Source: Methanospirillum hungatei JF-1
Lineage (GTDB): Archaea; Halobacteriota; Methanomicrobia; Methanomicrobiales; Methanospirillaceae
Assembly: GCF_000013445.1 (NCBI RefSeq)
Contig: NC_007796.1
Span: 2,826,936 to 2,890,935 of the forward strand
Direction of reading: 5' to 3'
Length of the DNA stretch: 64,000 bases
Both the position numbers and the translations under genes were made by a program. Every line of letters starts with the position of its first letter. The first letter of the stretch is position 1. The notes below the pieces were generated by a model. That model saw only the letters and a list, made by a program, of their open reading frames with translations. It was not told the DNA's origin and did not search any database. Below are positions 1-64,000 of the stretch, in pieces.

Positions 1-130
1 GTCTGGAAGAAAATACCTTCATTCCTGACTTTTCAAGAATTGTGGCCAGCACTGCTCCAAGCCAGGTCGTACACATTCCATCCGGAGCATCCGTATCATC
101 AAGGCCAATTAAAAACCAGGTGTTCGTCAT
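1..130 (-). CDS. tiaS: tRNA(Ile2) 2-agmatinylcytidine synthetase TiaS, N-terminal part
   Basis: Partial gene: the start codon is at 130 (reverse strand) and the gene runs off the left edge. The 43 visible residues begin MTNTWFLIGLDDTDAPDGM and continue CTTWLGAVLA. The I/LGxDDTDxPxGxCTTxL signature is the N-terminal motif of TiaS, which attaches agmatine to C34 of the AUA-decoding tRNA-Ile in archaea using ATP. Only the N-terminal nucleotide-binding segment is visible, so the rest cannot be checked. It is transcribed away from the HTH regulator at 258, leaving a 127-bp divergent intergenic region. Its presence argues against extending that regulator upstream to position 42. Confidence 0.85.
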   Translation of the reverse strand, partial: MTNTWFLIGLDDTDAPDGMCTTWLGAVLATILEKSGMKVFSSR

Positions 131-257
131 CAGCTTTTCATCCGTATATTTCTGCAAATCTCATGCAAATCAGGGAGCATCCAGATTATCTGCTAATTAT
201 GAATCTGCGCACCAAATTCCTTATGTACAGGAATTATACAAGTACCTTCTACGGTAC

Positions 258-1178
258 ATGTCCCAGGATCGTCTGCTCCGTAATGTCATCAGTGTGATGA
301 TCATGGCAGGATATGAAGTATCCGAAGTTTTCGCAATGAGACCGAAGAGTTTTGACATCATTGCAGGAAATGGTGAACGGATAGTAGTCCTGAAAGTCAT
401 CTCACATATCGATAGCATTAGCGAAGAGAATGCACGGGATCTTGACAGAATCGCACGTAACCTTGACGGTACTCCCCTTATCGTCGGTGAACGGGCCCGT
501 GATGCTGAACTTGAACGTGGCGCAGTATATGTCAGGTACGGAATATTCGCGATAAATTACCCGACCTTGCATGATTATTTTGTAGAAGATTCCCCCCCGC
601 TCATTTATGCATCACCCGGTGGTCTGTATGTGAATATCAGCGGGGAACGGCTGCGTGAACTTCGTGAGACCAGAAGCCTCTCTCTCGGAGACCTGGGGCA
701 GATTCTGGGTGTTTCCAGACGGACGGTGGCAAAATATGAGGCAGGCATGGGAACAACGATTGAGATAGCGCTGCGTATCGAAGAGACTTTTGACTCAGGA
801 GTAATCGAGCCGATCGATCTCATTCAGTCAAAATCACAGTTCACAAAACCTGAAATGCCAGAGGTTCCGGAGGAGATACCGATTCAGGCTGCAATAGAAG
901 AGATGGGTATGCATGTCCAGCCCATGTATCATGCACCATTTCAGGCCCTTGTCAGGTATGATTCACATACCATACTCACCGGATATGGATCGGCACAAAA
1001 AGTCGCACGACGTGCCGGGATCATTGGCAACATTTCTCAGGTGACGCGGACACATGCCATGTGTGTGATGACCGATGATCAGCGACAGCGCAGAATAGGC
1101 CGTACCCTGATGATTGGTGAGGATTCTCTTCTTTCTCTTGATGAGCCGGATGATCTCATCAATCTGATCCTAAACTGA
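258..1178 (+). CDS. Archaeal HTH (Cro/CI-type) transcriptional regulator
   Basis: Protein of 306 aa. The N-terminal half (MSQDRLLRNVISVMIMAGYE...) resembles the nuclease-like fold of the conserved archaeal 'putative HTH-type transcriptional regulatory protein' family. A helix-turn-helix follows at about residues 130-175 (LRELRETRSLSLGDLGQILG, then VSRRTVAKYE), and the C-terminal third is a conserved domain ending in a leucine-rich tail. I start at ATG 258: the frame is open to 42, but that upstream part overlaps tiaS on the other strand and lacks family character. Regulatory target unknown; the family is widespread in euryarchaea. It sits 53 bp upstream of the thermosome gene, which has its own promoter. 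Confidence 0.85.
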   Translation: MSQDRLLRNVISVMIMAGYEVSEVFAMRPKSFDIIAGNGERIVVLKVISHIDSISEENARDLDRIARNLDGTPLIVGERARDAELERGAVYVRYGIFAINYPTLHDYFVEDSPPLIYASPGGLYVNISGERLRELRETRSLSLGDLGQILGVSRRTVAKYEAGMGTTIEIALRIEETFDSGVIEPIDLIQSKSQFTKPEMPEVPEEIPIQAAIEEMGMHVQPMYHAPFQALVRYDSHTILTGYGSAQKVARRAGIIGNISQVTRTHAMCVMTDDQRQRRIGRTLMIGEDSLLSLDEPDDLINLILN

Positions 1179-1179
1179 T

Positions 1180-1191
1180 ATTTTTATATAG
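1180..1191 (+). promoter_or_regulatory. TATA box of the thermosome gene
   Basis: The stretch tatttttatatag matches the archaeal TATA consensus (TTTATATA) and lies about 40 bp upstream of the thermosome ATG. Transcription would start near 1213, giving a short leader. This is a sequence match only, but position and composition fit well between the HTH stop at 1178 and ATG 1232. Confidence 0.65.
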
Positions 1192-1231
1192 AACCACTAA
1201 ACAACCTTATCCTACAACGTGGTGATATTTT

Positions 1232-2890
1232 ATGGCTACACAACTTGGAGGACAGCCAATTCTCATCCTTAAAGAAGGAAGTTCCCGTACCCGCGGGCGC
1301 GATGCACAGGGCATGAACATCGCCGCAGCAAAGGCCGTTGCCAATGCAGTCCGGACTACACTCGGACCAAAAGGCATGGATAAGATGCTGGTCGATACCA
1401 TCGGTGATGTCGTCATTACGAACGATGGTGTAACCATTCTCAAAGAGATGGACATCGAACATCCTGCTGCAAAGATGATGGTAGAGATCGCAAAGACCCA
1501 GGATGATGAGGTCGGCGATGGAACCACCACTGCAGTAGTTATCGCAGGAGAGCTCCTGAAACGCTCAGAAGAACTCCTTGAACAGGATGTTCACCCAACG
1601 GTTATCGCCCATGGATACCGGATGGCAGCTGAGAAGGCACAGGAACTTCTTCAGAAGATTGCCATTGATGTCAAGCCGAGAGATACAAAGATACTCAAGA
1701 AAATAGCCGAGACCGCAATGACCGGAAAGGGCGCAGAAGCAGCAAAAGAAAAATTCTGTGACCTTGTCGTCCAGGCAGTCACCATGGTTGCCGATGATGA
1801 TGGAACGGTTGACACTGAAAATATCAAGATTGAGAAGAAAGTCGGTGGTTCAATCGAAGATTCAGAGATCGTCCTCGGAATGGTCATTGACAAGGAACGT
1901 GTCCACCCCGGCATGCCAGAAAAGGTCACCAAGGCAAAGATCATGCTCCTGAACGCTGCAGTCGAGTTCAAGAAGACTGAAGTTGACGCAGAGATCAGCA
2001 TCACCAGCCCTGACCAGCTTCAGGCATTCCTTGATGAAGAAGAGCGGATGATCAAGTCCATCACCGACAAGATCATCAAGAGCGGTGCAAAAGTCCTCTT
2101 CTGTCAGAAGGGTATTGATGACATTGCCCAGCACTACCTTGCAAAAGCAGGTATCCTTGCAGTCCGCCGTGTCAAGAAGTCTGACATGGAGAAACTCAAC
2201 CGTGCAACCGGTGCATCCATCATCTCCAGCATTGATGCAATCCAGGGATCTGAACTCGGATATGCAGGCTTGGTCGAGGAACGCAAGATCTCAGGCGAAG
2301 AGATGATCTTTGTCGAGGAATGCAAGAACCCCAAGGCTGTCTCCATTATCATTCACGGTGGAACTGAACATGTCGTTGCAGAACTTGACCGTGCTTTTGA
2401 AGATGCAATCCGTGTCGTCGGTGTTGTTCTTGAGGACAAGAAGTGTGTAGCCGGTGGCGGAGCTCCGGAGACTGAACTTTCGTTACGTCTTCGCGAGTAT
2501 GCAGCAAGTGTAGGTGGCCGTGCTCAGCTCGCCATCGAAGCATTTGCAGCAGCCCTTGAGATCATCCCCCGCACTCTTGCAGAAAATGCCGGACTTGACC
2601 CGATTGATATGCTTGTCGAGCTCCGTGCAGCACATGAGAAGGGTCAGAAGACGGTCGGTCTCAATGTATTCGATGCAAAGCCATCAGATATGTACAAGGA
2701 AGGTGTTGTCGAGCCGCTCCGTGTCAAGACTCAGGCTATTGCAAGTGCAGCAGAAGCTGCAGTAATGATCCTGCGGATCGATGACATCATCGCTTCAGCA
2801 AAATCAGCAGCACCAGACATGCCACCAGGCGGAATGGGAGGCATGGGCGGCGGTATGGGTGGAATGGGCGATATGGGCATGGGTATGTAA
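1232..2890 (+). CDS. thsA: Thermosome subunit (group II chaperonin)
   Basis: Protein of 552 aa, full length for the family. It forms the double-ring ATP-dependent chaperonin of the archaeal cytosol. Visible family motifs are [13 protein letters not shown] near residue 45, [11 protein letters not shown], the ATPase signature GDGTTTAVV near residue 92, and AGGGAPE near residue 405. The C-terminus is the flexible Gly/Met-rich tail typical of thermosomes ([19 protein letters not shown]). The ATG at 1232 follows a strong TATA box. It is probably a single-gene transcript: the next gene downstream is on the opposite strand. No second chaperonin subunit is in this window. Confidence 0.97.
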
Positions 2891-2935
2891 ATACCCCCAT
2901 ACCAACAAAACACTCACCCAAAAAAATTAAAATAA

Positions 2936-3445
2936 TTACTCATGAAGGGATGACGACGTTTCTGTCGTCCCCGTCAGAATTTTTTTCACGTCTACCCAGA
3001 TAATCAGTCTTTTTTCTGATTCATGTTCTTCTGAAGAACTTTCAGCCCTGATCCCTTCTTCTTCATCGAGTTTGATAATACCCTGAATATAATCGGTCAG
3101 GTGTTCATCTACTCCCTTAATATTGGTATCAATGGAATTCTCATCAATAGTGAGGACACTGTGAACCTCATCGACGATTACACCGACACTGGTATTTTCA
3201 AAGGCATCCGGAATAAGTACCATAATCTTCTGCTCTTCCCGCTTCTTAGCCGGTGTGATGCCAAGAAGATAATGCAGGTTTATAATGGTGGTAATCTCTC
3301 CCCGGAGGTTTAAGAGACCAGTAACATGGGAGGGAGCACGGGGTATTGGTGTTATTGGCAGCATCTCCACGATTTCACGTGCTATGCCGATATCCATGGC
3401 ATATAATTCTCCCCCTAACTCAAATTCCAAAATATCTACAACCAT
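2936..3445 (-). CDS. cheW: CheW-type chemotaxis adaptor protein
   Basis: Protein of 169 aa consisting of one CheW (SH3-like) domain, the adaptor that links methyl-accepting receptors to the CheA kinase. Family features: VDILEFELGGELYAMDIGIA at the start, then ITPIPRAPSHVTGLLNLRGE and VGVIVDEVHSVLTID. The segment at about residues 135-150 (EEEGIRAESSSEEHESEKR) is an acidic insertion before the last strand. The gene is divergent from the soluble MCP at 4063, its likely partner. The start at 3445 is preceded by a perfect 8-bp inverted repeat one base upstream (3447-3471). No cheA is visible in the window. Confidence 0.9.
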   Translation of the reverse strand: MVVDILEFELGGELYAMDIGIAREIVEMLPITPIPRAPSHVTGLLNLRGEITTIINLHYLLGITPAKKREEQKIMVLIPDAFENTSVGVIVDEVHSVLTIDENSIDTNIKGVDEHLTDYIQGIIKLDEEEGIRAESSSEEHESEKRLIIWVDVKKILTGTTETSSSLHE

Positions 3446-3446
3446 A

Positions 3447-3471
3447 CCTGAAGATTGATCTATTCTTCAGG
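3447..3471 (-). promoter_or_regulatory. Perfect inverted repeat abutting the cheW start codon
   Basis: CCTGAAGA (3447-3454) and TCTTCAGG (3464-3471) are perfect reverse complements separated by 9 nt, ending one base before the cheW ATG. In the transcript the start codon would sit at the foot of an 8-bp hairpin, and the only Shine-Dalgarno-like AGG is inside the stem. It could be a translational hairpin or a DNA operator; the sequence does not decide which. Confidence 0.5.
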
Positions 3472-4062
3472 GGTTTGAACTTTTGGGAATGCAAAATAAT
3501 GACAATACGTGAACCCGAAAACAGTGATGAATGCTGACAGTAATTAATCAGGGAATGTGTAAATGCAGGAGAATAACACCTGCCTGTATGTGCTGAACCA
3601 AACCCCCCGGATATCTCATGCCTGATATGTTCACACAAGTTCCCTGACAATATTTCATTCTTTTATGGCCAATATATAAACCTTCGTTACTATTTTTTAA
3701 AAATACAGACCAGACATCGGATAATTGATCTTCCCCTATCAGATATGAAAACACAGAAAGGGGGTATTATTAGACTTAAAATTGCATTTAAATAATAAAT
3801 TGAAATTTTTATGATGAAAGCATCTTTTTCAGAATATATAAGAATAGTATTATAAGTAACTTACAGATGATTCAAAACCTGACAATTTCCCTGATAACTG
3901 ATAATACGCGCAGATAAACATAATAATTCAGATACACATAATGACTCTTACGGCACTAGATTCATACCATCTGAAAAGTTCAAAAAGGAACACTTTTCAT
4001 CTTCACAGAGAAAGGAGTATTATTCATAATGATGACAGGGGCTATCTCAAAAGGGATGGATT
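3472..4062. other. AT-rich intergenic region between cheW and the MCP gene
   Basis: About 590 bp without a credible gene; the short open frames here have no family character and poor codon use. It must hold the divergent promoters for cheW (leftward) and the MCP gene (rightward). A TATA-like gaatatataag is present near 3832-3842. Homopolymeric A/T runs are common. I see no RNA gene or repeat other than the palindrome next to cheW. Confidence 0.5.
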
Positions 4063-6360
4063 ATGGCTGGAAATCCAATTAAGGTATTATTTGTTGAGGA
4101 CAATGAGGATCATGCCTTCCTAATTATTCATGAACTGAAAAAGGGAGGATATGATCCTACATTAAAACGGGTTGATACCATAGAAGATGTCAGGTCTTCT
4201 CTGGATTCAAATGAGTGGGATGTCGTTCTCTGTGATTACAGTCTGCCAGGGTTTAATGGTGTGGATGTTATTGAGGAGTACCGGAAAAGAAACCTTGATT
4301 ACCCCTTTATTATCGTCTCAGGAGAGATTGGTGAAGATACTGCGGTCACCCTGATGAAACGCGGAGCACATGATTATGTGTTCAAAGGCAATCTCTCCCC
4401 GCTTGTTCCAGTCATCGAACGTGAAATCAGAGAGGCTGAAAACCGCCATAAAAGACGGGAGATTGAAGAACTGCAGCGTGCAGAGGCGATAAAATTCAGG
4501 GCTATGATCGACTCCTCGTATGATGCCATCACCCTCTTTGATAACGATACCCTTATTGAGTGCAATGCAACAACCCCGAAGATATTCAGGGTTCCTGACT
4601 CACAATCCATACTGGGAGCCTCAATATACTCACTCGCCCCTGAAAACCAGGCAGATGGTTCATCATCGAGAATCTTTTTTAACAAGGCTTTTACCGCTGC
4701 AAAACAGGGCATCCCCCAGGATCTTGAATGCATCCTGAACCGGTTTGATGGTACATCCTTTGATGTCGAACTTACCCTCACATTACTTACCCTCCCCGAA
4801 GGCCCGAGAATCCAGGCAACCTTCCGTGATATCAGCGAACGGAAAAGAGCAGAACGTGAGATGCATGACCAGATGGAGACTATCAAAGAACTCCAGCAGC
4901 AGGAGATGACCATGATCAATCAAAACCCGCTCCCCCTTCTGCTCATGGACCTGCAATTGCACATTCTGAAGGTGAACGCATCCTTCATTGAGATGAGCGG
5001 GTACACCGAACAGCAGCTCCTTTCCATGCGTGCCAATGATTTCAAGGTACTTGAAAAAACCGGTCAGGGGCTTCGTGATGCATTGAAGTCAAAAAAAGCA
5101 GTAACCGGCCAACTCATCGTGGAATTTCCGGCAGGCATTCACCATATTGAACAAGATATCATCCCACTTCTTGACAAGCACCACGAAGTTGTCAGTATCA
5201 TGTCCACATACAAGGACAAGACAAACGAGATCAAAAAGGAACAGGAGATTCAGCGTATGATTAAGGAGGCAGAAGAGCATGCCAACCTCCTTGATCTTGC
5301 TGCAAAAGATATCGGTGAAGCGTTTGCCCTTGTTTCAAAGGGAGACATGACAACTGAAATATTAAAACGTGAGAATGATCCGCTCATTGCCGTAAAAGAG
5401 AACGCAAATAAGACCATTGCAGCCCTTCGGAAGGCATTGCAGGAGGTCAGCAGAGTTTCAACCAGTGTTTCGGAGAACATGGGGGAGATTAGTAAAGGAT
5501 CATCTGACATCGCGAGGGCAACCCAGGCAGTTGCCAAAACAACCATGGAGTCTTCAGAAATTGGTAAGAACCTCATCGCCCACATGGAAGATATCACCAA
5601 CAAAATCTCAAACCTCTCCGCCTCGAATGAAGAGATCACAAGTACTAGCCAGGAGGTTCTCCGTCATGCCAGAGATGTCGCAACACGGGGAAATGAGGCA
5701 CAGACTCTTGGTAATGAAGCAAACAACAAGATGAGTCTGGTGATGAAGATAGCACAGGAGAGTGTTGAGGATATTGATGAACTCAACTCGCAGATTCGGG
5801 AGATCAATAAGATCGTCAAGATGATCAATGACATTGCCGGACAGATCAATCTGCTTGCCCTGAATGCTGCAATCGAAGCTGCACGGGCAGGAGATGCGGG
5901 AAGAGGGTTTGCGGTTGTTGCCGGTGAAGTCAAGAACCTGGCCGCTGATGCACGGAAAGCAACCGACCATATCGGCGATGTTATAACCGCCATTCAGAGA
6001 AGCAGTGAGAAGACATCAACGGCGATCCGATCTTCCCACTCCGAGATTGCTGTCGGCGTGGAAAGTGTGAACAAGACCATAGAGTCACTCAATATTATGG
6101 TCAGCGGGGCATCAGAAGTGACCAGGGACATGGGAGAGATTGTCAGAGCGATAGAAGATCAGGCAAATATTGCCACAGCCATCGTTAACACTGCCCAGGA
6201 AGGGATCAGTCTGACAAGTGAGAACCTTACCCAGATAGAAGAACTCTCCGCTCTTGCAGAATCAGTCAGTGCCTCAGTCCAGGAGATCAACAGTGCTATT
6301 ATTGAAGTCGAAGGATTGTCCGGAGAACTCCGGACCCAGATTCAGGCCTTTAAAATATAA
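4063..6360 (+). CDS. Soluble REC-PAS-PAS-MCP chemoreceptor
   Basis: Protein of 765 aa with no membrane segment. Residues ~7-125 form a response-regulator receiver domain (LFVEDNEDH acidic pair, phospho-Asp in [10 protein letters not shown], Lys in [10 protein letters not shown]). Two PAS domains follow (~140-265 and ~285-395), then a HAMP-like helix pair (~425-475) and a methyl-accepting signalling domain (~480-760). The conserved hairpin tip is [20 protein letters not shown]. An MCP that takes its input from a phosphorylatable receiver and cytoplasmic PAS sensors suggests integration of a His-Asp phosphorelay with taxis. The ATG at 4063 is consistent with the REC N-terminus. It sits divergent to cheW. 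Confidence 0.93.
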
Positions 6361-7293
6361 TTAAAAAAAGTTCTGGGTGGCATAATAATATTCACCATCA
6401 AATGCCACCCCAATTCCGATTTTTTCGTGAGCGGGGAGGAGAAGTGCCTCTTTATGCGGCGGGCTGTCCATAAAGGATTCAATGGCCACCTGTGCAATCT
6501 CATAGGGGTCATCATTTCTGATCTCCCCAAATCCGTACACATCCTTCTCAACCGGGATCTTCACAATATTCTCTCCAATTCCGTAAAACGATGTCCCGTC
6601 CGGCAGCGTCCGGGACTGATCATAATGATGGCGATCTGCACGATCTGCAGGGTCCTCACCATCCGGATTGGTATGATCAAAAAAGCCCCTGTGAGCCATA
6701 TCTTTGCTGTGCTCGAGAGCGATCACATCCAGAGCGGTGTCACGGGTAAGTGAAGGCAGGTCCCGGAGGGCCCGTTCATCATTCGAGAGAACAAGAATAA
6801 TCTCTGCAATCTTTTCATTGAACCAGTCCTGTGGCCGGGTATATGTCTTCCCAATGGTAACGGTCCCCTGTGAAATGACATCATTCTCAGGATGGGGATC
6901 AGGAGTAAGGGAAAAACCCGGTCCCAGAATTGCCCCTGCGATATACTCCCCCGGAGGAATGGTATCTGGCACAGTTGCCAGGAGTTCACGATGGGCAGTC
7001 TCTCCAGGCCTGAGGAATGAGAAATGCACCGATCCCAACTCATAATCAGCCGGTGTAATTTTTTCATCGGAAGAGAGATAAAAAGTCACTTTTCTGCTCA
7101 TCGAGATCATCTGACCATAATTGACTGCTGTCACACTTCCAAAAACGGAAGAGCCTGGAGCAGCAGAGGGTTGAACATCGATTGAAAGCAGTCCGATATC
7201 TGCTGCTTTTTCTTCTCCGGCCACAAAACACGGGATAGTAAGAAGCAGAACACAGATGAGGAAAAAACGAAATATCAGTATGAAATCACCCAT
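6361..7293 (-). CDS. Secreted CARDB-CAP (SCP/PR1) domain protein
   Basis: Protein of 310 aa. Residues 1-26 are a signal peptide (hydrophobic ILIFRFFLICVLLLTIPCFV, then AGEE). Residues ~32-145 look like a CARDB adhesion-type beta-sandwich (ADIGLLSIDVQPSAAPGSSV, then FPGETAHRELLATVPDTIPP-like strands). Residues ~160-310 are a CAP/SCP domain, with LEHSKDMAHRGFFDHTNPDG carrying the typical His and ending in PPHKEALLLPAHEKIGIGVA. CAP proteins are extracellular; their molecular activity in archaea is not established. The gene converges on the MCP gene, with the two stop codons adjacent. Confidence 0.8.
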   Translation of the reverse strand: MGDFILIFRFFLICVLLLTIPCFVAGEEKAADIGLLSIDVQPSAAPGSSVFGSVTAVNYGQMISMSRKVTFYLSSDEKITPADYELGSVHFSFLRPGETAHRELLATVPDTIPPGEYIAGAILGPGFSLTPDPHPENDVISQGTVTIGKTYTRPQDWFNEKIAEIILVLSNDERALRDLPSLTRDTALDVIALEHSKDMAHRGFFDHTNPDGEDPADRADRHHYDQSRTLPDGTSFYGIGENIVKIPVEKDVYGFGEIRNDDPYEIAQVAIESFMDSPPHKEALLLPAHEKIGIGVAFDGEYYYATQNFF

Positions 7294-7355
7294 AAAAACC
7301 TGAAGAGTTTGCTGAAATATTGTCTGATCTCACCATCATTAGTGTTTCTGGTCTC

Positions 7356-7823
7356 TTAAAACCGAAACCACCGCATCATCACAATGGCATCTTCTGTGTC
7401 GGCATAATACCCGCAGATCTGAAACACCGGTTCGTACCCGAGTTTTGTGTAAAACTGGATGGCAGAGGTGTTTGAGACTCTGACTTCGAGCTGCATGGCT
7501 GTTGCTTTCTGAATCATTGCAGCCTGCTCAGCTCTCCTTACCAACGTCTTGCCAATACCCCGATTTCTCATATCAGGACTGACAGCAAGACTACAGATAT
7601 GCCCATACCGCTCCTCACCGGTGTCCTCAACACCACAAATGATATATCCACATATTGTGCCTTCCAATTCGGCAATGAAAACCGTATCTGAAAAGGTTGT
7701 GATGGCTTCCTCAAGTGTCTCACGCGCCCAGGGGTCAGGAAAAGAATTCCGTTCTATCCCCTGTACTGCTGTAATATCCGCCAAAGCCATCTTTCGTATC
7801 CGGAGACCTCTTTCCTGCATCAA
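7356..7823 (-). CDS. rimI: Ribosomal protein S18-alanine N-acetyltransferase-like GNAT (RimI/ArdI)
   Basis: Protein of 155 aa, a single GNAT domain. The acetyl-CoA pyrophosphate loop reads VSPDMRNRGIGKTLV (R-x-x-G-I-G) near residue 85, and the tail shows the NTSAIQFYTKLGYEPV beta-strand/helix typical of RimI and Naa10-type N-terminal acetyltransferases. In archaea such enzymes act on protein N-termini broadly, so the S18-alanine specificity is taken from the family name and not shown here. The gene lies between the secreted CAP gene and the divergent DUF1015 gene. Confidence 0.85.
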   Translation of the reverse strand: MMQERGLRIRKMALADITAVQGIERNSFPDPWARETLEEAITTFSDTVFIAELEGTICGYIICGVEDTGEERYGHICSLAVSPDMRNRGIGKTLVRRAEQAAMIQKATAMQLEVRVSNTSAIQFYTKLGYEPVFQICGYYADTEDAIVMMRWFRF

Positions 7824-7892
7824 AGCCTGTACTTATCTGTCAGTGTTATCATATAGAAACAAGGGAATATAGGTAAGAACACCTGGTGTCTT

Positions 7893-9152
7893 ATGGTTCA
7901 TGTATATCCATTTCAAGCAGTGCGGCCTGCTCCTGGAAAGGCAGAAGAGATTGCTGCCGTCCCGTATGACGTCGTGAGTGCCGAAGAAGCACGGGAGATA
8001 ATTGAGAAGAATCCACTCAGTTTTCTGCGGATAAGCAGAGCAGATGCACTTCTCCCTGACAAAGACCCGTATTCAGCGGAAGTATATAAACTTTCACGGG
8101 ATATATTTGATGAATACTGCAATTCCGGCCTGTTTGTCCAGGATGAGACGGCTGCAATGTATGTGTACCGGGTTCATGACGCCGGCAGAACATATACCGG
8201 CATTGCCTGCTGTGCTGATACCAGGGAGTATGAGAGTGGTGAGATCCGCCGGCATGAACTGACCAGATATGACAAGGAGGAAGATCGGACCAGGCATATT
8301 GATGCCATGAATGCCAACACCGGTCCGGTTGTCCTTCTTCACGGCTCTCATGCTGAGATAAAAGCGATCCTGAAGAAGTCCACTGAAAACCGTGAACCAG
8401 ATATGGTGGCACATGCCGCTAACGGAAGTGTCCATGAAATTTTTGCTATAAGGGATGAAGCCGTTCTTACCCGGCTTCATGAGATTTTTGTCTCAATCCC
8501 GGCACTCTATATTGCTGACGGGCATCACCGGTGTAAATCAGCAGTCAATATTGTTGAGAAGAGATCAGAGGGAGGTGTAAAGGTCCCTGAGGAGACCCAT
8601 CACGTTTTGTCTGTTATCTTTGCCGAGGATGAGGTAAAAGTTCACGGGTACAGCAGATTACTTACTGATCTTGCACCCCTGACACCAGATAATTTTCTTA
8701 AAAAAATATCCGATATTGCACATGTCACCCCCTATGGTGATGCAGACCGGTCCCAGTTTACCCTGACACCAAAGATTGGCGGAGAAGGCGATCATGTATT
8801 CCACCTGTACCTCAAGGGAAAATGGTATGAATGTGTGATCCCCCGCAACCCGAAGATTACCGATATCAGGGCGCTGGATGTGAGTGTGCTTCAGGAACAG
8901 ATCCTGATCCCATTCCTTGGCATCACGGATCCGAGAGGGGATCCACGGCTTCAGTACCTTGGTGGTGCCCGCCCGGTTCGTGACCTGATGATAAAAGTAG
9001 ACAGCGGTGAGTATGCAGCGGCAATCGCGATGCAACCGGTCGATGTAAGAACCGTCTTTTCTATCGCCGATGCAGGGGGAATCATGCCACCAAAATCGAC
9101 ATGGTTTGAACCAAAACTCCTAAGCGGACTACTTGTCCACTTACTTGAATAA
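7893..9152 (+). CDS. DUF1015 family protein
   Basis: Protein of 419 aa covering the full length of DUF1015. It starts MVHVYPFQAVRPAPGKAEEI and AAVPYDVVS, which is the conserved opening of the family, and carries ALYIADGHHRCKSAV near residue 208, a DGHHR motif like that of ParB/Srx-fold proteins. Members occur in bacteria and archaea. Some ParB-like archaeal relatives are free-serine kinases, but I cannot assign that activity here. A putative promoter region (70 bp) is shared with the divergent rimI. Another DGHHR protein (CBS-ParB) is encoded at 62729 in this window. Confidence 0.85.
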   Translation: MVHVYPFQAVRPAPGKAEEIAAVPYDVVSAEEAREIIEKNPLSFLRISRADALLPDKDPYSAEVYKLSRDIFDEYCNSGLFVQDETAAMYVYRVHDAGRTYTGIACCADTREYESGEIRRHELTRYDKEEDRTRHIDAMNANTGPVVLLHGSHAEIKAILKKSTENREPDMVAHAANGSVHEIFAIRDEAVLTRLHEIFVSIPALYIADGHHRCKSAVNIVEKRSEGGVKVPEETHHVLSVIFAEDEVKVHGYSRLLTDLAPLTPDNFLKKISDIAHVTPYGDADRSQFTLTPKIGGEGDHVFHLYLKGKWYECVIPRNPKITDIRALDVSVLQEQILIPFLGITDPRGDPRLQYLGGARPVRDLMIKVDSGEYAAAIAMQPVDVRTVFSIADAGGIMPPKSTWFEPKLLSGLLVHLLE

Positions 9153-9168
9153 AAATTTAGAAGTTTTA

Positions 9169-10131
9169 TCAGATTTCCGCTGCCTTGATGGTATAGGCGG
9201 TTGGCGGAACCGGGATTGTGATGTTCAGGTCATCCGGAGCCGTGACATCGGTTGCAGATGCGATAAATCCATCATATTCTGAGGTTTTTATACCTGCAAT
9301 TACCATATCCTGACCGGTATATGATCGTGCAGTCAAATGATAATTCCCACTGCCCCGCTTCCCATAAATCTTTACATAGTAGAGTTTCTGTTCATCCGGA
9401 TGTGATATTCCGACATATGCATTACTTCCAAGCCCAGTATCTGCAGTGATTGCAACACAGGGTTTGTATTTCGGATTGCATGCTTCATAGACATACAGAT
9501 CAAGATCCGGACCACAGTTCCTGGTTGTGAACATATCAACATCAGACCTGCTCTGCATCAGGGGAGCACTGTCATCACAGGGGCCGGAAAGCACCCATTC
9601 AACAAATGAACGGTTACCGGTGAGCCGGTATGCAAATGTCTTTGATTCGCCTGCATTTAAAAATCCGGTCTGCAGGTTATCCCGGTACACCATGGCCGGA
9701 GCACAATCAGCCATATTATAGCAGGGTCCGCCATAACAGGAGGTCGTTATCGGACATTCCTTGTCTATCGCAAGAGTATATTCTGCAAACCCTTTCATTG
9801 ATTCGACAACGACAAACCACTCCCCGGACTCAAGATGTATCTTCTGTGATGATGCTGGTGACAGGGTACTCACATCTGCATTCCTGGTCACATGAATCGC
9901 AGAAGGTACCCAGGTACTTGAGGCTTTTTTGGCATACATGGAAAATTCACTCCCCTGGTCCCCGGATAGCGTGAGGGTTGCGGTGCAGGGAACATTGATG
10001 GTATACATCTTATTCTGTCCTGCATACAGGGCATTGGAAAATGATTCGGATGACGCCCCACTTACCAGACAGGGCAGAGAGATTAAGGCAAAAACGAAAA
10101 GTAAAATGTACCAATTTTTCTGATATTTCAT
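9169..10131 (-). CDS. Secreted protein with two PPC-like domains (paralog 1)
   Basis: Protein of 320 aa from ATG 10131; the frame is open to 10191 but this ATG begins a clear signal peptide (MKYQKNWYILLFVFALISLP, then CLVSGA). The mature part has two beta-sandwich units of the pre-peptidase C-terminal (PPC) type: one with FSMYAKKASS and EWFVVVESMKGFAEYTLAID, one with DLDLYVYEACNPKYKPCV and YYVKIYGKRGSGNYHLTAR. The same architecture is seen in the next two genes upstream, so this is the most diverged of three tandem paralogs. Cysteines are spaced as in the paralogs, suggesting disulfides outside the cell. Function unknown. Confidence 0.75.
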   Translation of the reverse strand: MKYQKNWYILLFVFALISLPCLVSGASSESFSNALYAGQNKMYTINVPCTATLTLSGDQGSEFSMYAKKASSTWVPSAIHVTRNADVSTLSPASSQKIHLESGEWFVVVESMKGFAEYTLAIDKECPITTSCYGGPCYNMADCAPAMVYRDNLQTGFLNAGESKTFAYRLTGNRSFVEWVLSGPCDDSAPLMQSRSDVDMFTTRNCGPDLDLYVYEACNPKYKPCVAITADTGLGSNAYVGISHPDEQKLYYVKIYGKRGSGNYHLTARSYTGQDMVIAGIKTSEYDGFIASATDVTAPDDLNITIPVPPTAYTIKAAEI

Positions 10132-10214
10132 AGATGACCCATCCAGCTCTTCCTGTGTGATCTTGAGCATGATGGTAATGAATCTTACCAATTAAAGATC
10201 AGAAAAAAGGAAAT

Positions 10215-11213
10215 TTATTGATCTGAAACCTGCACAAATTCAGCCGTGGGAGCCTGAACTGACGAAGATACTGCTGTATCTAATCCGGATCCGCTCCCGG
10301 CACTCGAATATGCAACGGTAGATGATGTTGCCACAACCGGTGCTGATGCCACAATAATCGGCGTATCTCCAAAGCACTTGTAACTGTTCATCCGTAAATT
10401 ATAGGTTCCACTGCCGCTGCGTGCATATACCATCACATAGTAGGTTGAACCACGTTGCGGGTTTGAGATGGACACATAGGCATTCGGACCGTTTGCGTAG
10501 TAATTGGTATTACAATACGAGTACTGTGGATTACAGTCCTTAAATACATAGATGTCAAAGTTCGGGTTGAAACCGCTACCGCTGAAGACCTGTCCGGCCA
10601 TGGAAGAGACGATGATCGGGGTCGGACCGCTGCCTGATCCGGTCAGGATCCATTCGATCTGTGACCGCCCATCGGTCGGGATGTAGTATCCATAGACTGC
10701 TGCTTGTCCCGGATACAGGAATCCTGAACGATCAACGGTCTTATAGGGACTGCATGGTCCGGGAACCGGAACCGGTACTGGTGGAGATGGCGGAATAGGT
10801 CCTGGCGGGAAGCAGTTGCTGTCTGCTGTCACATATGCTGTTCCACTGCCAGACCGTGCATACACCACAACGCACCAGAGTCCCTGATCCAGGTACACGG
10901 TTGCACTGCCACCAAGGCCGCTGCTGTAGGCATACGTGTCATAATGACTCATGATGTAATTATTCGAGGGGCAGGTTCCGGGAGAACCATAGTTCTTCAT
11001 TGCATAAATGTCAAATGCTGCACCATAGGGTGACTGAACCGTTACCTGGGTCCCGCAATATCCGGATACCCCGATCTCATGCATTGCTGCAGAGCCCTGC
11101 CAGAGCCGGTATGACTTTGGAAAGTCGGTCGTATATGCACTTGCAGATGATACAATCAGGGCACAGGCGATGAGTATCAATAGGGCTGCTCCGGTATACC
11201 AAATTTTTTTCAT
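10215..11213 (-). CDS. Secreted protein with two PPC-like domains (paralog 2)
   Basis: Protein of 332 aa. Signal peptide MKKIWYTGAALLILIACALI, then VSSASA. Domain A (~30-130) has FDIYAMKNYG and QGLWCVVVYARSGSGTAYVT. A proline-rich linker (PPGPIPPSPPVPVPVPGPC) leads to domain B (~155-285) with FDIYVFKDCNPQYSYCNTNY and YYVMVYARSGSGTYNLRMNS. The tail is Ser/Ala-rich and ends hydrophilic, with no membrane anchor seen. Domain B is nearly identical to that of the upstream neighbour at 11349, implying recent duplication. The leader carries a hairpin next to the ribosome binding site. Extracellular role unknown. Confidence 0.75.
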   Translation of the reverse strand: MKKIWYTGAALLILIACALIVSSASAYTTDFPKSYRLWQGSAAMHEIGVSGYCGTQVTVQSPYGAAFDIYAMKNYGSPGTCPSNNYIMSHYDTYAYSSGLGGSATVYLDQGLWCVVVYARSGSGTAYVTADSNCFPPGPIPPSPPVPVPVPGPCSPYKTVDRSGFLYPGQAAVYGYYIPTDGRSQIEWILTGSGSGPTPIIVSSMAGQVFSGSGFNPNFDIYVFKDCNPQYSYCNTNYYANGPNAYVSISNPQRGSTYYVMVYARSGSGTYNLRMNSYKCFGDTPIIVASAPVVATSSTVAYSSAGSGSGLDTAVSSSVQAPTAEFVQVSDQ

Positions 11214-11227
11214 AATAACACACTCCT

Positions 11228-11243
11228 CAAGGTAGTTACCTTG
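11228..11243 (-). promoter_or_regulatory. Leader inverted repeat next to the ribosome binding site of paralog 2
   Basis: In the mRNA sense the sequence is CAAGGT-AACT-ACCTTG followed directly by AGGAGTG, so the hairpin's last G starts the GAGGAG ribosome binding site. The start codon is 15 nt further on. The same structure precedes paralog 3 at 12312-12328, where the closing base pair differs but pairing is kept. Confidence 0.6.
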
Positions 11244-11348
11244 CTTTGTTTTCTACTAGCGTGCAGGATATGATAATCCTTTTGAGTTGAGAGATGTTCC
11301 GATAATTCCGGAACAAAAAAAAGAATTCCGGAAGTTAATCCAGCTCTA

Positions 11349-12299
11349 TCATTCTGAAATTACAATCTCTGCTGAAGGTGCTGATACTTCTGAACCTGAA
11401 CCAGTGTCATCTGATGCTGCAGAGGCGGTAGACATGGTTGCATCCATTCCCGCAGATGCCACAATGATGGGTGTTGAGCCACTGCACTTGTAGCTGTTCA
11501 TCTTGAGGTTATAGGTTCCACTGCCGCTGCGGGCATAGACCATCACATAGTAGGTTGAGCCACTGGAGGGTGGAGCGACCGATACATAGGCGTTCGGGCC
11601 ATAGGAGTAGTACCTGGTATTACAGTATGAGTTCTTTGGATTGCAGTCCTTGAAGACATACAGGTCAAAGGTGCTGCCTCCATAGGAGCTGCTCTCAACA
11701 GACTGTCCTGCAGATGCCACAATAATCGGGGTGCTGCCACCACCTGAAGAGGTCATGGACCACTCGATCTTGGATCTTCCGTCAGTCGGGATGTAATATC
11801 CATACACTGCTGCCTGACCCTGGTTTAAGAATCCTGTTCTGGTATCTGACTTATAGATCCCACAGGGGGTCGGGTAAGGAGTCGGATACGGGGTCGGATA
11901 TGGACAGTTTGATGTAACCCGCAGGGAATACGAACCACTGCCAGAGTAGCCATACACAACCAGGCACCAGGTTCCAGCCTCAAGGGTCATGGTTGCAGTC
12001 CCGCTGTAACCGTATGCAACCTTGTCATAGTTATACAGGATTGAACTTGGTGAGGGGCAGGATCCATATCCCCACTTCTTCTTTGCATAGAGATCAAACC
12101 GGGCACCATAGCTGGAGACCACGGTTGCCGTTCCCGGGCAGTTTAAGGTGACTTCGTATACCTGTGACGTCTGGCCCTGCCAGAGTGAGGCCTGCTGTTC
12201 ACTCAGAACACTCATTTCTTCCGCTGAGGCTGGTACTGCCACCAGAGCACATATGATAAGCATCAGACAGGTGATGCCAATTTTCCAGAAGGTTCTCAT
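11349..12299 (-). CDS. Secreted protein with two PPC-like domains (paralog 3)
   Basis: Protein of 316 aa from ATG 12299, the second of two adjacent ATGs. It is 7 nt from a GAGGAG ribosome binding site; the frame is open to 12347 but nothing supports a longer start. Signal peptide MRTFWKIGITCLMLIICALV, then AVPASA. Domain A has FDLYAKKKWGYGSC and GTWCLVVYGYSGSGSYSLRV; the linker is a YPTP repeat; domain B has FDLYVFKDCNPKNSYCNTRY and the same YYVMVYARSGSGTYNLKMNS as paralog 2. Its leader carries the second copy of the hairpin. Likely a cell-surface or secreted glycoprotein-like product of unknown role. Confidence 0.75.
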   Translation of the reverse strand: MRTFWKIGITCLMLIICALVAVPASAEEMSVLSEQQASLWQGQTSQVYEVTLNCPGTATVVSSYGARFDLYAKKKWGYGSCPSPSSILYNYDKVAYGYSGTATMTLEAGTWCLVVYGYSGSGSYSLRVTSNCPYPTPYPTPYPTPCGIYKSDTRTGFLNQGQAAVYGYYIPTDGRSKIEWSMTSSGGGSTPIIVASAGQSVESSSYGGSTFDLYVFKDCNPKNSYCNTRYYSYGPNAYVSVAPPSSGSTYYVMVYARSGSGTYNLKMNSYKCSGSTPIIVASAGMDATMSTASAASDDTGSGSEVSAPSAEIVISE

Positions 12300-12311
12300 C
12301 ATTCCACTCCT

Positions 12312-12328
12312 CAAGGCGTATTGCCTTG
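12312..12328 (-). promoter_or_regulatory. Leader inverted repeat next to the ribosome binding site of paralog 3
   Basis: In mRNA sense CAAGGC-AATAC-GCCTTG runs directly into AGGAGTG. Compared with the copy at 11228-11243, the innermost pair is C-G instead of T-A while the stem is preserved, and the loop is 5 instead of 4 nt. This paired change favours selection on the structure or palindrome. Confidence 0.6.
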
Positions 12329-12477
12329 TGATGAAACATACTCTCATATGTGACCTTATAAGGCTTGTTGTCAGGAAATATCCGGAGTACAGTGTTTTTT
12401 ACAAAAAGGAAAATGCCCTATGAATGCTTCCATTACCGGCGCCAGAGACATGAATTCTGATAATCGGAAAAAAGAGG

Positions 12478-13230
12478 TTACCGGGAGATGACATGCTCAC
12501 CGGTGTAGAGTGAGACCACGCCACCGATTATAATAACCGCTGGAGGCTTGACGTTACGTTCCTGCGCACGTTCCGCGATTGTTTCAAGGGTCCCAATGGT
12601 CTCACGCTGATCTGGTCTGAGCCCGCGCTCAATCACGGCAACTGGCGTTGCAGCGTCCATACCGTGATTCACGAGAAATTTTGCTATCTTCCCAAGGTTT
12701 TTCACACCCATCAGGATGACGATGGTGCCCCGTGATCTGGCAAGCCACTCCCAGTCGATTGCAGACTCTTCTTTTGTCGGATCCTCATTGCCGGTCAGGA
12801 TGGTTACCTGTGATGCATATTTCCGGTGCGTTACGGGGATTCCAACCGATGCAGGAACGGCGATGGCACTTGTCACGCCGGGAACAACCTCCACTGAAAT
12901 GTTATGCGCCCTTAAGGTCTCCAGTTCCTCACCGCCCCGTCCGAACAGGAACGGATCTCCTCCTTTTAATCTGACAACATTCCGGCCCTGCTCTGCGTAG
13001 GAGACCATAAGCTGCTCAATCTCATCCTGCTCACGGGTGTGGTGATCCCCGTACTTGCCGACATCTATCTTCTCAGCATGGGCCGGAAGACTTGCCAGAA
13101 TCTCTTCACCGGGGAGCTGGTCATAGAGGATGACCTCTGCCATGTCCAGAACTTCCCGTGCCCGCTTTGTCATAAGGCTCAGTCCACCCGGACCTGATCC
13201 CACCAGATATACTGTACCTTTTTTATCCAT
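12478..13230 (-). CDS. cobA: Uroporphyrinogen-III C-methyltransferase (SUMT)
   Basis: Protein of 250 aa that methylates uroporphyrinogen III at C2 and C7 with S-adenosylmethionine to give precorrin-2, the branch point to cobamides, F430, siroheme and archaeal heme. Motifs: VYLVGSGPGGLSLMTKRARE at the N-terminus, VRLKGGDPFLFGRGGEE near residue 83, and GVTSAIAVPASVGIPVTHR near residue 118. It is the last gene of the minus-strand tetrapyrrole operon; its start overlaps the end of hemC by 8 nt. It carries no fused HemD domain, and no separate hemD follows: the next gene downstream is a secreted protein. Confidence 0.95.
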   Translation of the reverse strand: MDKKGTVYLVGSGPGGLSLMTKRAREVLDMAEVILYDQLPGEEILASLPAHAEKIDVGKYGDHHTREQDEIEQLMVSYAEQGRNVVRLKGGDPFLFGRGGEELETLRAHNISVEVVPGVTSAIAVPASVGIPVTHRKYASQVTILTGNEDPTKEESAIDWEWLARSRGTIVILMGVKNLGKIAKFLVNHGMDAATPVAVIERGLRPDQRETIGTLETIAERAQERNVKPPAVIIIGGVVSLYTGEHVISR

Positions 13231-14110
13231 GTGTAATTCCCAGCCGCTCGTATGCTTCCCTGATCAGATCTCCTGCCCTTTCCCTGACTTCAAGACCAAA
13301 CCGGTCCGCATCGTCAATATCTGATACCAGTCGTTCAAGCCTGAAGTGGCGGTCACCTTCAAGAGAGAGAACTTCTGCAATCATCAGACGGTCCTTGCAA
13401 TAGATCCCGAGCGGCGTGAAGCATCCGCCCCCGATCATCTCCATGACCCGCCGTTCAAGCAGGGTGTCCATCCTGGTTTTGGGGTCATCGATCTTCGATA
13501 TGATATCGGTAACATCCGGGTCGGTCCGTGATACTACCGCAATGGTCCCCTGGTTTGGAGAGGGGACATGTACACGGGGATCCAATTGGTATCCGTCCAG
13601 TGTCATGGAGAGCCGTTCAAGACCGGCCTTTGCAAGCATGATGGCATCATACTCACCACTCTGTAATTTGGAGAGCCGGGTGTTTACATTCCCCCGGAGT
13701 GGTCTGATATCAGCCCAGGGCAGATTGCGACGACACTGGGCGGTCCGCCGGGTGCTTGATGTGCCAAGTGTTGTGATCTCATCCAGCTCATGGTCAGTGA
13801 CAATATAATCACATGGAGAGTCCCGGGCAAGAATGGCGGAGGTTACCAGACCGTATGGCCGCTCTGCAGGGATGTCCTTCATCGAGTGAACGGCCAGATC
13901 GATTTTATTCTGCACGAGTGCATCATCAAGTGCCCGGACAAATACTCCCTGCCCGCCGATCTCATGCAGGGGGACTCCGGTCTGTTCGTCCCCGGCGGTA
14001 GAGATGAATACCAGCTCCGTATCCACCCCGAGATCTTCAAGCATCGTGCAGACCTTAACCGCCTGGGCTTTGGCAAGTTCTGATGCCCTGGTTCCTACGC
14101 GGAGAGGCAT
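13223..14110 (-). CDS. hemC: Hydroxymethylbilane synthase (porphobilinogen deaminase)
   Basis: Protein of 295 aa, which polymerises four porphobilinogens into hydroxymethylbilane. Family motifs: [14 protein letters not shown] at the start, [11 protein letters not shown] near residue 78, and the dipyrromethane-cofactor cysteine in [14 protein letters not shown] near residue 230. Length is standard. The start overlaps the end of hemL by 16 nt, indicating translational coupling. The product hydroxymethylbilane needs HemD to close to uroporphyrinogen III, and that gene is not in this cluster. Confidence 0.96.
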
Positions 14111-15348
14111 GATGCATACGCCGAAGAGAGGTATTCAACATCCGAATCAGAATGAGCAGCTGACAGGAAATTAGTCTCAAATTGTGACGGGGGTAAAAAG
14201 ATCCCCTTTTCCAGCATCTTCTCCCAGAATGCCCGGAATTTTGTCGTGTCTGATTCTTTTGCCTGAGCATAATTTTCAGGAACCGATGAACGGAAGAAAA
14301 ACTTGAACATGGACCCAAGTTTCACAAACGAGCCTCCTTTCCCCTGACAGGCTTCCCCGATCACCGTCGTCGCCGTATCGAGGAGCGTATACATCCCCTT
14401 TCGTGCATGAATCTCCCGAAGTGCTGCAACACCTGCTGCAAGACTGAGCGGGTTTCCGGAGAAGGTTCCTGCCTGGTACACCGGCCCGGCGGGCGCGATA
14501 AGTTCCATGATCTTTCTTTTCCCGCCAAATGCTGATAGAGGGAGTCCTCCGCCTATGATCTTACCCAGGGTGGTGATATCCGGCGTTACCCCGAAGAGCT
14601 TTTGTGCTCCGCCAATCCCAACCCGGTATCCGGTGATGACCTCGTCAAAGATGAGCAGGATATCATGTTCAGCGGTGATCTTGCGGACCTCCTGAAGGTA
14701 CCCTGGCTTTGGGAGGACCGGGCCGATATTTCCCATCACGGGTTCCAGAATCATGGCTGCGATCTCGTCACCACTTTTATCCACCAGAGAGATCAGTGAC
14801 TCGGTGTCATTGTACGGAACCTGCCTCGTGTGCCGCACGATATCTGACAAAACCCCTGCAGAATCAGGCTGACCAAGGGTGGTACACCCGGACCCTGCCT
14901 GCACAAGGACCCCGTCATGAGCCCCGTGAAATCCGCCCTCGGTCTTGATGATGTCACTCTTTCCGGTATACCCCCGTGCAAGCCTGATAGCTGCCATGGT
15001 CGCTTCCGAACCGGTAGTAACAAACCTGACCATCTCTATGGATGGATGATCAGCTATCAGTATCTGTGCCAGATCTATCTCTGCCGGAGTCGGGGTGCCA
15101 TACAGCCAGCCATCATCCAGTGCAGAAGAGATTGCATCGCCAACCGGTTTACAGGCATGACCCAGAATGAGCGGTCCGTATGCCCCACAACAGTCGATCA
15201 GTTCAGTCCCGTCTACAGTATATATGCGGGAGCCGGATCCCCGTACCGTGTAAAAGGGGTATGGCTGTATTGCCCGGACCGGACTTGAAACACCACCAGG
15301 CATCAGATCCCTGGCAATGGTATAATATTCCCTGCTCTTTTCACTCAT
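14095..15348 (-). CDS. hemL: Glutamate-1-semialdehyde 2,1-aminomutase
   Basis: Protein of 417 aa, a PLP-dependent class III aminotransferase fold enzyme converting glutamate-1-semialdehyde to 5-aminolevulinate, step two of the C5 pathway. Visible features: [13 protein letters not shown] at the start, substrate-gating [20 protein letters not shown] near residue 115, [13 protein letters not shown], and the PLP lysine in [19 protein letters not shown] near residue 260. Length fits the family. The start overlaps the end of hemB by 8 nt. Confidence 0.96.
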
Positions 15349-16324
15349 GTTCGCTTAGCCACCTGCATACATCTTCAGCAAAATAGGTAATGATAAGGTC
15401 AGCACCCGCCCGCTTGAGCGAGACCAGGCTTTCCATGACGACCCGTCGTTCATCAAGCCAGCCCATCTCTGTCGCAGCCCGGATCATGGAGTACTCTCCT
15501 GATACCTGGTACGCTGCAACCGGCAGACCAAGTTGTTTAATGTCAGTGATGACATCTCCAAACCATCCGGCCGGTTTGACCATCAGGATGTCAGCCCCTT
15601 CTGCTGCATCCTGCTCAGACTCCCGGTACGCTTCCCGGCGGTTTGAGACCGGGGCCTGGTACCCGGTCCGATCCCCGAACGAAAAGCCTGAGCCCGCCGC
15701 TTCACGGAACGGACCATAAAGGGCAGAGGCAAACTTCGAGGAGTATGACATGATGAGGACTTCCTGATGTCCATAATCATCAAGAGCCTCCCGGATGGCA
15801 GCAACCATGCCGTCCAGCATACAGGAGGGAGCAACAATATCTGCACCCGCTTCTGCCTGTGAGACTGCTATCCGCTGCATCATCTCAAGCGATGCATCAT
15901 TCAGCAAATTTGGCCCGTCACAGCATTCACCCACATAGCCGCAATGCCCATGGTCAGTATATTCACAGGCACACAGGTCGGTGATGATGACCATGTCCGG
16001 ACAGGTCTTTTTCATCGCCCGGATCACCTGCTGAATGACCCCCTCCGGTGCATATGCTCCTGAGGCTTCAGCATCCTTGACAGACGGGATACCAAACAGG
16101 AGAACGGCACGGATACCGGCAGTCCTCATCCGGGTTACGACCTCTGCAGCCATAGAAACCGGCCAGCGGTTTTGTCCGGGCATTGCCAGTATCGGAACCG
16201 GTTCTGCTATGTTCTCATCAAAAAAGAGCGGTGCAATCAGGTCATCTTTCCCAATATGGGTCTCTGCAAGCAGCGGGATAATCTTTTGTCTGCGAAGTCT
16301 TCTCAATCGTACGTGCGGGAACAT
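15341..16324 (-). CDS. hemB: Delta-aminolevulinic acid dehydratase (porphobilinogen synthase)
   Basis: Protein of 327 aa, condensing two 5-aminolevulinates into porphobilinogen. The zinc-binding cysteine cluster is visible as [14 protein letters not shown] near residue 117, so this is a zinc-type enzyme. The two Schiff-base lysines lie in [20 protein letters not shown] and [13 protein letters not shown]. The N-terminus [20 protein letters not shown] is typical. The start overlaps the end of hemA by 22 nt. Confidence 0.96.
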
Positions 16325-17577
16325 ATGTTCTCTCCTCTGGTAATGGCACCAACCAGGTCCTCTGCAATCTTCATCTCTCCCCGTTCAGCACAGGTCCGGA
16401 TGGTAAGGGTAACGTCAGTGAGCAGTTTTCTGGTCAGCACCCGGGTCAGATCATCGGTCACATCGCGGACCCGGTCATCACATCCTGACAACCTGCTGAG
16501 AGCCCGATCCCGCTCCCTGATCCGTATCTGCTCAGCCCAGCTGTGCAACGTTGCCAGGAGTTCATCTGCTGCCTTCCGGTTAAAGAGTCGGATAAACTGA
16601 ACCAGTTCCTGGTCAAGAAATTCCCGAACCTTCTCTGCAGCTTCCTTTCTGAACTGTGCGGTATCATCATTGACTTTTCGGAGGTCATCTATCGTGTATA
16701 GACAGACGCCAGGTATCTTGCCGACATCCTCTTCAACATCCCGCGGCTGGGCAATATCAACGATGATGAGCGGTCGCCGGGAATGATCAAGCGGCCATGA
16801 TCTCCCTTTCAATGCCTCCATCACTTCCTGTACTTTAATCACCGGATGGGGAGCAGCGGTGCAACAGATGATGACATCAGACATGGTCAGATACCGGTAC
16901 AGGTCTGCCATCGGAACGGCGGTCCCGTGAACCTTCTCAGCAAGACATTGGGCCCGGTCAAATGTCCGGTTGGCAACATAAATTGCAGACAGCTGTTTCG
17001 CCGCAAGTGCCTGGGTGACCAGAACCCCCATCTCACCTGTCCCCAGGACAAGGATGTGCCGGCCGGCCAGAGATCCGAGCTGCTCTTCTGCAAGGAGAAC
17101 CGCCGCAGACCCGATCGATACTGCACCCCGGTTAATGCCACTGATTCTCCGGGCCTCGGACCCGGCATGGATTGCCTTGTTGATACAGAGGGTGATCAGA
17201 GGATCTGCAACCGACATCGATTCAGACAGGCTCAGGGATTTTCTGAGCTGTCCCAGGATCTGGTCTTCACCGATGACCATCGAGTCAAGACCTGCTGCAA
17301 GGTCGAGAAGATGGGATAAGGCATCTGCATCCTTCCACATCTGCCATCCGGCCCGTCCCTCGCTCTCCAGAAAGGTGCCAAGGAGATCTGCATTCCCATG
17401 TACCATGATCTCAATCCGGTTACAGGTCTGTAGCAGGATAACCCCCTTAAACCAGTCACCGGCACGGGTAAGGAAAGCCTCTTCATCAGGAAACCGGACC
17501 GATTCCATATCTGCCACCGATGCAGTATGATGGGATATTCCTGCAATGGTGAATGGTGAAAAGAGCGCATGTGTCAT
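16303..17577 (-). CDS. hemA: Glutamyl-tRNA reductase
   Basis: Protein of 424 aa. It reduces glutamyl-tRNA-Glu with NADPH to glutamate-1-semialdehyde, the committed step of C5 tetrapyrrole synthesis. The catalytic cysteine is in VILLQTCNRIEIMVHG near residue 52; LDSMVIGEDQILGQ follows; the NADPH site is LVLGTGEMGVLV near residue 180. The C-terminal helical dimerisation domain is complete. The start at 17577 overlaps the end of the precorrin-2 dehydrogenase by 4 nt. Confidence 0.96.
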   Translation of the reverse strand: MTHALFSPFTIAGISHHTASVADMESVRFPDEEAFLTRAGDWFKGVILLQTCNRIEIMVHGNADLLGTFLESEGRAGWQMWKDADALSHLLDLAAGLDSMVIGEDQILGQLRKSLSLSESMSVADPLITLCINKAIHAGSEARRISGINRGAVSIGSAAVLLAEEQLGSLAGRHILVLGTGEMGVLVTQALAAKQLSAIYVANRTFDRAQCLAEKVHGTAVPMADLYRYLTMSDVIICCTAAPHPVIKVQEVMEALKGRSWPLDHSRRPLIIVDIAQPRDVEEDVGKIPGVCLYTIDDLRKVNDDTAQFRKEAAEKVREFLDQELVQFIRLFNRKAADELLATLHSWAEQIRIRERDRALSRLSGCDDRVRDVTDDLTRVLTRKLLTDVTLTIRTCAERGEMKIAEDLVGAITRGENICSRTYD

Positions 17578-18194
17578 AGTGCAAATCTCCTCTGCACATA
17601 TTCCCGGGCTGCATTCATCCCATTCGTGAGGGCTTTTCTTGTTTCAGGGTCACGAAGAACAGTATACAGGACGGTATCATATGATTCGGTACCGGCCCGA
17701 TCCCCCCGGTAGATGTCCCGGATCCATTCGCCCAGGAGGATGAGATCGTCAAGATCAGGAAACGTTTTCTCGATTTCTTCACGGACCAGTCGTGATACAG
17801 CCGGGACCGAGCCGGAGGTGCTGACTGCGATGACATACCGGTTCCCTGATATCTTTGCGGGAAGGACGACATCACCCCGTTTCCCTGCCGCTACATTGCA
17901 CCAGATATGTTCACGGGCGCAGGCGCTTTCAATCAGCTCGTTTAATTCAGGATCTGATGTGGCAGCGATGACCAGCGACGCATCGTGTATCATATTTCGC
18001 AGGATTTCAAGGTCTCCAGTCAGATTGCAGACCTCAGTTCTGACCGGGATCTCCTGAAACTCCGGGTGAAAAGAACGACTGTATACGAGGACGTCTGCTT
18101 CATATGCGAAGTACCGTGCCTTTCTGGCTCCGATAACCCCTCCCCCGAAAATGATTACTTTCTTGCCGGTAAAGTCAATCATCAGGGGGATCAT
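17574..18194 (-). CDS. Precorrin-2 dehydrogenase (siroheme synthase N-terminal type)
   Basis: Protein of 206 aa with an N-terminal Rossmann domain (KKVIIFGGGVIGARKARYFA) and the sirohydrochlorin-dehydrogenase helical part (WCNVAAGKRGDVVLPAKISG, then STSGSVPAVSRLVREEIEK). It oxidises precorrin-2 to sirohydrochlorin with NAD+, feeding F430, siroheme and anaerobic cobalamin synthesis. It lacks ferrochelatase-specific residues that I could verify, so whether it also inserts metal is open. First gene of the minus-strand operon; its promoter should lie in the 126 bp before tRNA-Gly. Also named SirC or CysG-N in other systems. Confidence 0.88.
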   Translation of the reverse strand: MIPLMIDFTGKKVIIFGGGVIGARKARYFAYEADVLVYSRSFHPEFQEIPVRTEVCNLTGDLEILRNMIHDASLVIAATSDPELNELIESACAREHIWCNVAAGKRGDVVLPAKISGNRYVIAVSTSGSVPAVSRLVREEIEKTFPDLDDLILLGEWIRDIYRGDRAGTESYDTVLYTVLRDPETRKALTNGMNAAREYVQRRFAL

Positions 18195-18320
18195 TCGTAT
18201 GAGGTTTGCAGGTAGAAAATATCAATCTGTCCAATTATTCCTGACATTGTTCATACGAACAGATCCAGGAAAGATTTCGGCAGATTTATTACCTCACAGA
18301 GCTGACGATGTAGAGCAACT

Positions 18321-18392
18321 GCGTTGATAGTGTAGTGGTTATCACTAGGCGTTGCCAACGCCTAAACCCGGGTTCGAATCCCGGTCAGCGCA
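18321..18392 (+). tRNA. tRNA-Gly (anticodon GCC)
   Basis: 72 nt that fold as a full cloverleaf: acceptor GCGTTGA/TCAGCGC with one G-T pair, D arm AGTG...CACT, anticodon stem AGGCG/CGCCT with loop TTGCCAA (anticodon GCC), T arm CCGGG TTCGAAT CCCGG, discriminator A. CCA is not encoded. It stands immediately upstream of the accessory region and could be its integration site, though I found no second copy of its 3' end. Confidence 0.95.
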
Positions 18393-19117
18393 CTCAATTC
18401 GTATACCGTCCCCTTTTTTGCATGTTTGTTTCTATGTTGTTTTTTATAGAAGGCGTTTTTTTGTAATTAGGGCTTGTTTTCAGGGTATTTTTTTATTGAT
18501 ACGAGTTTTGATTATTTGAGAGAGAGATATTGTAGACTCTCTTTAGGCGTGTACCGGGGTGCTTCTAGCCTTGTGTTTATAAATGATCTCGATTTTTCTT
18601 GTCTTTGGGTCGTCGGATTTACGGGGCGGTATATAAACTCCTCCCTTCACGAGGTGGGCGGATGTGGTCTTGGACAGGGAGTTGTAAGGGGAGGGATCAG
18701 GGTTTGGATAGCGAGAGGATATGAGGGGGGAGAGTTTTTATGGGTTTTCGGGAAAATTTGAGGGGTTTTCGATGTCGGAGTTGCTAGGGGGTGCGAGGGA
18801 GCCGCGAAGCGGCGACCGAGTAGGATGGAGGAGAAGGAGGAGAGACAGGGTTCTGTTTGAGATAATTAGTTGAAGGTGTGGTGGAATCGCTATTAGATCC
18901 TCCTTGAATTGTTCGGGATTTTTTGTGGGAGAGAATATGTGGAAAGGGTGAGAATAAACAGACCCGATGATTCCTGACGGTGTGCCTGGTGAATCGCATA
19001 TGAGGGGAGGGTCCTGGGCTGACCGGGAGAGGCATCTGATGATTACCGGCTATGTAGATGATAGCCAGGAACAGAATGATAAAGTTCCGAATCGTGATCT
19101 GGCTCCATAGACATTGA
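18393..19117. other. Gene-free region at the start of the accessory segment
   Basis: About 725 bp with no credible coding sequence; open frames on both strands lack family character. Composition is odd: T-rich at 18410-18500, then a strongly G/purine-rich plus strand from about 18640 to 18860. Two hairpins are visible: AGAGAG(18520-18525)/CTCTCT(18537-18542), and GCCGC-gaa-GCGGC at 18801-18813 in a purine-rich context. This could be a decayed element or a noncoding RNA; I cannot tell. Confidence 0.4.
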
Positions 19118-19219
19118 GAGGGTTTTATATTAGGAGAAAGAATGATTGTAATTGTCAGAGTACAAAATCCAAATGCCAAATTCTGGGATGAAATTTATGC
19201 ATATGAGTTGAAGAAATGA
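19118..19219 (+). pseudogene. C-terminal remnant of a DUF4258-type toxin
   Basis: The frame is closed upstream by a TGA at 19115-19117 and reads EGFILGERMIVIVRVQNPNA, then KFWDEIYAYELKK. A C-terminal '(I/V)(I/V)xVYxPdxxxW' strand followed by a basic tail is the usual end of DUF4258 proteins, the toxins normally encoded just before YgiT-type zinc-finger antitoxins. Its stop overlaps the ygiT-like start (ATGA), as expected for such an operon. The N-terminal two thirds of the toxin are missing. If translated at all, it would start at ATG 19142 (25 aa). Confidence 0.5.
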
Positions 19220-19440
19220 AGTGCATTCAATGTAATGAAGGTGTAACGGTTGATAGTTCTACCATCGTCGCATTTGAAAAGAATGGGGCGGCTTTCCTTT
19301 TCAGGCATGTGCCGGCAATGATCTGTCCGGTATGTGGTGAAGAATATTTATCAGAAGAGATACAGGACAGGATATCTGAAATCAAAAACCGGTGCCTGGA
19401 ACCCGGTCTTTCGGTTCAGGTGTACGATTTTCGGTCGTGA
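19216..19440 (+). CDS. YgiT-type zinc-finger antitoxin-like protein
   Basis: Protein of 74 aa. An N-terminal CxxC (MKCIQCNEG) and a second CxxC (AMICPVCGEEYL) form the zinc site of YgiT/MqsA-N domains. The following helix (SEEIQDRISEIKNRC) and the ending VQVYDFRS match the usual family end ('VPVYDL'). It is the antitoxin half of a DUF4258/YgiT-type module whose toxin is truncated upstream. The stop codon lies inside the left terminal repeat of the IS element, so the last codons may be altered by the insertion. Confidence 0.75.
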   Translation: MKCIQCNEGVTVDSSTIVAFEKNGAAFLFRHVPAMICPVCGEEYLSEEIQDRISEIKNRCLEPGLSVQVYDFRS

Positions 19441-19443
19441 TCT
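19430..19443 (+). repeat. IS left terminal inverted repeat
   Basis: TTCGGTCGTGATCT here and AGATCACCACCGAA at 20640-20653 are reverse complements with 13 of 14 matches. IS1-family ends begin GG, so the true outer edge is probably at 19433. Confidence 0.7.
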
Positions 19444-19497
19444 TATTATGTAAAATATTCAATAAATTTAATAATATATTCCAATTATAATAACACA

Positions 19498-19881
19498 ATG
19501 GCATCTAAACCTTTTCTCAAAATAGATGACCTTCATCAATTTTGTTGTCAAAACTCAAATTGTCCGGACTATGGAAAACGAGGAATTGGAAATCTCTCGG
19601 TAAGTGGAACCTCTGGAGGTCAAGGAAACCGAATGTTGAGATGTAAGACTTGTGGATATCGGTTCTCCGAAACTAGAGGCACTGCGCTTCACAACTCGAA
19701 AATTGAGCATGAAAAAGCTGTTTCGGTCATGGAACATTTATCTGATGGATGTGGTATACGGAAGACCAGTAGGTTTACAGGTGTGAGTTTAGGGACGGTC
19801 GCTAGACTTTTAAAAAAGGCAGGGCCCCATGCTCAATTAATCCATGATGAATTGGTTTCTTTTTCCCCCTCAGACAAATGA
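19498..19881 (+). CDS. IS1-family transposase, N-terminal frame (InsA-like)
   Basis: Protein of 127 aa with a zinc-ribbon-like region (CCQNSNCPDYGKRG and LRCKTCGYRFSETRGT) and a helix-turn-helix (GCGIRKTSRFTGVSLGTVAR), the DNA-binding part of IS1 transposases. The frame ends at 19881, where the second frame has already begun at 19844 or earlier. Joining them into one transposase requires a +1 (or -2) shift around ttctttttccccctca (19857-19872), unlike the -1 shift of classical IS1. This may be programmed or may be an inactivating indel. Confidence 0.8.
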   Translation: MASKPFLKIDDLHQFCCQNSNCPDYGKRGIGNLSVSGTSGGQGNRMLRCKTCGYRFSETRGTALHNSKIEHEKAVSVMEHLSDGCGIRKTSRFTGVSLGTVARLLKKAGPHAQLIHDELVSFSPSDK

Positions 19882-20641
19882 GGTTCAATTCGATGAAAAG
19901 TGGAGTTTTGTCGGTAAAAAAGATAAGAATTGTGATCCTTTCGACCCAAATGATGAAAAATATGGAGATAACTGGGATCACATGGCTTTTGATCCAGAAC
20001 ATCGGTTAGTCATTTCAGTCATCCCCGGAAAACGAACTGCAGAGAACATCCACAAACTCATTGAAGACTTCATTAAAAGAACCAGGGGGAAATTAATGAG
20101 ATTGATAACGACGGACAAGTATATGCCATACAAAGAGGCCATTCGTATCGGATACGGCAGACTGGTTAATCCTGAAAGAACTGGTAAACGTGGACGACCA
20201 AAGAAGCCGTATTGGGAAGTCCCTTCTGGATTGATTTATGCGATTGTTAAAAAAACTCTTTCCAGAGGAAGAATATCCAAGGTGGAGACTGAACTTGTCT
20301 TTGGAACAGAGGAAGGGCTAAAAAGAGCATTAAAACGCTCAAAAGTTAGCAAAAAGGTAAATACTTCATTTATCGAAAGGCAGAATGGAACCGACAGGAA
20401 TCGGAATTCTCGAAAAATTCGGAAATCACTTTCATTTTCTAAAGAACCAGAGGAACACGAAGCTATGACGTTCTTTTGCTTATATAGTTGCAATTTTTGT
20501 TGGCCAATTCGAACTCTTCAAATTCAAGATGTTCAAGGGGGTCATTCAATAAAACGAACACCTGCAATGGCGGCAGGTTTAACAGATCACGTATGGACTA
20601 TCGAAGAGTGGATTCGATTTCCCGCCGTGCAGTTATGTTAG
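19844..20641 (+). CDS. IS1-family transposase, catalytic frame (InsB-like)
   Basis: Frame of 265 aa; the ATG at 19844 may not be a real start, because homologous sequence begins around QTNEVQFDEKWSFVGKK. The DDE triad is visible: D in VQFDEKWSFV, D in ITTDKYMPYKEA, and E in NTSFIERQNGTDRNRNSRKI. The C-terminal HTMKTPAMAAGL-like segment (KRTPAMAAGLTDHVW) is also typical of IS1 relatives. It is one base out of frame (+1) with the N-terminal frame. The stop codon abuts the right terminal repeat. Confidence 0.8.
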   Translation: MMNWFLFPPQTNEVQFDEKWSFVGKKDKNCDPFDPNDEKYGDNWDHMAFDPEHRLVISVIPGKRTAENIHKLIEDFIKRTRGKLMRLITTDKYMPYKEAIRIGYGRLVNPERTGKRGRPKKPYWEVPSGLIYAIVKKTLSRGRISKVETELVFGTEEGLKRALKRSKVSKKVNTSFIERQNGTDRNRNSRKIRKSLSFSKEPEEHEAMTFFCLYSCNFCWPIRTLQIQDVQGGHSIKRTPAMAAGLTDHVWTIEEWIRFPAVQLC

Positions 20642-20653
20642 ATCACCACCGAA
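20640..20653 (-). repeat. IS right terminal inverted repeat
   Basis: Reverse complement TTCGGTGGTGATCT matches the left end at 13 of 14 positions. On the minus strand it encodes the last codons and stop (CGG TGG TGA) of the mazF-like gene. Confidence 0.7.
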
Positions 20654-20975
20654 TAATTGAAATTATCGTATTGACCACAGATTGCATGATAGGATCGGTA
20701 ACATGCCCCAGAGTGTATTGAATCATCGATACATCAGCGGTAAAAAGTTTATCTGGCCTGATATAACTCATCTCTTTTAGACTCCCAGATATCAAGTCTA
20801 ACGGATGGAGGGGGATACTGCTTGTATCTGAGTGATATTTTGAAGTGATTTGACACAGGATCAGATCATCCCCGGATACAGGAGCTATCACTAATGCAGG
20901 TCGTCGTTTCACAGAACTTAAATCTGAGAATGGAAAGGGGATGACGACAATGTCTCCTTTTACAAATAGTCCCAC
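20643..20975 (-). CDS. MazF/PemK-family toxin
   Basis: Protein of 110 aa with the family opening KGDIVVIPFPFSDLSSVKRR and PALVI, then LILCQITSK and the SYIRPDKLFTAD strand. MazF-like proteins are sequence-specific endoribonucleases. The start overlaps the end of the upstream antitoxin gene by 16 nt. The C-terminus (IISIIRW) ends in codons that belong to the IS terminal repeat, so the natural last residues may have been replaced, but the protein is essentially full length and probably active. Confidence 0.85.
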   Translation of the reverse strand: MGLFVKGDIVVIPFPFSDLSSVKRRPALVIAPVSGDDLILCQITSKYHSDTSSIPLHPLDLISGSLKEMSYIRPDKLFTADVSMIQYTLGHVTDPIMQSVVNTIISIIRW

Positions 20976-21202
20976 GCCTCATCCTCTTCAGATGTGAGCC
21001 AGTCACGGGCAAGGACTCGTTCACTCATACAGGCGGTTTCACAGATGTGGAATGTATCTGAAGAACTTTCCCTTTGAGGTTTATCAGGCGGAATATCCTC
21101 AATGATGAGATGATACTTCTTTCCAGCCTGAAGATTTACTGGCTGATCCGGCACTAGGGCTTTTCCATCATATACCGCTGAAACGGAAGATTCGATAATC
21201 AT
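20960..21202 (-). CDS. AF2212/DUF104-like antitoxin
   Basis: Protein of 80 aa. The N-terminal beta-strands (AVYDGKALVPDQPVNLQAGK, then KYHLIIE) match the AF2212-like (DUF104) antitoxin family: an extended 'A.Y..G...P..PV.L..G..V.L.I' pattern. The C-terminal half (TSEEDEAWDYL) would wrap the toxin. It precedes and overlaps the MazF-like toxin gene, the standard order for such modules. It is probably autoregulated through the AT-rich 21203-21371 region, which has no clear operator. Confidence 0.75.
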   Translation of the reverse strand: MIIESSVSAVYDGKALVPDQPVNLQAGKKYHLIIEDIPPDKPQRESSSDTFHICETACMSERVLARDWLTSEEDEAWDYL

Positions 21203-21371
21203 GATAGTACCTTTTGCTTATACGTTGATAAAGGTTTAATCGTACCTAAAAGAATATAAAAATCGTGAAATGGTAAAGAAATATTCAATAAATTTTAATT
21301 TTTCCCATCTCCCAGGTAAAATAGGGAGTAAATACTCAACTTTAAGAAGTTAAACAAGTTATTTTTGTTTT

Positions 21372-21610
21372 ATGAAAGGAGTGGAGTTATTCATGAATGA
21401 TCCGGTCATTGAGGTATTCCGGTCAGAAATACTCCCAAAAATTATCGAGTTTTTTCAGCCTGATGATACTATCCTGTTGATTCACGGGTGCATGGAACTG
21501 TCCATGATGAATCAGATCTTGATGTGATTCTGGTTTCAGAGACTTTCAGAGATACACCCAGGCATGAGCGATTTCCTCTTGTCAGAAAAAGGATTCAAAC
21601 AGAACTATGA
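21372..21610 (+). pseudogene. Broken MNT-type nucleotidyltransferase
   Basis: The first part reads MNDPVIEVFRSEILPKIIEF, then FQPDDTILLIHG (ATG 21372 or 21393). After HG the frame breaks; the continuation in another frame, HGTVHDESDLDVILVSETFR..., ends at 21610 (ERFPLVRKRIQTEL). Together they form the start of a minimal nucleotidyltransferase whose G-S-x-A-x-G-x-x-x-x-x-S-D-x-D motif has lost several bases around 21490; the catalytic SDLDV is still there. Such proteins are antitoxin-like partners of HEPN toxins, but no HEPN gene is seen nearby. Confidence 0.7.
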
Positions 21611-21631
21611 AACGAAGGAGGAAAAATAGGG

Positions 21632-22144
21632 TTATACTTGGGGCGTTGTCACCAGCCAGGTGGTACTGTTCGAATAACTGTACCGCTCAATCTTATACTC
21701 GGGACAAATCTCGGACAATAAGGCCATAATGGTCCCTACCTCTTTTGAAGATAATCCGGTATCCTTGGCAATATACTTTGACTTAAAGAAGTTTGATCCT
21801 GGCTTCAATTGGCTTTTCAGATAATCTATTAAGCAGATCTGATTTTCATTGTATTTTGTGGTAAATTTACTTTGTAAAAGCATGTCTATCTCCATAAGTA
21901 CTGATTTTTGCTGAATGAATTGTAGGAGGAAATCCGGTCTTTTATAGACCGGGTGAAGTTCGTTCTGGTCAGGAGAAGAGAATCGGAGGACATGAAACTC
22001 TCTCCTGACCGGGGGAGTTTCCTTTTCGGGATGAGTTGGATCCAACAGTTGTAGGAGGACATGTTGAACACTACTCACCGACAGAGATCCTGTCAGACAT
22101 CCAGGAGTTACTTCCTGGATTTTTTGCAGGTCTCTGTGTGACAT
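21632..22144 (-). CDS. Unknown protein with a DUF7123-like winged-helix C-terminus
   Basis: Protein of 170 aa. The C-terminal 65 residues (LKPGSNFFKSKYIAKDTGLS, SKEVGTIMALLSEICPEYKI, ERYSYSNSTTWLVT) look like the small archaeal domain known from haloarchaea as DUF7123, a winged-helix-like fold; this match is from memory. The N-terminal half (MSHRDLQKIQEVTPGCLTGS...) I do not recognise. It is isolated in the accessory region, converging on the nucleotidyltransferase pseudogene 22 bp away. It may be a DNA-binding regulator. Confidence 0.55.
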   Translation of the reverse strand: MSHRDLQKIQEVTPGCLTGSLSVSSVQHVLLQLLDPTHPEKETPPVRREFHVLRFSSPDQNELHPVYKRPDFLLQFIQQKSVLMEIDMLLQSKFTTKYNENQICLIDYLKSQLKPGSNFFKSKYIAKDTGLSSKEVGTIMALLSEICPEYKIERYSYSNSTTWLVTTPQV

Positions 22145-22478
22145 ACAAATGTTGTTCGAAACAGGTTAAAAGACAAATAGACAAAACTGATGGAAAATAG
22201 TCTGAAATAATTTTAGAGTGCATTGATACTTTTTTTATTGAATAACTTCTGCAGATCATTATGAGCGGAAAATGAGAGGTCAATTATCGGTTGCACCTGG
22301 TTCTGAGAACAACTCAGGTTTTGGAAAAAATCAGATAGGACTGAATAAAAAATTGAAATCTACATGGTTTCAGGAGTTGCAACCAGTATCAAGATCTCTA
22401 ATAAGAAGAAAATTTATGAGGAGTTGCTTGGGGGATGACGTGTATTGATGGTATCTCTCGCGGGAGGAGGGAGCGGTG
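22145..22478. other. Intergenic stretch upstream of the unknown winged-helix gene
   Basis: About 330 bp. A 58-codon open frame (22272-22448, plus strand) is present but has no recognisable family, a weak ribosome binding site and basic, low-complexity composition, so I do not call it a gene. The promoter of the gene ending at 21632 should lie near 22150-22200. Nothing else is visible. Confidence 0.35.
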
Positions 22479-22745
22479 TTATCCCTCCACTTGTGCCACC
22501 CTTACTTTACTCAGGTGCCGTGAAGCTGTCTGCCTCGTTACACCAAAGCTGCGGGCAATGTCAGCAGCTGTTACATCCGGATGCAGCTCAATGAAACTCC
22601 GGATCCGTTCACTCCGATCCCCGTTGTCACTCAGCTGCGGTGAAGCTGTCACACCCGCTGTCAGGTCTGACCGGATGATGTTCATGAGCAATTCAACGGA
22701 AATGCAGAGCGAAAATGGTGGGATAGCATGAGAAGCCTGATGCAA
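22479..22745 (-). CDS. Small HTH protein, intact copy of a duplicated gene
   Basis: Protein of 88 aa. The C-terminal half is a helix-turn-helix (TAADIARSFGVTRQTASRHL, then SKVRV). A second, broken copy lies at 23672-23924. I choose the longer start (MHQASHAIPPFSLCISVE) because codons upstream of the internal Met differ between the two copies mostly at silent positions, including TCC versus AGT for the same serine, as if translated. Similarity extends beyond the gene to about 22778. The gene may belong to a small mobile or repeated element; function unknown. Confidence 0.55.
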   Translation of the reverse strand: MHQASHAIPPFSLCISVELLMNIIRSDLTAGVTASPQLSDNGDRSERIRSFIELHPDVTAADIARSFGVTRQTASRHLSKVRVAQVEG

Positions 22746-22778
22746 ATACCCACCCGGAGAGTAAGCGATATTAAACCA
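22483..22778 (-). repeat. Repeat copy A carrying the HTH gene
   Basis: About 290 bp, homologous to copy B at 23666-23963 with many substitutions. Shared blocks include ccaaagctgc, ccggatgcagctcaatg, gctgtcacaccc, gtgggatagcatg and the end attaaacc. Similarity stops after attaaacc in both copies. Confidence 0.6.
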
Positions 22779-23025
22779 AGGTAGCGATCCCGGTAAAGGT
22801 GATGAGGTCTCCCCACCTGAACGCCGAGGATGACCCCTGGACTATTTCCCCGGAGGACCAAAGGGCCCGGAGATGAGGGGGGCATCAATACAGATCGGCC
22901 AGCTACCCGAGCGGGAATAGGATCAAATCGGCGAGGGCTGCTTATGAACGGAGGCTCTCAAAGGAGAGGACGTAGGAGCAGAGGGCGACGACAAGGGTGA
23001 GAACTCCGGTTCAAGGTATGGAATA
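22779..23025 (+). other. GC-rich purine-biased tract, possible structured RNA
   Basis: About 245 bp much richer in G+C than its AT-rich surroundings, with no open frame of note. It holds several short potential stems: GGTG...CACC around 22797-22815, CCGGA/TCCGG-like pairs around 22850-22880, and CTCTC-AAAG-GAGAG at 22955-22968. It starts exactly where repeat copy A ends. The density of purine loops between short GC stems resembles a large structured RNA such as part of a group II intron, but no intron hallmark (domain V, reverse transcriptase) can be confirmed. Orientation uncertain. Confidence 0.25.
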
Positions 23026-23141
23026 TTCAATATTTTTTCTGGTAAGCGGGGAGATAACTCAGTATTCTTCAACATTAGTATTTCGGGATGTCAAAAAAAG
23101 GGTGTTTTTTTATGACTTAGCGGACTATTGATAAATATTAT

Positions 23142-23315
23142 ATGGCTGAAGTCACATCGGAGAATAACGAAGTTCTATTTCTACTCCAAAAAATCGAGAG
23201 CATCATTGATACCCGGCTCATTGGAGAGGTTGAACCTCTTGATGATGAAATCGAATTAATTGGTGAATATCAGAAAAGAAAAAGCGAAGGTACTCTAGAG
23301 CTTCATGAGATATAG
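23142..23315 (+). CDS. Small antitoxin of a RelE-type module
   Basis: Protein of 57 aa (MAEVTSENNEVLFLLQKIES, IIDTRLIGEVEPLDDEIELI, GEYQKRKSEG...), acidic and predicted helical. Its stop overlaps the RelE-like toxin start by 11 nt, the usual arrangement for antitoxin-toxin pairs. Similar short acidic proteins ending in 'LDDEIELIxEY' precede archaeal RelE toxins. There is no obvious DNA-binding domain. It follows an AT-rich upstream region with TATA-like ataaatattatat just before the ATG, suggesting a short or absent leader. Confidence 0.7.
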   Translation: MAEVTSENNEVLFLLQKIESIIDTRLIGEVEPLDDEIELIGEYQKRKSEGTLELHEI

Positions 23316-23562
23316 AATACTCCTTGATACACATGCCTTGCGGGATTTTCAAGATATTCCCGAACCATATCATACATCAATAAAGGAAAAGTTTGAGCGA
23401 TTAAAAGAAGGATTTCTCCCAGATTTAGATATTCGCAAGTTAAAGGGATTTAAAAATACGTACCGATTGAGAGTCGGTGATTATCGGATAATTTTTGAAT
23501 TAAATCCAGATTATGAGATCATCGTGATAGGTATTAGACCTCGGAAAACAGCTTATCGTTGA
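23305..23562 (+). CDS. relE: RelE/ParE-family toxin
   Basis: Protein of 85 aa, a single RelE domain: YRILLDTHALRDFQDIPEPY at the start, LDIRKLKGFKNTYRLRVGDY in the middle, RIIFELNPDYEIIVIGIRPR at the end. Conserved basic residues (K/R in RKLKG, RLRVGDYRI, RPRK) are those that act on ribosome-bound mRNA in RelE. It appears intact and is coupled to the small antitoxin upstream. A plasmid-addiction or stress role is only inferred from the family. Confidence 0.88.
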   Translation: MRYRILLDTHALRDFQDIPEPYHTSIKEKFERLKEGFLPDLDIRKLKGFKNTYRLRVGDYRIIFELNPDYEIIVIGIRPRKTAYR

Positions 23563-23665
23563 TAAGTCTCTGATGATGTTACATTTCATAAAATAATTAA
23601 CATTGAATTTTAATTTTTTTTTGAGAGAGTTAAGGGATTAGTTCTTTGAATGATTGTCAACGTAT

Positions 23666-23963
23666 CCCCCTCACTTTACTTAGAACTTTCGAAGCTGATT
23701 GCCTCATTACACCAAAGCTGCAGGCTATATCAGCAGCCGCTCTCCGGATGCAGCTCAATGTAACTCCGAATCCGTTCACTCCTATCCGCGTTGTCACTGA
23801 GCTGCGGTAAAGCTGTCACACCCGTTGTCGCCTCATTTGTCAGGTCTGACCGAATGAGATTCATCGTTACTTCCACACTAATGCACAGCGAAAAGGGTGG
23901 GATAGCATGGGAAACCTGACACAAAACCCCATCAGGAGAGTGGACGGTATTAAACCTAACTTT
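23666..23963 (-). repeat. Repeat copy B carrying the broken HTH gene
   Basis: Homologous to copy A at 22483-22778 in the same orientation. The two copies enclose the GC-rich tract and the RelE locus. Similarity ends at attaaacc in both. Confidence 0.6.
23672..23924 (-). pseudogene. Broken second copy of the small HTH gene
   Basis: The 5' part reads MCQVSHAIPPFSLCISVEVT and MNLIRSDLTNEATTGVTALP, continuing to RSYIELHPESGC, where a 2-base deletion relative to the copy at 22479 (around 23742) throws the reading out of frame and the HTH is lost. Downstream the nucleotide similarity continues in another frame to about 23672. There is also a 15-base in-frame insertion (NEATT). It is a decayed paralog, not a functional gene. 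Confidence 0.65.
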
Positions 23964-24128
23964 GCCACTTTGACTTCATACAGTCAATGAGATCGTTCAC
24001 TATCATGATCAAAATTTTTCAGAATTTCATCGGGAAATGATATTTAATCAACTTCATTATTGCAAATTATGTGATTTTGTGAGAGGACACAACATATATG
24101 TAAATATCTCATAAATCTACATACACAT

Positions 24129-24371
24129 ATGGGCACTGTTACCATATCCCTTTCAGATGAGGTCGAAAAACGGTTCCGGGAAGTCATTACTCGTGAATGT
24201 GGAACGAATAAAGGAGCAATAAGCAATGCAATTACTGAAGCAATTGAGCTTTGGATAAATGAAACCAGACAACGCTCACTTGCTGAAGCTGGAAGAAAGA
24301 TTCTAGCGAAAGAACATGATATAGGTGAATGGCATTATTCACATAGAAAGGAGCTTTATGATCGAACCTGA
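24129..24371 (+). CDS. VapB-type antitoxin (ribbon-helix-helix)
   Basis: Protein of 80 aa. The N-terminal strand and two helices (GTVTISLSDEVEKRFREVIT, then KGAISNAITEAIELWI) form a ribbon-helix-helix DNA-binding fold, and the tail would bind the toxin. It overlaps the start of the vapC frame by 14 nt. The toxin is interrupted by a stop codon, so this antitoxin may be an orphan that still represses its own promoter. Confidence 0.75.
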   Translation: MGTVTISLSDEVEKRFREVITRECGTNKGAISNAITEAIELWINETRQRSLAEAGRKILAKEHDIGEWHYSHRKELYDRT

Positions 24372-24840
24372 TGCGTTAATTGATTCCAATATTTTTGTTT
24401 ACGCATGGGTTTCCCAGGAGAAAGAAAAACATGATATTGCTCTCCGTTTATTTGAAAAGGTTTGAAGCAGGGAAATTATCTATGCGGTTTCAGTCCAAAA
24501 CTTAGCAGAATTCTCTTCAGTTCTTCTTACTAAAGGCGAAAGAAAGGAAGAACCTGATGAGATATCTGCATTTATTCAGATCATTCATGAATTTTCTCAT
24601 TGGAAAGTTCTGACATATGATTCGGCAATCATAATCCGTGCCCTGAATATACATAAAGAATATGGGCTTCATTTTTGGGACTCACTTCTCGTTGCCACCA
24701 TGGAAAAGAATGAAATCCGACGGATTATTACAGAGGATATCCATCTTAAAAAAATACCATGGATTGAAGTAATAAACCCTTTCAATGAGATTTACCATGA
24801 AGAAAAAATCGTAAGTTATAATACACGAACTCATATCTGA
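24358..24840 (+). pseudogene. VapC-type PIN toxin interrupted by an in-frame TGA
   Basis: The frame runs for 160 codons (MIEPDALIDSNIFVYAWVSQ ... FWDSLLVATMEKNEIRRIIT ...) with a single TGA at 24463-24465, codon 36. The PIN acidic residues (D in LIDSN, E in NLAEFS, D in FWDSL, D near EDIHL) are all conserved, so the lesion looks recent; a CGA arginine codon is one transition away. Downstream in-frame ATGs would remove the first catalytic Asp. Paired with the VapB-like gene at 24129. Confidence 0.75.
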
Positions 24841-25018
24841 CACCTTCCCATTTTATAATCATAGTTCCATTTGTAAACTCCTGTAACCAGAATCACCCAA
24901 TATCACCATTTTCAGGTAGAGAAAACCAAATTACCCTCTCACAAAATCAGGATGGAAAAAACTCACACCCCTGCCTGAACATTCCGTAAATTAAAAACCA
25001 GAAAAAAATAAATTTTTA

Positions 25019-25591
25019 TTAATACGCACACTCAACTTTTCCTTCACTAACTTTACCTTTACAACAGGACTCGGTCTTCGGATTGTAACAGGTATCGCCA
25101 CACTTGGTGTATCCCTTCCCATCATACACAACACCAAGACAGCAGCTCTGGTTGTTCTTATTGTAACAGGTATCGCCACACTTCTGCCATCCGGTCCCCG
25201 GGTAAATCTGGTTATTACAACAGGTTTCATTGGTCAGATCATAGCACTTCCCGCCACAGATTCCCCACAGGAGTCCGTCTTTCGGTTCTCCCTGGCAGCA
25301 GGACTGGGTGATCGGATTATAGAATGAATCACCACAGGTCGGGAGACACCGTGTCCCGTTCACAGGCTTTCCATTACAGCAGACCTGTTTTTCAATATTA
25401 TAGCAGGCGTCCTTACAGACCCCCCAATGGAGCCCGTCATATACCTGACCCTGGCAGCAGGACTGCTTACTTGGGTCATAACAGCTGTCACCGCAGGGGA
25501 TACAACTCTGATTTGCAGCGATGACCGAAACGGATAAGGCAATTGTGACAAAAAGGACCGCTCCGGCGATCCATATATGGAATCGATTCAT
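25019..25591 (-). CDS. Secreted cysteine-repeat (galaxin-like) protein
   Basis: Protein of 190 aa. A signal peptide (MNRFHIWIAGAVLFVTIALS, then VSVIAA) is followed by about six tandem units of 25-27 residues of the form CGDxCYNPxxQSCCxGxVYDG, each with two single cysteines and a CC pair. The same dicysteine pattern is known from galaxins, matrix proteins of corals. The protein has no membrane anchor. Each unit would be strongly cross-linked by disulfides outside the cell. Function unknown; possibly an envelope or matrix protein. It is the first gene after the accessory region and is divergent from DUF1890. Confidence 0.7.
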   Translation of the reverse strand: MNRFHIWIAGAVLFVTIALSVSVIAANQSCIPCGDSCYDPSKQSCCQGQVYDGLHWGVCKDACYNIEKQVCCNGKPVNGTRCLPTCGDSFYNPITQSCCQGEPKDGLLWGICGGKCYDLTNETCCNNQIYPGTGWQKCGDTCYNKNNQSCCLGVVYDGKGYTKCGDTCYNPKTESCCKGKVSEGKVECAY

Positions 25592-25719
25592 GCAGCAATG
25601 TACATCTCCACCAGCTCAAGAAGTTTCTTTATCAGTCATGTGATCCCAGAATATTTTTCATCATATCAGAACCTGACATCCTCATTCATACCCCATGACG
25701 TACATAATACACTGTATCT

Positions 25720-26187
25720 ATGCCTGAAGAACCAACACAGAGAGTTGCTGTTCTGGTAATGGGCTGTCCGAAGGTCCCGGTACAGACCAGTCTTGTTCTT
25801 TATCTTTCAAACCGGATGAAAAAGGCAGGGATCAGAACCATCATTGCCGGAACTCCTTCAGCCAGGCAACTGATACGGGTTGCAGACCCGGACGGCCATT
25901 ACACCATGGAGATGAAAGACCTGGATGCAACCATAGCAGCTCTGGCAAAAGGCGATCTCACCGTCACAGAGAGTTATGTCTTTGTTCATAATGACGCAGG
26001 GGTAAGCTATGCCGCGACCATGCAGTCCCTGACGAACCAACCCGTGATGGCTATCATATTTGGTGAGGAAGCAGAGCAGATCGCTCAGGAAATTACCTTT
26101 CCATGCACCGTCATTGCCGAGCCTGCAACACACAACCCGATGTCACTAAAAAACAGACTTGAGGAGGCTGCCCCATGGGATGCTTAG
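25720..26187 (+). CDS. DUF1890 family protein (methanogen-conserved)
   Basis: Protein of 155 aa matching the conserved methanogen family DUF1890: VAVLVMGCPKVPVQTSLVLY at the start, IIAGTPSARQLIRVADPDGH in the middle, FVHNDAGVSYAATMQSL later. The fold looks Rossmann-like, with a CP motif (GCPKVP). No activity is established to my knowledge. It overlaps the DUF1894 gene by 13 nt, a pairing that is conserved in methanogens, so the two products probably act together. Confidence 0.85.
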   Translation: MPEEPTQRVAVLVMGCPKVPVQTSLVLYLSNRMKKAGIRTIIAGTPSARQLIRVADPDGHYTMEMKDLDATIAALAKGDLTVTESYVFVHNDAGVSYAATMQSLTNQPVMAIIFGEEAEQIAQEITFPCTVIAEPATHNPMSLKNRLEEAAPWDA

Positions 26188-26447
26188 AATCTCTGCCATA
26201 TGAAGTACTGATGTCGAAAATTTCATTCAAGGAAGCCAGGGAATTTCTCTCCAGGTACCCTGAGAAATATGATGTGGCACCGGGATACCGTATGTTTGAT
26301 CTCAATATCATCGGAGTCCCACCGATCAGGGTTGCAGTTGATGGTGATTCACTCATCTTCCCCTATACAAAACCATGCCATGGAACATTTCTCATCAGGG
26401 TCCCGAATGCAACCGACGAAATCGCCCGGCTTCGGGGACGTGCCTAG
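26175..26447 (+). CDS. DUF1894 family protein (methanogen-conserved)
   Basis: Protein of 90 aa: MGCLESLPYEVLMSKISFKE, AREFLSRYPEKYDVAPGYRM, then IGVPPIRVAVDGDSLIFPYT, KPCHGTFLIRV. This is the DUF1894 family, found with DUF1890 in methanogens. It starts inside the 3' end of the DUF1890 gene, so translation is coupled. Role unknown. The arfC gene follows after 9 bp, so the three may form one transcript. Confidence 0.85.
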   Translation: MGCLESLPYEVLMSKISFKEAREFLSRYPEKYDVAPGYRMFDLNIIGVPPIRVAVDGDSLIFPYTKPCHGTFLIRVPNATDEIARLRGRA

Positions 26448-26456
26448 GAAGAGTTC

Positions 26457-27134
26457 ATGCGCCCATATGTGATCGTCAATGTGGCCGTCAGTGCAGACGG
26501 GAAACTCTCCACCAGGGAACGCAGGCAGGTGAAGATATCAGGAAAAGAGGATTTTGACCGGGTGGATGAGATAAAAGCCGGCTGTGATGCGATAATGGTC
26601 GGGATTGGAACCGTTCTTGCCGATGATCCTTCACTCACCATCAAGTCTGCCGACCGTATTGCTGAACGGGTCAGAAATGGAAAACCAGAGCACCCGGTTC
26701 GGATCGTTGTCGACAGCCAGGCACGGACACCGCCGGATGCGAAAATCCTGCACAAAGGCCCTGGCCTTCGGATCATTGCCGTGTCACTCGCAGCACCAGA
26801 GGAGAATATTTCTGCCCTGAAAAACCACGCAGAAATCATTCAGGCTGGAGAAGTGACCGTTGATTTACCCGTTCTTCTCACGAAACTAGCAGAAAAGGGG
26901 ATAAAGCGGCTGATGGTGGAAGGGGGAGGGACGCTCATCTGGGGAATGCTGTCCGCAGGTCTGGTTGATGAACTGACAATGTTTGTCGGGAATATCATTA
27001 TTGGCGGAAAGGATGCCCCAACCCTTGCCGATGGGACCGGATATGTATTAGAATCAGATTTTCCGGTTCTTGAACGGATGGACGTCATCCCCATGGAAGA
27101 AGGGGTATTGATCCACTGGAAAGTTAGAAAATAG
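26457..27134 (+). CDS. arfC: 2,5-diamino-6-ribosylaminopyrimidinone 5'-phosphate reductase
   Basis: Protein of 225 aa of the RibD C-terminal/dihydrofolate-reductase-like fold in its archaeal stand-alone form. It reduces the ribosyl side chain of the pyrimidine intermediate to ribityl in riboflavin and F420 (Fo) synthesis. Motifs: RPYVIVNVAVSADGKLST at the start, DAIMVGIGTVLADDPSLTIK near residue 45, and IKRLMVEGGGTLIWGML near residue 155. Length matches the archaeal family. Nine bases after DUF1894. Confidence 0.92.
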   Translation: MRPYVIVNVAVSADGKLSTRERRQVKISGKEDFDRVDEIKAGCDAIMVGIGTVLADDPSLTIKSADRIAERVRNGKPEHPVRIVVDSQARTPPDAKILHKGPGLRIIAVSLAAPEENISALKNHAEIIQAGEVTVDLPVLLTKLAEKGIKRLMVEGGGTLIWGMLSAGLVDELTMFVGNIIIGGKDAPTLADGTGYVLESDFPVLERMDVIPMEEGVLIHWKVRK

Positions 27135-27207
27135 TGGAGAAAATACATGATAAGAGGCTACACCGCATTCATTACACAGGCGAATGGCAATGCTGTGCAA
27201 ATGCGAT

Positions 27208-27220
27208 ACCTTATAATATC
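27208..27220 (+). promoter_or_regulatory. TATA-like element before the lone receiver gene
   Basis: accttataatatc lies about 30 bp upstream of the GTG start at 27247, which fits a promoter giving a short leader that includes the GAGGTTG ribosome binding site. Sequence match only. Confidence 0.4.
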
Positions 27221-27246
27221 TGAGATGTGACGTTCACGAGGTTGTA

Positions 27247-27615
27247 GTGTCTGATCAAACAATCTTTATCGTCGAAGATAACCCGGTTATTGCAGATCTC
27301 ATATCATGGCGACTGACTGAAATGGGATACCATGTCGCGGGAACTGCCGAAGATAGTACGCAGGCTCTCATCAGGATCGGTGAGATTCATCCCGCTCTTG
27401 TCCTGATGGATATCAATCTTCCCGGTGAGATGGATGGAATTGATGCTGCATCCGAGATCATAGAGAAATTCAAAATCCCCATTGTATATATCAGCTCCAT
27501 ACTTGATGCAGACATTATGGAACGGGCAAAAAAAACAAAACCCAGAGGGTATATTGTAAAACCCTTTACCGATAACCAGCTTCGTGCCACCATCGAGATG
27601 GCATTACAGGGATGA
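27247..27615 (+). CDS. Single-domain response regulator
   Basis: Protein of 122 aa that is only a receiver domain: acidic pair in IFIVEDNPVIADLI, phospho-acceptor Asp in ALVLMDINLPGEMDGID near residue 56, Ser/Thr in VYISSILD, Lys in RGYIVKPFTDNQL. With no output domain it must act through partner proteins or as a phosphate shuttle. GTG start at 27247 preceded by a GAGGTTG site. It converges on hisH with 3 bp between stops. No cognate kinase is adjacent. Confidence 0.92.
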   Translation: MSDQTIFIVEDNPVIADLISWRLTEMGYHVAGTAEDSTQALIRIGEIHPALVLMDINLPGEMDGIDAASEIIEKFKIPIVYISSILDADIMERAKKTKPRGYIVKPFTDNQLRATIEMALQG

Positions 27616-27618
27616 AGG

Positions 27619-28224
27619 TCATACCAGCCCGATAAAATTCCGAAGTATTGCAAGGCCGCATTCCCCGCTTTTTTCCGGATGAAATTGAACTCCCACTGCG
27701 GTCCCGTTTCGTATTGATGAAGCAAATGTATTGATATAATCAGTTGATGTAATGCAATATTCAGCCGGAGTATCTGCCCAGTAGGAATGGACAAAATATA
27801 CATACGAATGATTTGGAATACCCTCAAAGAGAGGATCATCCTGCTTTTCAATAGTTATCTGGTTCCATCCCATGTGGGGGATCTTATACCCGGGCATGTC
27901 AGAAAAACGCCGTACTGTGCCGGGGATAAGGCCAAGACCCTGATGTAATCCGTGCTCTTCAGAGAACTCCATCATCATCTGCATACCAAGGCATATCCCA
28001 AGGATCGGAACATGGCCTTCGGATTCAATTAAAGCCTGCGACAGGTCTGCAAGCTGGGTCATCCCTTCATGAAAGGCACCGACGCCGGGGAGGATGATCC
28101 CATCTGCGGAACGAATCTCCTCAAGGTCATGCGAGATAAGAACCTCTGCTCCGGCCTTTTGAACCGCCTTGCTGACACTGCGCATATTTCCAAGACCATA
28201 ATCGACGATAACAATGGAATTCAT
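27619..28224 (-). CDS. hisH: Imidazole glycerol phosphate synthase, glutamine amidotransferase subunit
   Basis: Protein of 201 aa, the glutaminase that supplies ammonia to HisF in histidine and purine-linked AICAR production. Class I amidotransferase triad visible: Cys in ILGICLGMQMMME near residue 77, His and Glu in GVQFHPEKSGECG near residue 183. The N-terminus IVIVDYGLGNMRSVSKA is diagnostic for HisH. Its start overlaps the upstream PAPS-reductase-like gene by 4 nt. No other his gene is nearby. Confidence 0.95.
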   Translation of the reverse strand: MNSIVIVDYGLGNMRSVSKAVQKAGAEVLISHDLEEIRSADGIILPGVGAFHEGMTQLADLSQALIESEGHVPILGICLGMQMMMEFSEEHGLHQGLGLIPGTVRRFSDMPGYKIPHMGWNQITIEKQDDPLFEGIPNHSYVYFVHSYWADTPAEYCITSTDYINTFASSIRNGTAVGVQFHPEKSGECGLAILRNFIGLV

Positions 28225-29621
28225 ATTGCCTTATCTCCCTGAGTTCTCCATTGCCCACTCTCAAACCAGGATTGTGATATACCCTTCCTATTCATCCACA
28301 ATGATACTGCCTGCTCCCATTCCTCCCAGAGTTCGGGATGAGTAGCCTGAATCTTCTCCAGTACTCCAAGGTCGCTGGCAGGGCACATATAACACCCCAT
28401 CCGGTCAACCCCATGCCGGTACATCTCATTAAAAGGAGCCTTCTCCCGGAAGATATACAGCCATACATGGAGAGCCGTCCACGTATGTATCGGGGCTAGA
28501 CATATCTGATTATTCACATAGGAGTTCCTCCAGACCCTGGGGTTTTTCATCCGTGAAAAGGACTCATACTTGCGTTGACCAATGAAAGATACTATCTCAC
28601 CATCCTCACCATAGGTTTTGACGATGTACTGGCGCAGGGGCTCCAGTTTGGAGGTTCGGCAACACCACCGGTTATCCCTGGACGGAGGACCGGAGACTTC
28701 AAAGTCCCGCCAGAACTCATTGATAGATTCGATCCTAACGCACTCAAGCCCATATCGGTCCTGCACATCGCAGACATTCTCTTCGGTTGATGGAAACTCA
28801 AGGCCGGTATCGATATAGAGAATTGGCATCTTGCGATAGGTGTTCATCACGACAAGTAATGTTGCAAGACTGTCTTTCCCACCCGAATATGAGACAGACA
28901 TAGGGAGATGCTCATACGGGCCGATGCTGTCCGCGATGAATTTTCCAGATGCTGCTTCAACTTTTTTGAGCACGTCAGCATTTGCCTGTACGACATCATC
29001 CCAGGTTGCCTCACCGGGTGTATAAACGGAGGGGATATTTTTTCTTGTCTTCACCACCTGTCCCCGCTCCATCCGATTTGCTTCTTCAGCATCCACCCGT
29101 GCCCTGCCAACACCGGCACAGATACCAGACGGGGTCATTATAAAGACCTCATCCCCCTCTCTGATCGAGGAGTCACAGGAGATAAGACCGGGAGCCAGCA
29201 GACTTCTGCCTTCCCTGATAGAAGAAAGCGCCCCTTCATCAATAACCATAAACCGCTTTTTTGGTTGAGCAATCAACGCCGCATCAGGACGGGGAAGAGC
29301 CTCCCAGCGACGTTCTCCGGGAAGATATCGGATAGCCCCTACTATCGCTCCACCTACGATTATCTCTTCCATCCGGTCATGATCCGGAACTTTATTCATA
29401 AGTGCGATCTGGCCTTCCGGAATGATCGACATTCCAAACTGTTCTTCATATATCGAATTTACAAAGGCAATATCTTCGGGAAATGCGGGTCGTGCATCAC
29501 CAGGAGGAGTTACCGGGACTGCTCTGGTAGCTGCCCCGCATGCACAATGCTCAGCAAGAACCGGCGTATGACACGAATCACACCAGTGAAGGAGAATTCT
29601 GCCGTGGTATAATCCACCCAT
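28221..29621 (-). CDS. PUA-domain phosphoadenosine phosphosulfate reductase-like protein
   Basis: Protein of 466 aa. The N-terminus has a zinc-ribbon (LLHWCDSCHTPVLAEHCACG), then a PUA-like domain with RFMVIDEGALSSIREGRSLL and DEVFIMTPSGICAGVGRARV (~120-195). The second half is an adenine-nucleotide alpha-hydrolase domain with PP-loop VSYSGGKDSLATLL near residue 250, CCRTSKLEPLR, and two later cysteines (GCYMCPASD). This architecture is a methanogen-wide group annotated as PAPS reductase family; true substrate unknown, and the PUA domain suggests RNA rather than PAPS. Operonic with hisH. Confidence 0.85.
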   Translation of the reverse strand: MGGLYHGRILLHWCDSCHTPVLAEHCACGAATRAVPVTPPGDARPAFPEDIAFVNSIYEEQFGMSIIPEGQIALMNKVPDHDRMEEIIVGGAIVGAIRYLPGERRWEALPRPDAALIAQPKKRFMVIDEGALSSIREGRSLLAPGLISCDSSIREGDEVFIMTPSGICAGVGRARVDAEEANRMERGQVVKTRKNIPSVYTPGEATWDDVVQANADVLKKVEAASGKFIADSIGPYEHLPMSVSYSGGKDSLATLLVVMNTYRKMPILYIDTGLEFPSTEENVCDVQDRYGLECVRIESINEFWRDFEVSGPPSRDNRWCCRTSKLEPLRQYIVKTYGEDGEIVSFIGQRKYESFSRMKNPRVWRNSYVNNQICLAPIHTWTALHVWLYIFREKAPFNEMYRHGVDRMGCYMCPASDLGVLEKIQATHPELWEEWEQAVSLWMNRKGISQSWFESGQWRTQGDKAI

Positions 29622-29795
29622 ATCTCCCCAATTGTATGATCTAACCCTACATACTGGTTTGTACGGACCATTCCTTCAAACATCAGAAAATGCCTTTTTT
29701 CAATAAAATAAAAAAGCTGATCGAATAAAAAATATTATATGATGCGGATAACCACCTCAGTTGATCACGATCTATCATGACATATCGAGAGGGTT

Positions 29796-29811
29796 TGGCA
29801 TGGGTATGCCA
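29796..29811 (+). promoter_or_regulatory. Palindrome in the mbh operon leader
   Basis: TGGCAT-gggt-ATGCCA is a perfect 6-bp inverted repeat 28 bp before the mbhA start, downstream of a TATA-like aaaaaatattatat (29727-29740). It could be an operator or a leader hairpin. Palindromes of this size also occur by chance. Confidence 0.4.
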
Positions 29812-29838
29812 TTATGATGACCGGGTACAGGTGATACA

Positions 29839-30366
29839 ATGATCCCGTTTATCGTTACTGCCTTTGTGGCTTTTCTGTTTTATCTGGTGTTGGTTTTTGG
29901 TTCCGGCTCTGTTCTCTTCTGGTCATGGGAGGAAATTATTGCAGGTGTCATCATCGGACTTGTGACCGGTGTTATCGCTCGGAAGATCTTCTGCAGGAGT
30001 GAGAATTACCGGATGTTACATCCGGTACGGCTCATCAGCATCCTGATATACATCTGTGGTCCCTTCCTTGTGGAACTGACCAAGGCAAATCTGGATGTTG
30101 CATACCGGGTTATTACCGGAAATGTCAGGCCAGGGATTATCAGGCTCCATTCAGGGATGAAATCTGATCTGGCAATAACGATGCTTGCCCATTCTATTAC
30201 ACTCACACCAGGAACGCTAAGTGTTGATGTCGATGAAAAGAACCATGATCTCTTCATTCATATTATTCATCTGAACGAAGGTGATGAGAAAAAAGAGGCA
30301 TTTGAGGCGAGAGAGATCTTTTCATACATGAATATTCCAGCCTGGATCCGGAGGATTGCTGAATGA
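29839..30366 (+). CDS. mbhA: Mbh hydrogenase, MrpE-like antiporter subunit
   Basis: Protein of 175 aa with two or three N-terminal membrane helices (FIVTAFVAFLFYLVLVFGSG, IIAGVIIGLVTGVIARKIF) and a cytoplasmic tail, as in MrpE/MnhE of multisubunit Na+/H+ antiporters. First gene of a 14-gene operon collinear with Pyrococcus mbhA-N. The start has a strong ribosome binding site, AGGTGA, 5 nt upstream of ATG. The stop overlaps mbhB by 4 nt (ATGA). Confidence 0.85.
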   Translation: MIPFIVTAFVAFLFYLVLVFGSGSVLFWSWEEIIAGVIIGLVTGVIARKIFCRSENYRMLHPVRLISILIYICGPFLVELTKANLDVAYRVITGNVRPGIIRLHSGMKSDLAITMLAHSITLTPGTLSVDVDEKNHDLFIHIIHLNEGDEKKEAFEAREIFSYMNIPAWIRRIAE

Positions 30367-30620
30367 CAGATATCTTTATGATTGCTGCTCTGGTTACGGC
30401 AGTGATCATCTTTGGTGCCCTGGTAAGACTGATCCTTGGCCCGACAAACCCGGACCGGGTGGTTGCGGTGGATACTATTAACACGCTCACGGTGGCGGTT
30501 ATGATTCTCCTCGGAGTGGTGTATCAGCAGTACATCTTCATCGATGTTGCCATCGTCTACGCCTTACTCTCCTTTGTCTCCACCCTCTACATCGCAAAAC
30601 ATATCGGTGGTGAGCTCTGA
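30363..30620 (+). CDS. mbhB: Mbh hydrogenase, MrpF-like subunit
   Basis: Protein of 85 aa with three membrane helices; LVRLILGPTNPDRVVAVDTI is the MrpF/MnhF signature between helices one and two. The product sits in the membrane arm of the antiporter module. ATGA overlap with mbhA upstream; the last base of its stop is the first base of the mbhC start. Confidence 0.88.
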   Translation: MTDIFMIAALVTAVIIFGALVRLILGPTNPDRVVAVDTINTLTVAVMILLGVVYQQYIFIDVAIVYALLSFVSTLYIAKHIGGEL

Positions 30621-30976
30621 TGGTTGCAGATACAATTATTTTTATCTTTCTGATCATCGGCCTCTTATTCAATGCCCTGGGAGTATTAGGGCTTCTTAGG
30701 TTCCCGGATGTGTACACACGGCTTCATGCTTCCACAAAAGCGACAACCTTTGGAAGTATCTTCCTCTGCCTTGGGGTGGTCGTGTTTGCAATATCCCAAT
30801 ATCTGGGAACCAGCGATTCCCAGTACCTCATGGTCATCACCCATACCATCATTGCAGTCTTCGCTCTTGCAATAACGAACGCCGCAGGATCTCATGCAAT
30901 CGCCCGAGCAGCACACCGGAGCGGACAGAAACCAGACCCGGCTATTGTTGATAAACTGACGGAGGCAGGCCTGTGA
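30620..30976 (+). CDS. mbhC: Mbh hydrogenase, MrpG-like subunit
   Basis: Protein of 118 aa with three membrane helices and the MrpG/MnhG motif LGVLGLLRFPDVYTRLHAST. The C-terminal tail (ARAAHRSGQKPDPAIVDKLT) is cytoplasmic. Overlaps mbhD by 4 nt. Together with mbhA and mbhB it forms the E-F-G block of an Mrp antiporter. Confidence 0.88.
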   Translation: MVADTIIFIFLIIGLLFNALGVLGLLRFPDVYTRLHASTKATTFGSIFLCLGVVVFAISQYLGTSDSQYLMVITHTIIAVFALAITNAAGSHAIARAAHRSGQKPDPAIVDKLTEAGL

Positions 30977-31218
30977 TAGAAATTATTCACATTTTGATCT
31001 TAATTGGGATCCTCATTACTGCAGCACTGATAGTTTGGCAGAAAAATCTCGTTGCCGCCGCAGTCACCTTTGCAGCCTTCAGTTTTCTCCTCTCGATTGA
31101 ATTTTATATCCTCCAGGCTCCTGATGTGGCCATTGCCGAGGCAGCGGTTGGAGCCGGAATCTCTACTGCAATATATCTCATTGCTATCAGGGCCACCCAT
31201 GACCAGGAGGTGACATGA
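30973..31218 (+). CDS. mbhD: Mbh hydrogenase, MbhD-like (DUF4040) subunit
   Basis: Protein of 81 aa with three membrane helices. FSFLLSIEFYILQAPDVAIA and EAAVGAGISTAIYLIAI match the DUF4040 segment, which corresponds to the C-terminal part of MrpA split off as its own gene in Mbh operons. Start is GTG at 30973, overlapping mbhC; its stop overlaps mbhE by 4 nt. Confidence 0.85.
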   Translation: MIEIIHILILIGILITAALIVWQKNLVAAAVTFAAFSFLLSIEFYILQAPDVAIAEAAVGAGISTAIYLIAIRATHDQEVT

Positions 31219-31502
31219 TGAGAACCAAGGTGGCATGGTTTACTCTTGTGGTTCTGGCAGGCAGTCTCCTGTTTGCTGCATTATCAATACCCTTCGGAGA
31301 CCCTGCGATCTCAGACATGGATGATTACTTTATCGCCCATGGTCAGGAACAGACCGGAGCAAATAACATTGTAACATCTATTGTGTTCGATTTCCGTGCC
31401 TTTGATACCCTTGGTGAGGCATGTGTCCTGTTTACCGCAGTCTTTGGAGTCTCGGTCCTTTTTAGACTTCGGAAAAAAGGAGAGGATTACGAATATGAGT
31501 AA
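31215..31502 (+). CDS. mbhE: Mbh hydrogenase, MbhE-like subunit
   Basis: Protein of 95 aa with an N-terminal helix (VAWFTLVVLAGSLLFAALS) and a second one near the end; between them GANNIVTSIVFDFRAFDTLG and EACVLFTAVFGVSVLF, the conserved pattern of the MrpA C-terminal/MbhE region. ATGATG at 31215 and 31218 gives two possible starts. Overlaps mbhF by 8 nt. Confidence 0.85.
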   Translation: MMRTKVAWFTLVVLAGSLLFAALSIPFGDPAISDMDDYFIAHGQEQTGANNIVTSIVFDFRAFDTLGEACVLFTAVFGVSVLFRLRKKGEDYEYE

Positions 31503-31974
31503 TAGTCTGAGTAAAATCATCCGGACAACGGCGGATGTGATGTTCTTATTTATCACGGTGTTTGGTTTTTACATCGTGCTTCACGGTCATTTAACACCAG
31601 GCGGAGGATTCCAGGGTGGTGCTGTTATCGCAACCGGATTTATCCTGTTGATAGTAGCCTATAAACTGGATGACTTTCTGGGGTGGTTCCAGAAGAGAAC
31701 ATTTCAGAACTGTGAGATGTCGGGTCTTGTCCTCTTTATCGGGACTGCTCTCGCCGCTATACCACTCGGGTATCTCTTTTTCATGAACTTCTTAAACGGA
31801 ACCGGAGGTCTCTTTGGCCAGACAGTAAACTTTGGGATAAATCCCGGTTTTCTGAATACCGCGGGGACGATTCCCATCATGAATGTAGCCGTTGGGATTG
31901 AAGTACTCGGGGGTCTCAGCATCATCATTTTGTATATGACAAGCGGAATTCGATCACATGAGGAGGGAGAATGA
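31495..31974 (+). CDS. mbhF: Mbh hydrogenase, MrpB-like subunit
   Basis: Protein of 159 aa with four membrane helices and the MrpB/MnhB motif FYIVLHGHLTPGGGFQGGAV. The frame is open further upstream to 31381, but that part overlaps mbhE and lacks family similarity; ATG 31495 gives the expected N-terminus. ATGA overlap with mbhG. Confidence 0.9.
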   Translation: MSNSLSKIIRTTADVMFLFITVFGFYIVLHGHLTPGGGFQGGAVIATGFILLIVAYKLDDFLGWFQKRTFQNCEMSGLVLFIGTALAAIPLGYLFFMNFLNGTGGLFGQTVNFGINPGFLNTAGTIPIMNVAVGIEVLGGLSIIILYMTSGIRSHEEGE

Positions 31975-32315
31975 TAGATAATCTTCCATTTCTGGTCGTT
32001 GCAATAACCATCCTGCTCGGCCTGTATACTCTCCTTCTGAAAAAGGACCTCATTAAAATTATCATGGGAATATCACTCATTGAATCAGGAGTAAACCTCT
32101 TCCTTATCGCTCTCGGGTACCGGTGGGACAGTATTGCACCCATCTTTACCGGTGCACCGTCCCTTGCCATGGTCATGCCCACGGTCCAGGCCCTGACACT
32201 GACGAGCATTGTCATCGGTGTTGCAACCCTTGCCCTGCTGCTCTCCATGGTGATGATAATTTACCGGTATTATCGGACAACCGACGTCCGTGAAGTCTCA
32301 AAACTCCAGGGGTAG
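31971..32315 (+). CDS. mbhG: Mbh hydrogenase, MrpC/NuoK-like subunit
   Basis: Protein of 114 aa with three helices, related to MrpC and NuoK. Features: LYTLLLKKDLIKIIMGISLI (conserved charged pair) and ALTLTSIVIGVATLALLLSM. Only three bases separate it from mbhH, the only gap without overlap in the front half of the operon. Confidence 0.9.
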   Translation: MIDNLPFLVVAITILLGLYTLLLKKDLIKIIMGISLIESGVNLFLIALGYRWDSIAPIFTGAPSLAMVMPTVQALTLTSIVIGVATLALLLSMVMIIYRYYRTTDVREVSKLQG

Positions 32316-32318
32316 AAC

Positions 32319-33887
32319 ATGGATATACTACTTGATAATCTGCCAGGACTTCTCATCGCAATCCCTCTGCTGGGAGCATTTTTAACCCCGTTTCTTTCAA
32401 GAGCAGGCGATTCTGTCCGAAATGCCTGGATACTGCTCATTGCCGCTCTTTCATCGCTCTGTGGCCTTCTGGTTGCATCACGGGTTTTAGAGAGCGGGAC
32501 GATTGTGTATGCATTCGGAGTTGATGCGATATCTCATGTTATCCCGCCGGATTCCGGAGGCATCCCCATCAGGATCATCTTTACGATAGACCCGATGAAC
32601 GCCTTCATGCTCATAATCGCCGCAATTGTAAGCTTTTGTATCACCCTCTACTCCCTCTCCAGCATGGAGAAGTTATCAGGGAAGGACGGGTTCTTTACCC
32701 TCCTCCTGCTTCTCATTGCCGGTGTATACGGAATGATAACAACCGGCGACCTCTTCAACTTCTTTGTCTTCCTTGAGATCAGTTCCCTTGCCGGTGCTGC
32801 TCTTGTTGCATACCGGATAGATAAGGGAGTTGCCGCTGAAGCCGGACTGAAATATGCAGCACTCTCAACCCTTGGGGGCATGCTCTTTCTGGTGGGGGTC
32901 GGCCTACTCTTTGCCCAGTATAACTCCCTGAATATGGCGGTTATTGCAGACCGGATGCAGATGACCGGACTTGATATAATCGCATTTGTCCTGTTCTTTA
33001 CTGCCCTTGCCATGAAGTGTGGAGCGGTTCCGATGCACTTCTGGACACCGGACAGTTATGCAATGGCACCGTCCGCAATCACGGCATTCCTGGTCGTCTC
33101 ATCACAGGCAAGCCTCTATGCTCTCTTCAGAGTCTGTTTCACCCTCTACGGTGGTCAGATAAACCCTCTGACCGTCGGATGGGTCATCATCATCCTTGGA
33201 GTGCTCTCGATGTTCGTCGGTGTCACGATGGCAATCCCGCAAAAGGATGTAAAAAGGCTGATGGCATACCACGCCGTCTCCCAGACCGGATACATGCTGC
33301 TTGGTGTCGGGGTAGGGCTTGCTGCTCTTTCCAGCACCTGCCTTTCCCAGAGTGTCGGTATGATGGCACTGAAAGGAGGGCTCTTTCATATCATGAATCA
33401 TGCCCTGTACAAAGGTCTCCTGTTCCTGACCGCCGGGGTCATCATGTACCGGTGTGGAACACGAAACCTCAACCAACTCGGCGGGCTTGGCCACAACATG
33501 AAATGGACCATGATCTTTTTCATGATCGGAGCGCTGGCAATCGCGGGGATTCCCCCATTCAACGGATTTGCATCCAAACTGCTCATCTATGAATCGACAT
33601 TCCTTTTTAACCCCCTCCTTGCCGTCATCGCGATGGTCGTCAGTATCCTGACCCTGGCTTCGTTCGTCAAGGTCTTCCATTCCATGTTCATGGGACCAAA
33701 ACTCCCTGAATACCAGGATGTTGAGGAAGCACCAAAACCAATGCTCATTGCCATGGGAATACTGGCTATTCTGGTCATCCTCTTTGGGATCTTCCCCCAG
33801 CAGGTTGTCGACACTCTGGTTGCCCCGGCAGCATCCGCCCTTGTGGATTATAACGGATACATTGCCTCAGTTCTCGGAGGTGTATAA
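32319..33887 (+). CDS. mbhH: Mbh hydrogenase, MrpD/NuoN-type ion-translocating subunit
   Basis: Protein of 522 aa with about 14 membrane helices, the antiporter-like subunit of the NuoL/M/N family. Typical motifs: FFVFLEISSLAGAALVAYR (conserved Glu of helix 5), GAVPMHFWTPDSYAMAPSAI, and QKDVKRLMAYHAVSQTGYML carrying the conserved lysines and histidine of the ion path. This subunit carries the Na+ or H+ pumping. It abuts mbhI with no spacing. Confidence 0.95.
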   Translation: MDILLDNLPGLLIAIPLLGAFLTPFLSRAGDSVRNAWILLIAALSSLCGLLVASRVLESGTIVYAFGVDAISHVIPPDSGGIPIRIIFTIDPMNAFMLIIAAIVSFCITLYSLSSMEKLSGKDGFFTLLLLLIAGVYGMITTGDLFNFFVFLEISSLAGAALVAYRIDKGVAAEAGLKYAALSTLGGMLFLVGVGLLFAQYNSLNMAVIADRMQMTGLDIIAFVLFFTALAMKCGAVPMHFWTPDSYAMAPSAITAFLVVSSQASLYALFRVCFTLYGGQINPLTVGWVIIILGVLSMFVGVTMAIPQKDVKRLMAYHAVSQTGYMLLGVGVGLAALSSTCLSQSVGMMALKGGLFHIMNHALYKGLLFLTAGVIMYRCGTRNLNQLGGLGHNMKWTMIFFMIGALAIAGIPPFNGFASKLLIYESTFLFNPLLAVIAMVVSILTLASFVKVFHSMFMGPKLPEYQDVEEAPKPMLIAMGILAILVILFGIFPQQVVDTLVAPAASALVDYNGYIASVLGGV

Positions 33888-34235
33888 ATGATCGAATCAT
33901 TCACGCTTTCCACCGGTTTTGGTGCTTGGAATGCCGTATTCTGGGTGATTGCCTTTGTTATTGCCTTCATCATCGGCTGGATAATCTGGTCACGGGGTGA
34001 GAAGACCTATGACACCAGCCCTGGAGCAACGGCTCCATTCCTCTCGGGAAATGCAGAACCTGAAAAAGAGGCGGTACATATACGGGCCGGGAACCTGTAC
34101 TGGGGATATACCGATGCCCTGGCAGGATACTATAAATTTGTTAAACCTTTCCATACCGGTAATCTTTCAGATTACTTCCTGGCATACCTGTTTGTTACTG
34201 CTCTTGTCCTCATCGTGGTGGTGATCCTGAAATGA
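33888..34235 (+). CDS. mbhI: Mbh hydrogenase, MbhI-like linker subunit
   Basis: Protein of 115 aa with one helix at each end (AVFWVIAFVIAFIIGWIIW and YFLAYLFVTALVLIVVVIL) and a cytoplasmic loop. In Pyrococcus Mbh the equivalent protein joins the antiporter and hydrogenase modules. Identified by position between mbhH and mbhJ as well as by its two-helix pattern. ATGA overlap with mbhJ. Confidence 0.8.
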   Translation: MIESFTLSTGFGAWNAVFWVIAFVIAFIIGWIIWSRGEKTYDTSPGATAPFLSGNAEPEKEAVHIRAGNLYWGYTDALAGYYKFVKPFHTGNLSDYFLAYLFVTALVLIVVVILK

Positions 34236-34669
34236 AACTCTCTCCATCATTTAACCGGTCGCTCTGGGTATTTCATGTGAATTCAGGGTCCTGTAACGGA
34301 TGTGATATCGAGATCGTCGCAGCACTCTGCCCCCGGTATGACCCTGAACGGTTTGGAATCAAACTTGTCGGATCACCACGGCATGCAGATGTTCTGCTTG
34401 TCACCGGTCCGGTCACCCACCAGATGAGAGACCGGGTAAAACGGGTATATGAGCAGATGGCTGCTCCGAAGGTGGTCATGTGTGTGGGAACCTGTGGTCA
34501 GTCCGGAGGAGTGTTTTATGACTCCTATAATCTTGACGGACCAATCGACCAGGTGATTCCGGTGGATGTGTATGTTCCAGGCTGTGCACCCCGGCCCGAA
34601 GCAATAATATATGGTGTGGTGCAGGCGATTGCAAAACTTGAACGACTAGAAAAGGAGGTGAGTTCATGA
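34232..34669 (+). CDS. mbhJ: Mbh [NiFe] hydrogenase small subunit
   Basis: Protein of 145 aa of the NuoB/EchC family. The four ligands of the proximal [4Fe-4S] cluster are visible: CxxC in HVNSGSCNGCDIEI (about residues 20-23), C in VVMCVGTCGQSGG (about 84-88) and C in VPGCAPRPEA (about 118). It sits in the peripheral arm on the cytoplasmic side, relaying electrons between ferredoxin clusters and the NiFe site. Overlaps mbhK by 4 nt. Confidence 0.95.
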   Translation: MKLSPSFNRSLWVFHVNSGSCNGCDIEIVAALCPRYDPERFGIKLVGSPRHADVLLVTGPVTHQMRDRVKRVYEQMAAPKVVMCVGTCGQSGGVFYDSYNLDGPIDQVIPVDVYVPGCAPRPEAIIYGVVQAIAKLERLEKEVSS

Positions 34670-35298
34670 GAGCAACCATGACACCACAGGAACTGGCAGA
34701 TCGGTTTATCCGGAAATTCGGCAGCCGGGTGAGTAATATCCAGGTAAAGGAGCGGCGTGAAGGAGTAAAAAAACTCCCCCAAAAGACCGTGTGGATGACG
34801 GTTTCCCGTGAGGACCTCAATGATGCGGTTGCAGAGCTCATCTCCATAGATTATCCGCATCTCGGGGTTATCGCAGCATCAGATAATGGTGACATGATTG
34901 ACCTTCTCTACCATCTTCAGGTCTTCTTTGGTGGAAAACACGAGGAGATCTGTGTGGTGTTCACCGTCCAGGTCCCAAAATCAGATCCCCATGTGCCAAC
35001 AATATCAGGCCTCATTCCCGGTGCTGTCTATTCAGAGCGTGAGAAGCAGGATATGATCGGTGTGACGGTAGATGGCATTCCGGACTCACGGCGTATCTTT
35101 CTGCCTGACGACTTCCCTGAGGAGATATACCCCTGGAGAAAGGATGAGAAGGGCATTCCCCCGTCCATGGTAAAGGAACTCTGGAAGGTTGATCGCCCCA
35201 CCGACCGGCCGGTCCCCCCGGTAGCAGAACCTGAACCGGTTGAGAAGAAGGAACCAGAACCTGCCAAAGAGGCTCCATCAGGAGGTGCAGCAGAATGA
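34666..35298 (+). CDS. mbhK: Mbh hydrogenase, NuoC-like subunit
   Basis: Protein of 210 aa of the 30-kDa NuoC type: PHLGVIAASDNGDMIDLLYH, VVFTVQVPKSDPHVPTISGL, IPGAVYSEREKQDMIGVTVD. The last 35 residues are a Pro/Glu-rich extension (VPPVAEPEPVEKKEPEPAKE) that I do not expect in the family and that is likely disordered. Overlaps mbhL by 4 nt. Confidence 0.93.
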   Translation: MRATMTPQELADRFIRKFGSRVSNIQVKERREGVKKLPQKTVWMTVSREDLNDAVAELISIDYPHLGVIAASDNGDMIDLLYHLQVFFGGKHEEICVVFTVQVPKSDPHVPTISGLIPGAVYSEREKQDMIGVTVDGIPDSRRIFLPDDFPEEIYPWRKDEKGIPPSMVKELWKVDRPTDRPVPPVAEPEPVEKKEPEPAKEAPSGGAAE

Positions 35299-36524
35299 GT
35301 CAGAAAAAAGCACCCTATGAACTTCCCATCGGGCCTATACACCCGGCATTAAAAGAACCAATAAATTTCACCTTTCAGATGAATGGGGAGGTTATTGAAA
35401 AGGTTGACTTTGCACCCGGACGGGCACACCGGGGGATTGAATGGATGGGGATGCGGAGAAACCCGGTTCAAATCCTGCATCTCTGTGACCGGATATGCGG
35501 TATTTGTGGAGTTCACCATGCACTTGTCTTTGCACAGGCGGTTGAGCAGATCGCAGATATTGAGGTTCCTGACCGGGCATATTATGTCCGGACCATTATT
35601 GCAGAATTTGAGCGGATACAGTCTCACATCCTCTGGGCAGGAGTCGCAGCCCATGAACTCGGATTTGATACCCTCTTCTACCTTGCCTGGCAGATACGGG
35701 AAGAGTCAGTCGATGTGATTGAGTATATAACCGGGAACCGGGTCAATTACGGCATCATGATGCTTGGCGGAACCCGCCGGGACATTACCGCAGATATGTT
35801 CCCCCGTCTGGAACAGGCACTCCAGTACTATGAAGGACTCCTTGAAAAGATGGTCAATCTCTTCCTCAACGACAAGACCATTGCCATGCGGTGCAAAGAT
35901 ACCGGAATCCTGACAAAACGCCGGGCATTGGAGCTTGCAACCGTGGGACCCACCTCACGGGCATCAGGACTTGCCATGGATGTCAGGATTGATTCTCCCT
36001 ATGCAGCATATGGCGACCTTGATTTTGACATCGTGCTTCCTGATGTGTATAACAGCGAAGGTAACGGGGATGTCTATGACCGGATCATCGTCCGTATCTT
36101 TGAGATAAAACAGTCGATTGACATCATCAGACAATGCATGAAACAGATGCCTGAAGGTCCAGTTCTTGCTGAAGAGAAGTATGCAAAGTTGCTCATGAAT
36201 CTGAAGAAGGCATCCGGCGAGGCATTTGCCAGGGTTGAAGCTCCCCGTGGTGAAGATATGCACTATGTCAGGATGAATGGAAAGCAGGAAGCTCCCGAGA
36301 TGTGGAAGGTCAAGGCATCCACCTACTCAAACCAGATGGCATGGGTGGAGATACTTCAGGGAGAACAGATTGCTGACATCCCGATCATTGTTGCATCCAT
36401 CGATCCCTGCATGTCATGCACCGACCGGGTGGCTGTTGTCGGGCAGGATGGGAATGCCGGTATCATGACAAAAGAGCATCTCCACCGATTGTCTGTTGAG
36501 AAGACACGGAGGCTTCAGTCATGA
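35295..36524 (+). CDS. mbhL: Mbh [NiFe] hydrogenase large catalytic subunit
   Basis: Protein of 409 aa, NuoD/EchE family. Both Ni-binding motifs are intact: RICGICGVHHALV (about residues 57-69) and IDPCMSCTDRVAVV (about 369-382). This marks a true hydrogenase and not the Mbx-type relative that has lost the site. The tail after the second motif continues for about 30 residues, so C-terminal protease processing is uncertain. It exchanges electrons between H2 and ferredoxin. ATGA overlap with mbhM. Confidence 0.96.
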   Translation: MSQKKAPYELPIGPIHPALKEPINFTFQMNGEVIEKVDFAPGRAHRGIEWMGMRRNPVQILHLCDRICGICGVHHALVFAQAVEQIADIEVPDRAYYVRTIIAEFERIQSHILWAGVAAHELGFDTLFYLAWQIREESVDVIEYITGNRVNYGIMMLGGTRRDITADMFPRLEQALQYYEGLLEKMVNLFLNDKTIAMRCKDTGILTKRRALELATVGPTSRASGLAMDVRIDSPYAAYGDLDFDIVLPDVYNSEGNGDVYDRIIVRIFEIKQSIDIIRQCMKQMPEGPVLAEEKYAKLLMNLKKASGEAFARVEAPRGEDMHYVRMNGKQEAPEMWKVKASTYSNQMAWVEILQGEQIADIPIIVASIDPCMSCTDRVAVVGQDGNAGIMTKEHLHRLSVEKTRRLQS

Positions 36525-37552
36525 TCGGAGAACTTCTCGCCACAGGTGTGGGCGCTGTCCTTATCACCCTTTTTGGTATCATCGCCGGTCTGTTCCTCAT
36601 GGGTATTGATCGTATCTGTGCTGCACGGATGCAGATGCGGCAGGGACCTCCCCTGACCCAGCCCTTCACCGATATCAGAAAACTCCTCTGCAAAGATTCA
36701 GTCGTGCCCGCAAATGCAATCCCGTCACTTTTTAATGCAGCTCCCATCGTTGCATTTGCATCAGCGGTGACGGTGCTCTTTTACCTTCCCCTGGGCAGCA
36801 TTCTCCCGGTCGGGACACCCCTGCCGATAATTGGAGAGTATGGAGATCTCATCCTGATCATGTATCTGTTGACTGTTCCCGCCCTTGCCATGGTTGCCGG
36901 TGGATTTGCATCAGGATCTCCGTATGCAAGTGTTGGTGCCCAGCGTGAGATGGTGACCATGATCGCCTATGAGTTCCCGCTTGCGATTGCTATTGTCGCA
37001 ATTGCCTGGAGACTTGCCGTTGCAGGACTGGTCATGCCATTCTCTGTGAACACGATCGCAGCACATCCCATATGGACGGAAGTCGGACCTGCGGGGATCA
37101 TTGGCTGTATCCTCCTGCTTATCGTGCTTGCATGGGTCACCCCTGCCGAACTCTCCCGGATCCCCTGTGATACTCCTGAAGCAGAGACTGAACTCTGCGG
37201 TGGGCTTCTGGTCGAATACTCGGGACGAAACCTTGCACTCTTTTCCCTCTCCATGGCGGCAAAACTGGTGGCGATGGCAGGACTTGCCGTACTCCTTTTC
37301 TTCCCGTGGAACCTCTCTCCGGTTCTCGGATTGTCTGGAATCATGGGAGCCGGGGTAGATTTGCTTTTCTTCCTCCTGAAGGTGATAGTGGTGATGTTTT
37401 TCTCCGTATCACTCGTCCGGGTTGTTATGGCACGGTTCAGGATCAATACCGTGGTATCCCTGTACTGGGGATGGCTCACGACCATCGGACTCATCGGGAT
37501 GTTTCTCATCATCCTTGACGGGAGCTTCCTCTTCGGGGGGTGCTTATCATGA
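36521..37552 (+). CDS. mbhM: Mbh hydrogenase, NuoH-like membrane anchor
   Basis: Protein of 343 aa with about eight membrane helices. NuoH family features: MGIDRICAARMQMRQGPPLT, QPFTDIRKLLCKDSV near the N-terminus, and LSRIPCDTPEAETELCGGLL plus VEYSGRNLALFSLSMAAKL in the conserved acidic loop. It anchors the peripheral hydrogenase to the membrane and forms the coupling entry path. Overlaps mbhN by 4 nt. Confidence 0.95.
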   Translation: MIGELLATGVGAVLITLFGIIAGLFLMGIDRICAARMQMRQGPPLTQPFTDIRKLLCKDSVVPANAIPSLFNAAPIVAFASAVTVLFYLPLGSILPVGTPLPIIGEYGDLILIMYLLTVPALAMVAGGFASGSPYASVGAQREMVTMIAYEFPLAIAIVAIAWRLAVAGLVMPFSVNTIAAHPIWTEVGPAGIIGCILLLIVLAWVTPAELSRIPCDTPEAETELCGGLLVEYSGRNLALFSLSMAAKLVAMAGLAVLLFFPWNLSPVLGLSGIMGAGVDLLFFLLKVIVVMFFSVSLVRVVMARFRINTVVSLYWGWLTTIGLIGMFLIILDGSFLFGGCLS

Positions 37553-37953
37553 TTAAACTCCCCTCAGTTCCGATGGTGCTTCGCCAGATCCTGAAAAAGC
37601 CGGCGACCAACTTCTTCCCGGCAAAAAATCTCCCCCCGACAATCACCGGATTTCTGGAGTCCGTCGCTGCAGAAAAGGCAACAATACATCCACCGATTCC
37701 AACACCAGTTAAATACCGGGGGAAGATCCTCTATGACCGGAACACCTGTATCGGGTGTAAAATGTGTATCAGGGTTTGTCCGGCAAATGCGATTGAGTTT
37801 ATACCTGATACCAAGAGAATCAGGATCTGGGTAACCCAGTGTGTCTTCTGCAGCCAGTGTAATGACATCTGTCCAAAAGACTGCCTGCACATGTCTTCAG
37901 ACTTCCTTTTAGCGACTGAAGACCGGTTTAACGAAGATATGATTGTAGAATAA
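37549..37953 (+). CDS. mbhN: Mbh hydrogenase, NuoI-like 2x[4Fe-4S] ferredoxin subunit
   Basis: Protein of 134 aa. Two [4Fe-4S] motifs are visible, CIGCKMCIRVCPANAIEF and CVFCSQCNDICPKDCL. It docks soluble ferredoxin and passes electrons to MbhJ. I start at ATG 37549, which overlaps mbhM by 4 nt like the other genes; an in-frame ATG at 37540 is also possible. Last gene of the operon; the next gene is convergent. Confidence 0.95.
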   Translation: MIKLPSVPMVLRQILKKPATNFFPAKNLPPTITGFLESVAAEKATIHPPIPTPVKYRGKILYDRNTCIGCKMCIRVCPANAIEFIPDTKRIRIWVTQCVFCSQCNDICPKDCLHMSSDFLLATEDRFNEDMIVE

Positions 37954-37970
37954 TATGAGGAGATCCGATA

Positions 37971-39347
37971 TCAACCGGATAACTCATGCATCATTTTTTT
38001 CCTGGTTTCAGTAAGGGCAGGACCGATAGATACCGGATATCTGGATGGATGCATTAGTCTGACCACGTCAGCCGGTATCGACTGCACCGAAGCAATAACA
38101 TACTTTCTGATATCAGGTAGTGCACGTTCCGGCCGGACAATGGCGCCACCATATAAAGCCGGGGTTAGCAGGGGGACAGAACCAGGAGTATCAAATCCGG
38201 CAGACTCTAGTTCGATACAGTCACCGGCCATCATACCCTGAGTATCAAATGAGCGGTATACCTGCTTGATACCAGGAAGCGAGGTCTTGTCAGTGTGATC
38301 AGTTACCTTCATCCGCATCTCATAGGTGCCGGTTGTGTGCTCTATTGCTGACATTTTATATACGCCGGCAATGGCAGGTGACTCATGACCGGTGACAAGC
38401 CTGGTCCCGACCCCGTAGATATCGATCGGTGCTCCCTGCTCTTTTAGTGCGTAAATGCTATACTCATCAAGATCTCCAGATGCGACTATCTTTGTCTCAA
38501 AAAGCCCTGCCTCATCAAGCATCCTCCGTGCCTCTTTTGAGAGAGAGAGCAGATCACCGCTGTCAAGTCGGACACCCGCCAGGGTATTCCCCTGTTTTTT
38601 CATCTCGTGACCCACCTTTATAGCATGAACCATCCCGCTTCTGATCGTATCATAGGTATCGACGAGCAGGATTGTGGCGTTAGGAAAAACCTCTGCATAC
38701 CGTCTGAATGATTCAAGTTCAGAAGGATATGACATGACATAGGAATGGGCATGGGTTCCTTTCACCGGGATGCCAAACATCTTCCCCGCTTCCATATTAG
38801 ATGTCCCCATGCATCCACCGATGTATGCAGCACGTGAAGCAGACAGTGCTCCGTCCGGCCCCTGGGCTCTTCTTGCCCCAAATTCCATGACCGCGTCAAA
38901 CCCGGCAATCATGCAGATCCGTGCCGCTTTCGTTGCGATGAGCGAAGAAAAATTAATACAGTTTAATAGAGCGGTCTCGACCAGCTGACAGGAACCCAAG
39001 GGGCCGCGTACCCTGAACACCGGCCCGCCAGGAAAAACAACCGTCCCTTCATCGACTGCATGGACTGAACCGTCAAATCTCCAGTCTGATAGCCAGGCAA
39101 GAAAGGCGTCATCAAAGATATGAAGAGACCGGATATACGCAATATCTTCCTTTGAAAACCGGGCATCCCGAAGAAATAAGAGCGCATCGTCTATTCCGGC
39201 CGCTATAATGTATTCACCCTGAAATGGACAGGATCTGAAAAAAAGATCAAAGCAAGACTGATTATTTATGGTGCCCGATAAAAACCAGACATACATCATG
39301 GTCAGTTCATACAAATCGGTTAGGATTGGAGATTTCAGATTACTCAT
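37971..39347 (-). CDS. pncB: Nicotinate phosphoribosyltransferase
   Basis: Protein of 458 aa from ATG 39347 (open to 39389). The chosen start has an AAAGGT site 8 nt upstream and gives MSNLKSPILTDLYELTMMYV, the usual N-terminus. It joins nicotinate to PRPP with ATP to make nicotinate mononucleotide. Family motifs: VMEFGARRAQGPDGALSASR near residue 155, GIPVKGTHAHSYVMSYPSEL with the catalytic His, and GVRLDSGDLLSLSKEAR. Salvage role complements nadE in this window. Confidence 0.93.
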   Translation of the reverse strand: MSNLKSPILTDLYELTMMYVWFLSGTINNQSCFDLFFRSCPFQGEYIIAAGIDDALLFLRDARFSKEDIAYIRSLHIFDDAFLAWLSDWRFDGSVHAVDEGTVVFPGGPVFRVRGPLGSCQLVETALLNCINFSSLIATKAARICMIAGFDAVMEFGARRAQGPDGALSASRAAYIGGCMGTSNMEAGKMFGIPVKGTHAHSYVMSYPSELESFRRYAEVFPNATILLVDTYDTIRSGMVHAIKVGHEMKKQGNTLAGVRLDSGDLLSLSKEARRMLDEAGLFETKIVASGDLDEYSIYALKEQGAPIDIYGVGTRLVTGHESPAIAGVYKMSAIEHTTGTYEMRMKVTDHTDKTSLPGIKQVYRSFDTQGMMAGDCIELESAGFDTPGSVPLLTPALYGGAIVRPERALPDIRKYVIASVQSIPADVVRLMHPSRYPVSIGPALTETRKKMMHELSG

Positions 39348-39501
39348 ATATTCATATACCTTTCTGGTATCAGGTATGTCATCTCTCAATAAAATAGACC
39401 ATTAGTCTGATTCTGACGGGATCTGTGCAGAGAAACAGAAAACTGACAGATCGAAATATTGATGCGATAAGCACTTGAGATGATCAGCTTGGTGATACAA
39501 G

Positions 39502-40152
39502 ATGCACCTCCCCCCACTCATACCTCCCGCATCTATCACTCCTTATCTATCCTGTTCAGGAGTGATCAACTGCACAAATGCAGAGATACGGACTTTGGCA
39601 CGCACATTAACCAGCTCTGAAACTGATGACATTGAACGGACCAGAACCCTGTACACATGGGTACGGGATTCAATAACTCATTCAGTTGATGCCGGACACA
39701 AAGATCTGATGTGGAATGCGACCGATGTCCTGACCGCCGGACACGGACTTTGTTTTGGGAAGTCTCACCTGTTTGTTGCCTTATGCAGGGCACTTGGGAT
39801 CCCTGCCGGTCTGTGTTATCAACGGGTGCGACGTGAGGATGGGAGCTGGGTGCTCCATGGTCTTGCTGCAGTATACCTCGAACAACTGGACAAGTGGATC
39901 CGACTTGATCCCAGGGGTAATAAACCGGGAGTATCTGCAGATTTCTCACTTGACATGGAAAAAATTGCATATGAACCATCATATGACGGGGAATGGCTGG
40001 ATCAGCATGTCTATCCGGAACCCTGGCAGGAGATTACCCATCTGATTGATCTCTCGCCCGGTGTTTCAGAGTTTATTGAAAATTCCGGGAGCATCAGATT
40101 TCCACCAGTCAATCAGGTCAGAATGCAAGGAATATCTATCTGTTCTACCTGA
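39502..40152 (+). CDS. Transglutaminase-like cysteine protease-fold protein
   Basis: Protein of 216 aa. A transglutaminase-like domain is visible at about residues 35-140: RTLYTWVRDSITHS, then the catalytic Cys in GHGLCFGKSHLFVALCRALG, His in WVLHGLAAVYLE and Asp in KWIRLDPRGNK. The enzyme is probably cytoplasmic, since there is no signal peptide. Substrate unknown; such proteins are often peptidases. It stands alone between two minus-strand genes. Confidence 0.85.
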   Translation: MHLPPLIPPASITPYLSCSGVINCTNAEIRTLARTLTSSETDDIERTRTLYTWVRDSITHSVDAGHKDLMWNATDVLTAGHGLCFGKSHLFVALCRALGIPAGLCYQRVRREDGSWVLHGLAAVYLEQLDKWIRLDPRGNKPGVSADFSLDMEKIAYEPSYDGEWLDQHVYPEPWQEITHLIDLSPGVSEFIENSGSIRFPPVNQVRMQGISICST

Positions 40153-40160
40153 TTCTCCGG

Positions 40161-40640
40161 CTACCGGTGATAGGGAAGACCTCTGATAATGGTAAATGCC
40201 CGGTACAGTTGCTCATACAACAAAAGCCGTGCAATTTGATGAGGAAAGGTCATAGCAGATAGCGAAAGGATGATATTCCCTTTCTGAAGGCAATCCTTTG
40301 ATAATCCATGAGGGCCACCTATGATAAAAACCAATTGATATGGCCCTTCTATCTCGCAGCGTCTTATTACCTCTGCCAGCCCCTCACTGGAGACCTGCTT
40401 CCCGGTCCGGTCCAGAATAATAACATAATCAAGCGAGTCTATTCCGGAGCAGAGTTTCTCTCCTTCTGAAACACATGCCATTTCAATGGTTGAGGGATGA
40501 GTATCAGGCACAGGCGCTTCAGGATATTCTATACATTCCACCTGACAGAATGAACACATCCGTTTCGCATAGTCAGCGATAGCATCTCGGATGAATGACT
40601 CTTTGATCTTTCCAATCGCACGTATTCTTATCCGGACCAT
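40161..40640 (-). CDS. rlmH: 23S rRNA pseudouridine-1915 N3-methyltransferase (RlmH family)
   Basis: Protein of 159 aa, an SPOUT methyltransferase. The knotted C-terminal region is visible: DYVIILDRTGKQVSSEGLAE, YQLVFIIGGPHGLSKDCLQK and LSLSAMTFPHQIARLLLYEQ, then LYRAFTIIRGLPYHR, which is the RlmH signature ending. It methylates the modified uridine in helix 69 of 23S rRNA. ATGA overlap with the upstream sensor gene. Confidence 0.95.
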   Translation of the reverse strand: MVRIRIRAIGKIKESFIRDAIADYAKRMCSFCQVECIEYPEAPVPDTHPSTIEMACVSEGEKLCSGIDSLDYVIILDRTGKQVSSEGLAEVIRRCEIEGPYQLVFIIGGPHGLSKDCLQKGNIILSLSAMTFPHQIARLLLYEQLYRAFTIIRGLPYHR

Positions 40641-42349
40641 CAGAAAACGGTATCCTCAAATTTTTCATGCTTCTTATGCAGGTATTGCCATACCTTTTCT
40701 GACGAAATAAACCCGTCATCAAGGCGATCAATGAGCTTATCAATCCTATCAACCTCATAGAGGATACGATCCTTTTCAGGAGACTCATTTTCATCAACCA
40801 ACGTGGAGATGATGGTCAATGGATTTCTGATCTGATCATTTAAGGCGCCCATATGAACCAGGTTCTCTTCAAGTTGTTGGTAAAGCCGCTCCTGGTTCTG
40901 CTGAAACTCTACCTGGCGGGTGATATCACGGGCAATAATAAAAACTAGACTATTCTCATGATATCTGATATCCCGGATGATAATATCGAAAACGACCTGA
41001 TCTGAGCTGGCATCAGATATCTGCCCTGAAGAAACCGGAAATGACCATTCAAACCTGGTACCCGATCCTGCAGGGTGATCCAAAATCCGCTGACAGAATC
41101 CATGAAGCGATGATGAATACCGGTTGTCTATATGCACGGAAAGTTGACACAAATCCTGACCGATGAATGTTCCACGTTCTTTCTGAAAAATAGCAGAAAA
41201 GGCCTGGTTGCAATCTACGATTTTTGTCCCGTCTAATACACAGATGGCATCCTGCGCTTGTTCAAACAGAATTCTTATTCGCTCTTCTGCTTCAGCCAGT
41301 TCTTCCTGGGTCCGGGCAAGTTCATCCTGATGTTTCCGAAGTGAGGAGGCGGTGTTATCAACTGCCTTTACCAGCGGAGTCAGCTCTACCGGGGCATTTG
41401 GGAGAATGCAGGGTTGACAATCAGGACTCTGTGATGAATCCAGGATATTCGCAATTCCTTGGAGATGAAAAAGCAGATATCTGCGGTAATACAGAATGAG
41501 GCCGGCGAAAAAAAGGCCGCACAGAATGGCGGATGTGAGGATCAAATATAGTATCAATGAGGATGTATAGGGAGTTCTGAATGGTATTTCAGTTTTCACA
41601 AGGTATGCAGGATTGTCCCGAATGTCTGAAATAACGCTGTATATGATGAACTTCTGACCTGATGGATCCAGTTCTGCATACGGGAGAGAAGCTTTGACAT
41701 ACTGTTCCCGATCTGCATAAGTTCCAACAATCTGAAATGGAAATACCGAATTATCAGATATCTCCATAATCCGGTCTTCATCAAGATATCTTCCAAAAAT
41801 GAGATATCCTTCCTGCGGGCCGGTCTCATCACTCCGGTAGATCCCTTGAACCGCGATAAGGACCGGACCGGATTTCAGAGGGATGATACCAGTAATCGGA
41901 TCAACCAGATCAGGATCGGTGAGAAGCTGATATCGCGATATCAAATCAAATACATCATCAGGTATGGGAACTGCCGATTGCTTTTGAGAATCATACCCCT
42001 TCTGGAAGACAACTCCCCCGGTTTTATTTAAATAAATTGCAAGATCAAGTTGTGATGCTGAAAAAGTTCCATCCTGAAGATTTGACTGGATATACTGATA
42101 GTTCCCATCCTGGACAAACTGGTAGGTATCATCCCATACCCCCCAGTCATGGGTAAATAATGACAGGCTCTTCTCTTCCATCTTCAGGATTTGAACGACC
42201 TTTTCTGCGACTTCCGGAGCAGTTGCACGTTCTGCATCAGTAATTCCCTGCATGACCGTGAAATGCGATACCAATAATACTCCGGAGATAAGCAGAGTAG
42301 AGAATATAAGAGTTGCCAGAATAAGGTGCCCGAATACAGACTGTCGCAT
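40640..42349 (-). CDS. CHASE4-PAS membrane sensor with a degenerate kinase end
   Basis: Protein of 569 aa from ATG 42349, preceded by GGAGAT (frame open to 42373). One N-terminal helix (HLILATLIFSTLLISGVLLV) and a second near residue 275 enclose an extracytoplasmic CHASE4 domain (SLFTHDWGVWDDTYQFVQDG). A HAMP-like linker with coiled coil and a PAS domain (~345-470) follow. The end has LNDQIRNPLTIIST, which aligns with a histidine-kinase H-box but has Asp where His is expected, and there is no ATPase domain. Likely a non-catalytic signal relay or a dimerising partner. Coupled to rlmH by overlap. Confidence 0.85.
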   Translation of the reverse strand: MRQSVFGHLILATLIFSTLLISGVLLVSHFTVMQGITDAERATAPEVAEKVVQILKMEEKSLSLFTHDWGVWDDTYQFVQDGNYQYIQSNLQDGTFSASQLDLAIYLNKTGGVVFQKGYDSQKQSAVPIPDDVFDLISRYQLLTDPDLVDPITGIIPLKSGPVLIAVQGIYRSDETGPQEGYLIFGRYLDEDRIMEISDNSVFPFQIVGTYADREQYVKASLPYAELDPSGQKFIIYSVISDIRDNPAYLVKTEIPFRTPYTSSLILYLILTSAILCGLFFAGLILYYRRYLLFHLQGIANILDSSQSPDCQPCILPNAPVELTPLVKAVDNTASSLRKHQDELARTQEELAEAEERIRILFEQAQDAICVLDGTKIVDCNQAFSAIFQKERGTFIGQDLCQLSVHIDNRYSSSLHGFCQRILDHPAGSGTRFEWSFPVSSGQISDASSDQVVFDIIIRDIRYHENSLVFIIARDITRQVEFQQNQERLYQQLEENLVHMGALNDQIRNPLTIISTLVDENESPEKDRILYEVDRIDKLIDRLDDGFISSEKVWQYLHKKHEKFEDTVF

Positions 42350-42436
42350 GGAGATCTCCAGAATGAGTAACAATTGCGATTACATATTTCTATTATCAGC
42401 CGTTAAGGTTATGCTGCACCACCAGATAATGAAAGC

Positions 42437-42934
42437 ATGAGTTCAATGACAGAAAAAGAGATGAACACTGGCGATCCGGCTCCGGATTTTTCACTCCCGG
42501 ATCATACCGGAACCATGCATACAGCTGCTTCATACCGGGGATCATGGTACATCCTCTACTTTTATCCGAAAGATAATACAACGGCCTGCACCGCAGAAGC
42601 TCTGGCTTTCTCAGCAGTCTATGAAGAACTGGCAGAACTTGAAATTCCAGTTATCGGAGTAAGCCCTGACACCATGGAAAGTCACCGGAAATTTATCGAA
42701 AAGCATGATCTCATGATAACATTACTTGCGGACGTAAACCATGAGGTCATCGGGGCATATGGAGCATGGAAACGAAAGAAGATGTACGGAAAGGAATATA
42801 TGGGTGTCGAGCGTTCCACCTTTCTTATCGATCCGAATGGAATCATCCGGGAGATATGGAGAAATGTGAAGGTGAAAGGTCATGTCGAGGCGGTGACCAG
42901 CAGACTTCGTGAACTAAAAGCTGTCATACCCTAA
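42437..42934 (+). CDS. bcp: Peroxiredoxin (Bcp/PrxQ type)
   Basis: Protein of 165 aa of the AhpC/TSA family: PAPDFSLPDHTGTMHTAASY, LYFYPKDNTTACTAEALAFS with the peroxidatic Cys near residue 52, IPVIGVSPDTMESHRKFIEK, and GVERSTFLIDPNGIIREIWR. The loop reads TTACTAEA instead of the usual TPGCTxEA, and the resolving Cys five residues on is absent, so it would work as a 1-Cys enzyme. ATG at 42437 used; a second ATG, 12 bases on, is possible. Convergent 4-nt overlap with the next gene. Confidence 0.9.
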   Translation: MSSMTEKEMNTGDPAPDFSLPDHTGTMHTAASYRGSWYILYFYPKDNTTACTAEALAFSAVYEELAELEIPVIGVSPDTMESHRKFIEKHDLMITLLADVNHEVIGAYGAWKRKKMYGKEYMGVERSTFLIDPNGIIREIWRNVKVKGHVEAVTSRLRELKAVIP

Positions 42935-43875
42935 AAGACTTCAACCCCGTCGTCAAGTGGTTCAATAAGACGCTCCCCGGTGAAGGCATTAATCTCGACT
43001 ATCTTTTTCCCCTTGATTTGCCACACCGGAACATAGAGCTCACGAAGCTCCAGCGAGATGTTTTCCGGTTCAGGGGCCAGATTCTTCTCTTCATAGAAGA
43101 TGGCATCACCTTTCACCTGTCTTATCCGGACTCGTTTTGTCATAGAACTAATGAGATGACTGGTAATCTTCTTCTCTGCTTCCGCGTGGGATATCGAGGG
43201 TTTGGAGATCTCACTCCCCTCCGGGATCTCCCGCCGGGTTATGGTATCTCCGTCAATATCAATAAGCGCGCCATTGATGGCATTCATCGCCCCTGAACCG
43301 CTCCCGTCAAACTGGATATTCTGATCCTTATAACCGGCACTCCCTCTGCAGGTATACTTAAACATCCAGCACGGAAGGAACCGGAGGGTAGCCACTCCGG
43401 GGATACCGGCCTTCTCCTCAGCCTCGTCACGGTGGATACGGACCGGGAGATGAGGGATCCTGACGCCGCCTTCTGACTCGTGATGAGTCCGCGCTTTGTA
43501 TGAACCAGTCTCTTCACTGCCATCCAGTGGAAGAACCAGTGTCTTTCCCAGGACACGGGCGAGCACTGCTTCACCGGCATACATCGCAAACTCCTCCGGG
43601 TACCAGACAATACAATTATCTGCCGTAATTGAAGGATTAAACGTCACTAGAATCTTTTCGCAGATCTTCTCTTCCTGCCCGACGCGGATAGTATACTCGG
43701 TTTCAGAGTATGAATCTGCCGCACCCGGATCATCTGAACACATGACCAGAAGATAGGTATTATTCCTGATTGCAGACAGATCCAAGGGTGCTGGTGCAGT
43801 ATGGACGTCAAATCCCGCTGCCTTTAGGATATCTGAAACTGCACGTGATGCCTTTTCCCTGGTTCGCTGCTCCAT
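42931..43875 (-). CDS. Conserved archaeal protein of unknown function
   Basis: Protein of 314 aa from ATG 43875 (frame open to 43896). Residues ~1-120 have alternating strands and helices reminiscent of restriction-endonuclease-like folds (YLLVMCSDD, KILVTFNPSI). The remainder contains RFLPCWMFKYTCRGSAGYKD, a basic GlyX segment, and an end YVPVWQIKGKKIVEINAFTG, a strand-turn often seen in zinc-ribbon or membrane-associated domains, though no CxxC is present. I do not recognise the family by name. Divergent from the DUF128 gene by about 60 bp. Confidence 0.65.
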   Translation of the reverse strand: MEQRTREKASRAVSDILKAAGFDVHTAPAPLDLSAIRNNTYLLVMCSDDPGAADSYSETEYTIRVGQEEKICEKILVTFNPSITADNCIVWYPEEFAMYAGEAVLARVLGKTLVLPLDGSEETGSYKARTHHESEGGVRIPHLPVRIHRDEAEEKAGIPGVATLRFLPCWMFKYTCRGSAGYKDQNIQFDGSGSGAMNAINGALIDIDGDTITRREIPEGSEISKPSISHAEAEKKITSHLISSMTKRVRIRQVKGDAIFYEEKNLAPEPENISLELRELYVPVWQIKGKKIVEINAFTGERLIEPLDDGVEVF

Positions 43876-43937
43876 ACCGTACTGTATACCGTCCAAAAAA
43901 AGAATATTTTTCTATCTCCGGGCTCGTACAATGAGTC

Positions 43938-44684
43938 ATGAGTGAATTCCTCAGGTTTGTCAGTCACCAGATTGAGGATTTTGCTATGCAGGTCACATTC
44001 AACCCTGTTGAGGGTACCGGGACTGTTGTGTATAATCTCTCACTCGTGCGTGTCGAAGACCTTGAGCAGACAATATCAGTGTTTCGCGCAACCTGTGAAG
44101 CCGGAGTGTCACCAAGCAGCCTTATCCGGATTCTCTATGCGGGCGAAGAACTGGATGGATTTGTGATACCACAAAATTTCTGCGGCATCCTCACCCTGTG
44201 TAGTACAACCCTTGACGGCCTTCTCCTCCAGCGGGGGATACCCTCCAATCCAATCGGTGGTGGTGTTATAGAAGTTGCAGAGAACATTCCCAAGCGGTTT
44301 ACCCATCTGATAAAATACGAATATACCACGATAGATCCGCTTCAGGTGCTGGTGTCCCAGGAGATAACATCAGTCCACCAGGTCATGAAACACGGCAACG
44401 GGAGTATTCTTGGGAATATTCGTGAATGCCACATGGAAGCGGAGGATGATGTGGAAGAGGTTCTTGATGAACTGACTGAGGGTTATTTTACCGGCATACT
44501 GGACCTGGGTCTGCCAAATACTCCCTGCCTTGGAGTGGCTGTTGATCCCCAGTACATGGGACTTGCCGCCCTTGGTGGTACCAACTGGATGGCTGCACTC
44601 AGGGAGGAGGGTATATCGGTGACCATGCAGGCAATGAAGGGTCTGTGTGACATCTCAACCATGGAATTTGTTTCACAACTCTAG
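43938..44684 (+). CDS. NrpR-like DUF128 effector-domain protein without HTH
   Basis: Protein of 248 aa consisting of one DUF128 domain, the effector domain of NrpR, the nitrogen regulator of methanogens that binds 2-oxoglutarate: GTVVYNLSLVRVEDLEQTIS, LYAGEELDGFVIPQNFCGIL, LCSTTLDGLLLQRGIPSNPI, GGGVIEV. NrpR proteins carry an N-terminal winged helix and often two DUF128 units; here there is neither a winged helix nor a second unit. It may bind a full NrpR encoded elsewhere, or act as a separate sensor. Followed 53 bp later by pgiA. Confidence 0.8.
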   Translation: MSEFLRFVSHQIEDFAMQVTFNPVEGTGTVVYNLSLVRVEDLEQTISVFRATCEAGVSPSSLIRILYAGEELDGFVIPQNFCGILTLCSTTLDGLLLQRGIPSNPIGGGVIEVAENIPKRFTHLIKYEYTTIDPLQVLVSQEITSVHQVMKHGNGSILGNIRECHMEAEDDVEEVLDELTEGYFTGILDLGLPNTPCLGVAVDPQYMGLAALGGTNWMAALREEGISVTMQAMKGLCDISTMEFVSQL

Positions 44685-44737
44685 AGAACTAAGTCGTAAT
44701 GCGTATATTTTTATTTATGAGGAGTCGATGAAATTAC

Positions 44738-45442
44738 ATGCAGCCAATCCCACTCGTAAACCCGGATGTCAGGGACTGCTCTGAACTTCTCACGGTAATG
44801 GCAGACCCAGACTGTAGAACCGGGGGGCCGGCATATGAGATGTTCAGGGGGCTTTATCTAAATGATCCGGATAAAAAGTGGCTGGAGGAGCACAAGATCA
44901 GATATGATATAACCAGGATTCCCGGACAGGTGATCTGTGGAGAGTGGATAAAAACCAAGGGCCATTATCACCAGTCTGCTCCGGACGGGTATGCATTTCC
45001 GGAGATATATGAAGTGCTGGAAGGGGAGGCATTGTACCTGCTTCAAAAGATTGACCTCTCAGATATCATCCTGGTGAACGCACGAAAAGGAGACCTTGTC
45101 CTGATTCCTCCCGGGTATGGACATGTCACCATCAATCCGTCAGAGGATACCCTTCTTATGGCAAACCTGGTTTCTTCCGCTTTTACAAGCGAATATCTTC
45201 CATTTGAAAAGATGCAGGGAGCAGCATATTATCTGTTCGCCGATGGAAGAAGAGAGAGAAACCCACGGTATCCGGAAACAATCCCGGAATTGCGTGAGGT
45301 AACCTGCTATGGAAAACCGCTCCCCGAACCTTTTCCACAACAGGCACTCTACTCCTGTGTGGGAGATGAAAAGAGCCTGGCCTTTTTGAATAATCCCGGC
45401 TCGTTTTTAAAAGAGTATCAGGAACTTTATCTTTTTATGTGA
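44738..45442 (+). CDS. pgiA: Archaeal cupin-type glucose-6-phosphate isomerase
   Basis: Protein of 234 aa. It interconverts glucose-6-phosphate and fructose-6-phosphate with a metal bound in a cupin barrel. Metal ligands visible: His-x-His in TKGHYHQSAPDGYAFPEIYE near residue 75, Glu in the same segment, and His in LIPPGYGHVTINPS near residue 128. Length exceeds the Pyrococcus enzyme (about 190 aa) by an extra 40 residues at the C-terminus. Convergent 16-nt overlap with nadE. Confidence 0.92.
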   Translation: MQPIPLVNPDVRDCSELLTVMADPDCRTGGPAYEMFRGLYLNDPDKKWLEEHKIRYDITRIPGQVICGEWIKTKGHYHQSAPDGYAFPEIYEVLEGEALYLLQKIDLSDIILVNARKGDLVLIPPGYGHVTINPSEDTLLMANLVSSAFTSEYLPFEKMQGAAYYLFADGRRERNPRYPETIPELREVTCYGKPLPEPFPQQALYSCVGDEKSLAFLNNPGSFLKEYQELYLFM

Positions 45443-46164
45443 GGTGCGGGTCGCTGTTTATGGCCTGCCCGATGAATTTTTTCCATTACTCTCTGTTCAG
45501 CAGGGCTCTTCGGTTTCCATCCCTGTTTTTCAAGGTTGGTGATGGCCTCATCAATAACCGCATAGGGCATACCCAGTTCATCTTCATCAGTCTGATTATG
45601 CCATAGTCCTGCGGACGGGGTTTTTTCTATTACCTTTTGAGGGAGTCCAAGATATCGTGCAAGATCCCAGACCTGAGTCTTAAGGAGGTGCATGATCGGC
45701 TGAACATCTGCTGCGTTATCACCAAACTTTGTGCAATACCCGAGGAGATATTCAGTATAATTAGAGGTCCCGCAGACCAGCCGGTTCATCTGGTTTGCAT
45801 AATAATACAGCATCGTCATTCTGGTTCTGGCCATAAGATTCCCGACCAGGTATGAATTCTCAGTAAAGTCCGGCATCCTTCTGTATTGATCAATGACCGG
45901 CCCGATAGGTATCGTCATTACCGGGATATGAAGAGACTCGGCGAGGAGGCGCACATCGGCAGCATCTTCTGAAGGAGTAACTGCGGATGGGAGAAAAAAC
46001 CCCTGCACCATATCAGACCCTGCGGCACGAACACACAGGGCTGCAGCGACCGCTGAATCTATACCACCTGAAAGTCCGATAACAAAGCCCTTTGAAGAGC
46101 CTGATATGAGTACATCCTGAAGAAGCGTTATGATGGAATCCGGATCCGGAGAGGTGCCTGTCAT
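45427..46164 (-). CDS. nadE: NAD+ synthetase (ammonia-dependent type)
   Basis: Protein of 245 aa of the N-type ATP pyrophosphatase family; amidates nicotinate adenine dinucleotide to NAD+. PP-loop VIGLSGGIDSAVAAALC near residue 27; LVCGTSNYTEYLLGYCTKFG, DNAADVQPIMHLLKTQVWDL and LWHNQTDEDELGMPYAVID are the family signatures. No glutaminase domain, so it uses free ammonia. The product of the nicotinate phosphoribosyltransferase route ends here. Confidence 0.96.
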   Translation of the reverse strand: MTGTSPDPDSIITLLQDVLISGSSKGFVIGLSGGIDSAVAAALCVRAAGSDMVQGFFLPSAVTPSEDAADVRLLAESLHIPVMTIPIGPVIDQYRRMPDFTENSYLVGNLMARTRMTMLYYYANQMNRLVCGTSNYTEYLLGYCTKFGDNAADVQPIMHLLKTQVWDLARYLGLPQKVIEKTPSAGLWHNQTDEDELGMPYAVIDEAITNLEKQGWKPKSPAEQRVMEKIHRAGHKQRPAPHIKR

Positions 46165-46207
46165 ACCTGCTCAGTAGATTATCAGAGGAAGAAAAAAGAG
46201 TGCCTGA

Positions 46208-46924
46208 TCAGCCGGTCCTATGCAAATGATTTTTCTCAAGATCACACAGGCGATCCTGGTACCTGATAAGAGAGAACGGAACGGAGGGGTGATTTCGGGT
46301 AAGAGAAGACAGGAAGGTATGAACATCAGGATCAGGATAAGCCTCGTTTTCGATAGGGATGTTCATCTCAGGTGCAATACGTCGCAGTTCGTCAAGAGGG
46401 ATCTCGCGAAAGGGCCTCAGACAGAGAACCGGGGAGAGGTCAGGATCATGAAGGATTGAAGTCCAACTCCCCGAGAGCAAAGAGCCCAGTACCTGTTCCG
46501 CCTCTTCATCAAGCGTAGTGCATCTGATCATACGATCTGCCCCGGTCATCAGTACACTATCCCTGATACTTCGGCCCTGAATTTCTTCTGTTCTGATAAT
46601 GATGGTTGAGGGGAGATGAGGTAAGATCTTAGAAACCTCAGGGCTATCGCACCCATTATGCAAAAGAACGAGCTCCATCCCAGGTCGTGTTCCAATTACC
46701 TGCACCAGAATAGAGAGGAGAGAGAGACATGCCTGCCCCTCCCATACGATAGCAAGAACTGGTCTTTTCCCCAGTCCTCCATCAAGCCGGATACTTCGCT
46801 TTACTCTGACCAGAACATCTGCAGCAAGATGGACTGCGCACAGATACCGGCCTGAATAACGCTGATGGATGACGGACGGTGCCCTGCATCTGACACAGGG
46901 TTCACGGGTATGGATCACGCTCAT
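46208..46924 (-). CDS. TtuA/Ncs6-like protein lacking the ATP-binding PP-loop
   Basis: Protein of 238 aa. An N-terminal zinc-knuckle (C10, C13, C29, H32: REPCVRCRAPSV, RYLCAVHLA) and the following VRVKRSIR match the start of TtuA/Ncs6 tRNA 2-thiolation enzymes. The later TTLDEEAEQVLGSLLSG and LCLRPFREIPLDELRRIA match their 'LDDEAxxxLxNxLRGD' and 'RPLREIPExEV' segments. Where those enzymes have SGGKDS this one has VWEGQACLS, and the catalytic cysteines are not evident. It is therefore probably not an active ligase. It lies 43 bp past nadE, on the same strand. Confidence 0.6.
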   Translation of the reverse strand: MSVIHTREPCVRCRAPSVIHQRYSGRYLCAVHLAADVLVRVKRSIRLDGGLGKRPVLAIVWEGQACLSLLSILVQVIGTRPGMELVLLHNGCDSPEVSKILPHLPSTIIIRTEEIQGRSIRDSVLMTGADRMIRCTTLDEEAEQVLGSLLSGSWTSILHDPDLSPVLCLRPFREIPLDELRRIAPEMNIPIENEAYPDPDVHTFLSSLTRNHPSVPFSLIRYQDRLCDLEKNHLHRTG

Positions 46925-47068
46925 AAAATGGTATCCAAAATGTCTGATAGTCCTTTACAGGTTTTCCTGCGATCGGCATGAACTCTTGGACAAATCTTTC
47001 GAATCTGGGAATAAATTATGATCTGATACGATGCACTATAACATACCCGGATTATAAAATATACGTAA

Positions 47069-47929
47069 ATGGACCTTTCTGCAGACCATATCAAATCCCT
47101 TCATAAATATGAACTCCGCATTCTCCAGTCAATTGAATACCTCATGAGCAGGTATTCCTGGGTACCGGAAGAGGAACTGGTCCACAACTCCCGCCTTTCT
47201 GCCAATGAAGTCCACTTCAGACTTTCAAAACTGATGGAGAAAGGAATGGTTAAGTATTCACAGGTCCCGTATCCCGGGTACTGCCTTATTTTTAACGGAT
47301 ATGATACCCTGGCAATATCTCATCTGGTAAAAAAGGGGATTATCAGTTCACTTGGATCCTGTATCGGTGAGGGCAAGGAGTCACGAGTCTATGAAGCACT
47401 CGGAACCGGCCCGGTTATCCTCAAACTGCACCGGATAGGACAGCGATCATTTCAGACAGTTCGGCGGGGAAGAAACTACCTTCCTGAAAAGCAGCATTGT
47501 CCCTGGGTGCTTGCATCACATTTCTCTGCCGAACAGGAATACCTCGCCTTGTGCACGCTTCAGAACCATGTCAGGGTCCCAACGCCCCTCCTGATGAACA
47601 GAAATGTTATCGCGATGACATATATCGCAGGTGACCGGTTATCTGACTGCACGCTGGAAAATCCGCGGGAAGTTTTGGATGAGATAATTGCCCAGGTCAG
47701 GGCAGCATACTCGCGTGGCTACATCCATGGTGACCTGTCAGAGTATAATGTCATGTTTGACGGCGAAGAGATCTGGATCATCGACTGGCCACAATGGGTC
47801 TCGCCACATCATGAAAATGCATCCGAAATCCTGGACCATGATCTTGAGACCATCACAAAGTTCTTTCACCGGCGGTACCGGATCTCTTCTGATATGAATG
47901 AAGTCAGGAGTCTGGTGACCGGGTGCTGA
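47069..47929 (+). CDS. rio2: RIO2-type atypical protein kinase
   Basis: Protein of 286 aa. The N-terminal winged helix of RIO2 (residues ~1-80: HKYELRILQSIEYLMSRYSW) is followed by the kinase: GEGKESRVYEAL nucleotide loop near residue 95, catalytic YIHGDLSEYNVMF near residue 222, and metal-binding IDWPQWV near residue 238. RIO2 acts in small ribosomal subunit maturation. Its stop overlaps the DUF460 start by 7 nt, so the two are co-translated. Confidence 0.95.
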   Translation: MDLSADHIKSLHKYELRILQSIEYLMSRYSWVPEEELVHNSRLSANEVHFRLSKLMEKGMVKYSQVPYPGYCLIFNGYDTLAISHLVKKGIISSLGSCIGEGKESRVYEALGTGPVILKLHRIGQRSFQTVRRGRNYLPEKQHCPWVLASHFSAEQEYLALCTLQNHVRVPTPLLMNRNVIAMTYIAGDRLSDCTLENPREVLDEIIAQVRAAYSRGYIHGDLSEYNVMFDGEEIWIIDWPQWVSPHHENASEILDHDLETITKFFHRRYRISSDMNEVRSLVTGC

Positions 47930-49863
47930 TATTCGGAATCGATCTCATAACCGGATCTGTAAGATCCCGGACCGTCCAGCCAAAATATGCATTGGTACTA
48001 CTCAAGGACGGCGATATTCAAAAAGAACTCTCAGTCTCGCTGCACCGGCTGGTACGGCTGGTTCATCGGTATCAGCCAGAGATCCTTGCGGTTGATTCGG
48101 TCCAGGAGATTGCACCCCACACACAGGATCTCTACCGTTTTCTTGAACAGCTTCCGTCAAAGACAAAACTGGTTGTAGTCACCGGAGGAGATCGTCAGGT
48201 CGGACTCATCCAGGTAGCTGCACGATATAATATCACCTTTGACCGGTTTGATCCCTTTGCAGAAGCCCGTGCCGCAGCCCAGGTCGCCTTTCACGGGGCT
48301 GGTGTGGAAGTTGTTGCATTTGAAAAAGAGACCGAGATTACCATAACCAGAAACAGATCTCCAGGGAAAGGTGGGTGGAGTCAGAACCGGTATGCACGAA
48401 AGATTCATGGGAATGTACTCCGGTATGCCCGTGAAGTGGAACAGGACCTGCAGAACCGGGGGCTCTCCTATTGGAAAAAGGAGTATAAAGCCTTTGGCGG
48501 TGTGTCCAGGGTAACCTTTCATGTCAGGGAGGACCGTGACCAGATCCCGGTCTCATCCTCGCGGGGCGGTGACGTTCAGATCCGCCTGTCTGGAAAACAC
48601 CTTGACAGGATCCAATACCGGCCCCTTACCGCACGGCCGAAATATCTCATCGTGGGGATTGATCCCGGTACCACCATCGGGATTGCAGCTCTTGATCTGA
48701 ACGGAGAACTGGTCAAAGTCCAGAGCTCACGCCAGATGACCATGGCCGATGTCATCGAGCTGATCTGGTCCCTGGGAAAACCGATTGTTGTTGCTTCAGA
48801 CGTTGTTCCCATGCCCTTTACCGTTGAAAAGATCCGTCGTGCATTCCAGGCTGTCCCCTATACCCCACGTCAGGATATTTCTGTTGAGACAAAGTATGAG
48901 CTCGCCGGCAAATACGGATATGGGAATGATCATGAACGTGATGCCCTTACCGCAGCTGCTGAAGCCTACAAGTACTGGCGACATAAATTTTCAGGAATAT
49001 TAAAACGAGTGCCGCCAGGTGTTGATCTCGATGAGGTTCGTGCCGGTATTATCCGTGGGCAGTCGTTAGAGAGAATCCTCAGTGAAAGAAAAGTGCCGGT
49101 TCGGACTGCACTGGAGAAGAAACCGGAAATCAGTCTTGATACAACAGACGAACGGGTCAGGATACTGGACGGGACGGTGAAAGATCTGAGAGTCCTGGTA
49201 TCGGATCTGCAACAGGAGATCTTATCACTGAAGCGCCAAAACCAGGTATTATCAAAGAAAATAGCCGAAATGAAGATAGAACGGCAAAAGGGAGTCAACG
49301 CTGAACCGGAGATCATAAAACGGGATCAGATCATCCAAAACCTCAAGCACCGGCTCAGGCAGGAAGAACGTAACAATAAAAAACTGCAGAGAAGGCTCAA
49401 AAGGATGAAAGAGACGACGGATGAACTCCGGCCACAAGGTACCAGGGCGATAAAAGTGCTTCCAGACCTGTCACGTGAGAGTGTGCGTCTGCTTATCGAA
49501 CGGGTCGGCATCCAGCCAGGAGATATCCTTTATGTCAAGACTCTCGCCTCCTGGGGAAAGGGGATTGTTCATGATATTGCACGAAATGGTGTTGAAGCGG
49601 TCATTGTAAACGAAAAAGCAGCGGATACTTTAAGCCATGAACTCCGTGATGTGTTCCTGCATGAGAACCTGCCTGTTGTAGTTTCAAAAGATATGCAGAT
49701 CCAGGTCAAAGGAGACATGGGAACCTGTGACGAAGAAAAATACTCCGAGGCACTTGATGACTGGGTCTGTGAACATGACAAGTTCCTGAAGGGGAAGAGC
49801 GAGGAGATGCTTGAGTCTTTGATGAAGGAATACCTGGCAGAACGTGAACGAAAGGTCAAGTAA
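47923..49863 (+). CDS. DUF460 family protein (RuvC-like, coiled coil)
   Basis: Protein of 646 aa starting at GTG 47923. Two RuvC/RNase H-like segments are visible: FGIDLITGSVRSRT at the N-terminus, and LIVGIDPGTTIGIAALDLNG near residue 242. A long coiled coil follows (about 405-505) with IRKxQE-type heptads, then a C-terminal domain. DUF460 is a conserved archaeal family of unknown function. Linkage to rio2 suggests a role in RNA or ribosome processing (inference). Three bases separate it from thiL. Confidence 0.85.
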   Translation: MLIFGIDLITGSVRSRTVQPKYALVLLKDGDIQKELSVSLHRLVRLVHRYQPEILAVDSVQEIAPHTQDLYRFLEQLPSKTKLVVVTGGDRQVGLIQVAARYNITFDRFDPFAEARAAAQVAFHGAGVEVVAFEKETEITITRNRSPGKGGWSQNRYARKIHGNVLRYAREVEQDLQNRGLSYWKKEYKAFGGVSRVTFHVREDRDQIPVSSSRGGDVQIRLSGKHLDRIQYRPLTARPKYLIVGIDPGTTIGIAALDLNGELVKVQSSRQMTMADVIELIWSLGKPIVVASDVVPMPFTVEKIRRAFQAVPYTPRQDISVETKYELAGKYGYGNDHERDALTAAAEAYKYWRHKFSGILKRVPPGVDLDEVRAGIIRGQSLERILSERKVPVRTALEKKPEISLDTTDERVRILDGTVKDLRVLVSDLQQEILSLKRQNQVLSKKIAEMKIERQKGVNAEPEIIKRDQIIQNLKHRLRQEERNNKKLQRRLKRMKETTDELRPQGTRAIKVLPDLSRESVRLLIERVGIQPGDILYVKTLASWGKGIVHDIARNGVEAVIVNEKAADTLSHELRDVFLHENLPVVVSKDMQIQVKGDMGTCDEEKYSEALDDWVCEHDKFLKGKSEEMLESLMKEYLAERERKVK

Positions 49864-49865
49864 CC

Positions 49866-50726
49866 ATGGACGATCGTGACCTTCTGGAGATTATAAGACC
49901 AGTGTGCGGGAGTGATACCTGTTCTGATGATTGTGCCATACTTACCCTTCCCTGCGGAGCATTGGTCACATCCACGGACATGCTTCACGAACGCTCTGAC
50001 TTCCCTGCCGGGATGACCGGGTGGCAGATCGGATGGATGTCGGTTGCGGTAACCATATCTGATATCGCCGCAATGGGAGCGGAACCCCTGCAGATCGTGC
50101 TCGCCATTGGTCTGGATACAGAGGAGCGTCTGGCAGAGATTGTTCTTGGTGCACAGGCCTGCTGTGATACATATGGGGCTGTGTATGCAGGGGGAGATCT
50201 TGACGCACACTCAGAACTTACCATTGTCTCAACCGGAGTCGGGATCATCAGAGATGGAGAGCCGGTCAGGAGGGGTGGTGCAAAACCGGGAGATATCATC
50301 TGTGTAACCGGTACCCTTGGAAGAGCCATTTTGGGCCTTACGGGGGACAGCCGGTTCTGGAAAGATCTCTGTGAGCCACAGCCACGAGTCAGAGAGGGGA
50401 CTGTTGCCCGACTGGCGGGTGCACATGCGATGATGGATATCAGTGACGGACTTGCCATATCTCTCTATGATATCGCAGCAGAATCACATGTGGGAATGGA
50501 GATATCATCCGGACGAATCCCACTCCCACCAGAAGCAGATGTACAGGTGGCATTAGAAGCTGCATTATATGGGGGAGGGGACTTTGAACTGCTCTTTTTC
50601 ATTTCAGAAGAAAAAATGAAGAACCTGACCATTCCTGTAACACAGATCGGCCGGGTATCAGAAGGCCTTAAAATTACAATGGATGGGATGGAACTCCCGA
50701 AAAAAGGGTACCTTCACCATTGGTAG
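49866..50726 (+). CDS. thiL: Thiamine-monophosphate kinase
   Basis: Protein of 286 aa of the PurM/ThiL fold; phosphorylates thiamine monophosphate to thiamine diphosphate. Motifs: DDCAILTLPCGALVTSTDML near residue 20, GWMSVAVTISDIAAMGAEPL near residue 57, AGGDLDAHSELTIVSTGVGI near residue 105 and MMDISDGLAISLYDIAAES near residue 190. Full length. Its end overlaps the convergent TPR gene by 13 nt. Confidence 0.94.
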   Translation: MDDRDLLEIIRPVCGSDTCSDDCAILTLPCGALVTSTDMLHERSDFPAGMTGWQIGWMSVAVTISDIAAMGAEPLQIVLAIGLDTEERLAEIVLGAQACCDTYGAVYAGGDLDAHSELTIVSTGVGIIRDGEPVRRGGAKPGDIICVTGTLGRAILGLTGDSRFWKDLCEPQPRVREGTVARLAGAHAMMDISDGLAISLYDIAAESHVGMEISSGRIPLPPEADVQVALEAALYGGGDFELLFFISEEKMKNLTIPVTQIGRVSEGLKITMDGMELPKKGYLHHW

Positions 50727-52645
50727 GAATACCGCCAGTAGTTCCAGTTATTGGAGAAATATGTCACTCCCTGATAGAGGGAATCATAGACCCTGGCTAT
50801 ATAGAGATTCTCTCCAATCTTCTTGAAATAGGGGAATGCCTCCTGGACTTTTCCCATTTTGTACAGGGTCTTTCCCATTCCATAGAGTGCATCCCGGTTA
50901 TCAGGGTTCAATTCAAGGGCTTTTGAAAAGTCTTTATATGCATTATCCAGGAGATCGATCTTCTGATATGCAGCACCCCGGTTCACATAATACACCGACT
51001 GATTTGGATCAATCTTCAAAGACTCATTAAAGGCATCGATAGCCCCATAATAATTACCCTGCTGAAATCGTGCAAATCCGAGATTTGTCCATCCTTCAGT
51101 ACTTTGTGGAGAGATCCTGACAACCTGGGCGTATGCATCCTCACTGATCCCATATTCACTTGCAAGATCAGCGGCATACCCTTTTCTCATCCATGCAATC
51201 GGAATATCGGGATTTTCTGCGATTGCCCGATCATAGTAATGAATGGTATCATATGCCTGGTTTAATTGACGCATGACTTCTACCAGATACTTGAATGCGT
51301 CTTCTTTCATCGGATTAATCTGAAGAGCCGTCTCGAATGCTTCCTTTGCAACATCATACTGCTTATTCACTGCTGCTACATCACCGAGAAGGTACCAGGC
51401 ATCATACGAATACGGAGCGAGTTTGGTTGCACGGGTAGCAGACCGCTGTGCATCATCCCGTTTCCCAAGTGCAAGTTCAGCACGTGCTTTCTGCATCCAG
51501 GTTGCCGGATCATCAGGATCAATCATGGTTGCGTTCTCAAACCGGTACAGAGCATCCTGATACCGTCCGGACTGCATCAGTAAAAATCCGACATTCGTGA
51601 TAGTAATAGGATCATTCGGCTGAATTTTCAATGATTGATTAAACGCATCAAAAGATGCATCAAATTTCTTCAGGTTGGCATATGAAAAACCAAGATTTGC
51701 CCATACATCGGCATTACTCTGGTTTACCATGAGGGCGCTGCGTGAAATGGCTGCTGATTCATCAAACTCCCCTAGAACATTCTGAACCCTGGCTAAAGCC
51801 ACGAGGAGATCAACATTCTTTGGATCATCCTTGACCAGCTGTGCATAAATTTCCCTCGACTCTTTGTATTTTCCAGTTTTCTCAAGGAGTTCGGCCTCAA
51901 TAAACAGATTATCAGGATTATCAGGAATCAGGGTATTGAGTTGTTTATAAGCAACCGCTGCCTCTTCCAGACGGTTTGACAACCGGAGCATCTCACCAAG
52001 ACGCTTCCATGATCTGGCATCTTTCAAATTGAGCTTTAAGGCATTGTCATACTCTTTAGCGGCTTCATTATATCGACCCGAGTCATACAACAGTTCTGCC
52101 TTTTTCACATGAAACTCGTAATTTTTCGGACTCAGGTTAATGGCAATCCCATATTCCCGGAGTGCCTGTTCTGTTTCATTCAGTGCAGAGTAAATATCTC
52201 CAAGACCTGCATGAGCCTGTGCATTCCGGGGATGAAAAGCCGTTGCATTCTTTAAATCAGCCAGGGCACTCATCAGATCTCCATTCCTGGCATAGACTGC
52301 ACCTCTCCCGATGAGTGCCGAGCTGTTTTCAGAGTCTAGGGTCAGAACATGAGAATAGCCGATAATTGCCTCGGTGTTCATTGATTCATTGAATAAAAGA
52401 TCTGCGGTCTTCAGCCAGAGACCTGCATCAGATGAATTCAGCCTGATTGCCGCATCATAGAGGGACAAAGCCTCCATTGCACTACCATTCTGTTCTTTAT
52501 CCTCTGCCTGGATCGTAAGATTTGTAGAGATATTCGTAACATCAATTGGTTTATCATCTACACATCCAGCAAACAGAAGATATCCAGTAATAAGTGTAGT
52601 AAAAAGTATACACTTCAGAAATTTCAGAGTATAATAATTCGACAT
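50714..52645 (-). CDS. TPR-repeat lipoprotein
   Basis: Protein of 643 aa. The N-terminal hydrophobic segment ends in LLFAGCVDDKP, a lipobox-like site, so it is probably anchored outside the cell. The rest is about 16 tandem tetratricopeptide repeats (e.g. AWYLLGDVAAVNKQYDVAKE, AFETALQINP; GWTNLGFARFQQGNYYGAID, AFNESLKIDP). TPRs are protein-protein scaffolds; the partner is unknown. It ends with an aromatic WNYWRYSYQW tail. The next three genes upstream also encode secreted proteins. Confidence 0.88.
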   Translation of the reverse strand: MSNYYTLKFLKCILFTTLITGYLLFAGCVDDKPIDVTNISTNLTIQAEDKEQNGSAMEALSLYDAAIRLNSSDAGLWLKTADLLFNESMNTEAIIGYSHVLTLDSENSSALIGRGAVYARNGDLMSALADLKNATAFHPRNAQAHAGLGDIYSALNETEQALREYGIAINLSPKNYEFHVKKAELLYDSGRYNEAAKEYDNALKLNLKDARSWKRLGEMLRLSNRLEEAAVAYKQLNTLIPDNPDNLFIEAELLEKTGKYKESREIYAQLVKDDPKNVDLLVALARVQNVLGEFDESAAISRSALMVNQSNADVWANLGFSYANLKKFDASFDAFNQSLKIQPNDPITITNVGFLLMQSGRYQDALYRFENATMIDPDDPATWMQKARAELALGKRDDAQRSATRATKLAPYSYDAWYLLGDVAAVNKQYDVAKEAFETALQINPMKEDAFKYLVEVMRQLNQAYDTIHYYDRAIAENPDIPIAWMRKGYAADLASEYGISEDAYAQVVRISPQSTEGWTNLGFARFQQGNYYGAIDAFNESLKIDPNQSVYYVNRGAAYQKIDLLDNAYKDFSKALELNPDNRDALYGMGKTLYKMGKVQEAFPYFKKIGENLYIARVYDSLYQGVTYFSNNWNYWRYSYQW

Positions 52646-52664
52646 TCAAATCAGATAAAAAAAG

Positions 52665-53372
52665 TTAAAATCCGGTATTATAGGGGACACTTTTTACCAG
52701 ATAATATGCCCCGTTAATATCAAGGGTTTCTTTATATCCACGCTCGGTCAGATACCCCTGAGAACTGTTATACAGGGTAATTTCATTTGCTTTAAATGAG
52801 GCACTCCCGATCGCACCATCTGCTCCTGAGGGCATCTCCACCCGATTTCGGGGCTCCGGGTACCATCCTTCAGGAACTTCCTGCCTGACGCCGGATCCCC
52901 GTTCATGGACGGTGATGTAATCCAGTTCACGATCAGTACTTCCCCACATGAAATCGGTCAGCTGGCCCCTGCTGGTATTCAGATACTCATCCATCGGGGT
53001 TTCATATGAGTAATTAGAATACACGGTCAGCGAGACGTCATATTTCCCTGGTTCACGATAGGTATGGACGGGGTTTTTCTCAGTTGACGTATTCCCGTCA
53101 CCAAAGTCCCAGAGTCGGGCATCTGCAAATCCATAACTGATATCATAAAACCGTACTCTGAGTGGCGCATCCCCTTCTGTCCGGTCTGAGGTAAAATCAG
53201 CAGCAAGCGTTGAGACAACAAACTCATCATATGACGGGTGACAACCACGGGTAAAACCGGGTGGAGAAGGAAGCATGGATGGTTTTAATGTGTATGCTGC
53301 CTGCACCATCGTGCACAGTATTATCATAATAATAAAAAATCCAAGAAGGTATCTCCACCTGGCTGATGTCAT
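52665..53372 (-). CDS. Secreted PKD-domain protein
   Basis: Protein of 235 aa with a signal anchor (YLLGFFIIMIILCTMVQAAY). A PKD beta-sandwich is visible at about residues 55-125: LRVRFYDISYGFADARLWDF, GDGNTSTEKNPVHTYREPGK, YDVSLTV, the classic WDFGDG...HTY pattern. The C-terminal part (GYLTERGYKETLDINGAYYL) is not recognised. PKD domains occur in archaeal surface proteins. ATGA-type overlap with the upstream gene (53369). Confidence 0.85.
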   Translation of the reverse strand: MTSARWRYLLGFFIIMIILCTMVQAAYTLKPSMLPSPPGFTRGCHPSYDEFVVSTLAADFTSDRTEGDAPLRVRFYDISYGFADARLWDFGDGNTSTEKNPVHTYREPGKYDVSLTVYSNYSYETPMDEYLNTSRGQLTDFMWGSTDRELDYITVHERGSGVRQEVPEGWYPEPRNRVEMPSGADGAIGSASFKANEITLYNSSQGYLTERGYKETLDINGAYYLVKSVPYNTGF

Positions 53373-53779
53373 AGTTTTATTCCTGAGGTATAGGTAAAGG
53401 ACTTCATAAAGTTTACAATTGCCCCACTCACCATGGCATGATCACGCCATTCATTTGTTGCCGATGCATTCACGTTTGTTCCCCGCCCTTCAAGGATTGA
53501 ACCTCTGAAATCGGTGATCACCGTACCGATTGCAGCATCAGTGCCATTGATAGGAGCTATACTTACCATATATTCAACACCGGCCGGAACGCCATCTTCG
53601 CCGACCGCACGAATCTTCAGTTTTGATTCCATCGCAAATGACTGCATGTTTACCAGTCTCGTCGATCCACTCACATGGTCATCAAAAGCAGGTGATACAT
53701 CATACGAATCTGCAGTTATCAGAACCGGAGTGGTGAAAATGAAAAGTATGAGGAAGATGAAAACGCGAATCTGCGTCAT
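53369..53779 (-). CDS. Small secreted protein of unknown function
   Basis: Protein of 136 aa from ATG 53779; the open frame begins at 53794 but this ATG starts the signal peptide (MTQIRVFIFLILFIFTTPVL, ITA). The mature part includes AIGTVITDFRGSILEGRGTN and ENDS with AIVNFMKSFTYTSGIKL. The ending resembles that of the next gene (TFGKSFTVTSGLSPT), suggesting the two are distantly related. Function unknown. Confidence 0.65.
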   Translation of the reverse strand: MTQIRVFIFLILFIFTTPVLITADSYDVSPAFDDHVSGSTRLVNMQSFAMESKLKIRAVGEDGVPAGVEYMVSIAPINGTDAAIGTVITDFRGSILEGRGTNVNASATNEWRDHAMVSGAIVNFMKSFTYTSGIKL

Positions 53780-53836
53780 AATATTCACGCCCACACGTTT
53801 GTCAGCGTGTTCTAATATGTTTCCTGCCAGAGGGAT

Positions 53837-54664
53837 TTATGTCGGGGAGAGACCCGACGTAACGGTAAAGGATTTTCCAAAGGTGAATATCTGACCATCA
53901 ACCGTTGTTTTGTCATTCATCTTCTTGGTGGATGCAAGGTCGGTCGTATTTGTTGGTGCCCCTTCCTCATTGGTCATTACAAACTCGGTGCTTGCTGTTC
54001 CGGCTGCATAGGGGATACCAGATGACATGTCCGGATGAATGCCGATAAGATACCGAAGTTCTGCCGGGATGGTATTGTCCGTTCCAACAGAGCGGGCCCG
54101 GGCCATGGTCGCAATCTGACCGCTGGTCATGTCAACAGCAGATGCACCTTTGTAATAACTATTGAACCCTCCGACATAATCACCGATGATTTCGGCAACA
54201 AGCGGATTTCGGACAGATCTGTTTACTTTGGTGTAATTACCCGAGTTGAACATCTCAAGCGAGTCTGAGGCTGTCATCTTACTTCCAATCTCCGGATCGG
54301 TAAGATAGGTGGAGACTATCTTTGAATCAACATTAAAGGCCCCTTTCTGTTGTGGCCCCTCGTCGATCTTCAGGCCCTTGCTCTGCGCAAGATATCCCCC
54401 ATTGGTTGCCATATCACTTTTATAAACCACGGATGATACCCGCTCACCATCATAGAGAAAACCACCCTCATGACCACCATGGCTGCTGGTTTCCAGCTGA
54501 TACTCCTGGTGAGAGGACATTGAACCAATCACTTCAAGATAGGTCTCTGAAGGAATCTGCCTGTTCGTGGTATTGGTCCCGTTCGGAAGGATATCTGCCG
54601 ATGCAGGAAATATGAATAATAACACCAGGCAGATACTGATTAACACAGGAATTTTCGTATTCAT
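53837..54664 (-). CDS. Secreted protein of unknown function
   Basis: Protein of 275 aa from ATG 54664. The frame is open to 54781, but that would run into tRNA-Asp, and this ATG begins a proper signal peptide (MNTKIPVLISICLVLLFIFP, ASA). Mature part: HQEYQLETSSHGGHEGGFLY and GGYLAQSKGLKIDEGPQQKG, beta-rich with many Ser/Thr. It ends FGKSFTVTSGLSPT like the smaller neighbour. First gene of a four-gene secreted block. Not recognised by family. Confidence 0.65.
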   Translation of the reverse strand: MNTKIPVLISICLVLLFIFPASADILPNGTNTTNRQIPSETYLEVIGSMSSHQEYQLETSSHGGHEGGFLYDGERVSSVVYKSDMATNGGYLAQSKGLKIDEGPQQKGAFNVDSKIVSTYLTDPEIGSKMTASDSLEMFNSGNYTKVNRSVRNPLVAEIIGDYVGGFNSYYKGASAVDMTSGQIATMARARSVGTDNTIPAELRYLIGIHPDMSSGIPYAAGTASTEFVMTNEEGAPTNTTDLASTKKMNDKTTVDGQIFTFGKSFTVTSGLSPT

Positions 54665-54732
54665 GGACGGCACCGGAATTATCTTCATAGGTATTGGAAT
54701 GAATACTATAGAAGATTGCCGGAAAAAGAAGA

Positions 54733-54805
54733 CGCCCAGATCGGAATTCGAATCCGAGTCGTCGGCGTGACAGGCCGACATGATAGGCCACTACACTATC
54801 TGGGC
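54733..54805 (-). tRNA. tRNA-Asp (anticodon GTC)
   Basis: Reverse strand, 73 nt: acceptor GCCCAGA/TCTGGGC, anticodon stem TCGGC/GCCGA with loop CTGTCAC (anticodon GTC), T arm CGGAT TCGAATT-type loop, discriminator G as expected for Asp. No CCA encoded. Eight bases downstream of tRNA-Tyr, so the pair is probably one transcript. Confidence 0.95.
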
Positions 54806-54813
54806 TGGGCATA

Positions 54814-54919
54814 TCCCGCCTCCCGGATTTGAACCGGGGACATCGCGGTAGCTGCGCTCTTGCCTCAAACGGCAAATCAGTCTACAGCCGCGCACTCTAC
54901 CAGTCTGAGTTAAGGCGGG
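54814..54919 (-). tRNA. tRNA-Tyr (anticodon GTA) with a 32-nt intron
   Basis: Reverse strand, 106 nt. Exon 1 is 54919-54882 (38 nt, ending in loop CTGTAG), the intron 54881-54850, exon 2 54849-54814 (36 nt). The joined 74-nt molecule has acceptor CCCGCCT/AGGCGGG with the archaeal Tyr C1-G72 pair and discriminator A, D arm ACTC/GAGT, anticodon stem CGCGG/CCGCG and T arm CCCGG/CCGGG. The junction fits a bulge-helix-bulge: a 4-bp helix CTGT/GCAG between 3-nt bulges AG^A and CT^A. The intron lies between positions 37 and 38, the canonical place. Confidence 0.93.
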
Positions 54920-55076
54920 ATTGTGCTCTATAAGGTGGTAGACACAACCATATATAGATATCTATTTCGCGGGCTGATACTGGTGCAGATTCTGTCCAGT
55001 CATGGGCATGAAGAGGCATCCTTTGAAAAACCTCTATTACAAGTCAAATGGAATACGTACTCACAGGTTAGTCTTC

Positions 55077-57365
55077 ATGACGGGAGTTCCAGATATTCTT
55101 TGGCTTGAGGAGATCCGTAAAGAGGATATTCCATCAGTTGGCGGAAAAGGTGCCTCACTTGGGGAGATGGCCTCTATCGGGCTTCCGGTTCCCCCTGCTT
55201 TTGTCGTTACCAGCCAGGCATTCAGACGATTTTTAGTCCAGACAGGGCTTGAAGAGCCACTCTATAAAATTCTGGAATCATTGAATGTGGATGATAATGA
55301 TGCGCTTGAATCTGCGGCACAAAAGGCCAAGGATCTGGTCCTTCAGGCAAAGATGCCAGAAGACCTCAAGAGCGAGATAGGGATCGCATATGAAAAACTC
55401 TCCAGGACAGGTGATGTCGTAGCTGCCCGGTCGAGCGCGACTGCAGAGGATCTTCCTGATGCAAGTTTCGCCGGGCAGCAGGAGACGATCCTGAACATTA
55501 AAGGGATTGAACACCTTCTGAAAGGAATCCATGAATGCTGGGCCTCACTCTATGGTGCCCGTGCCATTTATTACCGGGCAAAGCAGGGGTTTGATCACCA
55601 TTCTGTGAATATTGCGGTGGTAGTACAGCAGCTGATTCCTTCTGAAAAAGCAGGAGTAATGTTCACCTCCCATCCGGTGACCGGTGAACCATTAGCCATC
55701 ATCGAGGGATCCTGGGGACTTGGAGAAGCCGTTGTATCAGGAGCAGTATCACCAGACAATTACGTCTTTGATCGGAGACTTGAGCGGACAATTGACCGGC
55801 TCATCTCTCCAAAAATGATCGAGATCGTCGCTGATGGTACGTATGGGACCATCACACGAAATGTGGAGAAGTCACGGCAGGAACAGCAGATCCTCTCTGA
55901 TGATGAGGTGAAAAGACTTGCAACCTATGGTATTGTCTCTGAAGAGCATTACGGGGTTCCTCAGGACATGGAATGGGCGATTGTGGGGGATAAGATATAC
56001 ATCCTTCAGTCCCGCCCTATCACAACCATCAAAGGTGCAACAGGCATGAAGAAAGAAACAAAAGCAGGTTCTGCTGATACGGTTATCCTTCAGGGTCAGG
56101 GTGCATCTCCAGGGATTGCCAGCGGTCCGGTTATCATCATTGAGGATGTCAAAGATATCGGAAAGGTAAAAGAAGGTGACATCATGGTCACCCGCATGAC
56201 CAATCCTGATATGGTCCCGGCGATGCGTAAAGTTGCAGCCATTGTCACTGATGAGGGAGGAATGACCTGTCATGCAGCCATCGTCTCCCGTGAACTCGGG
56301 ACACCGGCAGTCGTAGGAACACGAAAAGCTACCCAAACCCTTACCGACGGACAGGTCATCACCGTTGATGGTGAGAAAGGCCTCATCTATGACGGGGTAA
56401 TCGCCCAGCAGACTCCTGACGCAGGAACTGCGAAGGTCCAGATCGCCTCGGCACCCGCCAAGATTATAACAGCAACATCTGTCAAGGTCAATGTCTCAAT
56501 GCCTGAGGCCGCCCAGCGTGCCGCCGCAACCGGTGCTGACGGTGTGGGGCTTCTTCGGATTGAACATCTTATCCTTGGCCTCAATAAAACCCCCAACTGG
56601 TATATCCAGAACCACCGGGAAGAGGAGTTCATCACAGAACTTATGAACGGAATCAAGGTCGTCCTTGATGCATTCCCCGGAAAACCGGTATGGGTCAGGA
56701 CTCTTGACGCACCGACCGACGAGTTTAGAAACATGCAGGGCGGGGAGAACGAACCTATTGAGCACAACCCCATGCTTGGATGGCGAGGAATCCGCAGGGA
56801 TCTTCAAAGCCCGGCACAGTTCAGACTTCAGATTGATACCTTCAAACGGCTGTGGGACCTTGGATATGATAACCTTGGTATCATGTTCCCGATGGTATCT
56901 CATCCCCGTGAGTTTATTCAGGCTAAGGAACTCTTCAGACAGGCCGGCGTAGATGTCGAAAATGTCGACCTTGGTATCATGATCGAGATTCCGGCTAGTG
57001 CAGTCCTTGTTGAGGATTTCATCAAGGCAGGGATCAAATTTGCATCATTCGGAACCAATGACCTGATCCAGTACACCATCGCCATTGACCGGAACAATGA
57101 GAATGTCACCGATATGTACTGGCCAAAACACCCTGCAGTCCTTGCCCTGATTGATCAGGCGATCCAGGCCTGCCGGAAAGGAGGAGTAGAAGTTTCAATC
57201 TGCGGGCAGGCAGGAAGTGAACCTGACATGGTCACCTGGCTTGTTGAACACGGCATCACAAGCGTCTCATCCAATATCGATGCAATTGCCAAGATCCGCG
57301 AGACCGTTGCACGGACCGAGCAACGGATCATCCTTGATGCGGCGAGAAGACCTTATGGATGCTGA
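55077..57365 (+). CDS. ppsA: Phosphoenolpyruvate synthase
   Basis: Protein of 762 aa from ATG 55077 (open upstream to 55002 without family similarity; AGGTTAG lies just before ATG). It makes PEP from pyruvate, ATP and water, the first gluconeogenic step of methanogens. ATP-grasp half: SVGGKGASLGEMASIGLPVP, AARSSATAEDLPDASFAGQQ, GMFTSHPVTGE. Phosphohistidine in EGGMTCHAAIVSRELGTPAV near residue 399. PEP-binding half ends with ISICGQAGSEP, GITSVSSNIDAI. Its end overlaps mfnA by 11 nt. Confidence 0.96.
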   Translation: MTGVPDILWLEEIRKEDIPSVGGKGASLGEMASIGLPVPPAFVVTSQAFRRFLVQTGLEEPLYKILESLNVDDNDALESAAQKAKDLVLQAKMPEDLKSEIGIAYEKLSRTGDVVAARSSATAEDLPDASFAGQQETILNIKGIEHLLKGIHECWASLYGARAIYYRAKQGFDHHSVNIAVVVQQLIPSEKAGVMFTSHPVTGEPLAIIEGSWGLGEAVVSGAVSPDNYVFDRRLERTIDRLISPKMIEIVADGTYGTITRNVEKSRQEQQILSDDEVKRLATYGIVSEEHYGVPQDMEWAIVGDKIYILQSRPITTIKGATGMKKETKAGSADTVILQGQGASPGIASGPVIIIEDVKDIGKVKEGDIMVTRMTNPDMVPAMRKVAAIVTDEGGMTCHAAIVSRELGTPAVVGTRKATQTLTDGQVITVDGEKGLIYDGVIAQQTPDAGTAKVQIASAPAKIITATSVKVNVSMPEAAQRAAATGADGVGLLRIEHLILGLNKTPNWYIQNHREEEFITELMNGIKVVLDAFPGKPVWVRTLDAPTDEFRNMQGGENEPIEHNPMLGWRGIRRDLQSPAQFRLQIDTFKRLWDLGYDNLGIMFPMVSHPREFIQAKELFRQAGVDVENVDLGIMIEIPASAVLVEDFIKAGIKFASFGTNDLIQYTIAIDRNNENVTDMYWPKHPAVLALIDQAIQACRKGGVEVSICGQAGSEPDMVTWLVEHGITSVSSNIDAIAKIRETVARTEQRIILDAARRPYGC

Positions 57366-58464
57366 AGGGCTCTCAACCGACGAACTTTTTTGTTTTTTAC
57401 AGGCGAAGCGGAATGAGGACTTTTCCTATTCGCATATCCTCTCCTCCATGTGTACAACACCCCATCCGGTAGCGGTACAGGCACATAACCTCTTTATGGA
57501 GACAAACCTTGGAGATCCCGGGTTATTTCCGGGTACGGCCACCCTTGAGGACCGGCTGATCCGGTGGTTTGCAGATCTCTACCATGAGCCATCTGCTGGC
57601 GGATGCACAACGTCCGGGGGAACTGAGTCAAATATCCAGGTGCTGAGATTTTGTAAGAAAACAAAAAATGTGAAGGAACCAAATATCATCGTCCCCGCGT
57701 CGGCACACTTCTCATTTGAGAAGGCATGCGGGATGATGGATATTGAGATGAGGGTGGTCCCGGTAGACGAACAATACCGGATGAAGACCGATGCAGCAGG
57801 AGAACTCATCGATAAGAATACCTGCTGTATTGTTGGTGTTGCCGGAACCACGGAGTACGGGATGACCGACCCTATCCCGGCCCTTGGAAAATTGGCTGAA
57901 CAGGAGGGAGTCCATCTCCATGTGGATGCGGCGTTTGGCGGATATGTCCTCCCCTTTCTTGATGATGCCCCCCCCTTTGATTTTTCAGTCCCCGGAGTTG
58001 GATCCATCGCAGTAGATCCACACAAAATGGGATTAAGCACCATACCGTCCGGAGTCCTGATGGTGCGTGATGAGCGGGTCTTTTGTAATCTCCTGGTGGA
58101 GACACCATACCTCACCACAAAGCAGGCATACAGCCTGACCGGAACACGACCTGGTGCATCGGTGGCTGCAGCATATGCCGTTATGGCCTATCTTGGACGA
58201 AAAGGGATGAAGGCTCTTGTCACCGGCTGTATGGAGAATACCAGGCGGATGATTGAAGGCATGGAGGCATTTGGTGTTCACAGAAAGGTTACCCCGGATG
58301 TCAATGTTGCAACTTTTGAGCATGTCAGTGTTCCCTCCCCTTGGGTGGTCTCATACACACGGAAAGGCGACCTTCGTATCGTCTGTATGCCTCATGTCAC
58401 CCGCGATGTTGTGGAAGCATTCCTGTCAGATTTTGGAGAATCATATGTATCCCATATTAGTTAA
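57355..58464 (+). CDS. mfnA: L-tyrosine decarboxylase (methanofuran biosynthesis)
   Basis: Protein of 369 aa, PLP group II decarboxylase of the archaeal MfnA family. It makes tyramine for methanofuran; family members can also decarboxylate aspartate to beta-alanine for CoA. Motifs: [54 protein letters not shown], and the PLP lysine in [20 protein letters not shown] near residue 224. Start at 57355 overlaps ppsA; the open frame extends to 57217 inside ppsA without similarity. Overlaps hpt by 20 nt. Confidence 0.95.
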
Positions 58465-58993
58465 TTCACTTCTTACCTGCCCGATTGTTAAAAAGGGCGA
58501 ATATAACTATTTTGTCCATCCCATCACTGATGGAATACCAGATATCGATCCTGGCCTGCTTCGGGAGATTGCCGTTGGTATGATCCGTCTTCTGGATCTT
58601 ACTGATGTGAAATATATCGTGACCGCAGAGGCCATGGGAATACCGATTGCAACTGCTATCTCCCTCATGACCGATATACCGGTGAACATCATCAGGAAAC
58701 GGAAATACGGCCTTCCTGGTGAGTGTGATGTCTGCCAGGTCACCGGGTACTCGAAGGGTGAGATGTATATCAACGGGATCTGTACAGGGGATCGTATCGT
58801 CATCGTTGATGATGTCATCAGCACCGGGGGGACCATGAACGGGATTATCAAATCTCTCCAGAGTATTGGTGCAGAGATCGCAGATATCGGCTTTGTGATT
58901 AAGAAAGGAAATCCCAGTCTGAAGCTCCCCTACTCCTATCTGGTCTCCATAGAAGTGACCGACCGGGTGAGGATCATTGATCAGTCTTTCTGA
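58445..58993 (+). CDS. hpt: Hypoxanthine/guanine phosphoribosyltransferase
   Basis: Protein of 182 aa from ATG 58445 inside the end of mfnA. PRPP-binding loop [20 protein letters not shown] near residue 120; [20 protein letters not shown] upstream; [13 protein letters not shown] in the flexible loop. This matches the archaeal hypoxanthine phosphoribosyltransferase family used in purine salvage. The long upstream open frame (to 58253) is within mfnA and not coding. Its stop is 17 nt past the dph2 start, so the genes overlap. Confidence 0.92.
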
Positions 58994-59918
58994 CCTGCAT
59001 GAGCGGCTGAAAACCAGGGGATGTCATACTGTGGCACTCCAGGCACCGGAGGGGTTAAAACGATTTCTCCCCCGGCTTGCCCATGACCTGCGCCATCTCG
59101 GGTATGAGGTCATCATCAGCGGGGATCCCTGTTATGGTGCCTGTGATCTTGACCTTCGTGCACGGGATCGGGCAGATGTGCTGGTTCATATCGGGCATAC
59201 ACCGGTTGATAACACGAAACAGGTTATCTATGAACTTTGGCCGGTTGACGGTGACCTCACGGTAATCAGTGACGTTATCCCGCGGCTGAATGGGAGAAGG
59301 GTCGGACTGGTAACAACCATCCAGCACATCCATCTTCTTCCAAGGGTTGCTGAACTCATCAGAAATGCCGGGATTGAGCCGGTTATCGCCGAGCCATCAC
59401 CACGGACCCCCTGTCCTGGCCAGGTGCTCGGATGTTCGTTTAATGCTGCACGAAAGACAGGGACTGATGAGATCATCTTTCTCGGAACCGGCCTTTTCCA
59501 TCCCATCGGCATCCAACTTGCAACCAGGGCACGGGTATTTGCCTGTGATCCCATAACCGGGAGGATTGAAGAGCCGGATGCAGACCGGCTGCTCAGGGTT
59601 CGGTTTGGCCTTATCCAGAAAGCACAAAATGCTGAATCCTTTGGCATCATCGTCTCATCAAAGACCGGCCAGTGCAGATCTGAACTGGCAGATTATCTCT
59701 GTACTCTTTCAGATAAGGCATACCGGATCATGCTCGGAGAGGTATCGCCAGACCAGCTCCTGAACCTTGGATTTCCCTGTTATGTGAATACCGCATGTCC
59801 CAGACTTGCATACGATGACCAGGTCAGGTTCTCTGTGCCGGTTCTGACTCCCTGTGAGTTTGAGATACTCTGCGGGGTCAGGAAATTTGAAACGTACGAA
59901 GTGGACGAGATATCATGA
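58977..59918 (+). CDS. dph2: 2-(3-amino-3-carboxypropyl)histidine synthase (diphthamide step 1)
   Basis: Protein of 313 aa. The radical-SAM-like Dph2 transfers the aminocarboxypropyl group of SAM to a histidine of translation factor aEF2. Cysteines that bind the [4Fe-4S] cluster are placed as in archaeal Dph2: [15 protein letters not shown] (about residues 51-55), VLGCSF (about 153) and [11 protein letters not shown] (about 273). TTG start at 58977, with GTGAGGATC just upstream and no in-frame ATG nearby. ATGA overlap with the following methyltransferase. Confidence 0.93.
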
Positions 59919-60523
59919 AACTCAGGCAGCTTGAGATGCTGCTCCAACGGGTCTCTGGCTTTGATAATCCTTCAGCAGAACGGGAACAATATCAGACACC
60001 GGCACCACTTGCTGCACGACTCATCCATATGGCCATGCTTGCAGGAGACATCACTGACCGCACGGTACTGGACCTTGGATGTGGGACCGGCATTCTGGCG
60101 ATTGGTGCTGCACTTCTCGGAGCCGAAGTCGTAGCGGTTGAGGATGATGTGGAAGCTATCAGGATAGCCGAAGCCAACGCCAGAGACCTTGGATGCAGCA
60201 TCAGATTTATCAAAACCGATGTAGCCGGTGAGGAGGCCCTAGCCCTTATTCCTGATTGTGACACGGTTATCATGAACCCCCCGTTCGGGGCACAGACCGA
60301 ACATGCTGACCGGCCGTTCCTTGACATGGCTCTTTTGAAGGCACATGTCATCTATGGGATCTTTAATGCAGGATCCGGCCCTTTTATCACCGAATATATC
60401 CGGGGTAGGGGCGAGATAACCACTTCAGTGCTTGCAGGCCTTACGATACCCCGGACCTTCTGGTTTCATACCCGTGACCGGTATGAGATACCGGTTGAGA
60501 TACACGTAATCAGACGAAACTAA
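59915..60523 (+). CDS. METTL5-type RNA/DNA methyltransferase-like protein
   Basis: Protein of 202 aa. SAM-binding LDLGCGTGILAIGAALLGAE near residue 51 and catalytic IMNPPFGAQTEHADRPFLD near residue 118 mark an N6-adenine-type methyltransferase. The NPPFG motif with early QYxTP (QYQTPAPLAARLI) is the METTL5 and archaeal homolog pattern; the eukaryotic protein modifies 18S rRNA adenosine. The archaeal substrate is not known to me. Last gene of the mfnA-hpt-dph2 string, followed by a terminator-like hairpin. Confidence 0.88.
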   Translation: MKLRQLEMLLQRVSGFDNPSAEREQYQTPAPLAARLIHMAMLAGDITDRTVLDLGCGTGILAIGAALLGAEVVAVEDDVEAIRIAEANARDLGCSIRFIKTDVAGEEALALIPDCDTVIMNPPFGAQTEHADRPFLDMALLKAHVIYGIFNAGSGPFITEYIRGRGEITTSVLAGLTIPRTFWFHTRDRYEIPVEIHVIRRN

Positions 60524-60536
60524 AAGAGAATATCTG

Positions 60537-60563
60537 TGCAGAGACTCCTCTGCATCTTTTTTT
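60537..60563 (+). terminator. Hairpin plus T-run terminator
   Basis: TGCAGAG (60537-60543), loop ACTC, CTCTGCA (60548-60554), then tcttttttta. A 7-bp perfect stem followed by a T-tract between two convergent genes. Archaeal termination mostly needs the T-tract; the same structure read from the other strand lacks it. Confidence 0.6.
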
Positions 60564-60741
60564 AATCCTTGACGAGGATAAAACCGATTCCGGCGAGCAT
60601 GATACCAATGAGCAGGGCAACAATCCCGATTGCACCCTTGACGACATTGATGACATCAGGAAGGAAAAACCAGATACCATAGGCACCACCAATGACAAGC
60701 AGGATGCCGACAATTAACATTCCAAGTCCCATTTTATCCAT
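60562..60741 (-). CDS. Small two-helix membrane protein
   Basis: Protein of 59 aa from ATG 60741, which has a strong GGAGG site 9 nt upstream (the frame is open to 60786). Two hydrophobic helices: LGMLIVGILLVIGGAYGIWF and NVVKGAIGIVALLIGIMLAG, with a Gly-rich packing pattern. Short proteins of this kind are frequent in methanogen genomes. Function unknown. Confidence 0.75.
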   Translation of the reverse strand: MDKMGLGMLIVGILLVIGGAYGIWFFLPDVINVVKGAIGIVALLIGIMLAGIGFILVKD

Positions 60742-60840
60742 ATAGATTATCCTCCAGTCTTGAATTACAATACACGTTTGTTTCAAGGATAGTAATAAAC
60801 CATTCCCAAATATCGGATTTTTACCTTGACTTTGACCACA

Positions 60841-61281
60841 TCAGTCTTCAGGGGAGAAATATTCTGCCACCAGCAGAACGCACACATCTGCACCACCGGC
60901 GAGAAGGGTTATCATCTCCCTGGGCAAATCACGGGCAGTACGGTCAGCATAGATACCAATGGTCCGCCCGCAGGTGAAGGATGAACGTCTCCAGACCAGG
61001 TCAGTCGGATGAGTAAGTGAAAGACCGGGATCTCCCCGTGAAGTTATCTGCACTTCATACGGGCCGCAACTCAGTGTGGTGGTAAGCCGACAATCCGGAT
61101 GGTGCAATGCATCACGAAATCTACGGCTGAGATCCAGCGCTCCTTTGTCAGCTCCCACCGCGATAATACAACTGCCTGCCAGGGAAAGTTCATCCTCTTT
61201 CGTTATCTCAAAGGTTGTGCGATGAGTTGCAGTTACATTCGGATGCCCGTGAGCAGTAAGATACTCCTCTTCCCTGACCAT
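60841..61281 (-). CDS. DUF371 family protein
   Basis: Protein of 146 aa (ATG 61281; 12 bases more are open). DUF371 archaeal family: ARGHPNVTATHRTTFEITKE-type beginning (HGHPNVTATHRTTFEITKED), SCIIAVGADKGALDLSRRFR, and GPYEVQITSRGDPGLSLTHP, TDLVWRRSSF. The family is found across euryarchaea, sometimes annotated only as hypothetical. Role unknown. Divergent from the zinc-finger gene at 61313 with a 31-bp gap, so promoters are within the genes or overlap. Confidence 0.85.
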   Translation of the reverse strand: MVREEEYLTAHGHPNVTATHRTTFEITKEDELSLAGSCIIAVGADKGALDLSRRFRDALHHPDCRLTTTLSCGPYEVQITSRGDPGLSLTHPTDLVWRRSSFTCGRTIGIYADRTARDLPREMITLLAGGADVCVLLVAEYFSPED

Positions 61282-61312
61282 GTATTTACACACTCTCTTC
61301 CATGTGTAATCA

Positions 61313-61894
61313 ATGGATCTGGTAGATGCCTATTGTGCAACTTGTAAAGAAGAGACAGAACAGGAGGTTCTGAGTGAATCACGCGATCTCATCATCCGCT
61401 GCACCGTCTGCGGACTGACATCCCGAAGACCCCTGCCGCCTGAACCTGAACCGGTGTATATCAAAACCATCGTCAGCAGAGAAGCCGAATCATTCGTCGC
61501 GAAGGCTGAACTGATGAAAGGAGAGGTTGTCGAAGTCGGTGACTACATCGTTGCCGAACGGGATGACGGAGAGGGCGCCGGTGTCGAGATCATGTCACTG
61601 GAAGTTGGTAATAAGCGGGTACAGAAAGCCGTTGCCGAGGAGATAAACACCATCTGGTCACGGGCAATCGACGAGGTCATTGTCAGAATCTCTGTTCATG
61701 ACGGAAAAAAGACAATCCCGATGTACGTTGCCTGTGACGGGGATGACCGGTTTACGATAGATGAGATTGTATCCATTGACCGGGTCAGGGCAAGAATCGA
61801 TCATATCTGCCTCAGGAACGGCATGATTCAAAGAAGAAAAGGAAAATATGAAGTGGCAAACCGCATCAAACGGATTTATGCCTACCGGCTATAG
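61313..61894 (+). CDS. HVO_0476-type zinc-finger protein
   Basis: Protein of 193 aa. An N-terminal zinc ribbon (AYCATCKEETEQEVLSESRD, LIIRCTVCGLTSRR; two CxxC) precedes a conserved beta-rich domain (KTIVSREAESFVAKAELMKG, VGDYIVAERDDGEGAGVEIM). This is the archaeal 'HVO_0476 family zinc finger' group, whose role is unknown; the domain after the ribbon resembles an OB or S1-like fold. Start at 61313 puts CxxC at residue 8. Convergent with the next gene, 6 bp away. Confidence 0.85.
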   Translation: MDLVDAYCATCKEETEQEVLSESRDLIIRCTVCGLTSRRPLPPEPEPVYIKTIVSREAESFVAKAELMKGEVVEVGDYIVAERDDGEGAGVEIMSLEVGNKRVQKAVAEEINTIWSRAIDEVIVRISVHDGKKTIPMYVACDGDDRFTIDEIVSIDRVRARIDHICLRNGMIQRRKGKYEVANRIKRIYAYRL

Positions 61895-61900
61895 CCGGTT

Positions 61901-62605
61901 TTATGATGTTGTCAGTTTGGTCAGTGTGATCTCTACCGTTGGATATCCGTAATTTAACGTGATATTTGCTGCATCCCGGTCAATAACGGTTGCAGTCCTG
62001 ATATATGACGTCGGGGTTGCATTATCCAGGGGGATCTGTGGCTGGTCAATGAATGCCAGTGGAACCTGATCTCCTTTCTTGACATTTGCAAAACTCTCTC
62101 CGGTGATATTGACAAACTGTTCAATGCTCATCTGCCTGGACATCTGTCCTGCATACGGGTAGGTCAGAACCTTTGAATCACCAACACCCATGCCGGCAAT
62201 CGAGTTACTGATCATATCAACCTCAGGGCCGAAGAGACCAAACTCCATGACTCCGTATTCATTATACGGGTTTACGACCTGAATCGGAATAAGATCCTCG
62301 CCTGATGAGACATTGACTCTGACCGGAAGTGAATTTGCCTTAAAGGTCATGACCGACGGGTCCTGTGCCTTGGTGATTACAGAAAGGACACTGGTTACGA
62401 CCGGACGGTCCTGCGCGTCACGGAAGGTAAAATCAACGAGTGCAGTGTTTCCCGGCTTTGCCTGAGTAAAGATGTTCAGCCATGACATACCGAACATTGA
62501 TACAACCATAAAGACAGCCATCAGAACACAGACTGCGACGATTCCAATTTTCGTCCAGTTTGTCTCTTCTTTCTTTTCTGAAGGCTGGTGGCGGAATCCT
62601 TTCAT
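61901..62605 (-). CDS. Membrane-anchored FKBP-like archaeal protein
   Basis: Protein of 234 aa from ATG 62605 (open to 62644). One N-terminal helix (IGIVAVCVLMAVFMVVSMFG) anchors an extracytoplasmic domain. The order of elements resembles FKBP/SlyD-type peptidyl-prolyl isomerases: IAGMGVGDSKVLTYPYAGQM corresponds to the 'GMxxGExxxxxIPPE' strand-turn, VQLAFIDQ-like and INLNYGYPTVEITLTKL the final strands. The key aromatic residues are not clear, so the activity is uncertain. Extra strands after the anchor (NTALVDFTFRDAQDRPVVTS). Confidence 0.6.
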   Translation of the reverse strand: MKGFRHQPSEKKEETNWTKIGIVAVCVLMAVFMVVSMFGMSWLNIFTQAKPGNTALVDFTFRDAQDRPVVTSVLSVITKAQDPSVMTFKANSLPVRVNVSSGEDLIPIQVVNPYNEYGVMEFGLFGPEVDMISNSIAGMGVGDSKVLTYPYAGQMSRQMSIEQFVNITGESFANVKKGDQVPLAFIDQPQIPLDNATPTSYIRTATVIDRDAANITLNYGYPTVEITLTKLTTS

Positions 62606-62728
62606 TCCTATTACGTAAACCCTGCCGGAAGATAAAGGATGCAACTTGATATTGACCGGTCAGGTATCAGGATATTTCCCAGGTTTTGAAACGATGGATT
62701 CATACCTGCAAACGGTGAGTAGATTCGT

Positions 62729-63556
62729 ATGGAAAAAAAGAGGGTCCGTGATTACATGACCACCGACGTGGATACCGTCGCTCTGACGGGGACCGCGCGA
62801 GAGGTAATCCATGCAATCAGGGTCACCTCTCATGACGGGTTCCCGGTTGTTGACGGGAATGTTGTAGTGGGATATATTGCTGCACGGGATCTCCTGTTTG
62901 TGCACCCGGATACTCCGGTCAGAGAGATCATGAGCCATCATCTCATCGTTGCAGATCCCGAGATGGCTATCAGCGATGTTGCCAGGGTTATCATCCGCTC
63001 AGGTATTCAGAAACTGCCGGTTGTAAATGAGAAGAATGAACTGCTTGGCATCATCTCCAATACTGACGTCGTGCGATCCCAGATAGAACATGTCTCTCCA
63101 GAGAAGGTCTACAAACTGATGGATACCATCGAACGGCTCCATGAGATAAAACCACACCTGTCAAAAGGACCGGTCCAGGTCCATATGCTCCTTCCCACCC
63201 AGTCTCGGATCTACATGGACGAACTCGAAGGCAGGATTTATGAGATTAAAAAAGGACTTGCTGAACCGGTCATCGTGATAAAAAAGCCGGGCCGTCTTAT
63301 CCTGGTCGACGGGCATCACCGGGCGGTCGCTGCAAGAAGACTCGGGATCAAGATTCTTGAGGCATATATCATCGAGATCCTGGAAAATCTGGAACTTGGT
63401 CTTGAGCGGACGGCAAAAGCGATGAACCTCAAAACCATCGATGACATCCAGATCATGGACTATGCCCGCCATCCTCTTGTTGCCGGAACACACCGGTTTG
63501 GAGGGGTGGGGACCGTAGTCCCTGAATCTCAGGATCCCTCACACCGCGTATCATAG
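62729..63556 (+). CDS. CBS-pair plus ParB-like (DGHHR) domain protein
   Basis: Protein of 275 aa. Two CBS motifs (VRDYMTTDVDTVALTGTARE about 7-60; VREIMSHHLIVADPEMAISD about 70-125) are followed by a ParB/Srx-like domain about 150-250 with ILVDGHHRAVAARRLGIKIL near residue 190. CBS pairs usually bind adenosine nucleotides. Archaeal proteins with this ParB-like domain include the free-serine kinase SerK, so a small-molecule kinase role is possible but unproven; DNA partitioning is less likely. The 3' end overlaps the convergent LbH gene by 28 nt. Confidence 0.85.
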   Translation: MEKKRVRDYMTTDVDTVALTGTAREVIHAIRVTSHDGFPVVDGNVVVGYIAARDLLFVHPDTPVREIMSHHLIVADPEMAISDVARVIIRSGIQKLPVVNEKNELLGIISNTDVVRSQIEHVSPEKVYKLMDTIERLHEIKPHLSKGPVQVHMLLPTQSRIYMDELEGRIYEIKKGLAEPVIVIKKPGRLILVDGHHRAVAARRLGIKILEAYIIEILENLELGLERTAKAMNLKTIDDIQIMDYARHPLVAGTHRFGGVGTVVPESQDPSHRVS

Positions 63557-64000
63557 GAATCATTGAGCATATGTTCGGTCACGGTCGTTCCATCAGGGAT
63601 CACCATATCCGGCCAGATGCGGGTATTTGAGTGAACAGTCACCCGGTTTCTGATAACCGTCCGGGGACCGATGACAGACCCATGCTCAATGCTGCATGAG
63701 TCACCGATCATCGCCTCATTATCGATAATCGCACCTGACACCGACGTTCCCTGCCCGATGACCACCCGGTTATAGAAGGAAGAGGAGAGGACGCGGACAT
63801 TGTTCCGGATAATGCAGTTCTTCCCTATTGATGTGTATGGCCCGATGAGGACATTGTCCCCAATAGATGTCCCGCTCCCGATAGCAACCGGTCCGATGAT
63901 CCGACTGTTATGCCCGACATAGATGGATCCGCCAAAGTCTACCGGACCCTGAATGTGGGCGTTTTTGATATCCATATCACCGGAGATGTTTGCATAGCTC
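63529..64000 (-). CDS. Sugar-phosphate nucleotidyltransferase, C-terminal beta-helix part
   Basis: Partial gene; the frame stays open to the right edge (upstream codons read SYANISGD before MDIKNAHIQG), so the start lies outside the window. The visible 156 codons are left-handed parallel beta-helix hexapeptides ([LIV]GxxxxI type: YVGHNSRIIGPVAIGSGTSI, GDNVLIGPYTSIGKNCIIRN). Such repeats form the C-terminal half of GlmU-like and mannose-1-phosphate guanylyltransferase-like enzymes of cell-surface sugar nucleotide synthesis. The nucleotidyltransferase domain is not seen, so substrate cannot be given. Confidence 0.85.
   Translation of the reverse strand, partial: SYANISGDMDIKNAHIQGPVDFGGSIYVGHNSRIIGPVAIGSGTSIGDNVLIGPYTSIGKNCIIRNNVRVLSSSFYNRVVIGQGTSVSGAIIDNEAMIGDSCSIEHGSVIGPRTVIRNRVTVHSNTRIWPDMVIPDGTTVTEHMLNDSYDTRCEGS

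Follow-up and report, generated by a model that had tools for sequence, protein, structure and literature searches.

The ncsA gene at the conserved rio2-nadE locus of Methanospirillum hungatei JF-1 is not a side paralogue. It is the ncsA locus conserved across the Methanomicrobiales, hollowed out beside a second copy that lies elsewhere in the genome. The hollowed-out copy (hereafter dead B) has lost its catalytic residues, is under purifying selection and retains residues that the second copy (A) has largely dropped. Dead B probably pairs with A in an A·B heterodimer, as the subunit that positions RNA and carries out no catalysis; the pair would be an archaeal counterpart of Ctu1/Ctu2 that evolved repeatedly. 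On the wider claim we incline only slightly towards a positive answer, namely that a Ctu1/Ctu2-like heterodimeric U34 thiolase evolved repeatedly in archaea from homodimeric NcsA, in several Methanomicrobiales lineages and in Methanothrix, with A keeping catalysis and B the RNA-positioning residues.

The window is the whole 64,000-nucleotide stretch of contig NC_007796.1 that was analysed. The gene, its motifs and the two neighbours that mark the locus lie as follows.

46208..46924, minus strand: dead ncsA (copy B), a pseudoenzyme of 238 aa; open reading frame with ATG start, profile match, alignment and predicted fold.
46829..46897, minus strand: N-terminal LIM zinc knuckle, residues 10-32 (C10, C13, C29, H32); ligands in 76/76 dead copies.
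46850..46864, minus strand: QxYSG motif, residues 21-25; in 73/76 dead copies and 0/42 A copies.
46787..46801, minus strand: basic helix motif KRxIR, residues 42-46; final R in 76/76 dead and 7/42 A copies.
46727..46744, minus strand: remains of the PP-loop, residues 61-66, WEGQAC for SGGKDS; alignment.
46685..46687, minus strand: R80 (R74 of intact B); in 74/76 dead copies and 5/42 A copies.
46286..46291, minus strand: HP motif, residues 212-213; present in almost every dead copy.
45427..46164, minus strand: nadE, conserved downstream neighbour and locus marker; profile match, synteny.
47069..47929, plus strand: Rio2 kinase gene, conserved divergent neighbour and locus marker; profile match, synteny.

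Residues 10-32 of the protein match Pfam TtuA_LIM_N (E 1.1e-7, over the gathering score), the sole Pfam match seen, and residues 10-87 give a partial match to NCBIfam NcsA (E 9e-10). The equivalog cut-off of the latter model is missed (38 bits vs 500), but this threshold is uninformative here as intact copies of Methanomicrobiales also score under it. Pfam CTU2 did not match the window protein at E up to 5, nor any of 18 dead copies at E up to 1. An AlphaFold model built from 16 relatives (mean pLDDT 85.5, pTM 0.83) has NcsA 6scy as its top match among solved structures (Z 20.3, 220 residues, rmsd 2.8), with TtuA and TilS next, so the predicted NcsA fold spans the entire protein and not just the first 90 residues. 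A different fold was rejected on the strength of this match. The earlier note, made from the sequence alone, had named the protein a TtuA/Ncs6 relative with a zinc-knuckle start and proposed structure prediction as a check; the profile matches and the NcsA fold obtained agree with it.

Alignment with intact relatives places W61-E-G-Q-A-C66 where SGGKDS stands, without the PP-loop lysine. The three [4Fe-4S] cysteines fall within stretches that are deleted in the window protein, and the C-terminal zinc ribbon is missing. Both the exchange of SGGKDS (given earlier as VWEGQACLS) and the absence of visible catalytic cysteines had thus been read correctly, as had a likeness of the late segments to thiolation ligases: LDEEAEQVL aligns with LDDEAQSVL of intact copies, and RPFREIPLDELRRIA with their KPFxxIPEREVALYA.

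Two kinds of ncsA exist in the Methanomicrobiales. Copy B is situated between rio2 (divergent) and nadE, an arrangement common to intact and dead B across the order, throughout which a search found orthologues of the window gene conserved. Copy A occupies other sites, and its sequences make up a clade of their own (SH-aLRT 99-100). The earlier note had proposed looking for an active TtuA elsewhere; M. hungatei does have an intact NcsA, copy A (G000:C1:2479434-2480363), in which SGGKDS, every cysteine and the two zinc sites are present. In a census of 135 genomes (>=90% complete; classes counted by hand; intact-B calls in genomes without sequence reading based on profile score and length, and absence calls partly on draft assemblies), 69 had dead B with A, 7 intact B with A, 56 intact B without A, 2 dead B without A and 1 A alone. 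B is therefore dead in 69/76 genomes with A vs 2/58 without (Fisher p 3e-27, kinship ignored). As seven genomes hold A together with intact B, A had no need of a dead B. Where the rio2-B locus is assembled, A was never found without B; the loss of B in G144 is apparent only, this assembly also being without Rio2, with the region missing. The two dead B copies without a detected A (G053 and G101, 91% and 96% complete) perhaps reflect incomplete assemblies. One assembly contains two dead B copies (G100:C35 and G100:C154), possibly a strain mixture or a recent duplication. The N-terminal residues kept by B and its conserved locus favour B as the older copy, on a weak rooting. In other Halobacteriota, the ncsA match was unusually weak, with at least two matches per genome, in G261, G282, G301, G317, G319, G210 and G321, as if the gene were interrupted by an insertion such as an intein.

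The losses in A and B are complementary. Dead B was defined by its missing SGGKDS, and residues are numbered here by intact B, in which R39 and R74 equal R46 and R80 of the window protein and QxYSG equals its Q21-G25. QxYSG, R39, R74, SGGKDS and the three cysteines are each present in 30/30 intact B. Dead copies retain the LIM ligands (76/76), QxYSG (73/76), R39 (76/76) and R74 (74/76). SGGKDS and the three cysteines are found in 42/42 A copies, which also retain their own LIM ligands; however, QxYSG is present in 0/42, R39 in 7/42 and R74 in 5/42, these standout columns having been chosen after the Methanomicrobiales data were viewed, with R39 and R74 recurring in Methanothrix. A broader comparison covered the 79 columns that do not vary among intact B and outgroup NcsA: 33 are kept by A alone and 8 by dead B alone, with 11 kept in both and 5 in neither. 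Retention in A vs dead B is negatively correlated over these columns (rho -0.29, p 0.008). The size of this effect is modest, but its sign is telling, because two copies of the same fold would by default keep the same structural columns. Within single genomes the negative association of losses is likewise modest (mean phi -0.13).

A search with the Methanospirillum copies also retrieved dead copies from Methanothrix (g100). Most genomes of this genus have an intact and a degenerate copy, but a single intact copy is the rule in most of the family's other genera. The Methanothrix dead copies that were examined share neighbours with the single intact copies of relatives, and they group with these (SH-aLRT 100), apart from Methanomicrobiales B. 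The Methanothrix dead copy is an independent second case. QxYSG, R39, R74 and H245 are found in 21/21 degenerate copies, and the intact partner keeps R39 in 14% and R74 in 7%, with H245 replaced by F in 85% and just a partial loss of the YSG turn. In both orders, then, R39, R74 and a basic residue at position 35 were dropped by the intact partner and retained by the dead copy, a pattern which argues that these residues may be required only once per dimer. The degenerate copies lie at loci L255, L256 and L300-L318, at least two of them at a pelota-linked ncsA locus, and those of G363 and G354 still have SGGKDS but miss the cysteine stretch.

These observations can be accommodated in a single scheme. 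NcsA normally acts as a homodimer, which adenylates tRNA U34 at the PP-loop and thiolates it at the [4Fe-4S] cluster. Here a second ncsA, A, provides the catalytic centre. B no longer has the means to bind ATP, nor the cluster cysteines or the C-terminal zinc ribbon, but holds on to the LIM knuckle, the QxYSG turn, the basic helix KRxIR, R80 after the first core helix and the HP motif. Most of these retained residues are in turn lost from A. B would pair with A in the geometry of the former NcsA homodimer and supply, in trans, a surface that holds or orients the tRNA; A would perform all of the chemistry, with sulfur coming, in M. hungatei, from the adjoining cysteine desulfurase and IscU-type scaffold. 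We infer the physical A-B dimer from these patterns, the model of B being that of a monomer alone. The kept residues would hold the tRNA, and U34 is the presumed target of A by homology. The earlier note had suggested that the protein might bind tRNA or a sulfur carrier and regulate or chaperone the active enzyme. It presumably does aid that enzyme, but a subunit seems favoured over a chaperone or regulator because the second copy is without exactly those residues that dead B retains.

B may instead work apart from A, although we consider this unlikely. Here a second, non-catalytic role of NcsA (binding of RNA or the ribosome, or handling of a ubiquitin-like sulfur carrier) would alone have been kept once A took over thiolation. 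The parts that B retains, a zinc knuckle and a basic helix, are in keeping with such a role, and its loci adjoin Rio2 in the Methanomicrobiales or a pelota-like gene in Methanothrix, both of which are ribosome-linked. However, this leaves unexplained why A, in two orders, lost the residues kept by B and why A is never found without B at an assembled locus.

In M. hungatei, A runs directly into two ORFs, one for a cysteine desulfurase of the NifS/IscS type and one for an IscU-type scaffold (L083:5035-7644 = G000:C1:2479434-2482043; assigned by eye), and this adjacency suggests a dedicated sulfur supply for A. The best model for A of M. hungatei is NcsA, with further scores to the TtuA and TtcA models. 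Those further scores, together with the diverged N-terminus of A, would fit a different thiolation by A (e.g. s2U54 or s2C32), with s2U34 given up in dead-B species and B acting as an inhibitor or tRNA chaperone. We regard this as improbable: NcsA remains the best model, A copies match the canonical NcsA-type proteins of other Halobacteriota well, and B has lost catalysis in genomes with A, which a takeover of that activity by A would predict.

Lesions of the P-loop vary by lineage (SGDGDS, SGSKDS, SGDLAS, SGRTDS, SGGASS, WEGQAC), and these differences point to B having been inactivated repeatedly. In each of the genera g12, g20, g21, g25 and g30, some genomes have an intact B and no A and others a dead B together with A. 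With the differing lesions this disfavours a single ancient loss of B for the whole order. The tree of the dead copies is poorly resolved. Horizontal acquisition of the dead copy was rejected, since it occupies the conserved rio2-nadE locus. The course of decay can be followed: in some copies the P-loop was struck with the cysteines still present (G055 SGDGDS, G088 SGSKDS, G094 SGSKGS); overall, all three cysteines are kept in 11/76 dead copies and none in 58/76. The shortest dead copies are ~183-198 aa, the ~183-aa remnants being those of G071 and G072. Matches to dead B cross a stop codon near the C-terminus in G063:C190 (one TAG), G070:C24 (one TGA) and G072:C12 (TGA and TAA), so this end is drifting in some species.

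Selection nevertheless acts on what is left. M. hungatei dead B and its closest relative give a dN/dS of 0.28 (bootstrap 0.17-0.44), and four other dead-B pairs give 0.23-0.41, with bootstrap upper limits <0.6. Moreover, dN in the N-terminal module and HP region is lower than in the remainder in 5/5 pairs. The residues invariant in 18 diverse dead copies are C10, C13, Q21, Y23, S24, G25, L28, C29, H32, D36, R46, L69, R80, P171, E179, H212 and P213, none of which is a PP-loop residue or cluster cysteine. Ten of the 12 Methanospirillum genomes contain a relative of the window protein, with identities from 88 down to 33%; one of these relatives is a fragment. Taken together with the NcsA fold, the dN/dS value and this distribution speak against a chance reading frame and support the maintained pseudoenzyme that had been proposed, and a decaying pseudogene is disfavoured by dN/dS and the retained motifs. 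That B is a relic, redundant after the arrival of A and in slow functionless decay, is very improbable: the decay is indeed graded, from lesions of the P-loop only to the ~183-aa remnants, and B evolves faster than A, but dN/dS is far under 1, the LIM ligands and R39 are kept in every one of the 76 dead copies, frames are open in the dead copies read and no assembly covering rio2 and its flank was found without B.

Archaeal NcsA has been described as one enzyme that stands alone (PMC10067955), and U34 thiolation in archaea as a task for one protein. No earlier description of an archaeal dead NcsA was found among open-licence papers, and a comparison of sulfur-carrier systems among archaea, M. 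hungatei included, does not mention one in the passages searched (PMC2948915). If the scheme is true, this would be a many-times repeated example of a homodimeric tRNA enzyme becoming a heterodimer, and the kept and lost columns would map the residues that work in trans and are needed once per NcsA dimer, separating chemistry from RNA holding. Natural A-B pairs would also be a possibly tractable model of Ctu1/Ctu2, as recombinant production of the eukaryotic complex had been tried without success by the time of PMC10067955. For annotation, 'NcsA' at the rio2-nadE locus is often no enzyme.

Dead B shares its fold (Z 20.3) and LIM knuckle with archaeal NcsA (Methanococcus maripaludis, 6scy) and is the positional orthologue of intact NcsA; canonical NcsA copies in other families have QxYSG and KxxIR, as dead B does. 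Unlike NcsA, it is without the PP-loop, [4Fe-4S] cysteines and C-terminal zinc ribbon, and it coexists with a second, intact NcsA. TtuA (Pyrococcus, Thermus) has the fold and LIM domain in common with dead B but is an intact m5U54 thiolase. Eukaryotic tRNA modification already offers examples of partner subunits that are dead or have diverged (PMC6382703; PMC10067955). Trm6/Trm61 and ADAT3/ADAT2 follow a parallel logic, in which a duplicated subunit becomes a substrate-binding partner (PMC6382703, PMC10067955), but they are eukaryotic, with other folds and other chemistry. The closest likeness is to Ctu2/Ncs2. NcsA is a homodimer on which an AlphaFold model of human Ctu1/Ctu2 superposes, and Ctu2 was proposed to have become, by divergence, the subunit that orients the tRNA (PMC10067955). 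Both Ctu2 and dead B are dead NcsA-fold paralogues without cluster cysteines, beside a Ctu1/Ncs6-like catalytic paralogue (active in the sense that all catalytic residues are present by sequence), and both keep the N-terminal zinc site. However, the zinc sites of Ctu2 are described as still in place, and it has two additional regions (PMC10067955); dead B is shorter, without the C-terminal site. Ctu2 is part of a complex with Ctu1, whereas dead B is known here from its sequence and a monomer model. Dead B does not match Pfam CTU2, and synteny and trees, drawn from archaeal sequences, place its origin separately inside each archaeal order.
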